DNA of 44,590 nucleotides from Frankiales bacterium. Lineage in GTDB: Bacteria > Actinomycetota > Actinomycetes > JAFAQI01. Of the stretch, positions 1 to 44,590 are shown piece after piece. The notes beneath the pieces were generated by a model, which did no database searches, was not told the DNA's origin, and was given only the letters and a program-made list of their open reading frames with translations. The position numbers and the translations under genes are program-made. Within the stretch, counting starts at the first letter, position 1, and every line of letters begins with the position of its first letter. Location: assembly GCA_025980465.1 (NCBI GenBank), contig JAICXJ010000025.1, positions 1 to 44,590 of the forward strand, in the 5' to 3' direction.

Positions 1-109
1 ATCCATGGCGATGCCACATTGCTACGCGAAATCCGGGCGGGGCGGTCACATCACCCAAGCAATGCCACATCGCTTAGGTCGATCCATGGCGATGCCACAT
101 TGCTACGCG
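1..109. repeat. Dispersed palindromic repeat, copy A (cut by window edge)
   Basis: A 28-bp sequence (positions 1-28) recurs exactly at 82-109, so the local period is 81 bp. It contains GCCACATTGCT, and the interval holds AAGCAATGCCACATCGCTT plus GGCGGTCACATC. Read on the opposite strand these match the 52-bp tandem units at 37312-37523, so both places carry one repeat family in opposite orientation. The copy lies directly 3' of the minus-strand gene ending at 176. It may extend left of the window. Confidence 0.85.
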
Positions 110-175
110 GAGCGGAGCAGCGGAGCGGAGCGGAGCGGAGCAGCGGAGCGGAGCGGAGCAGAGCAGCGGAGCTGG
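107..175. repeat. Low-complexity GGAGC pentamer tract
   Basis: About 65 bp are built of GGAGC units, with occasional AGCAGC variants, ending just before the stop codon at 176. The tract is purine-rich on the plus strand and would be a simple slippage-prone repeat. No coding role is apparent. Confidence 0.8.
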
Positions 176-922
176 CTAGGGGCGGCCGTTGAGGTCTTTG
201 GCGATTGCCTCACCGAGGCGGCGGGTCTCCCGGCTGTTCAACGATGCGCCAGCGACCGCGCCGGCCAGTAGTGGCATCACGGTCGCCGCGTTCTCCCCCG
301 CCCGCCGGATCACCCGCCGACGCAACTCGCGGCGAGCACCGGCCGTCAGGACACCGCCAAGGCCCTGGCCGGGGCTGAACGGGTCGAGGCCGCGACGGCG
401 GGTCCAGGCGCCGAGGTAGGCCGCGGTGCGGACCGCAGGGGTACCTGATGCCGGTCGGCGGTAGACCTCATGAAGCTCCGCCACCAGCTTCAGCTCGATG
501 GCCACGACCGCCAGCGTCTCGGCCGCGATCTGCACCGGCGTCGTCAGCAGGGTCGGCGGAGCGGCGAACTCGAGCGACGACACGATGCCGCCGGCAGCCC
601 CGACCGCACCGGTAGCGCGAGCGGCGTTGTCGATCATGGCTCGCGCGAGGTCGTTGCCGGACAGCCCGCCGTAATGATCACGCAGCGTCAGATAGTCGCG
701 GACCGGCACGTGGGGCGCGATCTCCAGCACGGTGTCGGTCAGCCACTGCCCGCTGGCAACCGCGAGCGCACCCGCCCTGCGGGCACTCGCGCCCAGCGCG
801 ACGGTGAGCCGACCCAGTAGCCCGGCCTGGGTACGACGGTCGGTGGGCGCACCCTCGATCAACCGGGTCAGCAGACCCGGGACCTCCTCGCCAGGAGTTT
901 CGCGTCTGCTTAGGCCGCGCAC
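176..922 (-). CDS. EcsC-like conserved actinobacterial protein
   Basis: The 248-residue protein has a long Ala/Gly-rich helical core. The central part (about residues 105-165) reads GGIVSSLEFAAPPTLL followed by a helix with ELKLVAELHEVY, which I associate with EcsC-like membrane-associated proteins of unknown biochemical role. A second Gly/Ala helix near residues 215-230 (LLAGAVAGASLN) could be membrane-embedded. No catalytic motif is visible. The GTG start overlaps the end of the upstream DUF4193 gene by 13 nt, so the two are probably translationally coupled. The family assignment is from memory of the pattern and is moderate; that the gene is real is supported by codon bias and the overlap. 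Confidence 0.7.
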   Translation of the reverse strand: MRGLSRRETPGEEVPGLLTRLIEGAPTDRRTQAGLLGRLTVALGASARRAGALAVASGQWLTDTVLEIAPHVPVRDYLTLRDHYGGLSGNDLARAMIDNAARATGAVGAAGGIVSSLEFAAPPTLLTTPVQIAAETLAVVAIELKLVAELHEVYRRPASGTPAVRTAAYLGAWTRRRGLDPFSPGQGLGGVLTAGARRELRRRVIRRAGENAATVMPLLAGAVAGASLNSRETRRLGEAIAKDLNGRP

Positions 923-1200
923 TCCCGGCAGATGCCCTTCTTCTCGTCCGCCAACTGGCTTCGGTGGCGCACCAGGAAACAGCGCCGGCAGGTGAACTCG
1001 TCGGCTTGCTTCGGCACGACCCGGACCGTCAGCTCTTCCCCCGACAGATCGGCGCCTGGGAGCTCGAGGGACTCAGCCAGCTCGGCCTCGTCGATATCGA
1101 CGGCACCCGCCTGGGCATCGCGGCGCGCCTTCAGCTCCTCAATGCTGTCCTCACCGATCTCGTCGTCGGTGGTACGTGGGGTGTCGTAATCGGTCGCCAT
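910..1200 (-). CDS. DUF4193 family protein
   Basis: The 96-residue acidic protein starts MATDYDTPR, contains a Glu/Asp-rich middle, and ends with a zinc-finger-like pair: CRRC near residues 70-73 and CREC near 91-94. This layout is typical of the actinobacteria-specific DUF4193 family (as I recall, Rv2699c in M. tuberculosis). Function is unknown; zinc binding is an inference from the two CxxC pairs. I chose the ATG at 1200 over an upstream ATG at 1242 because homologues start here and a GGTAGGGACGAG stretch lies upstream. It is first in a two-gene unit with the EcsC-like gene and divergent from the carbonic anhydrase-like gene. Confidence 0.9.
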   Translation of the reverse strand: MATDYDTPRTTDDEIGEDSIEELKARRDAQAGAVDIDEAELAESLELPGADLSGEELTVRVVPKQADEFTCRRCFLVRHRSQLADEKKGICRECAA

Positions 1201-1409
1201 CGTCGTCTCGTCCCTACCGTTCTCATGTCCTGCGCCGGACATGTGCCCCGCGCGAGAGCATCAACGCCGCAGCGGCGAATTTATGCCCGCCGTGATCGAC
1301 GTTCCGCGCCTGCGCCGCCGCACGCTACCCGACGATTCGCAAGATTTGCTGCTCCGACCGGCACGAGTTCTCTCCCGCCTGACACGATGCGTCCGTACAA
1401 GGAGGTTCA

Positions 1410-1928
1410 GTGGTTCTTTATGCCCTCGGCGATCGCACCCCGACGATTGACCCCAGCGCCTACGTCCATCCGGACGCCGTGGTCATCGGATCTGTGACAA
1501 TTGGGGCGAAATCGAGCGTCTGGCCCTGCGCCGTGCTGCGCGGAGATTACGGCGAGATCACCATCGGCGCGCGGACCTCGATCCAGGACGGCTCGGTGAT
1601 CCACGCCACCCACGACCAGTTCACCACCGTCGGCGACGACTGTGTGATTGGTCACAACGTCCATCTCGAGGGATGCACGATCGAGGACGGGGCCCTGGTC
1701 GGCTCGGGCTCGATCGTCCTGCACCGCGCGGTCGTCAGAGCGGGTGGCCTGGTCGGCGCCGGTGCCGTGGTCCCCAACGACATGGAAGTGCCGAGCAAGG
1801 CGATGGCGTTAGGAGTGCCGGCGAAGATCAAGCCCGACGCTGTGCCCCCCGGCCTGATCCAGCTCTCCGCGGACGTCTACATCCACAACGCCGAGCGCTA
1901 CCCCGACGAGCTCCGCCGCCTGGACTGA
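1410..1928 (+). CDS. Gamma-carbonic anhydrase-like hexapeptide-repeat protein
   Basis: The 172-residue protein is a left-handed beta-helix of the gamma-carbonic anhydrase/YrdA group, with hexapeptide repeats from about residue 12 (TIDPSAYVHPDAVVIGSV) to 130. Three candidate zinc-binding histidines are present: one in SVIHAT and two in GHNVHLEGC. In the family these bind zinc between subunits of a trimer. Carbonic anhydrase activity is often unproven in such proteins. The GTG start is set by a strong AAGGAGG five bases upstream. It is divergent from the DUF4193 gene and followed by acyl-CoA dehydrogenases; no functional link is evident. Confidence 0.9.
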   Translation: MVLYALGDRTPTIDPSAYVHPDAVVIGSVTIGAKSSVWPCAVLRGDYGEITIGARTSIQDGSVIHATHDQFTTVGDDCVIGHNVHLEGCTIEDGALVGSGSIVLHRAVVRAGGLVGAGAVVPNDMEVPSKAMALGVPAKIKPDAVPPGLIQLSADVYIHNAERYPDELRRLD

Positions 1929-2071
1929 CGCCGAGCCTCACCTGGGTGGCACAGCACCACGCGCTCGCCGACCCGCAGCCCGACCTCGACCAGTCGCTGC
2001 GCCAGCCGCGGCAGGCCGGGCCGGTCGGTGCGGTCGAGAGCCGGGTGGTCGTGTCGACTACTGTGCAACAC
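1898..2071 (-). CDS. Possible 57-residue protein or gene fragment
   Basis: A short minus-strand frame (GTG at 2071) occupies the gap between the carbonic anhydrase-like gene and the acyl-CoA dehydrogenase. Its codons are almost all G/C-ending from residue 8 to about 45, unlike a random frame. The stretch LAQRLVEVGLRVGERVVL resembles the small SH3-like FeoA fold by eye only. No ribosome binding site is visible, and it overlaps the carbonic anhydrase 3' end by 31 nt. It may be a remnant of a longer gene. Low certainty. Confidence 0.25.
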   Translation of the reverse strand: MLHSSRHDHPALDRTDRPGLPRLAQRLVEVGLRVGERVVLCHPGEARRQSRRRSSSG

Positions 2072-2133
2072 CAGATTGAATTGGCGCGGCCCGCCAGCCG
2101 CGAGACTCTATTCGGACTCACAAGGTGGCCGGC

Positions 2134-3315
2134 GTGGACTTCAACGACACCCCCGAAGAGGCCAAGTTCCGCGCCGAACTTCGGCGGTGGCTGATCGACA
2201 ACCTCCCCGACGACTGGACCACCCGGCCACCCGGCGGATACCGGTGGGACGAGCACGAGGCACGCACCTGGAGCAAGAAGCTCTACGACGCCGGCTACGT
2301 CGGGCTGACCTGGCCGAAGGAGTACGGCGGAGGCGGCGCGCCACACACTCTGCAGGGGATCTTCCTGGAGGAGACCGGCCGCATCGCGGCGCCCTCGCAC
2401 ATCGGCGGGATCGGGCTCGGCATGGCCGGCCCGACGATCATCGCCTGGGGAAGCGAGGACCAGAAAAAGAGGTACTTGGCGCCGCTGTTGTCGGGTGAAC
2501 AGGTGTGGTGCCAGGGCTTCTCCGAGCCAGGTAGCGGCTCCGACATGGGCGCAGCGAAGACCCGGGCAGTCCTCGACGGCGACGAGTGGGTCGTGAATGG
2601 CCAGAAAGTCTGGTCGAGCTGGGCCCACATCGCCGACTGGTGCATCCTCGTCGTCCGCACCGATCCCGACGCCGAGAAGCATCGCGGCCTGTCGTTCCTG
2701 CTCGTCGACATGCACTCCCCCGGGGTCGAGGTCCGACCACTGCGGCAGATCACCGGCGATCCCGAGTTCAACGAGGTCTTCTTCACCGACGTCCGGGTTC
2801 CACGCGAGTCGATGCTGGGCCAGCCCGGCGAGGGCTGGAACGTCGCCATGACCACGCTGCTGCACGAGCGAGGCACCCTCGGGTTCGCCCTCACGGCCGG
2901 CCTTGAACAGGCGCTGACCAGGCTGGTGCAGTTCGCGAAGCTGCCGGGTCCGGACGGCAGCCGCCCCGCCGACGACCCGGTCGTCCGCGACCAGATCGCG
3001 CAGCTCTACATCGACCTGCAGGGACTCCGCTTCACCAACTACCGCTCGCTCACCGCGCTGCAGAAGACCGGCGTACCCGGTCCCGAGGGCTCCATGGCGA
3101 AGCTGCACTGGAGTGAGGCCAACCAGCGGTTGACCTCACTCGCGCAGTCGCTGAACGGCCTCGCCGCGCAACTCGATGGCGAGGGTGGGGTGTGGGACGG
3201 CTTCTGGGTCTATCAGCAGCTGCGCAGCCGCGGGAACACGATCGAGGCCGGCACGTCGGAGATTCTTCGCAACATCATCGCCGAGCGGGTCGTCGGCCTG
3301 CCGAAATCCCGATAG
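2134..3315 (+). CDS. Acyl-CoA dehydrogenase, first subunit of a pair
   Basis: A 393-residue flavoprotein dehydrogenase with the full three-part fold: an N-terminal helical domain (MDFNDTPEEAKFRAELRRWL), a middle beta domain with the flavin/substrate motif CQGFSEPGSGSD near residue 130, and a C-terminal helical domain ending GTSEILRNIIAERVVGLP. It would catalyse alpha,beta-dehydrogenation of an acyl-CoA with FAD. I chose GTG 2134 rather than GTG 2125 because AAGGTGG lies six bases before 2134 and homologues begin MDF. A second, shorter dehydrogenase follows after 12 nt. Adjacent unequal pairs form alpha2beta2 enzymes in mycobacterial sterol catabolism (ChsE types); the substrate here is unknown. 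Confidence 0.92.
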   Translation: MDFNDTPEEAKFRAELRRWLIDNLPDDWTTRPPGGYRWDEHEARTWSKKLYDAGYVGLTWPKEYGGGGAPHTLQGIFLEETGRIAAPSHIGGIGLGMAGPTIIAWGSEDQKKRYLAPLLSGEQVWCQGFSEPGSGSDMGAAKTRAVLDGDEWVVNGQKVWSSWAHIADWCILVVRTDPDAEKHRGLSFLLVDMHSPGVEVRPLRQITGDPEFNEVFFTDVRVPRESMLGQPGEGWNVAMTTLLHERGTLGFALTAGLEQALTRLVQFAKLPGPDGSRPADDPVVRDQIAQLYIDLQGLRFTNYRSLTALQKTGVPGPEGSMAKLHWSEANQRLTSLAQSLNGLAAQLDGEGGVWDGFWVYQQLRSRGNTIEAGTSEILRNIIAERVVGLPKSR

Positions 3316-3327
3316 GGGTACGACGAG

Positions 3328-4377
3328 ATGGACTTCGCATTCTCCGAGGACCAGGAACTGCTTCGCGCTGCAGCGAAGCAGTTCCTGGCCGACCGGTACC
3401 CGATCGACAAGGTCGTCGCGATCGCCGACTCGCAAACCGGTAACGACCCGGCGACGTGGGAGCAGATCGTCGACCTCGGCTGGCTCGAGCCCGACCTCGG
3501 ACTGCTCGACCTCGCCGTGATCGCAGAAGAAAGTGCCTACGCGCTGCTGCCGGCACCGTGGTTTTCGACGGTAGGTCTCGCTTGGCCGGTGCTCGACGAT
3601 GACCTCCGTCAGGCGATCAGCGCGGGTGATCGGAGCGCAACGCTGGCCTGGGCGGAGTCCGGCGGGCCGGCCACAATCGCGGCCGCTGCGAACCAGTCGG
3701 CCACCCACGCCGCTGGCGACACGCTCACCGGTACGAAGGTCACCGTCCCTGACCTGGGCAACGTCACCGACGTGGTCGTCATCGCGAGTGACGGACTGTA
3801 CGTCGTGGACCTCACCACGAATCCAGACGTCGTCGTGAGCCGCTCGACGATCGACCGCACCCGGCGGCTCGGCGAGTTGCACCTGTCGGCGACACCTGCC
3901 CGTAGGCTCGATGCCGGCCTCGATGCGCTCGCCGAGGTTCGCCGTCGGGCACTCGCCCTGCTCGCCTGCGAGGCCACCGGAGTGTCGCAGCGGGCGCTGG
4001 ATCTCGCCGCGGCGTACACGAAGGAGCGCCAGCAGTTCGGCCGGATCATCGGCACCTATCAGGGCGTGTCACACCGGGTCGCAAACACCTTCGTCGCCAC
4101 CCAACTCAACCGGTCGCTCGCGTACTGGGCCGCCTGGGCGGTCAGCGCCAACGACGCCGAGGCAGAGCTCGCCGTTGCAGCGGCGAAATCGCAGGCGGGT
4201 GACGGCTCGGTGTTCGCGTGCGAGCAGGCGATCCAGGCCCACGGTGGGATCGGCTTCACCTGGGAGCACCCGCTGCACCGGTTCTACAAGCGGGCGCAGT
4301 GGATCAGCGGATTCGAGGGGAACGGCCGGGCCCACCGCGCCACGATTGCCGAAAGCCTGCTCGGCCCGGCGGCCTAG
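3328..4377 (+). CDS. Acyl-CoA dehydrogenase, second subunit of a pair
   Basis: The 349-residue protein begins MDFAFSEDQELLRAAAKQFL, a typical acyl-CoA dehydrogenase N-terminus. Its C-terminal domain contains YTKERQQFGRIIGTYQGVSH and QAIQAHGGIGFTWEHPLHRFYKRA, both hallmark segments. The middle domain is short and degenerate and lacks the clear flavin-contact motif of its partner. That fits the heteromeric enzymes in which one chain supplies only part of each active site. It lies 12 nt after the first subunit and is surely co-transcribed. Heterotetramer formation is inferred from this arrangement. Confidence 0.9.
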   Translation: MDFAFSEDQELLRAAAKQFLADRYPIDKVVAIADSQTGNDPATWEQIVDLGWLEPDLGLLDLAVIAEESAYALLPAPWFSTVGLAWPVLDDDLRQAISAGDRSATLAWAESGGPATIAAAANQSATHAAGDTLTGTKVTVPDLGNVTDVVVIASDGLYVVDLTTNPDVVVSRSTIDRTRRLGELHLSATPARRLDAGLDALAEVRRRALALLACEATGVSQRALDLAAAYTKERQQFGRIIGTYQGVSHRVANTFVATQLNRSLAYWAAWAVSANDAEAELAVAAAKSQAGDGSVFACEQAIQAHGGIGFTWEHPLHRFYKRAQWISGFEGNGRAHRATIAESLLGPAA

Positions 4378-4406
4378 CGCCGCCGACCCCCGAGCCCTCG
4401 CCGATC

Positions 4407-5627
4407 TTGCCGAAGAAGTCGGTATCGGACCGCCACAGCGCCCGGTACGTCACGCTGGGCGCGCTCACCTTCGCGGGAGTGGGCCTGCGGTGCTGGTTGC
4501 TGGCGCGTTATCCCGGGGACCCGTTCGACATCAACTCCGCGCTGATGATGCGAAGCGCAGTCCTGCACCATGGTCTGCACGCCTACGGGTACGCCGACAC
4601 CCACGGTCAGATCCGCTATCCGTACCCACCGGGGTGGGTGCCGATGATCCTGGCCAACGTCTCGATTGCTCACGCCCTCGGTAGTTCGGTCTCGATCGCG
4701 CTGCGGGCGCCCCTGATCGCCGTCGACGTCGCGCTCGCATGGCTGGTGCAGGCGATTCTCGGCTGGACCGGCCGCAGCGATCCCGCCCGGCTTGGCGGCG
4801 CCGCGCTGATCCTGCTCGGCCCGCCGATCTTCGCGGTGACCACGCTCCAAGGCCAGCTCGACACCACGAGTGCGCTCGCGATCGTGGGCGCCATCGCGAT
4901 CTGGCTACGCGCCAACCCGGCGCGGCGCTGGCTATGGGCGGGGCTGGTCATCGGAGCCGGTACGGCGGTCAAGACCACACCGATCTTCGTCCTGCTCGCA
5001 CTGGTACCGACCGCGGTCAGCTCCCGGGAGCGCCTTCGGCTGGCAGTGCTCGCGGTGGCCATCCCGGTGCTGTCGGTCCTTCCGTTCGAGGTCGCCGAGC
5101 ACCGAACGGTCCACGACATCGTGAGCTATCACGGCGCGCCCGGTGCCGGCGGGCTGAGCCTGTTGATGCAACCACGGCTCGCCTACGACTGGCTCACCGC
5201 GAGCTTCGTCCCGGTCGGCACCATCGACCGCGGGCTGGGCCACGCGGCCGTCGTACTCGTCGTGCTCGGCGTCGCAACCGTGGCGGTGATCGCCTGGCGA
5301 GCTCGTCTCGACCCGCTGTCCAGCGCCGTCCTCATCTACGCCGCGGTGTTGCTCTGCGGGGTGGACTTCTTCCTGCAGTACGTCGTCTGGCTGCTGCCGG
5401 TGGTGGTCGCCTGGGGCCGACTTCGCCTCGCAGCAGCGGTCACCGTCATCTGGACGGTGCCGCTGGTGTTCCGATACGGGCATGAACTCCACTGGCACAC
5501 CGGCGCCTGGTCCAACCGAGCCGCGCTCAGCCTCTACGTCCCGGTGATGGACCTGCTCTACCTTGCCACGCTGGTCGCGACGATCCGCCTCGCGTTGCGG
5601 TTCAGGCGTACTCGTTCGCCAGGATGA
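4407..5627 (+). CDS. GT-C fold membrane glycosyltransferase (GT87/mannosyltransferase-like)
   Basis: A polytopic membrane protein of about 406 residues with roughly ten hydrophobic segments. The first extracytoplasmic loop carries GDPFDINSA and later IRYPYPPGWVP, the arrangement seen in GT-C transferases that use polyprenyl-phosphate sugars. The likely role is adding a sugar to a cell-envelope glycan or lipid; donor and acceptor are unknown. The start is uncertain. TTG 4407 precedes the first membrane segment, while ATG and GTG codons further upstream lie inside the preceding dehydrogenase. No ribosome binding site is clear. The 3' end overlaps the convergent transglycosylase gene by 26 nt. 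Confidence 0.75.
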   Translation: MPKKSVSDRHSARYVTLGALTFAGVGLRCWLLARYPGDPFDINSALMMRSAVLHHGLHAYGYADTHGQIRYPYPPGWVPMILANVSIAHALGSSVSIALRAPLIAVDVALAWLVQAILGWTGRSDPARLGGAALILLGPPIFAVTTLQGQLDTTSALAIVGAIAIWLRANPARRWLWAGLVIGAGTAVKTTPIFVLLALVPTAVSSRERLRLAVLAVAIPVLSVLPFEVAEHRTVHDIVSYHGAPGAGGLSLLMQPRLAYDWLTASFVPVGTIDRGLGHAAVVLVVLGVATVAVIAWRARLDPLSSAVLIYAAVLLCGVDFFLQYVVWLLPVVVAWGRLRLAAAVTVIWTVPLVFRYGHELHWHTGAWSNRAALSLYVPVMDLLYLATLVATIRLALRFRRTRSPG

Positions 5628-6819
5628 CGACCTCGCGCACGTACCACCACGCGTGGTTGTAGGCGAAGATTGCGTCATCGAGTGCAGTCCCGCCGCGACC
5701 GGCACCCGCGGCGCAGAGGTAGCGGGCCGCTGAGAACACCGCGTCGACGGGATCCATGACGTCGGCCTTGCCGTCGCCGTTGGCGTCGTAGCCGTACATC
5801 GCCCAGGTCGACGGGATGAACTGCATCGGGCCTTCGGCGCCGGCGGTCGAGCGGTGGACGTTAGCGCCGTTTCCGGTCTCGACCGTGCCGATCCCGGCCA
5901 GCACAGTCCACGGAAGACCGGGGCAGGTCGTGGCGGCGCGCCGGTAGAGATCGAGGTAGGACGCCGGAATGTGCGCAAGCGCGTAACTGCTGGATACCGA
6001 CTGGTTCACCGGTGCGATCCGGGTGATCGTGACCCTGGCGTGGCGACCGAGCGTCTTCGCGATGTCCGCCTTGAGCGCGTCGAGGGAGATCTCGGGCGCG
6101 GCAACGAGCACCTCGCGGTCGGGTTGGATCCCGAAAGCCTGCGCGGTCCGGCGCGAGACCATCGCGTCGGCATTCGGAAGGCCGATCGTCGCGAACGCCC
6201 CGACCCGCAGGGCACCCTGCCGGTTCCGACCGGTGCGCACCGGCACGGTGTTGCCGAAGTCGTGGCGCAACTTGTGACTCTGGGCGAATGCCACCGTCAG
6301 CTCACCGCGCGCGATCGACTGCCACAGCGGTGTTGATGAGGCGGTCAGCGACGGCGTGAATCCGCGGATGCTGCCGAGTGCCACCCCGACGACCGACAAC
6401 CGCACCCGGCCGATCTGCAGCGTGCCATGGTCGACCGGGGAGACGACATGAACGCCGACCCGGCGCCGGAGCCGGGCAAGCTGCGTCGGTGTGGCCGGCT
6501 GGGTGAGGTGAACGATCGCGTCCGGCGGTGTCAGCCGGCGCAGTGGCGGTACGGCGCTACTCGCCACGGATGTGCCAGCAGCAGGTGCCGTCCCGCCCAA
6601 GGCGGTCGTGGCATTGGGCGTGGTCGTGGCATTGGGCGTTGTGGCGGGGGCATTCGCCGAGTCGGACGCTGCGCCGGCACGCGGGGCGTGGCCGACTGCC
6701 TGGGTGATGGCCACTGCGGCGGTCCCCGCAACGACCGAGATCACCAGCGCGCCGGCGCCGACCGAGACGATCGTTTGAGCCCGCAGCCGGCGCAGCACGG
6801 CCCGGGGAACTCGGCGCAC
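5602..6819 (-). CDS. Secreted lytic murein transglycosylase
   Basis: The 405-residue protein has an N-terminal membrane anchor or signal segment (about residues 17-40) and a Thr/Ala/Pro-rich linker. A middle domain of unknown type follows (about 110-270), then a C-terminal lysozyme-like domain. The catalytic part shows GIGTVETGNG (the Glu is the probable general acid) and GAEGPMQFIPSTWAMYG, with DPVDAVFSAARYLC, typical of MltB/SLT-type enzymes that cleave peptidoglycan. The GTG start is backed by GAGGAGG a few bases upstream. The segment YDANGDGKADVMDP resembles a calcium-binding loop, as in related enzymes. Confidence 0.9.
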   Translation of the reverse strand: MRRVPRAVLRRLRAQTIVSVGAGALVISVVAGTAAVAITQAVGHAPRAGAASDSANAPATTPNATTTPNATTALGGTAPAAGTSVASSAVPPLRRLTPPDAIVHLTQPATPTQLARLRRRVGVHVVSPVDHGTLQIGRVRLSVVGVALGSIRGFTPSLTASSTPLWQSIARGELTVAFAQSHKLRHDFGNTVPVRTGRNRQGALRVGAFATIGLPNADAMVSRRTAQAFGIQPDREVLVAAPEISLDALKADIAKTLGRHARVTITRIAPVNQSVSSSYALAHIPASYLDLYRRAATTCPGLPWTVLAGIGTVETGNGANVHRSTAGAEGPMQFIPSTWAMYGYDANGDGKADVMDPVDAVFSAARYLCAAGAGRGGTALDDAIFAYNHAWWYVREVVILANEYA

Positions 6820-6955
6820 CGGACCTCCTCGACACTCCCGACAGGTAGCTCTTCCTGCCAGGTCAACGCGCGCTCAGTACCCAAGGTGACGCGCCATCTA
6901 TCGTCGAGCACACCAAAAGATCACGAACGAGGTCAAACCGAGCCGCTCGGCAGGC

Positions 6956-7828
6956 TCAGGCGCTGCCTCGGTCCGACAACGACCGGTATGGCGCCGCGTT
7001 GGCCGGGCGGTGCAGATTCAGCGAACGGCCCCAGCGCTGCATCAGGGTGTCCTGCGTGACCTCTCCCTGCTTGGTCATGCCTGAGTCGGTGATTTCGGTA
7101 GGAAGCGGAGTCCCCTGCGCGGCGATCCAGATGACCACCTGCTCGCGCTCCGCACCGTGACCGGAGTAACCGCTGATGCCGACCGACATGACGCCGTTGT
7201 GCCGGGCCGGTGTGAGGTACTGCAGCGGGCCACGAAGCTGGCTGTGCGCGAAGGACGACCGCACGGTGTCACCATCGGTGGTCGGTTTGAATGGCTTGTC
7301 GCGCGGATGGAGCACTACCCATTGGTCGCCGGCGTCCTCAGCCGCCACGAGTGGGAACTTGGAGAATCCGTGAAGCGCGCGAGGGGTACCGCGGACATAG
7401 GTCACCCCGGGAAAGGCCTCGGCGACGACCGACTCGTTGCCGAGAACGATGAGTTGCACCCCTTCGCGGCGGCCGGCCGTTCCAGTCACCGTGAAGGGGA
7501 TCTGGCCGACCGATGCGCGCACCGAGTAGTCGAAGCCGGTGCTTCGCCGAGCCGCGGCGAGCGACCTGGCCAGGAATAGGCGCGGGGCCAACTGGGGCAG
7601 CGCCACTGTCGCGGTCGCCGGCGGAGCGCCAACCGGCACCCCGGTCGGCGCCGGTGATGAGCTACCGCCACGGTGGTGAACGAGAAGGTATCCGCTGCCG
7701 CCGAGCAGGAGTACCGCGACCGCGGTCAATGCAATGTGCTCGCGGCGAAGGGACGGGCGGGAATGCGGTGGGCGGGGTCCCTTCGGTGCTGCCGACTGGT
7801 CTGCCCCCGGAAGAATCGTCATCGACAC
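6956..7828 (-). CDS. Membrane-anchored exported protein of unknown function
   Basis: About 290 residues with a cytoplasmic basic N-terminus, one membrane segment at about residues 31-50 (ALTAVAVLLLGGSGYLLV), a Pro/Ser linker and an extracytoplasmic domain. The domain is rich in beta-like segments, for example FTVTGTAGRREGVQLIVLG. It ends in a helix LMQRWGRSL. The overall look is reminiscent of LolA/LppX-like lipid-binding folds, but there is no lipobox cysteine and I do not recognise the family. The start could be GTG 7828 or ATG 7822. It sits between the transglycosylase and inositol monophosphatase genes on the same strand. Confidence 0.7.
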   Translation of the reverse strand: MSMTILPGADQSAAPKGPRPPHSRPSLRREHIALTAVAVLLLGGSGYLLVHHRGGSSSPAPTGVPVGAPPATATVALPQLAPRLFLARSLAAARRSTGFDYSVRASVGQIPFTVTGTAGRREGVQLIVLGNESVVAEAFPGVTYVRGTPRALHGFSKFPLVAAEDAGDQWVVLHPRDKPFKPTTDGDTVRSSFAHSQLRGPLQYLTPARHNGVMSVGISGYSGHGAEREQVVIWIAAQGTPLPTEITDSGMTKQGEVTQDTLMQRWGRSLNLHRPANAAPYRSLSDRGSA

Positions 7829-7886
7829 CTGGGCGATATCGGCTTCATCGCGCCGTTCTGAAGGAAGCGGACGCCTCGGTTTGGAT

Positions 7887-8699
7887 TCAGTCCGTCAGTA
7901 CGTCGGCGAGGACCGCGTGAAGTCGGTCGAACAGGATCGGATTCGCCGCCAGCGTTGTCCAACGCCCCGGCGGGCGCCCGCCAAGACCCGCCACCCGGCC
8001 GCCGGCCTCTCGCACGATCAGCGCGCCGGCCGACCAGTCCCACGGATACATGCCGGCCTCGTAGAAGGCGTCCAGCTGGCCGTCGGCCACCGCGCACAGG
8101 TCGAGTGCCGCCGATCCGGCCCGCCGGATGTCCCGGACCTGTGGCAGGACGCGGCTCACCGCCTTCGCCTGGACGGTCCGCGTCGCGACCTCGTAGTTGA
8201 AACCGGTGCCGACCAGCGAGAGCGCTGGATCAGTCTGGTCCGTGCACTGAATCGGGTCGTCATCACGGAATGCGCCGCCGCCCAACGTTGCCGTGTAGGC
8301 GACCGCTCGCTCGACGTCGTAGACAACCCCCGCGACGACCGCATCCCCGACCTGAGCCGCGATCGACACCGAATAGTGCGGAATGCCATACAGGTAGTTC
8401 ACGGTGCCGTCAAGCGGATCGATCAACCATTGGACGCCGGTGCTACCGGCGCGGGCCGCGCTCTCCTCGCTGACGACTGCATCGTCGGGGCGGGAAGCCG
8501 CCAGCCCGTCGAGGATGACTCGCTCGGCTCGACGATCCATCACCGTTACGGCGTCGGTGGGCGAGGACTTCGACTGCACCTCCAGGTCGCCCGGGCGATC
8601 CCGCAGCACCTCGGCGGCCGCTTGGGCCAAATCTGTGGCGAGGCTGAGCAGCTCGCTGGGCTCGGGCACTCCTACTGCCGGCGACGGCGTAACGCCCAT
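7887..8699 (-). CDS. Inositol monophosphatase family protein
   Basis: The 270-residue protein has all metal-site motifs of the Li-sensitive phosphatase family: Glu in VVSEES, the WLIDPLDGTVNY motif, and WDWSAGALIVREAGG near the C-terminus. It would hydrolyse myo-inositol-1-phosphate or a related sugar phosphate with Mg2+. In actinobacteria this supplies inositol for phosphatidylinositol and mycothiol. Position near DUF4193 and a principal sigma factor resembles the mycobacterial suhB locus as I remember it, but the exact substrate cannot be read from sequence. A possible 39-residue membrane peptide overlaps its 5' end. Confidence 0.92.
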   Translation of the reverse strand: MGVTPSPAVGVPEPSELLSLATDLAQAAAEVLRDRPGDLEVQSKSSPTDAVTVMDRRAERVILDGLAASRPDDAVVSEESAARAGSTGVQWLIDPLDGTVNYLYGIPHYSVSIAAQVGDAVVAGVVYDVERAVAYTATLGGGAFRDDDPIQCTDQTDPALSLVGTGFNYEVATRTVQAKAVSRVLPQVRDIRRAGSAALDLCAVADGQLDAFYEAGMYPWDWSAGALIVREAGGRVAGLGGRPPGRWTTLAANPILFDRLHAVLADVLTD

Positions 8700-8791
8700 C
8701 CCAGTACCCCTACTCCAGCGGCCGCGCCGGCGGCGCTGGCGGCCGGCAATGCAGCGCGGCGTAGTCGACTCTGAGTGACGGCGTCAGTCAA
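8672..8791 (-). CDS. Possible 39-residue single-span membrane peptide
   Basis: A short frame fills the space between sdhB and the inositol monophosphatase. It starts at TTG 8791 inside the sdhB stop region. It encodes a polar N-terminus (TDAVTQSRLRR), one Ala/Gly-rich hydrophobic helix (AALPAASAAGAAAGVGVLGWAL) and an RRRRQ tail. GGAGG directly abuts the TTG, which is too close for normal initiation. It overlaps the downstream phosphatase by 28 nt. Its place behind sdhB suggests an accessory subunit, but this is speculative. Confidence 0.3.
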   Translation of the reverse strand: MTDAVTQSRLRRAALPAASAAGAAAGVGVLGWALRRRRQ

Positions 8792-9641
8792 CCTCCGCAT
8801 CGGATGCATCACCCTCGACGGTCGTTGCGGGGTGCTTGATCGGGCTTGGCCCGCCTCGCTTCACCGCCGGTCCGACCACGGTGCGGCCGGAGTCCCGGCG
8901 CAACCCGATCTTCGACCCGAGGAACAGCACCGGGTCGTACTTGCGGTCGACGACGCGTTCCTTCATCGGAATGATCGCGTTGTCGGTGATCTTGATGTGC
9001 TCGGGGCAGACATCGGTGCAGCACTTGGTGATGTTGCACAACCCGAGCCCCTCATCCTCCTGCGTCATCTTCTGCCGGTCCTGGGTGTCGAGCGGGTGCA
9101 TGTCCAGCTCGGCGTAGCGGATGAAGAAACGCGGTCCGGCGAATGCGGGCTTGTTCTCGTCGTGGTCACGGATGACGTGGCAGGTGTTCTGACAGAGGAA
9201 GCACTCGATGCACTTGCGGAATTCCTGGCTTCGCTCAACGTCGATCTGCGCCATTCGGAACTTGCCGCCGGCGTTGTCGGTTGCCGGGGCGAATGCCGGC
9301 ACCTCGCGGGCTTTTTCGAAGTTGAAGGAGACGTCGGTGACCAGATCGCGGATGACCGGGAAGGTGCGCATCGGCGTGATGGTGATCGTCTCGCCGGGGT
9401 CGAAGCTCGACAGTCGGGTCATGCACATCAACCTGGGCAGGCCGTTGATCTCGGCGCTGCAGGAGCCACACTTGCCTGCCTTGCAGTTCCACCGGACCGC
9501 GAGGTCACCGGCCTGGGTGGCTTGAAGCCGGTGAACGGCGTCGAGAACGACCTCGCCCTCCTCGACCGGGACGGTGTAGTCCACGAAGCCACCGCCGGTG
9601 GCGTCGCCGCGCCAGACCCGCATCTGCAGGTCGCGGCTCAC
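8784..9641 (-). CDS. sdhB: Succinate dehydrogenase iron-sulfur subunit
   Basis: The 285-residue subunit carries the electron-transfer chain of complex II. The [2Fe-2S] site is CKAGKCGSC, the [4Fe-4S] site is CIECFLCQNTC, and the [3Fe-4S] site lies in CNITKCCTDVCPEHI. It passes electrons from the SdhA flavin to the membrane quinone site in SdhC. I chose GTG 9641 because AAGGGG lies just upstream and the protein then starts SRDLQMRVWRG. It is the last gene of sdhC-sdhA-sdhB, 85 nt after sdhA. That gap holds a hairpin that covers the ribosome binding site and start codon. Confidence 0.96.
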   Translation of the reverse strand: MSRDLQMRVWRGDATGGGFVDYTVPVEEGEVVLDAVHRLQATQAGDLAVRWNCKAGKCGSCSAEINGLPRLMCMTRLSSFDPGETITITPMRTFPVIRDLVTDVSFNFEKAREVPAFAPATDNAGGKFRMAQIDVERSQEFRKCIECFLCQNTCHVIRDHDENKPAFAGPRFFIRYAELDMHPLDTQDRQKMTQEDEGLGLCNITKCCTDVCPEHIKITDNAIIPMKERVVDRKYDPVLFLGSKIGLRRDSGRTVVGPAVKRGGPSPIKHPATTVEGDASDAEVD

Positions 9642-9669
9642 TGCTGCACCCCTTCCGGGTGCACCAGTG
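9639..9669 (-). promoter_or_regulatory. Hairpin enclosing the sdhB ribosome binding site and GTG start
   Basis: On the minus strand the arms are CACTG-G-TGCACCC and GGGTGCA-G-CAGTG with a five-base loop GGAAG. This is 12 pairs with one internal mismatch. The AAGGGG ribosome binding site is half in the loop and half in the stem, and the GTG start is the last part of the 3' arm. It could limit sdhB translation relative to sdhA. Confidence 0.65.
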
Positions 9670-9726
9670 CGGAGAGGCAACAGTGTCGATGGGAGCGAGC
9701 CCGCTCCGCTACTCGTCGCGACGCGC

Positions 9727-11595
9727 TCATTTGGCGGGCTCCTCGAACAGTGACATCAGATCGTTGGGCATCTGGGGCAACGGTTTGCGCTCGATGGCGA
9801 TCCGGCCGTCGGTCTGAGTGACGATGAGGTTGACCTTGCCCCATTCTGGATCGGTCATCGGATAGTCATCGCGAGTGTGGCCGCCGCGGCTCTCCTTGCG
9901 CTCTAGCGCGGCGCGAGCGACTGCCTCCGAGACGGTCAGCATCGAGTTGATGTCGAGCGCGACATGCCATCCCGGGTTGTAGGCCCGGCCGCCGTCGACA
10001 GTGACTCTGGCTGCCCGGCCCTTGAACTTCTCGATCTCGGTGAGGGCGCGCTGCATTTCCTCGCCGGTTCGAATGATGCCGATCAGATCGAACATCACGT
10101 CCTGCAGTTCGTGTTGTACGGCGTAGGCGTTCTCGCCGCCGTTGCTCTCGAAGGGCTTGAGCGCGGCGGCGATCGCATCCTCGACTGCGGCCGACGACGC
10201 GGTCGGGCGAGTGGACTGCTTCGCGGCGTACTCGGCGGCGTGCTCCCCGGCCCGCTTTCCGAACACGATCAAATCCGAGAGCGAGTTGCCACCGAGCCGG
10301 TTCGAGCCGTGCATACCCCCTGATGCTTCGCCGACGGCGTACAGGCCCGGGACGGTGGCGGCCTGGGTGTCGGCATCGACCTCGACGCCACCCATCACGT
10401 AGTGGGCAGTCGGCGCGACCTCCATCGGCTCCTTGGTGATGTCGACGTCGGCCAGCTCCTTGAACTGGTGGTACATCGACGGCAGCCGCTTGTGAATGTC
10501 CGCGGCGCTACGACGGGTCGCGATGTCGAGGTAAACGCCACCGTGGGGCGAGCCCCGACCGGCTTTGATCTCGGAGTTGATTGCGCGAGCGACCTCATCT
10601 CGCGGCAGCAGCTCGGGCGGGCGCCGATTGTTGATGTGGTCGTCGTACCAGCGATCGGCCTCCTCCTCCGTGTCGGCCGTCTCCGCTTTGAAGTAGTCGG
10701 AAATGTAGTCGAACATGAAGCGTTTGCCGTCACTGTTGCGAAGGACCCCGCCCTCGCCGCGCACCGACTCCGTGATGAGCAGACCCCGCACCGACAGCGG
10801 CCACACCATGCCGGTGGGATGGAACTGGACGAACTCCATGTTGATCAGCGATCCGCCCGCCTCGAGCGCGAGCGCGTGGCCGTCCCCGGTGTACTCCCAG
10901 GAGTTGCTGGTCACCTTGAACGACTTGCCGATCCCGCCGGTCGCGAGGATGACGGCAGGCGCGTTGAGCTGGATGAACGAGCCGGTCTCCCGCCAGTACC
11001 CGAAGGTGCCGGCTATCCGGTCCCCCGACTTCAGCAGGCGGGTGACGGTGCATTCCATGTAGACGTCGATGCCGAGGTCGACGGCCCGCTGCTGCAAGGT
11101 ACGGATCATCTCGAGGCCGGTTCGGTCACCCACGTGGGCGAGCCGGGCGTAACGATGCCCACCGAAGTCGCGCTGGGAGATCTTGCCTTCCTTGGTGCGG
11201 TCGAACAGCGCGCCCCATTCCTCCAGCTCCCAGACTCGGTCGGGAGCCTCCTGGGCGTGGATCTGCGCCATTCGCCAGTTGTTGAGCATCTTGCCGCCGC
11301 GCATCGTGTCGCGGAAGTGGACCTGCCAGTTGTCCTCGGGCCAGACGTTGCCCATGGCCGCGGCGATGCCGCCTTCGGCCATCACAGTGTGGGCCTTGCC
11401 GAGCAGCGACTTCGTGAGGATCGCGGTGCGTGCGCCGGCCTCGTGGGCAGCGATCGCGGCGCGCAGCCCCGAGCCGCCGGCACCGACAACGACCACGTCG
11501 TAGTCGTGAGTCTCGTGCGCGCTCCGCGCGCCGGTCGATGTCGCGCTCCGCGCGCCGGTCGATGTCGCGCTCCGGGCGCCGCTCGATTCAGTCAT
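9727..11595 (-). CDS. sdhA: Succinate dehydrogenase flavoprotein subunit
   Basis: The 622-residue catalytic subunit oxidises succinate to fumarate. It has the FAD-binding VVVVGAGGSGLRAA (about residues 34-47), the probable covalent FAD histidine at residue 69 in KAHTVMAEGG, and the active-site segments FVQFHPTGMVWP and GGMHGSNRLGGNSLSD. The N-terminal extension (residues 6-30) is an eight-residue repeat, GARSATST, encoded by three 24-bp tandem units at 11519-11590. This looks like a recent expansion, as homologues start near HETHDYDVVVVG. The length and gene order match the mycobacterial Sdh1 type. A GAGG ribosome binding site overlaps the end of sdhC. Confidence 0.96.
   Translation of the reverse strand: MTESSGARSATSTGARSATSTGARSAHETHDYDVVVVGAGGSGLRAAIAAHEAGARTAILTKSLLGKAHTVMAEGGIAAAMGNVWPEDNWQVHFRDTMRGGKMLNNWRMAQIHAQEAPDRVWELEEWGALFDRTKEGKISQRDFGGHRYARLAHVGDRTGLEMIRTLQQRAVDLGIDVYMECTVTRLLKSGDRIAGTFGYWRETGSFIQLNAPAVILATGGIGKSFKVTSNSWEYTGDGHALALEAGGSLINMEFVQFHPTGMVWPLSVRGLLITESVRGEGGVLRNSDGKRFMFDYISDYFKAETADTEEEADRWYDDHINNRRPPELLPRDEVARAINSEIKAGRGSPHGGVYLDIATRRSAADIHKRLPSMYHQFKELADVDITKEPMEVAPTAHYVMGGVEVDADTQAATVPGLYAVGEASGGMHGSNRLGGNSLSDLIVFGKRAGEHAAEYAAKQSTRPTASSAAVEDAIAAALKPFESNGGENAYAVQHELQDVMFDLIGIIRTGEEMQRALTEIEKFKGRAARVTVDGGRAYNPGWHVALDINSMLTVSEAVARAALERKESRGGHTRDDYPMTDPEWGKVNLIVTQTDGRIAIERKPLPQMPNDLMSLFEEPAK
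11519..11590. repeat. Three 24-bp tandem units inside sdhA
   Basis: Two identical 24-bp units (11519-11542 and 11543-11566) and one diverged unit (11567-11590) encode the GARSATST repeats at the SdhA N-terminus. The length is a multiple of three, so copy-number change keeps frame. Confidence 0.85.
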
Positions 11596-11605
11596 GACGA
11601 CGCCT

Positions 11606-12457
11606 CTAGAAGATGTGGTGGTAGTCGGTGATCGTGCCGTTGGACACCAGTCGGATGTAGAGGTCGGCGAGGGCGATCCAGACCAGCGACGCCCAGGCCC
11701 ACTGCCGGTGCCAGTGGTTGAGCTTGGACACCAACGTCCACCATCGGTAGCGGATCGGGTGCTTCGAGAAGTGATTCAGCCGACCAGCGGTGATGTGCCG
11801 GCACGAGTGACAACCGAACGTGTACCCAAGGATCAGGATGGCGTTGATGACGAGCACGAAGGAGCCGACCCCGATGAAGAAGTGGTACCCGCTGCTGTTC
11901 GTGTAGATGAACGACACCACTGCGTCATAGGTGAGGATCCCGCCGAGGACCGCACTGCCGTACCAGAAGTAGCGGTGCAGGTTCTGGGCGAGCAACGGGA
12001 ACCGGGTCTCGCCGGTGTACTTCTTGTGCGGCTCGGCGACGGCGCACGCCGGCGGCGACAGCCAGTACGCCCGGTAGTACGCGCGGCGGTAGTAGTAGCA
12101 GGTGGCCCGGAAGCCGAGCGGCAGGATGAGGATGTACAGCGCCGGCGACAGCCAATGCCAGATGTCCGCGGACGCCCAGTTGATGTCGGTCGGGCAGCCA
12201 TCCGCGACGCACGGCGAGTAGAACGGCGACAAGTACGGCTTGGCGTAGAACCAGCGGTGCGGGGTGGGATTGCCTGCAACGTGGGTGTAGACCAGCGAGT
12301 GGTCGAAGGCGGCCCAGGTCCCGTAGATCACAAAGGCGCCGAAGACGATGAACGTGAGAAGCGGGTCGAACCACCAGCGGTCGGTACGCAGGTGCCGTGC
12401 GGTGATGGCCGCGCGCGCCGTGGGCCGGGTCTCCTGCGTCGCCGACTGGGTCGCCAT
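11606..12457 (-). CDS. sdhC: Succinate dehydrogenase membrane subunit, Sdh1 type
   Basis: A 283-residue membrane protein with about five hydrophobic spans (near 33-50, 101-117, 165-185, 196-213 and 254-271). It is much larger than ordinary SdhC and fits the single-anchor Sdh1 of mycobacteria (Rv0249c type). Cys216, His217, Cys219 and His221 form GCHSCRH after the fourth span. Mycobacterial Sdh1 is reported to hold a membrane-embedded Rieske-type [2Fe-2S] cluster, and this Cys/His cluster is the obvious candidate ligand set. Cys83 and Cys88 could form a disulfide in an outer loop. First gene of sdhCAB, with the stop 10 nt before sdhA. Confidence 0.92.
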   Translation of the reverse strand: MATQSATQETRPTARAAITARHLRTDRWWFDPLLTFIVFGAFVIYGTWAAFDHSLVYTHVAGNPTPHRWFYAKPYLSPFYSPCVADGCPTDINWASADIWHWLSPALYILILPLGFRATCYYYRRAYYRAYWLSPPACAVAEPHKKYTGETRFPLLAQNLHRYFWYGSAVLGGILTYDAVVSFIYTNSSGYHFFIGVGSFVLVINAILILGYTFGCHSCRHITAGRLNHFSKHPIRYRWWTLVSKLNHWHRQWAWASLVWIALADLYIRLVSNGTITDYHHIF

Positions 12458-12541
12458 GTTCGCCGCGACCGTCCCTTCTTCTATTAGCTACCGAGGTCAA
12501 GTATTCGCCGCCGAGTGACCTTATCTGGGTGTGTCGGATGT

Positions 12542-12578
12542 GTTGTGCGTCACCCCTCGGGCACAACTCCCGCACAAC
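12542..12578. promoter_or_regulatory. Repeated GTTGTGC/GCACAAC half-sites between sdhC and DUF7455
   Basis: The heptamer GTTGTGC lies at 12542-12548, and its reverse complement GCACAAC at 12561-12567 and 12572-12578. This gives an inverted pair plus one direct copy in the 173-bp divergent promoter region. It resembles an operator for a dimeric regulator and is not the Rex consensus as I know it. The regulator is unknown. Confidence 0.45.
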
Positions 12579-12630
12579 AATCGGGTGTCGCGGAATCGCG
12601 CGTCACCCCAAGGGTGTTGTATGGAGCGTG

Positions 12631-12831
12631 ATGACAACCACTACGGCAGCTCCCCCGCTGTCGCCCGCCGAGCGGTGCGACCGGTGCGGCGCGCGCGCGA
12701 TCGTCCGCGCGGTGCTGCCTGGCGGTGGCGATCTACTGTTCTGCGGCCACCATGGCCGGGAGCACGCGGCGAAGCTGCGCGAAGTGGCCGTCGAGATTCA
12801 CGACGACACCGGCGTCCTGGCAGCCAACTAG
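12631..12831 (+). CDS. Small zinc-ribbon-like protein (DUF7455 type)
   Basis: A 66-residue protein starting MTTTTAAPPLSPAERCDRCGARA, followed by VRAVLPGGGDLLFCGHHGREHAAKL. The CxxC pair and the later CGHH look like one zinc site. The family is widespread in actinobacteria and of unknown function; I recall a homologue beside sigB in M. tuberculosis (Rv2708c region). ATG 12631 is preceded by GGAG four bases upstream. The gene is divergent from sdhC and overlaps the 3' end of the convergent ABC ATPase gene by 4 nt. Confidence 0.85.
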   Translation: MTTTTAAPPLSPAERCDRCGARAIVRAVLPGGGDLLFCGHHGREHAAKLREVAVEIHDDTGVLAAN

Positions 12832-13724
12832 CCCATCAGCGCGGCCGCACCGCGCGCGGTGAACCGGCCGCGGTGTGAGAGCACCCGCAGTGGCAACCGA
12901 AACGTCGTCGACAACGTCGAGGACCGCAATGTCGCCTCGATCGGTCCGGCGTCGACCACTTCACCCTCGCGCATCAGCAGGACGTGGGTGAAACCGGACG
13001 GAATCTCCTCGACGTGGTGGGAGACGAGGACCTGGGTCGGCGAGTCGGCGTCGCTCGCGAGCCGGCTGAGCATCCGCAGTAACGCTTCGCGACCGCCCAG
13101 GTCGAGTCCGGCTGCCGGCTCATCGAGCAGCAACAGGTCCGGATCCGTCATGATCGCCCGCGCCAGCTGCACGCGTTTGCGCTCGCCCTCGCTGAGCGAA
13201 CCGAAAAGGCGGTCGAGCAGCATCCGGCAGCCGAGCTGGGCGAGCAGATCCCGCGCCCGCATCGTGTCGGCAGCGTCATAGCGCTCCTGACCACGCCGCA
13301 GGCTCGCGAGGGTGGCGGTCAACACGACGTCGATGACCCGCTCGTCAGGGGGTAGCAGGTCGGCCAACGCGGCGCTGGCCCATCCGACCCTGGGTAGCAG
13401 CTCGTCGAGGTCGGCGACGTCGAGGCGTTCGCCGAGCAACGAGACGTTGCCGGTCGTGGGTCGCACGGCGCCCGCCAGCACCTGAAGCAGCGTGGTCTTG
13501 CCGGCGCCGTTGGATCCGATCACCACCCACCGCTCGCCTGCGTGCACCGTCCAGTCGAGCGGGCGCAGTACGGTCACCTCGCCCCGGCGCACCGACACAC
13601 CGGCAAGCCGGGCGACCACGCGGGGCGGTGACACGGTGGGGGCAGGCCGGGTCGCCCCGGCCGGCCGGATCGTGCGGACAGTAGGGGGAAGCAGGCTGTC
13701 AGGCAGCCCGATGGCAACCGTCAC
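12828..13724 (-). CDS. ABC transporter ATP-binding protein (stand-alone)
   Basis: The 298-residue protein has one nucleotide-binding domain. Walker A is GSNGAGKTT near residue 74, the signature is SLSEGERKRVQLARA, and Walker B is LLLLDEPAAGLD, followed by the switch His in VSHH. A 35-residue Pro-rich extension precedes the domain. No permease is next to it in the same unit; the ABC-2 pair at 13779-15553 has its own ATPase and promoter. The partner or a non-transport role is unknown. GTG 13724 has no ribosome binding site but sits seven bases after a -10-like box, so the mRNA may be leaderless. Confidence 0.85.
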   Translation of the reverse strand: MTVAIGLPDSLLPPTVRTIRPAGATRPAPTVSPPRVVARLAGVSVRRGEVTVLRPLDWTVHAGERWVVIGSNGAGKTTLLQVLAGAVRPTTGNVSLLGERLDVADLDELLPRVGWASAALADLLPPDERVIDVVLTATLASLRRGQERYDAADTMRARDLLAQLGCRMLLDRLFGSLSEGERKRVQLARAIMTDPDLLLLDEPAAGLDLGGREALLRMLSRLASDADSPTQVLVSHHVEEIPSGFTHVLLMREGEVVDAGPIEATLRSSTLSTTFRLPLRVLSHRGRFTARGAAALMG

Positions 13725-13731
13725 GGCGGTA

Positions 13732-13760
13732 ACGGTAGTGACACGTGGGACGAATGTCCG
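13732..13760 (-). promoter_or_regulatory. Promoter for the stand-alone ABC ATPase, probably leaderless
   Basis: On the minus strand CGGACA (13760-13755), a 17-bp spacer and TACCGT (13737-13732) match the -35/-10 pattern. The GTG start begins seven bases after the -10 box, which places the transcript start at or next to the start codon. Confidence 0.5.
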
Positions 13761-13778
13761 ACTCCCACGCCGAACGGC

Positions 13779-14582
13779 TCAGGCGCGTCGGTAGGTGCGT
13801 ACTGCCAGTGGGATGAAAACCGCCATCACTGCGACCATCCACAACGGGCCGAGCCACAGGTGGTCGCCGTAAGGGGCCTGCGGGGGATGTCCGAGCGCAA
13901 GCGCCCGCATCGCCCCGACCATCTGGCTGACCGGCTGGTTGTTGGCGAAGGCCTGCAGCCAACCCGGCATCGAGGCCACTGGGACGAACGCTGAGCTGAC
14001 GAAGGTCAGCGGAAACACCCAAATCAGCCCGAATGCCTGGACCGACTCCTCGTCCTTGATCGCCAGCCCGATGAAGGCCGAGATGCAGCACATCGCGAGG
14101 CCCATGAGCAGCGAGTAGACGATCATCAGGGCGGCGCCACCGACTCCTCCGCTGAACCGAAAGCCGACGGCGTAGCCGACCGCGATCATGATCAGCACCG
14201 TGATCAGCAGCCGGATCAGGTCGGCTCCGAGCCGGCCGAGCAGCACGGCGCTGCGCGCGATCGGCATCGAGCGGAGCCGGTCGATCGTTCCCTTCTGCAG
14301 CTCGAAGGCGAGCGAGATCGCCGTTCCGAACGAGGTGAATGCCGCAGTCTGCCCGATGACTCCGGGCAGCAGGAAGCTCACGTAGCCGCCCTTGAGCCCA
14401 GTCGAGATCGCGCCACCGAACACGTAGCGGAACAGCAAGGTGAACATCACCGGCTGGATCACGGTGAAGACGATGAACGCCGGCACCTTGAACCACACCA
14501 GCAGGTTGCGCCGGGTGAGGACAAGCGCGTCGTACGCCCCGAACCGCAGCTTCGAGGTCAGGTCAGCGGTGTAGGTGCTCAT
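13779..14582 (-). CDS. ABC-2 type permease, DrrB-like
   Basis: The 267-residue integral membrane protein has six predicted spans and the ABC-2 core. It shows FTVIQPVMFTLLFRYVFGGAI near the N-terminus, FELQKGTIDRLRSMPIARSAVL in the cytoplasmic loop, and FVSSAFVPVASMPGWLQAFANNQPVSQ before the last spans. These are typical of the daunorubicin/doxorubicin exporter family. It pairs with the overlapping ATPase gene (4-nt overlap) to form a drug or lipid exporter; the substrate is unknown. Confidence 0.92.
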   Translation of the reverse strand: MSTYTADLTSKLRFGAYDALVLTRRNLLVWFKVPAFIVFTVIQPVMFTLLFRYVFGGAISTGLKGGYVSFLLPGVIGQTAAFTSFGTAISLAFELQKGTIDRLRSMPIARSAVLLGRLGADLIRLLITVLIMIAVGYAVGFRFSGGVGGAALMIVYSLLMGLAMCCISAFIGLAIKDEESVQAFGLIWVFPLTFVSSAFVPVASMPGWLQAFANNQPVSQMVGAMRALALGHPPQAPYGDHLWLGPLWMVAVMAVFIPLAVRTYRRA

Positions 14583-15553
14583 GCTGCGCCTTCGATCTCG
14601 TCGTCGTCGTCGGCTTTGTGGCCGGTGAGGGCGAGGAAGACGTCGTCGAGCGAGGGTCGCCTGACCCCGAGCCCGAACACGGTGAGCTTGCTCTTGTCGA
14701 GCCGGCGAACCACCTCGAGAAGTACGGCGGAACCGTTGCGGCCGGCGCGCACCGTGATTTCGCCCTCCTCGGTCGCGGACGGCTCGCCTTCACCGCAACC
14801 GCTGACGGCGCGAAGCGCGGTGGCGACCGTTCCCTTGTCCTCCACCGTGAACTCGACGACATCTCCCCCGATGGTGTCTTTGAGGTCGTCCGCGGTGCCC
14901 TGCGCGATCACCTTGCCGTGGTCGAAGACCACGATGTCGTCGGCGAGCTCGTCAGCCTCCTCGAGGTACTGCGTCGTCAGGAGCAACGTGGTGCCCTCGG
15001 CAACCAGCTGCCGGATAACCGCCCACATGTCGTTACGGGCTCGCGGGTCGAGCCCGGTGGTCGGCTCGTCGAGGAACAGGACCCTGGGATGAGCCACGAG
15101 GGAAAGCGCAAGATCGAGCCGCCGAGCCATGCCGCCGGAATAGGTCTTGGCGCGACGCTCGGCGGCATCTGTCAGCCCGAAGCTCTCCAGAAGCTCCGAT
15201 GCCCGGGTCCTCGACTCGGCGGCACTGAGATGAAACAGCCGACCGATGAATTCGAGGTTCTCTCGGCCTGACAGTTCGTCGACGACCGCCGCTGACTGGC
15301 CGGCCAGGCCGATCGAGCGTCGCACCGCCTCGGCCTCGGCGACGACATCACGGCCGTCGACGATGGCCCGCCCGGAATCCGGCGCGAGCAGGGTAGTGAG
15401 CACCTTGACGGCGGTGGTCTTGCCCGCGCCGTTGGGACCGAGGACACCGAGAACGCTCCCGCGCGGCACGACAAGATCGATGCCGGCGAGAGCGTGAACG
15501 TCGCCGAAGGATTTGTGCAGCCCCTCGACGACGATCGCATGATCGTTCGTCAC
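14579..15553 (-). CDS. ABC exporter ATP-binding protein, DrrA-like
   Basis: The 324-residue ATPase shows Walker A GPNGAGKTT (about residue 39), signature YSGGMARRLDLALSLV and Walker B VLFLDEPTTGLDPRARNDMW. It also has the long C-terminal regulatory domain of DrrA-type proteins, with GLGVRRPSLDDVFLALTGHK. It energises the ABC-2 permease encoded next, with which it overlaps by 4 nt. GTG 15553 lacks a ribosome binding site. It lies eight bases after TAAGGT and eleven after a good -10 box TATTAA, so the leader is absent or only a few bases long. Confidence 0.93.
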   Translation of the reverse strand: MTNDHAIVVEGLHKSFGDVHALAGIDLVVPRGSVLGVLGPNGAGKTTAVKVLTTLLAPDSGRAIVDGRDVVAEAEAVRRSIGLAGQSAAVVDELSGRENLEFIGRLFHLSAAESRTRASELLESFGLTDAAERRAKTYSGGMARRLDLALSLVAHPRVLFLDEPTTGLDPRARNDMWAVIRQLVAEGTTLLLTTQYLEEADELADDIVVFDHGKVIAQGTADDLKDTIGGDVVEFTVEDKGTVATALRAVSGCGEGEPSATEEGEITVRAGRNGSAVLLEVVRRLDKSKLTVFGLGVRRPSLDDVFLALTGHKADDDDEIEGAA

Positions 15554-15564
15554 GACACCCGACC

Positions 15565-15594
15565 TTAATAGGACGCCGCGACCGGTTTTTACAA
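15565..15594 (-). promoter_or_regulatory. Promoter of the DrrAB-like unit, overlapping the glcF stop codon
   Basis: TTGTAA (15594-15589) and TATTAA (15570-15565), separated by 18 bp, form the best sigma-70-type promoter seen in the window. The -35 box shares bases with the glcF stop codon, so the exporter can be transcribed apart from the glycolate operon. Confidence 0.6.
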
Positions 15595-16830
15595 CCCGCC
15601 GCGGATCGAGACGTCCAACACCTCGACCGTGTGTCGCAACTCGATGGTCTCACCGCGGCGGGCCAGGGCGCTTCTCACCTGCATCAGACAACCGGGATTC
15701 GCGGTGATCACCATCGACGCCCCGGTCGCCACGATGTTGGCTGCCTTTCGGTCGCCGAGGGCGCGAGCGGTGTCCGGCTGAAGCAGGTTGTAGACCCCGG
15801 CCGACCCACAGCAGATGTCGGGTTCCGCGATCTCCCGGAGCTCGAGGTCTGGAATCCCGTAGAGCAGCTCGCGGGGCTGGGCCCTGACCCCCTGCGCATG
15901 CGAGAGATGGCACGCGTCGTGGTAGGCCGCCACCACCGGCACGGGGTGGCGAGGCGCAACCGGCCCGAGTTCTGCAAGCAGTTCGCTGACGTCGCGGCAC
16001 TTGGACGAGAACGCAGCGGCGCGCTCAGCCCATTCGGGATCGTCGGCGAGCACCCGCGCATAGTCCTTCATCGACGAGCCGCAGCCGGCTGCGTTAACCA
16101 CGATGTAGTCGACGCTGGCGTCGTCGAAGACGGCAATGAGTGCCTTTGCGCGGTCGATCGCCTCTTGCTCACGGCCCGAGTGCAGCGACAGTGCGCCGCA
16201 ACACTGCTGGGACCTTGGAACGACGACTTCACAGCCCTCTGCCGCCAGCACCCGGACCGTCGCGGCATTCACGCCTGGAAAGAACTCCCGCTGGACACAG
16301 CCGCTGAGCATGCCGACCGTGGCCCGCTTCGTCCCGACAGGAGGCGTCAACTCGGCGAGCCGGTCACGCTTCCCGAGCTCGGGCAGCAACTCCTCCATCG
16401 AGCGCAACGTCGCAGGGAGCATCGGTGCAACGACCCGTGACAGCCCGAGCCGCTGGTAGACCCGCAGCGGTTTGCGGAGCGCGCGCAGCCGGCGCGGGTA
16501 AGGGAAGGTCGCGAAGATCAGCCGGCGGAGCAGGGCATCGCGTCGGGACCGATCGGCGACCTGCTCGACCTCACCGCGCGTTGCCTCGATCAGTGCGTCG
16601 TACTGCACCCCTGACGGGCACGCTGTCACACACGACATGCAGCCGAGACAGGCATCGATGTGGCGGACGATCGTGTCGTCGATCGCGGCCCCCTCGACCG
16701 CCTGCTTCATCAGATAGATCCGGCCGCGCGGCGAGTCCATCTCCTCGCCCCAGAGCAGGTACGTCGGGCAACTCGGCAGACAGAATCCGCAATGCACGCA
16801 GTCGGAAATCAGGTCGCGGTCGATCTGCAC
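15589..16830 (-). CDS. glcF: Glycolate oxidase iron-sulfur subunit
   Basis: The 413-residue protein has two [4Fe-4S] motifs at its N-terminus, CVHCGFCLPSCP (residue 11 on) and CLGCMSCVTACP (about 62 on). Two cysteine-rich CCG domains follow, shown by QQCCGALSLHSG and DICCGSAGVYNL with YHDACHLSHAQG. It takes electrons from the GlcD/GlcE flavins and passes them to the respiratory chain. GTG 16830 overlaps the glcE stop by one base. It is the last gene of aceB-glcD-glcE-glcF. Confidence 0.93.
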   Translation of the reverse strand: MQIDRDLISDCVHCGFCLPSCPTYLLWGEEMDSPRGRIYLMKQAVEGAAIDDTIVRHIDACLGCMSCVTACPSGVQYDALIEATRGEVEQVADRSRRDALLRRLIFATFPYPRRLRALRKPLRVYQRLGLSRVVAPMLPATLRSMEELLPELGKRDRLAELTPPVGTKRATVGMLSGCVQREFFPGVNAATVRVLAAEGCEVVVPRSQQCCGALSLHSGREQEAIDRAKALIAVFDDASVDYIVVNAAGCGSSMKDYARVLADDPEWAERAAAFSSKCRDVSELLAELGPVAPRHPVPVVAAYHDACHLSHAQGVRAQPRELLYGIPDLELREIAEPDICCGSAGVYNLLQPDTARALGDRKAANIVATGASMVITANPGCLMQVRSALARRGETIELRHTVEVLDVSIRGGL

Positions 16831-17981
16831 TAGATCCCTCCGACGAAGCGACCGGGTGACATCCGGTGCTCCGGGTCGAATTGGTCCTTGATACGCCGCA
16901 TGACGTCGATGCCTCGGGCGGGACCCCAGACATCGATCTGCTTCTTGAGCTCCACGGGCGCCTCGACCACTACGACACCACCGTCGTATGCGGCCAGCGC
17001 CGTCCGCAACACCTCGATCACCTCGGTCTCGACGTACGCAGCGCCCAGCCAGGTCACGCCGCTACCGACGTGCGCTCGCAGCTCCGCCTCGGGAAGCGTG
17101 TCTCGGACCACTGCGAGCACCTCGGTGAGAGCGCCGATCCGGTGGGTCAGTTTCAGGCCGTAACCGCTGGGCCTCCAGGGCCGCGCACCGAAACCGGCCG
17201 GAACGGTGTCCGTCACCTCACCGACCTCACCGCCGGTCGAGGCGAGTACAGCCACGACGTCCGCCGCCTGCTGTGTCGCGGCGGACTCGATCGATTCGAA
17301 GACCGCGGTCATGGTGGCGCCGTCCCACTCCATCGCGGTCGGCACCGCGCCTGAGGCATAAACACGCTGCGCGGCGACGGCCGGTTCGTCGGTCGCCACC
17401 GTGACAACCCGGCGGGCGGGCGCCAGCGGATGGAGGCGGAACGTGCACTCCGCGATGACCCCGAGGGTTCCGAACGAACCCGTGAACAACTTGCCCAGGT
17501 CGTAGCCCGCGACGTTCTTGACGACCTTGCCACCGGACTTCGCGACGGTGCCATCGACCAGCACGACCGTGAGCCCGATCAACAGGTCGCGAGGGGTGCC
17601 GTAGCGGAGACGGCGCGGTCCGCTCGCCGCGGCGGCGACAATCCCGCCGGCCGTTGCTCCGACCTCGGGGGGGTCCAGCGCAAGCCACTGGCCGGCGCTC
17701 GCGACATGTCGCTGCACATCGGCCAGTGGCGCGCCGGCCTGCACGGTGATGACCAGATCGCCGGCCGCATGCTCGAGGATCCGGTTCATGCTTGCGGTGC
17801 TGATGAGGACGTCGAGGCCGGTCGGCGCTGCACCCTGGTTGATCTTGCTGCCTCCGCCGATGACGCCGACCACCTCGCCGGCGGCGGCCGCCGCCCGCAT
17901 CACGTTCGTGAGGTCGGCGAGGTTGAGCGGCCGCGCGGTCCGCGCCGGGCTCACCCCCGCCACGGTGCGGTCAGAAGACAT
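16830..17981 (-). CDS. glcE: Glycolate oxidase FAD-binding subunit
   Basis: A 383-residue FAD_binding_4 (PCMH-type) protein. The FAD-binding part shows VVGVIGGGSKINQGAAP, DPPEVGATAGGIVAAAASGPRR and KSGGKVVKNVAGYDLGKLFTGSFGTLG. GlcE is homologous to GlcD but shorter and is needed with GlcD and GlcF for glycolate oxidation to glyoxylate. ATG 17981 overlaps the glcD 3' end by 11 nt, and the 3' end overlaps the glcF start by 1 nt, so translation is coupled along the unit. The C-terminus carries DQFDPEHRMSPGRFVGGI, the usual family end. Confidence 0.93.
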   Translation of the reverse strand: MSSDRTVAGVSPARTARPLNLADLTNVMRAAAAAGEVVGVIGGGSKINQGAAPTGLDVLISTASMNRILEHAAGDLVITVQAGAPLADVQRHVASAGQWLALDPPEVGATAGGIVAAAASGPRRLRYGTPRDLLIGLTVVLVDGTVAKSGGKVVKNVAGYDLGKLFTGSFGTLGVIAECTFRLHPLAPARRVVTVATDEPAVAAQRVYASGAVPTAMEWDGATMTAVFESIESAATQQAADVVAVLASTGGEVGEVTDTVPAGFGARPWRPSGYGLKLTHRIGALTEVLAVVRDTLPEAELRAHVGSGVTWLGAAYVETEVIEVLRTALAAYDGGVVVVEAPVELKKQIDVWGPARGIDVMRRIKDQFDPEHRMSPGRFVGGI

Positions 17982-19428
17982 CGGCGACGCCGGCTTCTTG
18001 GAGCGGGTGAACCCCGCTGCGCCGACCGGGCCGCTCGCCACACAGCCGTGGCGTCGGGAAGATCTTGCCGGGATTGCAGATCCCGTCCGGGTCGAACGCG
18101 CACCGGACGAGCTGCATAACGTCGAGGTCGATCTCGTTGAACATCTTGCCCATGTGCAGCTTCTTGTCGTGACCGACACCATGCTCGCCCGTGATCGAGC
18201 CGCCGTGTTCGAGGCAGAGGTCGATGATGCGGTTGGACACGGTCTCGGCGCGCTCGGTCTCGCCCTTGCTCTCGTCGAACAGCACGAGCGGATGGAGGTT
18301 GCCGTCCCCGGCATGGAAGACGTTCGCGACCCGCACGCCGGCTGCCGTCGCGACCTCCTCCACGGCGGCCAGCACCTGTGCGAGCGCGGTGCGCGGGATG
18401 ACTCCGTCCTGCACGATGTAGTCCGGGCTGATTCGCCCCACCGCGGCAAAGGCCGACTTACGGCCCTTCCAGATGACCGCCCGCTCGGCATCGTTGGACG
18501 CAACCCGGATCTCGTACGCGCGTGCCTGCCGGCATAGCCGCTCGACATCGGCGAGGTTGGCCTCGACCTCGCAGGTCGGACCGTCGAGCTCGACGATCAG
18601 GACGGCGCCGGCACCAGCCGGGTAGTCCGGGGCGACGGCAGCCTCCGCCGCCTCGATCGCCAGGGCATCCATCATTTCGATCGCCGCCGGAAGGACACCG
18701 GCGGCGATGATGGCGCTCACGGCGGCTCCGGCAGCCTCGATGCTGTCGAAAGCGGCGAGCAGTGTCTGCACTGCCTGCGGGCTGCGGCTCAGTCGCACCG
18801 TCGCCTCGGTGACGACAGCGAGGGTGCCCTCACTGCCGACGAGCGCGCCGACGACGTCGTACCCGACCGGGTCCGGGGCGAGGCCGCCGAATCGTTCGAC
18901 TGATCCGCCGGGCATCACCACCTGCAGCCCGGTCACGTGATGCGCCGTGAATCCGTACTTGAGGCAGTGAGCTCCGCCGGAGTTCTCGGCGATGTTGCCG
19001 CCGATCGAGCAGATCTGCTGGCTGGAGGGATCAGGCGCGTAGTAATAGCCGTCCGACGCCACTGCGGTCGTGAGGTGAGCGTTGATGACGCCGGGCCCCA
19101 CGACCGCCCGCTCATCCGGCACCGCGAGGTCGACGATCCGGTTCATCCGCGACAGGACGATCAGTACGCCGTCCTCGCGCGGCAGCGCGCCGCCGGACAG
19201 CCCGGTCCCTGATCCGCGGGCAACGAACGGGATGCCTCGCTCGGCGCACCGGCTGACGACATACGCGACGTCATCGGTCGTCTTCGCCAGAACCACGACG
19301 CCCGGCGTACACCGGTAGGAGGCCAGCCCGTCGCACTCGTACGTGCGAAGCGCCATCGGCTCGGTGACGACGGCATCTGATCCCAGACGGCCGAGGAACT
19401 CGACCGTCAGCTCGGACAGGGCGCTCAG
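17971..19428 (-). CDS. glcD: Glycolate oxidase catalytic FAD subunit
   Basis: A roughly 485-residue FAD-linked oxidase with FAD_binding_4 motifs FVARGSGTGLSGGALP, YYYAPDPSSQQICSIGGNIAENSGG and LVGSEGTLAVVTEATV. The C-terminal FAD-oxidase domain contains HAGDGNLHPLVLFD, GSITGEHGVGHDKK and FDPDGICNPGKIFP. It oxidises glycolate (or D-lactate) to the oxoacid. The start is a problem. Homology begins near SALSELTVEFLGRLGSD, but no in-frame ATG, GTG or TTG lies close to it. CTG 19428 is my tentative start; ATG 19356 would remove the first helix and GTG 19527 would overlap aceB by 89 nt. It follows aceB by 10 nt or less. Confidence 0.85.
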   Translation of the reverse strand: MSALSELTVEFLGRLGSDAVVTEPMALRTYECDGLASYRCTPGVVVLAKTTDDVAYVVSRCAERGIPFVARGSGTGLSGGALPREDGVLIVLSRMNRIVDLAVPDERAVVGPGVINAHLTTAVASDGYYYAPDPSSQQICSIGGNIAENSGGAHCLKYGFTAHHVTGLQVVMPGGSVERFGGLAPDPVGYDVVGALVGSEGTLAVVTEATVRLSRSPQAVQTLLAAFDSIEAAGAAVSAIIAAGVLPAAIEMMDALAIEAAEAAVAPDYPAGAGAVLIVELDGPTCEVEANLADVERLCRQARAYEIRVASNDAERAVIWKGRKSAFAAVGRISPDYIVQDGVIPRTALAQVLAAVEEVATAAGVRVANVFHAGDGNLHPLVLFDESKGETERAETVSNRIIDLCLEHGGSITGEHGVGHDKKLHMGKMFNEIDLDVMQLVRCAFDPDGICNPGKIFPTPRLCGERPGRRSGVHPLQEAGVADVF

Positions 19429-19438
19429 AGCGGCACTC

Positions 19439-21055
<1,617 letters not shown>

Positions 21056-21118
21056 CGTTGATCTCCTCTGTACGACACATTCGCTGGCAGGCCCTAGGTT
21101 ACCGGCGGGTTTCTCGGC

Positions 21119-21829
21119 TCACCCGCGGCGCTTGAGCAGCCACCGAATGAGGAGGAGGAGGACGAGACCCCCGACCACCATCGGGAGCTTCGAGCGCTCC
21201 CCGGTCACGACGGTGGCTCCACTGCTCGGGCTCGGGACTGCCGTCGGCGTCGCGGTGGGCGCCGGGGTCGGCGGCTTTGCCGGCGCCTTCGCGGCGGCCG
21301 GCACCGGCTCCGGCTCGCTGGCGGCTTGCGGCTCGCTGTTGACCGCCGCGCGGGCAGCCGCCGGCTCGGTTCGCTGCGGCCGCGGCACCGGCGTACCGGG
21401 TGGGTGGCGCTCGAACGATGCGACCATCGCGTTGCCGAAGCCGGAAAGCACGCGGGTCCAGCCGTGCTCGTCAGCGTCCGCCGCACGGCCGGTTGCCTCG
21501 ATGTCGGCGGTAGCGGCGAGCCCGCTGCCGCCGTCCTCATCCCGGACCGAGACGCTGACGGTCGCCGCAAGCGAGCCGTCGCCGCGCGCCTCCGTACCAC
21601 TCAGCGCGATCGTCGCGGCGTTCTCGCCCTCCGCGGACGATGAGGCGCGAGCAGTGATTCGGTAGGTCACCTGGGTCGACGGCCGCACCCGGAGCGACCC
21701 GACGACCTGGTCACCGTCGCGCGTGAGGTTGGCGCCGGGAAGCAGACCGAGTACGACGTCGATGTCGATGAGGCGGTCCCAAACGTCGCTCGCGCTCGCC
21801 GCGATGACGCCGGTGTAGGTGACCCGCAT
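21119..21829 (-). CDS. CoxG/SRPBCC-type protein with C-terminal membrane anchor
   Basis: Residues 1-145 form a START-like SRPBCC domain of the carbon monoxide dehydrogenase subunit G type (VIAASASDVWDRLIDIDVVLGLLPG). A Pro/Ala-rich linker of about 70 residues follows, then a single C-terminal span (KLPMVVGGLVLLLLIRWLL) with KRRG. In Oligotropha CoxG helps attach CO dehydrogenase to the membrane. No cox genes are here, so the role is open; lipid or hydrophobic ligand binding at the membrane is possible. A ribosome binding site overlaps the stop region of the upstream TIGR03085 gene. Confidence 0.85.
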   Translation of the reverse strand: MRVTYTGVIAASASDVWDRLIDIDVVLGLLPGANLTRDGDQVVGSLRVRPSTQVTYRITARASSSAEGENAATIALSGTEARGDGSLAATVSVSVRDEDGGSGLAATADIEATGRAADADEHGWTRVLSGFGNAMVASFERHPPGTPVPRPQRTEPAAARAAVNSEPQAASEPEPVPAAAKAPAKPPTPAPTATPTAVPSPSSGATVVTGERSKLPMVVGGLVLLLLIRWLLKRRG

Positions 21830-21841
21830 GCCCGAAGTCTC

Positions 21842-22486
21842 CTACACGCCGAGTTGGGCGGTCCGGACGCGCCCGATGGCGGCCTCGTCGCCGGTCAACT
21901 CGACTGCGGCAATGTCCTTGCGGTTGAACGAGTAGAGGAACACCTCTGCGACATCGCCGTAGAGCCGCACCCGATCGCCCGATCCACCGATCACGGCACG
22001 GTCGCCTTGCGCGGTGACGACCTCGAGCTGGACGCCTTTCACGTGCCGGTAGGACAACCGCAGGATTCGGCGGAGCCTGGTCCACATCACGCGCTCCATG
22101 TCCGCCGGGAGCTCGCGCCGGTCGAGGCCGTTCATTCGGCGGACGTCCTCGTGGTGGACGAAGAACTCATGCAGGTTCATCAGCTCGTCAGTGAGCCGTA
22201 GCGGGAAGGGCGGACCTGCTTCCAGCCGCGACAGGACGTGTTCGTAGTCGTGAACCCGCAAGACACTTCGCATGGTGCGCTCGGCATACCCAGCAAGCGG
22301 ACCGCCAATGACACCGCCGGCGGCGTCGGGTCGGCGTTCCCTGATGTAGAGGTGCGCGGCGAGGTCCGCGGTCGTCCATCCGCCGCACGCGGTGGGTGCG
22401 TCCGGCCCGAGCGAGCGACACAACTCGACGAGCTGGACCCGCTCCTGGTGCGCCCACTTACTCACGTGCTGGAGCCTAAGCGACAT
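21842..22486 (-). CDS. TIGR03085/maleylpyruvate isomerase-like metal-binding protein
   Basis: A 214-residue four-helix protein of the DinB/mycothiol-dependent isomerase superfamily. It contains GPDAPTACGGWTTADLAAHLYIRERRPDA and a later MNLHEFFVHHEDVRRMNGL, giving three candidate metal-binding histidines. Members often use mycothiol, but the reaction is unknown for this subgroup. GGAGG five bases before ATG 22486 fixes the start. It is divergent from the acyl reductase block, sharing an intergenic region of about 90 bp that contains a large dyad, and is co-oriented with the CoxG-like gene. Confidence 0.88.
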   Translation of the reverse strand: MSLRLQHVSKWAHQERVQLVELCRSLGPDAPTACGGWTTADLAAHLYIRERRPDAAGGVIGGPLAGYAERTMRSVLRVHDYEHVLSRLEAGPPFPLRLTDELMNLHEFFVHHEDVRRMNGLDRRELPADMERVMWTRLRRILRLSYRHVKGVQLEVVTAQGDRAVIGGSGDRVRLYGDVAEVFLYSFNRKDIAAVELTGDEAAIGRVRTAQLGV

Positions 22487-22500
22487 CGGATCCTCCAACC

Positions 22501-22542
22501 TGTCAGCAGCTGCGGGTGCTATAGCCCCCGCTGGCGCTGACA
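22501..22542. promoter_or_regulatory. 42-bp imperfect dyad in the divergent promoter region
   Basis: TGTCAGC (22501-22507) and GCTGACA (22536-22542) are exact inverted arms. The centre GCTATAGC (22518-22525) shares exactly the same axis, 22521.5. Across the 42 bp, 17 of 21 symmetric positions pair. The dyad lies directly upstream of the start region of the acyl reductase block and of the divergent TIGR03085 gene. It fits an operator for a TetR-like or similar dimer, or an RNA hairpin for the TIGR03085 gene leader. Confidence 0.65.
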
Positions 22543-22564
22543 ACTTCGACTTGGGCGCTCTGCC

Positions 22565-22570
22565 TAGGAT
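22565..22570 (+). promoter_or_regulatory. -10 box of the acyl reductase block, probably leaderless
   Basis: TAGGAT lies seven bases before GTG 22578, and no ribosome binding site precedes that codon. The ATG at 22569 falls inside the box and would not be in the transcript. Confidence 0.5.
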
Positions 22571-22577
22571 GCGAGCC

Positions 22578-24881
22578 GTGGCCACGGTTCCGCTCGCGCA
22601 GGCCCCGCTCGCAGAAACCCTGTCTGGCAAGCGGGTACTGATCACCGGTGCGACCGGGTTCGTCGGCGAAGCGCTCCTCGAGCGGCTGCTGCACGACCTG
22701 CCCGAGACCAGCGTCGTCGTCGTCGTACGTCGCAAGGGGATGACCTCCGCAACCGAACGGGTCGAGCAGTTGCTCAACGGTGCGGCGTTCGAACGGCTGC
22801 GTGCCCGCGACGGCGCAGCAGCGGTTCAGGCCCTTGTGGGCACCCGGATCACCGTGCTCGAGGGTGACCTGGACTCGATCCCCGCGCTCCCCGCGGACCT
22901 CGACCTCGTCATCCACTGCGCCGGCGAGGTCTCGTTCGACCCGCCGATCGACGAGGGGTTCGCGACAAACCTGCACGGGACGCTGAACCTGCTCGCCGCG
23001 ATCGACTCCAGCGGCGCGACTCCTCACTACTTGCACGTCTCCACGGCGTACGTCGCAGGCCGCCAGCAAGGTCACATCCGCGAGGGACGGCTCGATCACA
23101 ACGTCGATTGGCGGTACGAAGCCGAGCTCGCGGCGCAGTTGCGGGAGCGGGTCGAGATCGACAGTCGCTCGGCCAAGCAGCTCGCGACGTTCAGCAACGA
23201 AGCGGAGAACCAGCACGGTGTCACCGGCGCCTCCTCGATCTCGGCGGAGGCCGAGAAGCGGCGCGCATCCTGGGTCGCCAAGCAACTCGTGGATGCCGGC
23301 CGGGAGCGGGGCCGCAGCCTCGGGTGGACCGACTGCTACACGTTCACCAAGGCCATGGCTGAGCGCGCAGTGGAGGAGACCGCCACCCACCTTCCGGTGA
23401 CGGTGCTGCGGCCGAGCATCATCGAGAGCGCCCTCGAGCAGCCGTTCCCGGGCTGGATCCAGGGCTTCAAGATGGCCGAGCCGATCATCCTTGCCTTCGG
23501 CCGTGGCGATCTTCCTGAGTTCCCCGCCATCCCCGACGGGGTGCTCGACGTGATTCCGGTCGACCTCGTCGTCAACGCGACCCTCGCCGCCGCGGCGCAG
23601 ACCCCGGAGCCGGGCACTCCGGCGTACTACACGATCTGCTCAGGCGCCCGGAACCCGCTGCTGTTCGGTCGCCTGTACGAGCTGGTCCGCGAGTACTTCA
23701 TCGAGCACCCGATGGTGCAGCGTGATCGCGGCGAGGTGAAGGTCCCGCAGTGGAACTGGCCGGGATCGGCGCGGGTGGGACAGCTCATCCGGCTCGGCGA
23801 GCGCGCCCAGCGCACCGCCGACCGGGTCGTCACCCACCTGCCGCGGTCCAACCGCACCCGCGACTGGGCGCGCTCCCTCGATCGCCAGCGCGGCCGGCTG
23901 GAGTTCCTTCGCCGCTACTACGACCTCTACCAGCCGTATACCGAAGCCGAGCTGCACTTCACCGACAACGCGACCTTCGGGCTGCACCAGGGCCTGCACC
24001 CGGATGACATCGCCCGCTTCGGCTTCGACGCCAGCATCATCGACTGGCCGCACTACCTGCAGGACGTTCATGTGCCTGCGGTGGTCGCGCCGATGACCAC
24101 GTTGTCGGCGATGCGGGGGGTACGACCCGAACCAACCCGGACCGTCGTGAACGGGGCATCGAACATCGTCGCCGTGTTCGATATGGACGGGACCCTGCTC
24201 TCGAGCAACGTCGTCGAGTCCTACCTGCAGCTCCGGCTGCCCGAGCTGAGTCTGCCGGCGAAGGCCCGCGAGGTCAGCGAGGTGGCTCGCGCGTTGCCGC
24301 GCTGGCTCGCCACCGAGCGAAAGGACCGGTCGGCGTTCCTCCGCATGGTGTACCGGCGCTATGACGGCGCGTCGCTCGCCGAGCTCGAGCAGATCGTCGA
24401 CGATGACATCCGCCCTACGATGCTGACCCGGCTCGCGCCCTCGGCGGTCCGCGCATTGCGCGAGCATCGCGCCGCCGGTCACCATCTCGTCCTTGTCACC
24501 GGCGCGGTCAGCCCGCTCACTCGGCCGCTTGCCCCACTCTTCGACGAGATCGTGGCCGCCGAGCTGCAGGTCGACGCGCACGGTCGCTGCACCGGCCTGC
24601 TCAAGCGGCCACCGCTCGTCGGCGAGGCTCGCGCCTCGTGGCTGCACCACCGCGCCGCCGAAGCCGGCTGGGACCTGGCCGCGAGCTACGCCTACGGCGA
24701 CTCGACGAGCGACCTTCCACTGTTGCGAGCGGTCGGCCACCCGGTCGTGATCGATCCCGACGTTGTCCTGTCGCGGGTGGCCCGTAAGGAGCGCTGGCCG
24801 GTCGAGATCTGGCACCAGGGCACCGCTCCTCGCCGCGACGAGACCACTCCACCGCCGCGCACCCTGAGAGCGGTCCGGTGA
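22578..24881 (+). CDS. Fatty acyl-CoA reductase (SDR) fused to HAD-IB phosphatase
   Basis: A 767-residue fusion. The N-terminal part (about 1-500) is an extended SDR of the thioester reductase/FAR type. It has VLITGATGFVGEALLERLL for NADP(H), HVSTAYVAG, and the catalytic pair YTFTK near residue 254. It also has the FAR-like GGVxDVIPVDLVVNA-type segment seen here as GVLDVIPVDLVVNATLA. The C-terminal part (about 530-767) is a HAD-IB phosphatase with VFDMDGTLLSSN (Asp nucleophile near 535), LVTGAVS and YAYGDSTSDLPLL. The first part should reduce an acyl thioester to aldehyde or alcohol, the second remove a phosphate. The gene is first of four with 4-nt overlaps. ATG 22569 is an alternative start. 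Confidence 0.88.
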   Translation: MATVPLAQAPLAETLSGKRVLITGATGFVGEALLERLLHDLPETSVVVVVRRKGMTSATERVEQLLNGAAFERLRARDGAAAVQALVGTRITVLEGDLDSIPALPADLDLVIHCAGEVSFDPPIDEGFATNLHGTLNLLAAIDSSGATPHYLHVSTAYVAGRQQGHIREGRLDHNVDWRYEAELAAQLRERVEIDSRSAKQLATFSNEAENQHGVTGASSISAEAEKRRASWVAKQLVDAGRERGRSLGWTDCYTFTKAMAERAVEETATHLPVTVLRPSIIESALEQPFPGWIQGFKMAEPIILAFGRGDLPEFPAIPDGVLDVIPVDLVVNATLAAAAQTPEPGTPAYYTICSGARNPLLFGRLYELVREYFIEHPMVQRDRGEVKVPQWNWPGSARVGQLIRLGERAQRTADRVVTHLPRSNRTRDWARSLDRQRGRLEFLRRYYDLYQPYTEAELHFTDNATFGLHQGLHPDDIARFGFDASIIDWPHYLQDVHVPAVVAPMTTLSAMRGVRPEPTRTVVNGASNIVAVFDMDGTLLSSNVVESYLQLRLPELSLPAKAREVSEVARALPRWLATERKDRSAFLRMVYRRYDGASLAELEQIVDDDIRPTMLTRLAPSAVRALREHRAAGHHLVLVTGAVSPLTRPLAPLFDEIVAAELQVDAHGRCTGLLKRPPLVGEARASWLHHRAAEAGWDLAASYAYGDSTSDLPLLRAVGHPVVIDPDVVLSRVARKERWPVEIWHQGTAPRRDETTPPPRTLRAVR

Positions 24882-26059
24882 TCTCCGCCCTCGAGGTCTA
24901 CCGGTCGCTTCCGCGATACGTCGCAGCGCGAGCGGTCGGGCCCCGGCTGCCCGGGCTGCTCGCCGGACCGCTGGCTCCGCTACGGCTGGTCCACCGTGAC
25001 GGGCCACGCTCCCCCGGCGACGGCTGGGTGCGGGTGCGGCCGCGCCTGTCCGGGATCTGCGGCAGCGACCTGGCCACCCTGTCCGGCCACACCTCGCTGT
25101 ATTTCACCCCGCTGGTGTCGATGCCCTTCGTGCCCGGTCACGAGGTGATCGGCGAGACACTCGACGACGGTCCCGGCGTACCGACCGGAAGCCGGGTGGT
25201 CATCGATCCGATCCTGAGCTGCGTCGCCCGCGGTCTCGATGCTTGCCCGGCCTGCGCATCGGAGCAGCGCAACCGCTGCGACCGCATCACCGTCGGTCAT
25301 CTCGCGCCGGGACTGCAGACCGGGTTCTGTGCGGACACCGGCGGCGGCTGGAGTGGGCAGTTCGTCGCCCACGCGTCGCAGCTGCATGTCGTCCCGGACC
25401 ACCTACCCGACGAACGAGCCGTCCTGGTCGAGCCGCTCGCGTGCGCGGTCCACATCGCGCGCCGGGCAGCGCTTCCAGATAGCGGCTCAGCCCTCATCGT
25501 CGGAGCCGGCGCGGTCGGTCTGTTCACCGCGCTTGCACTACGGGAGCTCACCCCGGCGGGTCACGTGACCGTAGTCGCGAAGCACCGACGGCAGGCAGAG
25601 CTCGCGCACCGGCTCGGTGCCAGCGACGTGGTGAGCCCCGCTGAGGTAGCGGGGGCGGTACGACGCTCCACCCGGGCACTGCGACTCGAGCCGGAGCGGG
25701 GGCCGGCCTACCTGCTCGGCGGTGTCGACGTCGCGATCGACGCAGTCGGTTCACGACGTTCGATCGACACGGCACTGCGCAGTGTCCGCGCCGGCGGCCG
25801 CGTCGTGCTCGGTGGCGTACCCGGCGACGGGGTCGACATGACTCCCGCTTGGTTCCGGGAGCTCGACGTCACCGGCGCCTACGCGAGTGCAGGCGATGCG
25901 TTCGAGGTCGCCATGCGGCTGGCAGCGACCGCGCCGCTCGACGGGCTGCTCGGCGTCGCCTATCCGCTTAGCCGGTGGCGCGAGGCGCTCGACCACGCGC
26001 ATGACAGCGGGCGATTGGGAACATTGAAGGTCGCATTCGACTTGAGGAGCGCAGCGTGA
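24878..26059 (+). CDS. Zinc-dependent medium-chain alcohol dehydrogenase
   Basis: A 393-residue MDR protein with a GroES-like zinc domain (SGICGSDLATLSGH, PFVPGHEVIGE) and structural-zinc cysteines in CPACASEQRNRC plus one Cys ahead of it. A Rossmann domain (ALIVGAGAVGLFTALAL) follows, then IDAVGSRRSIDTALRSVRAGGRVVLGG. It would interconvert an alcohol and aldehyde or ketone with NAD(P). The substrate cannot be read, but the GTG start overlaps the acyl reductase stop by four bases, so a lipid-derived alcohol or aldehyde is likely. The 40 N-terminal residues before the catalytic domain are unusually long. Confidence 0.9.
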   Translation: MISALEVYRSLPRYVAARAVGPRLPGLLAGPLAPLRLVHRDGPRSPGDGWVRVRPRLSGICGSDLATLSGHTSLYFTPLVSMPFVPGHEVIGETLDDGPGVPTGSRVVIDPILSCVARGLDACPACASEQRNRCDRITVGHLAPGLQTGFCADTGGGWSGQFVAHASQLHVVPDHLPDERAVLVEPLACAVHIARRAALPDSGSALIVGAGAVGLFTALALRELTPAGHVTVVAKHRRQAELAHRLGASDVVSPAEVAGAVRRSTRALRLEPERGPAYLLGGVDVAIDAVGSRRSIDTALRSVRAGGRVVLGGVPGDGVDMTPAWFRELDVTGAYASAGDAFEVAMRLAATAPLDGLLGVAYPLSRWREALDHAHDSGRLGTLKVAFDLRSAA

Positions 26060-27633
26060 GCCGCCCAGGATTCGTGTTGACGGTGGACGAGCGGACTCCG
26101 CCGCTGCTGATGCACTCGGGCGAGTCGTTCAAGCTGCAGGAGTTCCCGCTGGGCACCCGGGTCATCTACCCGCCGGAGTCGCTTCCCGGCGTCGTCGACA
26201 TCGACGAGACGATCGAGAACGCCTTGCTTCACCCGGTCGACAGTGAGCCGTTGCCGGCGTTGCTTCGAGCGGGCATGAAGCTCACGATCGCGTTTGACGA
26301 CCTGTCCCTGCCGTTGCCGCCGATGCGCAAGCCCGACATCCGGCAGCGGATCCTCGAGCACGTGCTCCAGCACGCCGCCGAAGCCGGTGTGGACGATGTC
26401 GAGCTGATCGTCGCCACGGCTCTGCATCGAAGGATGACCGCCGATGAGATCAAGGCCGCGGTCGGCGAGCGGGTGTTCCGATCGTTCTGGCCGGATCAGC
26501 TCTACAACTTCGATGCCGAGGACCGCGCCAACCTCGCTCACCTCGGCACAACTGATTCCGGCGAGGACGTCGAGATCTCGAAGCGGGCAGCCGAGTCGGA
26601 CCTGCTGATCTACGTCAACATCAACCTCGTCGCGATGGACGGCGGGTGGAAGTCGACGGCGGTCGGTCTAGCGTCGTACAACTCACTGCGCCATCACCAC
26701 AACGCACACACGATGGTGCACTCCCGGTCGTTCATGGATCCCCGTCACTCCGAGCTGCACTCGAGCGCATGGCGGATGGGCCGGATCATCAACGACCACG
26801 TCAAGGTGTTCCAGATCGAGACCACGTTGAACAACGACGCGTTCCCGTCGCAGTACGGCTTCCTCACCAAGCGCGAGTGGGAGTGGTCGCTGCGCGATCA
26901 GGCCTTGTTCCTCGGCGCCAAACGTGGCCTCGATCTGCTACCGACGAAGCAGCGGCGCCGGGTATTTCAATCGATCGAGGCGCCGTATCTGGTCACCGGA
27001 GTCAGTGCGGGTGCGGTCGAGCCGGTGCACGCGGAAACCCTCGAACGGGTCCACCGGCAGCAGTTGGTCGAGGTCGACGGGCAGACCGACGTCCTCGTGA
27101 TGGGGCTGCCCTATCTGTGCCCCTACAACGTGAACAGCGTGATGAACCCGATCCTCGCCGCCTGCCTCGGCCTCGGGTACTTCTTCAACATGTACCGGAA
27201 CAAGCCGCTGGTGCGTGAAGGCGGCGTGCTGATCCTCAACCACCCGGTGCCGTGGGAGTTCTCGACCCTTCACCACCCGTCGTACGTCGACTTCTTCGAC
27301 GAGGTCCTGTCCGAAAGCACCGACCCGAAGGTGATCGGACCGAAGTTCGAGCAGCAGTACGCGACGGATCCCTGGTACACGCACCTGTACCGGACCTCTC
27401 ACGCCTACCACGGGGTCCACCCCTTCTATATGTGGTACTGGTGCGCTCACGCGCTCGACCACGTCGGCGAGGTGATCTGGGTCGGTGGCGACCGCCGGGC
27501 GGTGGCGCGGATGGGGATGCGATCCGCCTCGACGTTCGCGGATGCCCTGGAGCTGGCCCGCGACACCGTCGGTGCCAGCCCCACGATCACGTACACCCAC
27601 AACCCGCCCCACCTCCTCGCGGAAGTGCGATGA
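26056..27633 (+). CDS. LarA/DUF2088-like protein, probable divergent nickel-pincer enzyme
   Basis: A 525-residue protein with the LarA N-terminal pattern: AFDDLSLPLPPMRKPDIR (residue 79 on) and LIVATALHRRMTADEI, where His124 matches the ATGTHR-type catalytic His. DGGWKSTAVGLASYNSLRHHH has Lys199 at the position of the LarA cofactor lysine. LarA uses a nickel pincer nucleotide to racemise lactate. Compared from memory, the segment holding the second catalytic His (usually PHxxAGFSGG) is shortened to NINLVAMDGG and lacks it. The C-terminal 300 residues include YLCPYNVNSVMNP and HPFYMWYWCAHALDHVGEVIW. GTG overlaps the previous stop by 4 nt. The reaction is unknown. Confidence 0.8.
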   Translation: MSRPGFVLTVDERTPPLLMHSGESFKLQEFPLGTRVIYPPESLPGVVDIDETIENALLHPVDSEPLPALLRAGMKLTIAFDDLSLPLPPMRKPDIRQRILEHVLQHAAEAGVDDVELIVATALHRRMTADEIKAAVGERVFRSFWPDQLYNFDAEDRANLAHLGTTDSGEDVEISKRAAESDLLIYVNINLVAMDGGWKSTAVGLASYNSLRHHHNAHTMVHSRSFMDPRHSELHSSAWRMGRIINDHVKVFQIETTLNNDAFPSQYGFLTKREWEWSLRDQALFLGAKRGLDLLPTKQRRRVFQSIEAPYLVTGVSAGAVEPVHAETLERVHRQQLVEVDGQTDVLVMGLPYLCPYNVNSVMNPILAACLGLGYFFNMYRNKPLVREGGVLILNHPVPWEFSTLHHPSYVDFFDEVLSESTDPKVIGPKFEQQYATDPWYTHLYRTSHAYHGVHPFYMWYWCAHALDHVGEVIWVGGDRRAVARMGMRSASTFADALELARDTVGASPTITYTHNPPHLLAEVR

Positions 27634-28553
27634 AGCCGTCGGTCAGGGTGTCGGTGCCGTCCGACATCCGGCAGGTCGCGCGGGGCTGGCGGTGGGGCCA
27701 TCGGCCACTGCCACCGCACTCTGCGGAGCCCCATCACTCGTTCGCCGAACCTCGTGAGTTCCCCACCGAGTGGGCGCGCTCACGCGCTGCCCGCGTCGCA
27801 CGTGAGGCGATTCTTCGCGGCGGGCTCACGCCCCTGGTGCATCGAGAAACGTCGATGCGGATCGAGGGACGCGACATCTTCGACACCCTCGACGGGCCGG
27901 TCGTGATCGTCGCCAACCACACCTCTCACCTCGACACCGCCCTGCTACTCACCACGTTGCCGACGAGGTGGCGGCGCAAAGTGACTGTCGGTGCTGCCGC
28001 CGACTACTTCTTCGACGCCTGGTGGCGCGCAATCGGGTCAGCCCTGGTCTTCGCTACGTTCCCGATCGAACGCCACGGTCAGGGGTTGTCCGACACTCCG
28101 ACCAAACTGATCGAGGACGGCTGGTCGATCGTGATGTTCCCGGAGGGGACCCGCTCGCCCGACGGCTGGACCCGACGGTTTCGGCCGGGCGCAGCTGCAT
28201 TGGCCCGGGCCCACAACATCCCGATCGTTCCGGTCGCGATCCGCGGCTCCTTCGCCGCGATGCCGCGCGGTCGTTCCTGGCCAAAGCCGGGCCGGCCGGC
28301 GGTCCACGTCCGCTACGGGGCGCCGCTGTATCCACGCGACGACGAGAACACCCTGGCCCTGAACGCGCGCATGTCGGCGGCGATCGCCGCTCTGCTCGAC
28401 GAGGACACATCCGACTGGTACGCCGCCCGCCGGCGCGCGCACCACGAAGTGACGCCGGGCGCCGAAGGCCCGCCGGCCGCGAACTGGCGGCGCGTCTGGG
28501 CAGCCACCGCCGGTCCTGAGGCGCAGCGGTCACGACCGAAAGCCTGGCGCTAA
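27630..28553 (+). CDS. 1-acyl-sn-glycerol-3-phosphate acyltransferase-like protein (PlsC family)
   Basis: A 307-residue acyltransferase. The catalytic NHTSHLD (H97-D102) and FPEGTRSPDGW (about 170-180) motifs are intact, and VPVAIRGSFAAMPRG follows as motif IV. The enzyme transfers an acyl chain from CoA or ACP to an alcohol group, usually lysophosphatidate. About 60 N-terminal and 55 C-terminal residues outside the core are poorly conserved in my experience. ATG overlaps the LarA-like stop by 4 nt (ATGA). It is the fourth gene of the block; with the acyl reductase it suggests a non-standard lipid made from acyl chains. Confidence 0.9.
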   Translation: MKPSVRVSVPSDIRQVARGWRWGHRPLPPHSAEPHHSFAEPREFPTEWARSRAARVAREAILRGGLTPLVHRETSMRIEGRDIFDTLDGPVVIVANHTSHLDTALLLTTLPTRWRRKVTVGAAADYFFDAWWRAIGSALVFATFPIERHGQGLSDTPTKLIEDGWSIVMFPEGTRSPDGWTRRFRPGAAALARAHNIPIVPVAIRGSFAAMPRGRSWPKPGRPAVHVRYGAPLYPRDDENTLALNARMSAAIAALLDEDTSDWYAARRRAHHEVTPGAEGPPAANWRRVWAATAGPEAQRSRPKAWR

Positions 28554-28575
28554 CCGGAGTCCAGCGGAGGCCGCC

Positions 28576-29238
28576 ATGATCGCCGCGCCGGTCGTTGTGG
28601 AGCGTGTAGCGACCGGGCGCGGCGAGCTGGCGCTCCGGCAGCTGGGCGAGGACTTCGAGGTGATCAGCAACGGGGTGTTCTTGATGGACACCCGTAACGG
28701 CGAGTCGGAGCGCTTGCTCGTCGCTGCCGCGTTAGCCGCACATCCCCGACCGCGGCGGCTACTGATCGGTGGGCTCGGCGTCGGCTTCTCGGTGTCGGCC
28801 GCGCTGGCCGACGAGCACGTGGAGCGGGTGGTCGTCGTCGAGATCGCGGCCGAGATCGTGCGCTGGAACCGGACCCACTTTGCCGGGCTCAACGACCACG
28901 CCCTCGACGACGCGCGAGTGGAGGTCGTCACCGGCGACCTGCTCGACTACCTCCGCGCGACGGATCGGTCGTACGACGTGATCTGCCTCGACATCGACAA
29001 TGGACCTGACTGGACCGTCACCGACCGAAACCGCGGGCTGTACGACGACGCGGGCACGGCGCTCGTGGCGTCGCGGCTCCGATCACCCGGCGTGCTGTCG
29101 GTGTGGAGCGCCGACCGATCCCCGTCGTACGAGTCGACCCTCGCCCGGACCTTCGACCAGGTCGAGGCCATCGACGTCCCGGTCCCGCGCGGTGACCCCG
29201 ACATTGTGTACATCGGCTACCGCGGTGTACGACGGTGA
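28576..29238 (+). CDS. Spermidine-synthase-like Rossmann protein
   Basis: The 220-residue protein has the SpeE-like methyltransferase fold: LLIGGLGVGFSVSAALA (glycine-rich loop), VVVVEIAAEIVRWNRTHF (acidic residue after strand 2) and YDVICLDIDNGPDW. The N-terminal tetramerisation domain of true spermidine synthases is absent. The active-site Asp region differs in the details I can recall, so polyamine synthesis is doubtful. It may act as a methyl- or aminopropyl-transferase of other type. ATG has GGAGG five bases upstream. It starts 22 nt after the acyltransferase and ends 1 nt before the aldehyde dehydrogenase. Confidence 0.85.
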   Translation: MIAAPVVVERVATGRGELALRQLGEDFEVISNGVFLMDTRNGESERLLVAAALAAHPRPRRLLIGGLGVGFSVSAALADEHVERVVVVEIAAEIVRWNRTHFAGLNDHALDDARVEVVTGDLLDYLRATDRSYDVICLDIDNGPDWTVTDRNRGLYDDAGTALVASRLRSPGVLSVWSADRSPSYESTLARTFDQVEAIDVPVPRGDPDIVYIGYRGVRR

Positions 29239-29239
29239 G

Positions 29240-30712
29240 ATGGCAATCGTTACTGCAGCAGATGAGAAGCGCGTCATCGACACCGCCCCCAAGCAGCTGT
29301 TCATCGGCGGACAGTGGCGCGAGAGTTCCAGTGGAGCGACGCTCGACATCGAGGATCCTTCCACCGAGGACTCGCTCTGCTCGGTCGCGGACGGCACGCC
29401 GGCCGACGCCGTGGCGGCACTAGACGCGGCGTGCGACGCCGCCGAGGACTGGGCAGCCACCCCGCCCCGCGACCGAAGCGAGATCCTTCGGCGGAGCTTC
29501 GAGCTGATGAACGAGCGCGCCGACGATCTGGCCCTGCTGATGACCCTCGAGATGGGTAAGCCGCTGTCGGAGTCACGTGCCGAGATCGTCTACGCCGCGG
29601 AGTTCATCCGATGGTTCTCCGAGCAGGCGGTGCGGATCGACGGCCGGTTCTCGATGAACCCCAACGGCTCCGGCCGGTTGCTCACGATGAAGCAGCCGAT
29701 CGGCCCGTGCCTGCTCATCACGCCGTGGAACTTCCCCACCGCGATGGGGACCCGAAAGATCGGCCCCGCCGTCGCCGCCGGATGCACGATGGTCGTCAAG
29801 CCGGCGCAGCAGACCCCGCTGTCGATGTTCGCGCTTGCCCAGATCATGACCGAGGCGGGACTGCCGGGCGGTGTGCTCAACGTCATCACCTCCCGCAAGG
29901 CGGGGGCGGTGACCGAGCCGTTGTTCGACGACCCGCGGTTGCGCAAGATGTCGTTCACCGGATCGACACCGATCGGCAAGAAGCTGATGGAGCAAGCTTC
30001 CAAGCGACTGATCAAGTGCTCGATGGAACTCGGCGGCAACGCGCCGTTCCTGGTCTTCGACGACGCAGATCTCGATGCTGCCGTCGAGCAGGCGGTCATC
30101 GCAAAGATGCGCAACATCGGAGAGTCGTGCGTCGCCGCCAACCGATTCCACGTCCATGAATCCGTCGCCGACGAGTTCGCCGCGCGACTGACAGCCAAGC
30201 TCACCGAGATGCCGGTCGGTCGCGGCACCGATGACGGGGTGCAGGTCGGTCCACTCATCGACGGCAGCCAGCGGGACAAGGTCGCCGGGCTCGTCGAGGA
30301 CGCGGTCGGCAAGGGCGCCAAGGTGATGACCGGCGGCGACCGGGTGGGCGACAAGGGCTACTTCTACGCGCCCACCGTGCTGTCCGACATCTCTCCCGAC
30401 GCCGAACTGCTGCGTGAGGAGATCTTCGGGCCGGTTGCTCCGGTCGCCACCTTCGCTGACGAGGCCGACGCGATCGCGGCCGCGAACTCCACCGAGTTCG
30501 GGCTCGTTGCCTATGTCTTCACCCGCGACATCAAGCGCGCCTTCCGGGTCACCGAAGCCCTCGACGTCGGCATGCTCGGTCTCAACCGCGGTCTGGTCTC
30601 CAACGCCGCCGCACCATTCGGAGGTGTCAAGGAATCCGGCTTCGGCCGGGAAGGTGGCCCGGAGGGCATCGAGGAGTACCTGTCCACCAAGTACGTCGCG
30701 CTCGACCTGTAG
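29240..30712 (+). CDS. NAD(P)-dependent aldehyde dehydrogenase, succinate-semialdehyde type
   Basis: A 490-residue aldehyde dehydrogenase. LITPWNFPTAMGTRKIGPAVAAGC holds the conserved Asn, SMELGGNAPFLVFDDADLD the general-base Glu, and GESCVAANRFHVHE the nucleophilic Cys. LREEIFGPVAPV and the end segment GFGREGGPEGIEEYLSTKYV match succinate-semialdehyde dehydrogenases. It follows the spermidine-synthase-like gene by one base, so a role in polyamine/GABA breakdown is possible. As the end of the lipid block, oxidation of an aldehyde made there is equally possible. ATG 29240 gives the start MAIVTAADEKRV. Confidence 0.92.
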   Translation: MAIVTAADEKRVIDTAPKQLFIGGQWRESSSGATLDIEDPSTEDSLCSVADGTPADAVAALDAACDAAEDWAATPPRDRSEILRRSFELMNERADDLALLMTLEMGKPLSESRAEIVYAAEFIRWFSEQAVRIDGRFSMNPNGSGRLLTMKQPIGPCLLITPWNFPTAMGTRKIGPAVAAGCTMVVKPAQQTPLSMFALAQIMTEAGLPGGVLNVITSRKAGAVTEPLFDDPRLRKMSFTGSTPIGKKLMEQASKRLIKCSMELGGNAPFLVFDDADLDAAVEQAVIAKMRNIGESCVAANRFHVHESVADEFAARLTAKLTEMPVGRGTDDGVQVGPLIDGSQRDKVAGLVEDAVGKGAKVMTGGDRVGDKGYFYAPTVLSDISPDAELLREEIFGPVAPVATFADEADAIAAANSTEFGLVAYVFTRDIKRAFRVTEALDVGMLGLNRGLVSNAAAPFGGVKESGFGREGGPEGIEEYLSTKYVALDL

Positions 30713-30767
30713 CCGTCGATGACAGTTGCCGATGCCGGCACCGTCACGGTTGCCGGACGCGCGCGGT

Positions 30768-30970
30768 GTGGACAAGCTTCGAGGTGTCACACAGATCGCG
30801 GCCGAGCTCGGCGCAACCCCGATCCAGGTCGCACTGGCCTGGTTACTCGCACGTTCGGCGGTGATCGTGCCGATCCCGGGAACAAGTCAGGTCAGCCATT
30901 CGAGGAGAATCTCGACGCGGCGCAGATCCGGCTCGACGCAGGCCATCTCGCCCGCCTCGAGGCTGACTGA
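30768..30970 (+). pseudogene. C-terminal remnant of an aldo/keto reductase with a frameshift
   Basis: One frame reads [44 protein letters not shown], a classic aldo/keto reductase C-terminal segment. At about 30899 it becomes nonsense. The next frame continues [23 protein letters not shown] then stop, exactly the expected end of the family. A single missing base in CATTCGAG explains the switch. The N-terminal three quarters of the gene, including the catalytic tetrad, are absent. This is a dead remnant between the aldehyde dehydrogenase and sigA. Confidence 0.85.
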
Positions 30971-31032
30971 CGCGACCGCGAACACGCCAAGATCACCTGG
31001 CGGTTGGCCCCCGGCCAGGCTGGAAACCGGGC

Positions 31033-31038
31033 TACTCT
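31033..31038 (+). promoter_or_regulatory. Possible -10 box of sigA
   Basis: TACTCT stands 34 bases before GTG 31073. A transcript start near 31045 would leave a 28-base leader that holds GGGAGAGG (31057-31064) as ribosome binding site. No convincing -35 box is seen. Confidence 0.35.
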
Positions 31039-31072
31039 TGCCGGTGTCCGCAGCACGGGAGAGGCCGTCTTC

Positions 31073-32254
31073 GTGAGTAGTGCACGTCAGGCAGCCGCCG
31101 ATCCGGCCAAGACGCCGGCGAAAGCGCCCGCCGCCCCACGCAAGAGCCGCAAGACTGCCATCGCCGCCGTCCCCGGCGACGAAGAGCCGGCCGCTGAGGC
31201 TCCCACCGCCGCACCGGCCGAGGAAGAGGCGGGCAACCTTCCCCCGATCGACGCCGAGACCGAACCCACCGAAGGCGAGCTCGCCGAGGAAGAGGAAGAC
31301 CTCGAACTCGTCGCCGAGGAAGACAACTCCGGTCCCTCCACCGACCTGGTCCGTGCATATCTCAAGGAGATCGGTCGCGTTGCGCTGCTCAATGCCGAGC
31401 AGGAGGTCGAGCTCGCGAAGCGGATCGAGGCGGGACTGTTCGCGGCCGAGAAGATCCGCCAGTGCGACTCCGGCGACATCAAGGTCAACAAGGCACTGCT
31501 CAAGGACTACGACTGGCTGATCGCAGACGGACAGCGCGCCAAGGATCATCTGCTGGAAGCCAACCTCCGGCTCGTCGTGTCGGTGGCCAAGCGATACACC
31601 GGCCGCGGGATGGCGTTTCTCGACCTGATCCAGGAAGGCAACCTCGGCCTGATCCGGGCGGTCGAGAAGTTCGACTACACCAAGGGCTACAAGTTCTCGA
31701 CGTACGCGACGTGGTGGATCCGGCAGGCGATCACCCGCGCGATGGCCGACCAAGCACGCACCATCCGGATCCCGGTGCACATGGTCGAGCAGATCAACAA
31801 GCTCACCCGGGTGCAGCGGCAGATGCTGCAGGACCTCGGTAGGGAGCCGACCGCCGACGAGCTCGCCAAAGAACTCGACATGACCCCCGACAAGGTCGTC
31901 GAGATCCAGGGCTACGCCCGCGAGCCGGTCAGCCTCGAGCAAAACGTCGGCGATGAGGGTGACAGCCAGCTCGGTGACTTCATCGAGGATGCCGACGCTC
32001 CGATCGCGGCAGAGGTGGTGTCCTTCGGGCTGCTGCAGCGCGAGCTCGACAGCGTTCTGAAGACGTTGCCGGAGCGCGAGGCGGCGGTCGTCGCACTGCG
32101 GTTCGGCCTCACCGATGGCCAGCCCCGCACCCTCGACGAGATCGGCCGCGAGTTCGGGCTGACCCGCGAGCGGATCCGCCAGATCGAAGCGAAGACGCTG
32201 TCGAAGCTGCGCCACCCCAGCCGGTCCCAGAAGCTGCGCGACTACCTCGAGTAA
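31073..32254 (+). CDS. sigA: Principal RNA polymerase sigma factor (RpoD/HrdB type)
   Basis: A 393-residue sigma-70 protein. The Ala/Pro/Glu-rich N-terminus (1-85) is low complexity. Region 1.2 begins [18 protein letters not shown], and region 2 has [25 protein letters not shown] and [21 protein letters not shown] for -10 recognition. Region 4.2 is [22 protein letters not shown] for -35 recognition, and the end [11 protein letters not shown] is that of group 1 factors. It directs housekeeping transcription. GTG 31073 is chosen because GGGAGAGG lies eight bases upstream. It is convergent with the TauE-like gene after a 15-nt gap. A second factor lies 2 kb downstream. Confidence 0.94.
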
Positions 32255-32269
32255 TCGAAGGTCCGGCAG

Positions 32270-33019
32270 TCAGACCAGCAGCATGATCGCGCCTACCGTG
32301 CCGATCACGGCAATCGTGGCGCGAAGGATGTTCGGCGGCATCCGCCGGCCGACGCTGGCGCCGATCTGGCCCCCGATCGTTGACCCGACGAACAGCAGCC
32401 CTGCGATGTCCCAGTTGATCGTCGTCGTGATGATGAAGAACAGCGCGCCGACCGCGTTGATGGCCGCGGCGACGACATTCTTCGCCGCATTCAGTCGCTG
32501 CAGGTCATCGTCTAGCAAGCTGCCGAACAACGCGAGCAGCATCACGCCTTGGGCCGCACCGAAGTAGCCGCCATAAATCGAGACCAGAAAGGTGCCCGAC
32601 TGCAATGCCGGACCGGGATGCTCCGACTTGCGGCCGGCAGCGGCCCGACGGCGGGCGATCGCCGGCTGGACCAGGACCAGTACGACGGCGAGCAGGATCA
32701 ACGCCGGCACGATCCTGCGAAACGCCGAATGTGGCAGCGCCAGCAGCAGCGTCGCGCCGATACACGTGCCGACGACCAGCACCGGCACCAGGACGAGGAT
32801 TCGTCGGGTCTGGCCCTGAAGCTCGCGCCGGTACCCGACCGCACCACTCACCGAGCCGCTGATCAGCCCCACCGTGTTGGACACGTTGGCGAGGACGGCG
32901 GGATAGCCCAATGCCAGCAAAGTCGGGAAGGTGACGAGCGTCCCGGAGCCGACGATCGTGTTGACGCATCCGGCGAAGACCCCGACCGCGGCGATGATCA
33001 ACGCATGCGACGCGGTCAC
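32270..33019 (-). CDS. TauE/SafE family membrane permease
   Basis: A 249-residue membrane protein with about eight spans and two copies of the family repeat. GCVNTIVGSGTLVTFPTLLALG lies in the first half and YGGYFGAAQGVMLLALFGSLL in the second. Members export sulfite, sulfoacetate or other organic anions, or act as anion importers; the substrate is unknown. GTG 33019 is chosen because longer forms run into the divergent thioesterase promoter. No ribosome binding site is present, but TAGGCT lies eight bases upstream on the minus strand. Confidence 0.9.
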   Translation of the reverse strand: MTASHALIIAAVGVFAGCVNTIVGSGTLVTFPTLLALGYPAVLANVSNTVGLISGSVSGAVGYRRELQGQTRRILVLVPVLVVGTCIGATLLLALPHSAFRRIVPALILLAVVLVLVQPAIARRRAAAGRKSEHPGPALQSGTFLVSIYGGYFGAAQGVMLLALFGSLLDDDLQRLNAAKNVVAAAINAVGALFFIITTTINWDIAGLLFVGSTIGGQIGASVGRRMPPNILRATIAVIGTVGAIMLLV

Positions 33020-33027
33020 GCGGCCAA

Positions 33028-33033
33028 AGCCTA
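33028..33033 (-). promoter_or_regulatory. -10 box of the TauE-like gene, probably leaderless
   Basis: TAGGCT on the minus strand ends eight bases before GTG 33019, with no ribosome binding site between. Confidence 0.45.
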
Positions 33034-33064
33034 GGGGGCGGGTAACCGCGGGTAGCAGCGCCGC

Positions 33065-33070
33065 TAGTGT
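33065..33070 (+). promoter_or_regulatory. -10 box of the thioesterase gene, probably leaderless
   Basis: TAGTGT lies eight bases before GTG 33079. Together with the box at 33028-33033 it makes a compact divergent promoter of about 60 bp. Confidence 0.45.
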
Positions 33071-33078
33071 CCGGAGTC

Positions 33079-33882
33079 GTGACGGACGCGCTCTACACGC
33101 CCGCCGGTGACGGATCGACCTACCACTGCGGACCACTGACCGTCGGGCCATGGGGCGCCGACCTGCAGCACGGTGGGCCGCCGTCGGCGCTGCTCGTTCG
33201 CGAATTCGAGCGACTACCCGGTGCCTGGCCGTTCACCGTCGTACGCCACACCGTCGAGATTCTCGGGCCGGTACCGGTCGTTGACGTCACGGTCGAGGCC
33301 CGGGTGGTGCGCTCCGGCCGCAGCGTCGAGATGGTCGAGGGCGAGCTGACGGCCGGTGGCCGGGTGGCGCTTCGCGCCCGGGCCTGGCGGATCCGCCGGT
33401 CAGATCTCGACCTGCCGGGGGACGCGGTTGGGAGTGAACCGCCACCGCCGATGCCGGCCGCGGACACCGAGCTCCCCGACAGCTGGACCGCGCCGCTGCT
33501 CACCGCGTTCCAGATGCGCTTCGTCCGCGGCGCCTGGCGGGAGCCGGGACCGGCAACGGTGTGGGCGAGGCTGCGCGTGGCGCTGGTCGCCGGAGAGGAG
33601 CCGAGCCCGCTCCAGCGGCTGATCGTCCTCGCGGACAGCGGCAACGGGATCTCGAACGCGCTCCCGCCGAGCCGATTCGTGTTCATCAACCCCGAGCTGA
33701 CCGTCCATCTCAGCCGCTATCCACAGGGCGAGTGGATGTGCCTCGACGCCACAACGGTTGCTGACCCGGGTGGCTTCGGCCTCGCCTATTCCCAGCTGTA
33801 CGACGAGCACGGCCTGGTCGGGCGGGGCGCTCAGGCGCTTTTCCTCGGCCCACGCGATCTCCGTGCCGGTTCGAGCGAGTAA
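33079..33882 (+). CDS. TesB-like double-hotdog thioesterase
   Basis: A 267-residue acyl-CoA thioesterase-like protein of the double hotdog type. It has GADLQHGGPPSALLVREFERLPG in the first hotdog, where the His-Gly-Gly-Pro helix start is characteristic. The second hotdog is shown by ADSGNGISNALPPSRFVFINPELTVHLSRYPQGEWMCLDA. It would hydrolyse acyl-CoA; chain length is unknown. GTG 33079 is chosen over GTG 33067 because the latter sits inside the -10 box. Divergent from the TauE-like gene with only 59 bp between the start codons. Confidence 0.87.
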   Translation: MTDALYTPAGDGSTYHCGPLTVGPWGADLQHGGPPSALLVREFERLPGAWPFTVVRHTVEILGPVPVVDVTVEARVVRSGRSVEMVEGELTAGGRVALRARAWRIRRSDLDLPGDAVGSEPPPPMPAADTELPDSWTAPLLTAFQMRFVRGAWREPGPATVWARLRVALVAGEEPSPLQRLIVLADSGNGISNALPPSRFVFINPELTVHLSRYPQGEWMCLDATTVADPGGFGLAYSQLYDEHGLVGRGAQALFLGPRDLRAGSSE

Positions 33883-34113
33883 TCACTCGCCCGGCGTGAT
33901 TCGGCGGGCGGCCCGGCGGGTAGGGCTCGGCGATGCCGAGAGTGAGCAATGTCACGGCGTCGGCGGCGCCTCGACTTCGGCCACGCGGGGCCCCGCAGCG
34001 ACATATCGCCCAGCCGGACCACGCTGGGCCGCAGAATTTGCTCTCAGCCGGCCTGTCGGGCGGATTCAGAAGTGACATTTACTCGCCAGTACGGCATCAT
34101 GAACGGTCGCGCC
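33883..34113. other. Non-coding stretch upstream of the second sigma factor
   Basis: The stretch from the thioesterase stop to the sigma-factor promoter shows no frame with coding bias. AATCAC (33881-33886) and GTGATT (33896-33901) form a six-base stem with no T-run, at best a weak terminator. The total gap to the sigB start is 411 bp. Confidence 0.5.
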
Positions 34114-34142
34114 GGGAACAACTGACGGCGCTGTGCGCGTTG
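34114..34142 (+). promoter_or_regulatory. Candidate ECF-sigma promoter of the second sigma factor
   Basis: GGGAAC (34114-34119), an 18-bp spacer and CGTTG (34138-34142) match the stress-sigma consensus of SigE/SigH/SigR type (GGGAAC, 16-20 bp, GTT). In M. tuberculosis sigB is driven by such factors. The resulting leader would be about 145 nt. Confidence 0.55.
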
Positions 34143-34293
34143 CACCGTTTGGACACGCCCATATGGACCCGGTCCCGGTAGGACAAGCACCGAGCAGCAC
34201 GGGAACCGGCGGCACGATCCAGACGACGGAGCACAGCGAAGCACACCGATAGGCGACGTACCAACCGAGACGAACTGAGGACTCAAGCACGCC

Positions 34294-35490
<1,197 letters not shown>

Positions 35491-35523
35491 TCCCCCCAGC
35501 TGTTACCGCTCGATGACGCGATG

Positions 35524-35557
35524 ACGGTGCCCTCCCGGATCGGGAGGGCACCGTTTT
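35524..35557 (+). terminator. Rho-independent terminator after sigB
   Basis: A perfect 14-bp stem (ACGGTGCCCTCCCG at 35524-35537 and its complement at 35541-35554) with a three-base loop is followed by TTT, 33 bp behind the sigB stop codon. It is the clearest intrinsic terminator in the window. Confidence 0.9.
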
Positions 35558-35705
35558 GCAGCGGCAGCAATCCGGGGCAACCGCCCCCGGTGGTTGCAGC
35601 GTCGTACACAGGGGTAACACTGTCCTCAACCGGTTCTGGGTTCCCCACCGTGCCGACGCTCGTCCCTCCCCTGAACGCCGCTGGCACCGTCCCAAAGGAG
35701 AGCGC

Positions 35706-35945
35706 ATGACCGCCGCAATGTCGAAGTCGACACAGTCGCTGTTCGAGTCGGAGATGCGCAAGCAGGTGGCGGCAGCGGAGACGGCGGTGCTCAAGGCACT
35801 GGAGGGCGGCGAGCCGCTACTCCTCGAGGCCGCCCGTGGCCATCTCGACGGTCTGATTGCTCTCGCCCACCGCAATGGGCTTCAGCTCACTCCGCAGGTC
35901 CCGACCGACCCGCCGCTCCCCCGCGACGGCGCCGCCGCCGGCTGA
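35706..35945 (+). CDS. Small helical protein of unknown function
   Basis: A 79-residue protein starting MTAAMSKSTQSLFESEMRKQ. It is helical throughout (QVAAAETAVLKALEGGEPLLLEAARGHLDGLIALAHRNG) with a Pro-rich tail. No cysteines, membrane segment or known motif were seen. AAAGGAG lies five bases before ATG 35706, and the sigB terminator separates it from the sigma gene, so it has its own promoter in 35558-35690. The reading frame has strong G/C third positions. I do not recognise the family. Confidence 0.75.
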   Translation: MTAAMSKSTQSLFESEMRKQVAAAETAVLKALEGGEPLLLEAARGHLDGLIALAHRNGLQLTPQVPTDPPLPRDGAAAG

Positions 35946-35971
35946 GGCGCCGCCCGGTGTAGGACGCGCCG

Positions 35972-36811
35972 CTATACCGCGAGCGGCTCGCCCATGACCA
36001 TGTCACCGTCCGGTCCGATGTCGTAGATCTGTAGCCCCTCACCGACGTTGGGCGCGTCCGCGCCGAAGGCGACCGCCACCTTGTTCGCCGAGTTGCGCAT
36101 CACGTCGAGCACCAGCTCGACCAATTCGGCTGGCGCGAACTGATCGCGTGCCCGCGCGACCAGCCCAGCACCCATCGATTCGGGCCGGATGATCAGCGCC
36201 TCGGTGAGGTGCAGCGCGGTCTTGTGCCGGTCGTCGAGGTCGCTCGAAGCGAAATCGTCGACCTTCGCGTAGACGGACTCGTCGCCGCCGGCCTGCATCG
36301 CCGCTCGGGTCCGCAACGACTTGCAGAGCCGGCAGTTGTGATGGCGGGCGACCCGCAACCGCACCAGCTCGGTGGTGAGCGGATCCAGGCCGTCGAGGCG
36401 CGCCACCGCCCGCAGGTAGGGGTCGAACGACAGCGGCTCGGGCGACGGCGAGTGCGGCGTACGCGGCGGGATCGCGGTGTCGAACAGCCGGCCGAGCACC
36501 AGATCACAACGCAGCCCGAGGTCGAGCACCCACAGCGACTTCACGAACGGCACCAGGTCCGCACCCAGCCGAGGGCCCAGCGGAGCGATGTCCACCCCGG
36601 TCACGTCGACGACGAACTGCTCAGCGACGTCGATGACGGGATCAGGCGCTGCCGGCGGCGCCCAAGGCAACGCACCGAGGGTCATCGCGATGCGCTGCCG
36701 TGACAGATCTAGAACATCAGGAGCGAGCGCGATCGCCAGGTCCGCCTCGAGCGCGCAGAGCAGGTCGTAAGCCTCAGGCGCGTAGGTAGCGCGCGGATCG
36801 GCCTCACTCAC
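35972..36811 (-). CDS. AhpD/carboxymuconolactone decarboxylase-like protein
   Basis: A 279-residue protein with a CMD/AhpD-like helical core around residues 155-215: ELVRLRVARHHNCRLCKSLRTRAAMQAG. The CxxC pair and the Glu eleven residues before it fit the AhpD proton-relay motif. The His expected four residues after the second Cys is Arg (CKSLR). It could be a thiol-disulfide reductase that works with a peroxiredoxin, but the missing His makes peroxidase activity uncertain. GTG 36811 has no ribosome binding site; TATCGT lies seven bases upstream. Its 5' side faces a 500-bp gap. Confidence 0.8.
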   Translation of the reverse strand: MSEADPRATYAPEAYDLLCALEADLAIALAPDVLDLSRQRIAMTLGALPWAPPAAPDPVIDVAEQFVVDVTGVDIAPLGPRLGADLVPFVKSLWVLDLGLRCDLVLGRLFDTAIPPRTPHSPSPEPLSFDPYLRAVARLDGLDPLTTELVRLRVARHHNCRLCKSLRTRAAMQAGGDESVYAKVDDFASSDLDDRHKTALHLTEALIIRPESMGAGLVARARDQFAPAELVELVLDVMRNSANKVAVAFGADAPNVGEGLQIYDIGPDGDMVMGEPLAV

Positions 36812-36818
36812 GCGGCAA

Positions 36819-36824
36819 ACGATA
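36819..36824 (-). promoter_or_regulatory. -10 box of the AhpD-like gene, probably leaderless
   Basis: TATCGT on the minus strand ends seven bases before GTG 36811, and no Shine-Dalgarno-like sequence lies between. Confidence 0.5.
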
Positions 36825-37311
36825 ACCGCGAATAGCGTCGAACGACGACGGACGCGGCGGACATCACGGCGGCACTCGACCCGGGAAGGGACTTCCGCTG
36901 GGCACCATTTGTGGATTGGCCTTGCGCCCCCGTGTTGGTGGGACAGTCATTCCGTGCCGGATTTGCACGCACGTGGCTGCGCTGCCTCATACCTCCGACC
37001 TGGCGTTCCCGTGGCCGTTGGTGTCTCGGTCCTCTTCGCAGCTTTTCTCCTACTGTCTGCGGTGCATCGCGAGTGGGACGGCATCGCGATCCTCGGACCG
37101 AAGTCGCACTCTCGGTCGCGCGGGTCTGGCTGATCTACAGGAGCCGTCAGCCGCTCTCCTTCCTCGGGACTGTGGTGATCTTGCTCAACCGGCCGAGGTT
37201 GTTATCCGCGACAGTGGCGTGGACTCCCACACCGGCACACGGCGGCGGTCCCGCGCCCAGCTGGGAACAACTTCGCCTCCGAAAAACGGCCCCTAGCTAG
37301 TTCGGCGTTCA
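36825..37311. other. Gap with one doubtful small membrane peptide frame
   Basis: No convincing gene is present. One plus-strand frame from GTG 36954 to 37133 would encode about 59 residues with a single hydrophobic span (VPVAVGVSVLFAAFLLLSAVH). It has GGTGGGA upstream. Coding bias is weak and no homologue comes to mind, so I list it only as a possibility. The rest has no clear structure until the repeat array at 37312. Confidence 0.4.
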
Positions 37312-37523
37312 AGCAATGTGGCATTGCTTGAGCGATGTGACCGCTTGGCGCGGGATTCGCGGTAGCAATGTGACATTGCTTGAGCGATGTGACCGCCTGG
37401 CGCGGGATTCGCGGTAGCAATGTGACATTGCTTGAGCGATGTGACCGCCTGGCGCGGGATTCGCCGTAGCAATGTGACATTGCTTGAGGGAGGGCATAGC
37501 AATGCCACATTGCTTGGACCGAT
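37312..37523. repeat. Tandem 52-bp palindromic repeat array, copy B
   Basis: Three 52-bp units begin at 37312, 37364 and 37416. A partial fourth follows at 37468 and a final core at 37498-37523. Each unit opens with a dyad AGCAATGT-N-ACATTGCT, followed by GAGCGATGTGACCGC and GGCGCGGGATTCGCGGT. Units differ by one to three bases. The array ends 12 bp from the msrA stop codon. It is the reverse orientation of copy A at the left edge of the window. Confidence 0.92.
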
Positions 37524-37535
37524 AGATAACGCCGG

Positions 37536-38195
37536 CTATTGGTCGGCGACCCGCAGGCCCACCGGGCAGCTGACCCCAGTTCCGTCGATGCCGCAGTAGC
37601 CGTTCGGGTTCTTGGCGAGGTACTGCTGGTGGTAGTCCTCGGCGTACCAGAACTGCATCGCGGGGGCGATCTCGGTCGTGATCTCGCCGAAGCCGGCCCT
37701 GGTGAGCCAGGGCTGGTACTCGTCCCGGCTGTGGGCTGCGAGCTTCTCCTGCTCCGGCGTTGTCGTATAGATGGCGGAGCGGTACTGGGTGCCGACGTCG
37801 TTGCCCTGCCGCATGCCCTGGGTCGGGTCGTGGGACTCCCAGAACACCCGCAGCAGCTCCTCATAGGAGATCCGCTTCGGGTCGAAGACCACCTTCACGA
37901 TCTCGTTGTGGCCGGTCCGCGAGGAACACACCTCTTCATAGGTCGGATTGGGCGTGAAGCCGCCCTGGTAGCCGACCGCCGTCGAGACCACGCCCTCGAG
38001 CTGCCAGAAGATCCGCTCAGCCCCCCAGAAACACCCCATTCCGAAGTACGCGACCGCTACCCCCTCCGGGTACGGCGCCTCCAACGGCGTCGACAGCACG
38101 TAATGGCTGGTCGGAACCACGAACGGCCTGGTGTCGCGACCTGGCAGGGCCTCGCCCTGGTCCACCATCGTGGTCTTCTGACGCGAGAACAGCAT
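37536..38195 (-). CDS. msrA: Peptide-methionine (S)-S-oxide reductase
   Basis: A 219-residue MsrA that repairs oxidised methionine in proteins. The catalytic motif [15 protein letters not shown] and the segments [23 protein letters not shown] and [22 protein letters not shown] are intact. Two further cysteines near the end ([15 protein letters not shown]) are the likely resolving pair for thioredoxin recycling. The 40-residue N-terminal extension matches other long actinobacterial forms. AAGGTGGAG just before ATG 38195 fixes the start. The array of palindromes lies in its 3' flank. Confidence 0.95.
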
Positions 38196-38295
38196 GTCTC
38201 CACCTTCTCCTCGAACGACACCCATTACAACGCGCCGTCGCGGCCAAACGTTCCGTGCCGCCGAGCGGGAGCGGCGTTACAGCACACTGGAAACC

Positions 38296-38757
38296 GTGAC
38301 CGGGCTCTTCCTCGACGGCGACGGCTGGATCAGCTGCGCGGCCGGTCATCAGCACTGGGGCCGACACGGTGCGGCCGGGCTGCTGCTACGGGCCACCGAC
38401 CACGCTGGTACGCCGCACGTTCTGCTGCAACGACGGGCGTTCTGGACCCACCACGGCAACACCTGGGGCCTGCCCGGCGGCGCCCGGGCGTCCTGGGAGA
38501 CGCCCGAACAGGCCGCGCTGCGGGAATTGCGCGAAGAGGTCGCGCTGGGCGTCGATGAGGTCGCCGTCAGCCACATCCACGACGACGACCACGGCGGCTG
38601 GTCCTACTGGACCGTGATCGCGACCATCCCGGCGCCCGCCACCGCCACACCGAGCAGTCGGGAGACCGCCGAGATGCGGTGGGTGCCGGCCAGCGAGGTG
38701 GACCGCCTGGCGCTGCATCCAGGCTTCGCAGCGACCTGGCCGAAGCTCTCCGGCTAG
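38296..38757 (+). CDS. NUDIX hydrolase
   Basis: A 153-residue protein with a NUDIX box GARASWETPEQAALRELREEVAL (G-x5-E-x7-RE-x2-EE). The usual Gly two residues after the last Glu is Ala. The metal-binding glutamates are intact, so hydrolysis of a nucleoside diphosphate-linked compound is likely; the substrate is unknown. GTG 38296 lacks a ribosome binding site and has CACACT seven bases upstream, possibly a leaderless start. Divergent from msrA (100 bp between starts) and convergent with the secreted hydrolase gene. Confidence 0.88.
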   Translation: MTGLFLDGDGWISCAAGHQHWGRHGAAGLLLRATDHAGTPHVLLQRRAFWTHHGNTWGLPGGARASWETPEQAALRELREEVALGVDEVAVSHIHDDDHGGWSYWTVIATIPAPATATPSSRETAEMRWVPASEVDRLALHPGFAATWPKLSG

Positions 38758-38764
38758 GTCGCCG

Positions 38765-40954
38765 CTAGCGCCCGGCTTTCCCGTTCCAGTTGAAGGCGAA
38801 GTACGGCGGTCCGCCGCAGGGCTCGGTGACCAGGCCGTGCGGTCGGAGGAACGCCGACTTCTCCTCCCGGGCGCACCCGCTGTTGCGCGGTGCCTCGTGC
38901 GGGTCGACGCCGGATCGGTTCGGGGCATCCGAGCGAGGATCCGGTCCGGTGCCGTAGACCACGCCCTTCACCCGGCGTACCGGACCGATGTCGAACACCG
39001 CGAGCGCCGAGCCGTCGTACGGCGGGTGCCCGATGCCTGGCAGATCCCAGAACGGCTGGCGCCAGCTTCCGGCTCGCCACGCCAGCAATGCCGGGCTGAC
39101 CAGCCGGGCGCCGACGGTGCGGGCCTCGGTCTCGGCTTCGATGTTGCTCACCTGATGGTCGCCCCAGGCCATCTGTAGCAGCACATGGTGCCGCGGGGTG
39201 TCGGGCAGCGGGTGCGTGGTCATCCGCGCTGCGTAGCCCTGTGGGTCGCTTCGGTCCCACAACATCTGGATCAGATCCAGCACCAGCATCCGCTGCGGCT
39301 GCGACGGGTACGACGTGTCCAACACGCTGGAGTAGGAGAAGCCCTTGAACGGATGGGTCGGGTCCTTGAGCAGCGGGCTGGTCGCGACGAAGTCACTCGA
39401 ACGCGGCAGCAGCACCGAGTAGTCCTCGCCGGGGACGCCGAGGGCGCACCGCTGAGCATCCGGGATGACCGCGCAGACCGTCCCCCCAAAGATCCCGCCC
39501 TGGCTGTTTCCGTCGTAGTAGGCCGTCCTGCGGTTGATCACGCAGCTGCCGTCGGTTCGCCGGAACGCCTTGTTCGAGCACAGGCCGTCCGGGTGGATCA
39601 TCAGCCGCGCGAGAAACAGGAAGTCGAGCTCGCCTTGCTGCACGCGGTCGCTCAGAGTGGCGAAGTTCGACAGGTCGGCAATGTCGGCGAGGGCATTCGG
39701 TACGTCGGAGGTCGACATGCCGTACCAGTTGGTGGCGCACTCGAGCATCCCGTGTTCCTGGGCCATTGCCTCGACGTTGCCTGCCTCCACCTCGTCCGCC
39801 GAGCCGAACAGGCCGTGGCCGTAGAGCGACGGCCTGAGTTGGCGATGCTTGCCATACGCGACGTTCGGGATCAGGCAGATGAACGTGGCGTGCTGCGGCG
39901 TCGGCGTTTGGACCGGTGCCCCATACAGGCCGTGGCTGAGCAGGAACTTTCCGGTGGGGGCACAGGTGGGCGCGATGTAGCACGGCACGGTGAACCGGCC
40001 CTGCACCTTCTTCGCGATCTGCGGGCTCGGGTTGCGCTCGACATTCGTGACCCGAAACTTCGGCGCGGCTCCGGACACCTTTCCATCGCTGAGGTTCGTG
40101 TCGCCCAGGCCGGCGAAGGCACGATCGCGCATCGACAACAGCCGTCCGGTGGTGCTGCGCACGCTCGCGGTCGTGAAGTCCCATGCCAGGTACAGGTTGT
40201 GGCGCGCGACGCCGGCTCGACGAAGGGTGGCGAACAGGCTGCGGAAGTGTGCCGTCCTGGGATCGCTCGCGGGCGCCGTGCCGTCGCGGTAGGACGTGAA
40301 CGCTGCAGAAGGCTTCGCCAGCTTGCCGTTGTCGAGGCGAAGATGGCGCAGCGCGACCACGTAGCGCGTCGAGGGCGCGAAGTTGATGGCCGGGTGGATC
40401 ATCAGGTCCTGTTGAACCCCACCCTTGGCGAGCGCCGGCGGCGTCGCTTCCGCGGTGTACTGGTCGACCTCGGCCCACACCGGCCACCGCCGACCGGTCG
40501 TGGTGTCGATGACGACGACCCCCGCGTTGTGCCGGCGGTAGCGGCCGATCGTGTCGACCCGCGGCATGTTGGACCGGTCGATGTCACGGTTCTGCGTCAT
40601 GCCGGGCACGTCGGCAAGCAGTTGCGAGCCGACGCTGAAACCGTCGTTGCCGTTCCAGTCGGTCGGGCTGATGTGTTTGCCGGCGACGTTCACCGGCATC
40701 TGGGCGGTCCTGAAGTCGATCCGCAACCCGGTCACACTGGCGTTGTCCGGCACCGTGAAGTAGTCGTTGGGAAACGGCAGCATGCAGTTGCGGACCCCGT
40801 CACGACGCTGCCAGCCGCCGGTGAGGTCACAGTGCCGCGGATTCGCGATCACCGGCGACGCCGTCGGCGCGGCAGGTGTCGCGACGGTCGCGGTGGCGAC
40901 CGCTAGCGGGCTGGCCGCGAGCACCGCCGCGAGCAGGAAGCCGATCGTGCGCAC
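38765..40954 (-). CDS. Secreted alpha/beta-hydrolase, bacterial lipase-like
   Basis: A 729-residue protein with a signal peptide (RTIGFLLAAVLAASPLAVATATVA). The N-terminal region CMLPFPNDYFTV with NGNDGFSVGSQLLADVPGM resembles the N-terminal domain of VolA/Pla-1-type extracellular lipases. The nucleophile elbow is DGNSQGG (G-x-S-x-G, about residue 482), and LSHGLYGAP and YGHGLFGSADEVEAG provide oxyanion-type loops. MAWGDHQVSN may hold the catalytic acid and His region. It probably cleaves esters of lipids or polymers outside the cell. GTG 40954 is chosen because it precedes the signal peptide directly. Confidence 0.78.
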   Translation of the reverse strand: MRTIGFLLAAVLAASPLAVATATVATPAAPTASPVIANPRHCDLTGGWQRRDGVRNCMLPFPNDYFTVPDNASVTGLRIDFRTAQMPVNVAGKHISPTDWNGNDGFSVGSQLLADVPGMTQNRDIDRSNMPRVDTIGRYRRHNAGVVVIDTTTGRRWPVWAEVDQYTAEATPPALAKGGVQQDLMIHPAINFAPSTRYVVALRHLRLDNGKLAKPSAAFTSYRDGTAPASDPRTAHFRSLFATLRRAGVARHNLYLAWDFTTASVRSTTGRLLSMRDRAFAGLGDTNLSDGKVSGAAPKFRVTNVERNPSPQIAKKVQGRFTVPCYIAPTCAPTGKFLLSHGLYGAPVQTPTPQHATFICLIPNVAYGKHRQLRPSLYGHGLFGSADEVEAGNVEAMAQEHGMLECATNWYGMSTSDVPNALADIADLSNFATLSDRVQQGELDFLFLARLMIHPDGLCSNKAFRRTDGSCVINRRTAYYDGNSQGGIFGGTVCAVIPDAQRCALGVPGEDYSVLLPRSSDFVATSPLLKDPTHPFKGFSYSSVLDTSYPSQPQRMLVLDLIQMLWDRSDPQGYAARMTTHPLPDTPRHHVLLQMAWGDHQVSNIEAETEARTVGARLVSPALLAWRAGSWRQPFWDLPGIGHPPYDGSALAVFDIGPVRRVKGVVYGTGPDPRSDAPNRSGVDPHEAPRNSGCAREEKSAFLRPHGLVTEPCGGPPYFAFNWNGKAGR

Positions 40955-40989
40955 CTGCTGAACTTCGGCACCCGCCAAGCCAGTCCTTC

Positions 40990-41319
40990 CTACAGGTACA
41001 GGCCCGGCGCGGCCTCGGTGTCCTCCAGTCGCTCGGCCGCGACCGCATGGACGTCGCGTTCGCGCAACAAGATGTACGCCGTACCGTGCAGTTCGACCTC
41101 GGGACATTCCTCCGGATCGAACAGCACCCGGTCACCCACTTGCAGCGTGCGCACCATGCGGCCGGTGGCGACGACCTCCGCCCAGGCCAGCCGGTGTCCC
41201 ATCTTGGCGGTCGCGGGGATCACGATGCCGCCCGTCGAGCGACGCTCACCCGCCTCCTCATCGATGCTGACCAATACCCGGTCATGCAGCATCTTGATGG
41301 GCATCTTGTCGGCGACCAC
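40990..41319 (-). CDS. Stand-alone GroES-like co-chaperonin
   Basis: A 109-residue protein with the Cpn10 fold: KMLHDRVLVSIDEEAGERRSTGGIVIPATAK, then AEVVATG and VGDRVLFDPEECPEVELHGTAYILLRERDV. The mobile-loop tripeptide in GGIVIP is intact, so it may still bind GroEL. The loop AGERRSTGG is longer and more basic than in true GroES, and no groEL is near. The start is GTG 41319 or ATG 41304. It lies 9 nt after the MFS transporter gene and is probably co-transcribed with it. The role is unknown. Confidence 0.88.
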   Translation of the reverse strand: MVADKMPIKMLHDRVLVSIDEEAGERRSTGGIVIPATAKMGHRLAWAEVVATGRMVRTLQVGDRVLFDPEECPEVELHGTAYILLRERDVHAVAAERLEDTEAAPGLYL

Positions 41320-41328
41320 CCTGAAACG

Positions 41329-42501
41329 CTACCGGTCGGGAGCGGGTTGTCGGGATCGCCGCGATCCCTGCGCGATCGCGGCAACCGACACCAGCGCCGC
41401 GGCTCCGGCGAGGGCGAAGGTCGGGCGGGCGCCGAGCGCGTCGACCGAGATGCCACCGAGGGAGGATCCGGCTGATGATCCGACGAGGAAGCCAACCGCC
41501 AGCCAGCCGAAGGTCTCCGTCGTCGCGCCTGCCGGCGCCACGCTGCCGAGCCGGGTGTAGAGGCGGGCAAGTGCCGGAGCGACCGCTGCCCCACCGATGA
41601 AGAGGATCACCGCGAGCGCCGCGGTGTCCGGCGCGAGCGCGCAGACCGCCAGCCCCGCGGCAGCCACACAGACGATCCGCGACAGCGAGCGGTCGGTCGT
41701 CTGTGACGCCGCGCCGAACCGCACCCCGCCGAGCATCGATCCCGCGCTCCACACTGCCAGGACGACACCGGCGGCCGCGGATGCCTTCCGTCCACTGACG
41801 AAGTCCACCGTCGCGATATCGGTCATGCTGAAGCCGAAGGTCAGGCACACCCCGACGACGGCGTACCACGCGACCCCGGTGCCGAAGAGCACGCGTCGCC
41901 GACCACCGGGGTGCGCCGGATCGACCTGGGCAAAGGGGGCGGCGGTCACGTACGCGATCGCACCCATCAAACCGACAACGCCGGTCACGACGAGCGCGAC
42001 CCGCGGGCTCGCGAGACCTGCGATCAACGCGACGGCTGCCGGGCCGGCGATGAAGATCAACTCCTGCGCGGTCGCCTCAAGGCCGTAGATCGCCTGGGCG
42101 CGTTCGCTCCCGAGCAGCCGCGGCCACATTCCACGGGAGACCGAGGAGACCGGCGGCGTGGTAAGTCCGATGGCGACACAGACCGCGAGCTGGACGCCGT
42201 ACCGGTGGTGCTCGAGAGCAGCGAGGGCCCCGGTGGCGACGGCGTACCCGAACGCGGCCGGGGCAAGCACCGCCCTCGCCCCGAAGCGGTCGACAGCGCG
42301 CGCAAGCAGGACGTTCGACAGCCCGGCGCTCGCGACGCTGACGCCGGTCGCGACGCCAGCACGCCCGTAACCGACCTCCCGGCTCAGCAGCAGGAGGATT
42401 GCCAGGCCGGCCATCCCTTGCGGCAGCCGCGCGATCTGCGCGGTGAGGAGCAGGCGAAGCACGTGAGGTTCGGCGAGGACCTCTCGATAACGGGCGAGCA
42501 C
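41329..42501 (-). CDS. Major facilitator superfamily transporter
   Basis: A 390-residue protein with 12 hydrophobic segments. The short first cytoplasmic loop motif is seen as LARAVDRFGARAVLAP between spans 2 and 3. The second half repeats the pattern with GVRFGAASQTTDRSLSRIV. It is a putative drug or metabolite exporter of the actinobacterial set-like group. The substrate is unknown. The start is GTG 42501, 15 nt after the RraA-like stop, so RraA-like, MFS and GroES-like genes may form one transcription unit. Confidence 0.88.
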   Translation of the reverse strand: MLARYREVLAEPHVLRLLLTAQIARLPQGMAGLAILLLLSREVGYGRAGVATGVSVASAGLSNVLLARAVDRFGARAVLAPAAFGYAVATGALAALEHHRYGVQLAVCVAIGLTTPPVSSVSRGMWPRLLGSERAQAIYGLEATAQELIFIAGPAAVALIAGLASPRVALVVTGVVGLMGAIAYVTAAPFAQVDPAHPGGRRRVLFGTGVAWYAVVGVCLTFGFSMTDIATVDFVSGRKASAAAGVVLAVWSAGSMLGGVRFGAASQTTDRSLSRIVCVAAAGLAVCALAPDTAALAVILFIGGAAVAPALARLYTRLGSVAPAGATTETFGWLAVGFLVGSSAGSSLGGISVDALGARPTFALAGAAALVSVAAIAQGSRRSRQPAPDR

Positions 42502-42516
42502 TAGGAGGCTGCGGCG

Positions 42517-43086
42517 CTAGGCGCCGGTGAGGCGCGCCAGCCGCGCCTCGTCGGCCTGCTGTTTCGCGACCGCCTTCGCGACCAAGGCGTGGATGTCCGC
42601 AGCGGGCCAAGCGACCACACCGTCGGCGTCGGCGACGATGAGATCACCGTCGGTGATCTCGACGCCCCCAAGGGTGACGCTGCCGCCGACGTGGCCGGGC
42701 CCGTCCTTGCGGGAAGCGATCGCGGTCGTCCCCCTCGCCCACACCGGGAGGCCGAGCTCGGCGACCGTTCGCGAGTCGCGGATCAGGCCGTCGGTGACCA
42801 CCGCGACGACGCCCGCGTGCATGAGCTCGCGCGCGACGAGATCGCCGAGGATGGCGGTTCGCGATTCCGCCGCGCCGGCAACGACCAGCGCCGTCCCAGG
42901 TCCGGGCACAGCGGCAGGCACATCCCGCATCGCACGGTTGTCGTCGGTGCTGACGGTCGCCACCAGCGCTGGGCCGACAACAGTCGCCTCAGGCGAGAGC
43001 GCCACGAACGGCCCGAACAGAACACCGGCGCCCGCGGTTGCGTCGGAAGCGACCGTGCTGGCCATCCAGTCGGGAATCTCGGTCAC
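42517..43086 (-). CDS. RraA-like protein (HMG/CHA aldolase or RNase E regulator family)
   Basis: A 189-residue RraA/MenG-fold protein. ILGDLVARELMHAGVVAVVTDGLIRDS contains the GD-L and TDG-RD motifs that bind metal and substrate in the aldolase/decarboxylase members, and DGDLIVADADGVVAWP closes the core. It could cleave 4-hydroxy-4-methyl-2-oxoglutarate or decarboxylate oxaloacetate; RNase E regulation is an alternative. GTG 43086 lies only 18 bp from the divergent YkgJ-like start. The 50 N-terminal residues before the core are less typical. Confidence 0.85.
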   Translation of the reverse strand: MTEIPDWMASTVASDATAGAGVLFGPFVALSPEATVVGPALVATVSTDDNRAMRDVPAAVPGPGTALVVAGAAESRTAILGDLVARELMHAGVVAVVTDGLIRDSRTVAELGLPVWARGTTAIASRKDGPGHVGGSVTLGGVEITDGDLIVADADGVVAWPAADIHALVAKAVAKQQADEARLARLTGA

Positions 43087-43091
43087 GGTCC

Positions 43092-43097
43092 TATCCT
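43092..43097 (+). promoter_or_regulatory. -10 box of the YkgJ-like gene, probably leaderless
   Basis: TATCCT lies seven bases before GTG 43105. On the other strand the same bases give CAGGAT six bases before GTG 43086, so the two divergent genes appear to share overlapping -10 elements. Confidence 0.5.
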
Positions 43098-43104
43098 GCC
43101 CGGT

Positions 43105-43404
43105 GTGGCTGACACCGCCGGAGTATGCACCGCATGCGGCGACTGCTGCGACCCGGTTTGGTATCCGTTGGGACCGGCGGACCTTCGCCAGTCGGCGTCG
43201 ACCACCGCCGCGGAGGACCTCGTTTTCGCGGCGGCGCACTGGACCGCGACCGGCGACCGCACCGAGGACCTGCATGCGTATCGCTGCGATCGCTTCGATG
43301 CGAAGACCAGGCTGTGTACGGCGCACGAGGACCGGCCACCGATCTGCCGGGCCTACCCGGTGCTGCTCAACATCCTGCCGACGCGCTGCACCGTCCGGCT
43401 CTAG
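43105..43404 (+). CDS. YkgJ-type cysteine-cluster protein
   Basis: A 99-residue protein with CTACGDCCDPV at the N-terminus and YRCDRFDAKTRLCTAHEDRPPICRAYP later. The C-x2-C-x2-CC and spaced C...C...C set is the CxxCxxCC zinc or iron-sulfur family pattern (YkgJ/UPF0153). Function is unknown in the family. GTG 43105 has no ribosome binding site and directly follows a -10 box, so it is probably leaderless. The 3' end overlaps the convergent TrmH gene by 4 nt. Confidence 0.88.
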   Translation: MADTAGVCTACGDCCDPVWYPLGPADLRQSASTTAAEDLVFAAAHWTATGDRTEDLHAYRCDRFDAKTRLCTAHEDRPPICRAYPVLLNILPTRCTVRL

Positions 43405-44021
43405 TGGCCGCCGTGGCGACGATGCCACTCGTACATCGCGATGCCGCTCGCCACGCCCGCGTTGATCGATCGGGTCGAACCTTCCTGCGGGATGTGCAGT
43501 ACCGCACTCACCGCCTGGCGCGCCAGGTCGGACAGCCCGGGTCCCTCCTGCCCGAACAGCAGCACGCACTGCTTCGGAAGATCGGCGTCGACGATGCTGC
43601 GCGAGCCGGGTAGTAGGTCGACGCCGATGAGCGGCAACGACTCCCCGTCGGCCCACGACCGCAGGTCGCTGATCGTGGCGTGATGGCTGATCTCGACGTA
43701 GCGGTCGGTGACCATCGCGCCGCGGCGGTTCCACCGCCGGTTGCCGACGATATGAACCGCCGAGGCCAGGAACGCATTGGCGTTACGCACGACGGTGCCG
43801 ATGTTGAAGTCGTGCTGCCAGTTCTCGATCGCGACGTGAAATTCTCGCCGCCGGGCTGTCAGGTCGGCGACGATCGCGTCGTGGCTCCAGTAGCGGTATC
43901 GGTCGACGACGTTGCGACGATCCCCGACGCGGAGTAGCTCCGGTTCGAGGCGGGGATCGTCGGGCCACGGCGCGGGGTGCGGTCCGACTCCGATCTCGGT
44001 CACGAATACAGGATCAGGCAT
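43401..44021 (-). CDS. TrmH/SpoU-family RNA methyltransferase
   Basis: A 206-residue SPOUT methyltransferase. The family motifs are present: WQHDFNIGTVVRNANAF (motif 1 with N-x3-VVRNA), VLLFGQEGPGLSD (motif 2) and VLHIPQEGSTRSINAGVASGIAMYEW (motif 3 with the trefoil knot). It should 2'-O-methylate a ribose in tRNA or rRNA using S-adenosylmethionine. A 50-residue N-terminal extension precedes the fold. ATG 44021 is chosen over an upstream ATG at 44093, because it removes a Pro/Gly-rich stretch and places MPDPVFVTE first. Confidence 0.92.
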   Translation of the reverse strand: MPDPVFVTEIGVGPHPAPWPDDPRLEPELLRVGDRRNVVDRYRYWSHDAIVADLTARRREFHVAIENWQHDFNIGTVVRNANAFLASAVHIVGNRRWNRRGAMVTDRYVEISHHATISDLRSWADGESLPLIGVDLLPGSRSIVDADLPKQCVLLFGQEGPGLSDLARQAVSAVLHIPQEGSTRSINAGVASGIAMYEWHRRHGGH

Positions 44022-44361
44022 CCCGAACCCATTAGATCCGCCGGGCGGGCTCCCCCTCGCGAAGCGGCCACCCTGCCCAGCTACGGTCGGCACACCTTGC
44101 GGGCGCGGCTTCGTCGCAAATCTCAGCGCGGAAATGGCCGATCTCTAGGCGGGCGAGTTTGGAGCGCGATTGAGGGTGTCGACTTCAGTATTGCCGCTGT
44201 CGGTGTCGGGGATGGGGCTCACTCGAAGTTGGCGCTGGATTTGGTCTCGCTCCTGAGACTGAGGGCGGGGGTCTGGTCTTGGTCCCTATAGGCTTAGCCA
44301 CCCTTTCGGGTGCGGCGGGACTAGGCCATGCGCCGTGGCGTTCCTTTAAGGACGCGTTTTG
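44022..44361. other. Non-coding gap with two small stem-loops
   Basis: No coding frame is convincing here, and base use is more A/T-rich than in the rest of the window. GTCTC (44244-44248) pairs with GAGAC (44255-44259). GTCCC (44282-44286) pairs with GGGAC (44317-44321) around an inner hairpin ACCC-TTTC-GGGT (44300-44311) and a perfect palindrome CCTATAGG (44285-44292). They could form a structured leader for the partial gene that follows, or belong to a mobile segment. Confidence 0.4.
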
Positions 44362-44590
44362 ATGATGCGTGCAACGATCCTCAGCCGGCTGGCCGTTTGG
44401 ATGGTGATTTTTGCCAGCATCCTCGCGATCGCAGGTGGGGGAACACTCCCGGCGGCGCTTGCCGGCGACCCGGGGAGCACGAGAACAGGTTTGATCATCG
44501 GAGCCTGCATCGGCTTGGCCCTTAGTCAGACTTTCGGCGTGGGAGCGGTTTTGCTGCGGCGCTATGCCGTATTACGGCAACGTAGCGATG
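44362..44590 (+). CDS. Partial membrane protein, cut by the window end
   Basis: An open frame runs from ATG 44362 to the window edge without a stop, encoding at least 76 residues. It starts MMRATILSRLAVWMVIF and shows two hydrophobic spans (about 9-28 and 41-65), then a basic segment LLRRYAVLRQRSD. AAGGA lies ten bases upstream. Codons such as TTT, TTG and GTT are more frequent than in neighbouring genes, suggesting a different origin. No family is recognised. The next window would settle its length. Confidence 0.55.
   Translation, partial: MMRATILSRLAVWMVIFASILAIAGGGTLPAALAGDPGSTRTGLIIGACIGLALSQTFGVGAVLLRRYAVLRQRSD

Follow-up and report, generated by a model that had tools for sequence, protein, structure and literature searches.

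The window analysed here, a stretch of 44,590 nucleotides, contains a block of four genes that raises the question of whether these genes act together and, if so, which lipid they make. The initial annotation placed four open reading frames between positions 22578 and 28553, joined by three successive 4-nt overlaps, and this layout was borne out, the overlapping letters being GTGA at 24878, GTGA at 26056 and ATGA at 27630 (Table 1). Since gene 1 has an in-frame ATG at 22569, which lies 9 nt 5' of the GTG at 22578, either codon could be its start. The identities that had been read from the letters, namely an acyl reductase-HAD fusion, an alcohol dehydrogenase (ADH), a LarA-like protein and PlsC, agree with the Pfam and NCBIfam domain calls. 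The spermidine-synthase-like gene that follows the block probably lies outside the unit: tblastn matches to it were obtained at 4 of 102 loci, counting the window's own locus (L088), and its position beside the block is limited to one family (L004, L086 and L100, in addition to the window).

Table 1. Coordinates and assignments of the four genes of the block and of the gene that follows it.
Feature	Position	Strand	Domains and motifs
Gene 1, fatty acyl reductase (FAR) + HAD-IB phosphatase fusion	22569..24881 (ATG 22569) or 22578-24881 (GTG 22578)	+	FAR ~residues 1-510, HAD ~530-740
Gene 2, zinc-dependent medium-chain dehydrogenase (ADH)	24878..26059	+	ADH_N (PF08240) + ADH_zinc_N (PF00107)
Gene 3, LarA homologue, LarAH14/15/16 family, NPN protein with one catalytic histidine	26056..27633	+	NF052592
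Gene 4, PlsC-type glycerolipid acyltransferase	27630..28553	+	PF01553, NHTSHLD + PEGTRS motifs
Spermidine-synthase-like gene, 22 nt downstream of the block	28576..29238	+	PF01564, 41 bits

To define how widely this arrangement is kept, one genome per species was scanned with the LarA protein (554 relatives in all), which yielded 80 loci in Frankiales, Nocardioides, Kribbella, Actinopolymorpha, Actinomadura, Actinoallomurus, a few Streptomyces, Pseudonocardiales, Nitriliruptorales and Acidimicrobiia. The genes for FAR-HAD and ADH were located upstream of the LarA gene, on the same strand, in 69 of the 69 loci with enough upstream sequence (including L003 and L024, in which ADH overlaps the start of LarA), and PlsC was found downstream in 72 of the 73 testable loci. 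When the neighbouring open reading frames were clustered, no fifth conserved gene was detected: the most frequent of the other clusters did not exceed 14 of 73 loci, and a larger operon was rejected. A conserved order across genera had been proposed beforehand as a check on a common pathway, and such an order was indeed observed from Frankia and Nocardioides to Acidimicrobiia. Because it is conserved in 69/69 and 72/73 loci and no fifth gene accompanies it, the four families do not scatter independently in related genomes, and the synteny rules out a chance or purely local arrangement. The overlaps were likewise expected to be conserved, and this applies in part: they recur between FAR-HAD and ADH (69 of 88 loci) and between LarA and PlsC (47 of 91), but not at every junction, the ADH/LarA overlap being found in just 29 of 95 loci (some of the loci in these three counts are redundant).

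A phylum-wide sample of 396 genomes, 78 of which encode a LarA protein above the NF052592 cut-off, gave a similar picture. FAR-HAD was found beside LarA in all 20 regions around above-cut-off LarA proteins; ADH was absent at one of them (L158) and PlsC at two loci of the Rubrobacter family (L155 and L156). Distant LarA proteins (roughly 540 bits or less) had no adjoining block partners, except for a weak ADH match at a distance of ~2 kb (L168) and a weak HAD match ~5 kb away on the opposite strand (L159). The order of the block is kept across classes of the phylum at protein identities down to ~40%. Among the four proteins, LarA shows the highest conservation (mean identity 0.70, compared to 0.51-0.59 for the other three), and the four co-diverge (Pearson r of pairwise distances 0.92-0.96, uncontrolled for shared ancestry and species phylogeny and weak on its own). 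The incomplete recurrence of the ADH/LarA overlap and the locus without ADH would fit the view that the genes are merely transcriptionally grouped and share no common pathway. This view is nevertheless highly improbable, and it is largely refuted by the conserved synteny, as the order persists across classes at low identity, no other neighbour is conserved, and PlsY replaces PlsC in Rubrobacter. That the four genes form one functional unit, as the initial annotation had held, is strongly supported by the near-complete synteny across the phylum, the co-divergence and the lack of a fifth conserved gene. We conclude that the lipid operon is real and conserved, and that it is still largely uncharacterised.

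The individual proteins provide indications of what this operon may do. Gene 1 carries NAD_binding_4 (PF07993, 165 bits) and HAD (PF12710, 124 bits) domains and scores over the cut-off of TIGR01490, with a Sterile/FAR_C match just below threshold (31.3 bits versus a Pfam cut-off of 35.4; 2e-7). Over residues 1-500 its profile matches the rice fatty acyl reductase DPW (PDB 7eoz, 328 bits), the product of which is a fatty alcohol. The predicted model of gene 1 (pLDDT 89.9) superimposes on 7eoz with a Z-score of 40.0 (rmsd 3.6, 447 residues aligned), against ~31 for thioester reductase domains, and the match to the FAR fold covers residues 7-509. Both sequence and model therefore place the predicted reductase closest to the alcohol-forming FAR enzymes of the FAR1/DPW type. 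The TGxTGFxG and YxxxK motifs and the HAD residues D535, T641, D708 and D712 are invariant wherever the alignment column is filled, so that nucleophile and metal ligands are both retained in the HAD half. In genome G097, the FAR of the block is the sole NAD_binding_4 protein at an E-value of 1e-15. Gene 2 is of the polyol type, with the NADP(H)-dependent ketose reductase 1e3j as its best PDB match (77 bits), and its kin are sorbitol/ketose, threonine and idonate dehydrogenases. Gene 4 matches the Acyltransferase family PF01553 with 80 bits and PlsC (5kym) with 47 bits, and the NHx4D and EGTR motifs are present and conserved.

Gene 3 is the most unusual member of the block. It scores 907.4 bits against NF052592 (LarAH14/15/16; cut-off 740) and 144 bits against the Lar_N domain (PF09861). 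Its predicted model (pLDDT 94.3) has the two-domain fold of LarA, with Z-scores of about 29-41 to LarA structures overall; the closest fold is that of 9q3k (Z 40.9, rmsd 2.3, 451 residues aligned). Gene 3 was aligned through a profile to LarA of L. plantarum, and residues were counted over 43 homologues. The residues Asp72, His108, Lys184 and His200 of L. plantarum LarA correspond to D82, H124, K199 and H215 of gene 3, all of which are kept: the NPN-linking lysine (K199) is present in 42 of the 43 homologues, and the nickel ligand H215 and the first catalytic histidine H124 in all 43. The second catalytic histidine, His174, is missing, its equivalent N190 being Asn in 35 and Thr in 7 of 43 homologues. 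Arg75, associated with the cofactor phosphate or substrate carboxylate, is missing as well: the position of L85 is occupied by Leu in 33, Ile in 7 and Val, Cys and Thr in 1 homologue each, so that 41 of 43 have a hydrophobic residue (L, I or V) there.

The initial annotation had suggested a possible nickel-pincer enzyme, and this is supported by its sequence and predicted fold, together with the occurrence of LarB, LarC and LarE. The genome from which the window derives encodes LarB (273 bits) with LarC adjacent, and LarE (275 bits), all scoring over their cut-offs. Since gene 3 is the single LarA homologue of this genome, the whole NPN synthesis pathway apparently serves the block. LarB exceeded its cut-off in nearly all carriers among the sampled relatives outside Rubrobacter. 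The two exceptions are an incomplete genome (G010, 86%) and a single-contig genome (G048) with an otherwise intact block, in which the cofactor lysine of LarA and residues next to it have been lost; as a single case, this pairing of lost lysine and lost LarB is what NPN dependence predicts. About 10 sampled genomes have LarB without this LarA family, so the block cannot be deduced from LarB, which was rejected as a marker on its own.

One reading of these data is that gene 3 is an ordinary NPN-dependent 2-hydroxyacid isomerase that acts on a polar headgroup to modify it or provides a hydroxyacid, the product of the remaining three genes being a modified phospholipid of a conventional kind. The LarA fold predicted for gene 3 and the NCBIfam name of NF052592, 'NPN-dependent hydroxyacid isomerase', to which it matches with 907 bits, agree with this reading. 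However, the LarA homologue LarAH14 of Frankia was inactive in all seven 2-hydroxyacid assays in which it was tried (PMC7583248), LarA groups 14 and 15 are described as having no equivalent of His174 (PMC12611868), and in the homologues analysed here the His174 equivalent is Asn or Thr in 42 of 43 and the Arg75 position is Leu, Ile or Val in 41 of 43. Based on the loss of both residues and the inactivity of the Frankia protein, a role as a simple hydroxyacid racemase is not favoured from the sequence, and we regard the ordinary-isomerase reading as unlikely. No described pathway with this combination of genes was found in the literature covered, as the initial annotation had supposed, but parts of the system had been encountered before, in that the LarA subfamily had already been named (NF052592) and Frankia LarAH14 already assayed (PMC7583248), and a related operon of Rubrobacter may already have been described. 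A description of a fixed linkage of the NF052592 family to FAR-HAD, ADH and PlsC was not found in the main texts covered, and a search for DUF2088 together with acyltransferase gave nothing useful.

Rubrobacter provides the link to a particular class of lipids. Contigs of G106 are identical (100%) to plasmid sequence of Rubrobacter radiotolerans and contigs of G126 to plasmid sequence of R. indicoceani, and the unit in this genus has the order PlsY, FAR-HAD, ADH and LarA, with no PlsC beside it. A glycerol-3-phosphate acyltransferase has thus been retained in the unit though PlsC is gone, and of the six Rubrobacter-family genomes searched, four have no other PlsY. Mixed ether/ester lipids are reported to be dominant in Rubrobacterales (doi 10.1016/j.syapm.2023.126404, cited in PMC11150832, PMC13412118 and PMC11129491). 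The enzymes of known ether-lipid routes were sought in these genomes. Ger/PlsA (DUF2229, PF09989) was absent from all 10 Rubrobacter and carrier genomes, with Thermotoga maritima as a positive control, and the plasmalogen-type route was therefore rejected. Full-length AGPS was not found in the Rubrobacter genomes, in which the best matches to an AGPS-like query reached 56-99 bits, compared with 284 and 272 bits for AGPS-like proteins that this query detected in G000 and G348. R. radiotolerans does have a 498-aa PF02913 protein, but it resembles glycolate oxidase (277 versus 105 bits), and AGPS was rejected for Rubrobacter as well. The Rubrobacter family also has a second FAR-like protein (L230, 5844-9092) with AMP-binding, carrier and reductase parts, in which no acyltransferase domain was seen by eye, and ElbD was rejected as far as reductase-containing proteins of this family are concerned. 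The genome of the window encodes two full-length AGPS-like proteins, the first of which matches 2uuu with 272 bits, so an ether bond could be formed there outside the block. Our literature search found no ether lipids in the other carriers Frankia, Nocardioides, Kribbella and Actinomadura, and we know of none in most block carriers other than Rubrobacter.

Ether, diol and alcohol lipids had all been put forward as products, and the ether lipid is the best supported of them. Beyond the gene content, order, conservation, cofactor residues and cofactor genes observed here, we infer a lipid product that is most likely an alkyl ether, and consider the chances about even that the block is a dedicated operon for an alkyl-ether glycerolipid precursor, resembling the myxobacterial elb toolkit. 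This reading is weakest where most carriers are concerned, for which we know of no ether lipid, and in the genome of the window with its two AGPS-like proteins. The product would be 1-O-alkyl-glycerol 3-phosphate and then its 1-alkyl-2-acyl form. The FAR domain would convert a long-chain acyl-CoA or acyl-ACP into a fatty alcohol, and PlsC, or PlsY in Rubrobacter, would carry out the acyl transfer. The steps assigned to the remaining parts are hypothetical. The LarA-family protein might act on the glycerol backbone in a redox-neutral step that uses its nickel-pincer hydride acceptor, for example a transient oxidation at C2 that allows the acyl group at C1 to be swapped for the alcohol. For that exchange step AGPS uses FAD. 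The zinc dehydrogenase would reduce or oxidise a ketone or alcohol of the backbone and could be an alkyl-DHAP reductase, and the HAD domain would remove a phosphate somewhere along the route. It is a tentative and rather improbable proposal that the NPN enzyme replaces the flavoenzyme AGPS and creates the ether bond to glycerol through a hidden redox step, with a substrate other than a hydroxyacid; to our knowledge, no activity of LarA-family enzymes other than 2-hydroxyacid isomerisation has been reported.

Alternatively, the block could make fatty alcohols, wax-like esters or long-chain 1,2-diol lipids: FAR would reduce an acyl or 2-hydroxyacyl thioester, giving an alcohol or a 1,2-diol, LarA would set the configuration of a 2-hydroxyacid, and PlsC would acylate the product. 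The FAR domain appears, from sequence and model, to be of the full alcohol-forming type, and PlsC-type enzymes can acylate alcohols besides lysophosphatidic acid. Moreover, the substrates of LarA relatives are 2-hydroxyacids (PMC7583248, PMC11770544). Against this speak the second catalytic histidine and the carboxylate-binding arginine missing from gene 3, the lack of a hydroxylase or wax-ester synthase conserved with the block, in which no fifth gene is conserved, and the use by Rubrobacter of PlsY, a glycerol-3-phosphate acyltransferase. We therefore regard this alternative as possible but doubtful.

If the NPN enzyme indeed takes the role of AGPS, the reaction would be new for the cofactor, and bacteria would have one more way to make ether lipids, one that is spread across Actinomycetota. 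The block may give oxygen-using bacteria a means, as yet unproven, of building ether-linked membrane lipids, and it is a concrete candidate for ether-lipid formation in aerobic actinobacteria (Rubrobacter) without Ger/PlsA or AGPS, which bears on the 'lipid divide'. The orphan nickel-pincer branch LarAH14, inactive on all substrates tried, gains a fixed context in lipid synthesis, and this context predicts a glycerolipid rather than a hydroxyacid as its substrate.

Lastly, we compared the block with known systems. Gene 3 is a member of NF052592 (LarAH14/15/16) by score and has the LarA fold; the function of this family is putative. The closest solved structures are the single-histidine LarA proteins of Streptococcus plurextorum and Blautia wexlerae (9q3k and 9q3j, Z 40.9 and 37.3), for which a carbohydrate-related role has been proposed (PMC12611868). 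These share 22-24% identity with gene 3 and likewise have Asn at the second catalytic position, whereas at the position of Arg75 they have Lys and the gene 3 family has Leu or Ile. The best-studied aerobic bacterial ether-lipid system is elb of Myxococcus. The elb locus of Myxococcus xanthus (ElbB, ElbD and ElbE) comprises FAR1-like, HAD, NAD(P)-dependent dehydrogenase and AGPAT-like parts (PMC9131029). It thus combines the same kinds of activity as the block, but LarA is absent from elb as described, ElbD has acyl-CoA synthetase, ACP and AGPAT domains while neither an AMP-binding nor an ACP domain occurs in the proteins of the block, and the dehydrogenase is an epimerase-type SDR in elb and a zinc MDR in the block. 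With respect to the eukaryotic FAR1-GNPAT-AGPS-AGNPR pathway, the block has candidate counterparts for fatty-alcohol formation, backbone ketone reduction and acyl transfer; the conserved unit contains no AGPS flavoenzyme (FAD_binding_4 + FAD-oxidase_C), which LarA would need to replace. Finally, Sinninghe Damste and colleagues reportedly proposed in their 2023 study of Rubrobacter lipids a putative operon for 1-O-alkyl-glycerol phosphate; it belongs to the same organisms, and it may be the same operon as the block described here or a related one.

At two loci recovered through LarA matches (L160 and L163), the LarA homologues scored about 450-470 bits against the profile of the block's LarA, and no FAR, ADH or PlsC was found with these diverged proteins. 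This arrangement is a second, distinct context for NF052592-like proteins. The protein preceding the diverged LarA in both loci resembles, as judged by eye, a class III CoA-transferase.

In genome G048 the rest of the block is intact (locus L175), the lysine for the nickel-pincer nucleotide and its surrounding motif are gone from LarA, and LarB is absent from this single-contig genome. This natural variant could reveal the role of the block without the nickel cofactor.

The Rubrobacter-family locus of G097 (L172) carries a protoglobin between ADH and LarA, and a similar ORF occupies the matching position in the ADH-LarA gap of L156. Within the window, the two principal-type sigma-70 factors lie less than 5 kb apart. 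The malate-synthase-like ORF adjoins the glycolate oxidase-like set, and elsewhere in the window's genome (G000) there are two full-length flavoproteins resembling AGPS, which forms the ether bond in the eukaryotic ether-lipid pathway.

Coordinates of the features discussed
Feature	Location	Strand	Evidence
Diverged LarA homologue and preceding protein	L160 4792-7702
Diverged LarA homologue and preceding protein	L163 6133-8928
LarA of L175 (G048)	5690-7274	minus
Protoglobin	L172 8804-9394		PF11563, 129 bits
Glycolate oxidase-like set: 4Fe-4S/CCG protein, FAD_binding_4 protein, GlcD-type FAD-oxidase	window 15589-19569	minus
Malate-synthase-like ORF	window 19439-21055		by eye
Principal-type sigma-70 factor (regions 1.2, 2, 3, 4)	window 31004-32254	plus
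Principal-type sigma-70 factor (regions 1.2, 2, 3, 4)	window 34294-35490	plus
AGPS-like flavoprotein, outside window	G000:C71:13406-14908
AGPS-like flavoprotein, outside window	G000:C92:19390-21051		PDB 2uuu match, 272 bits
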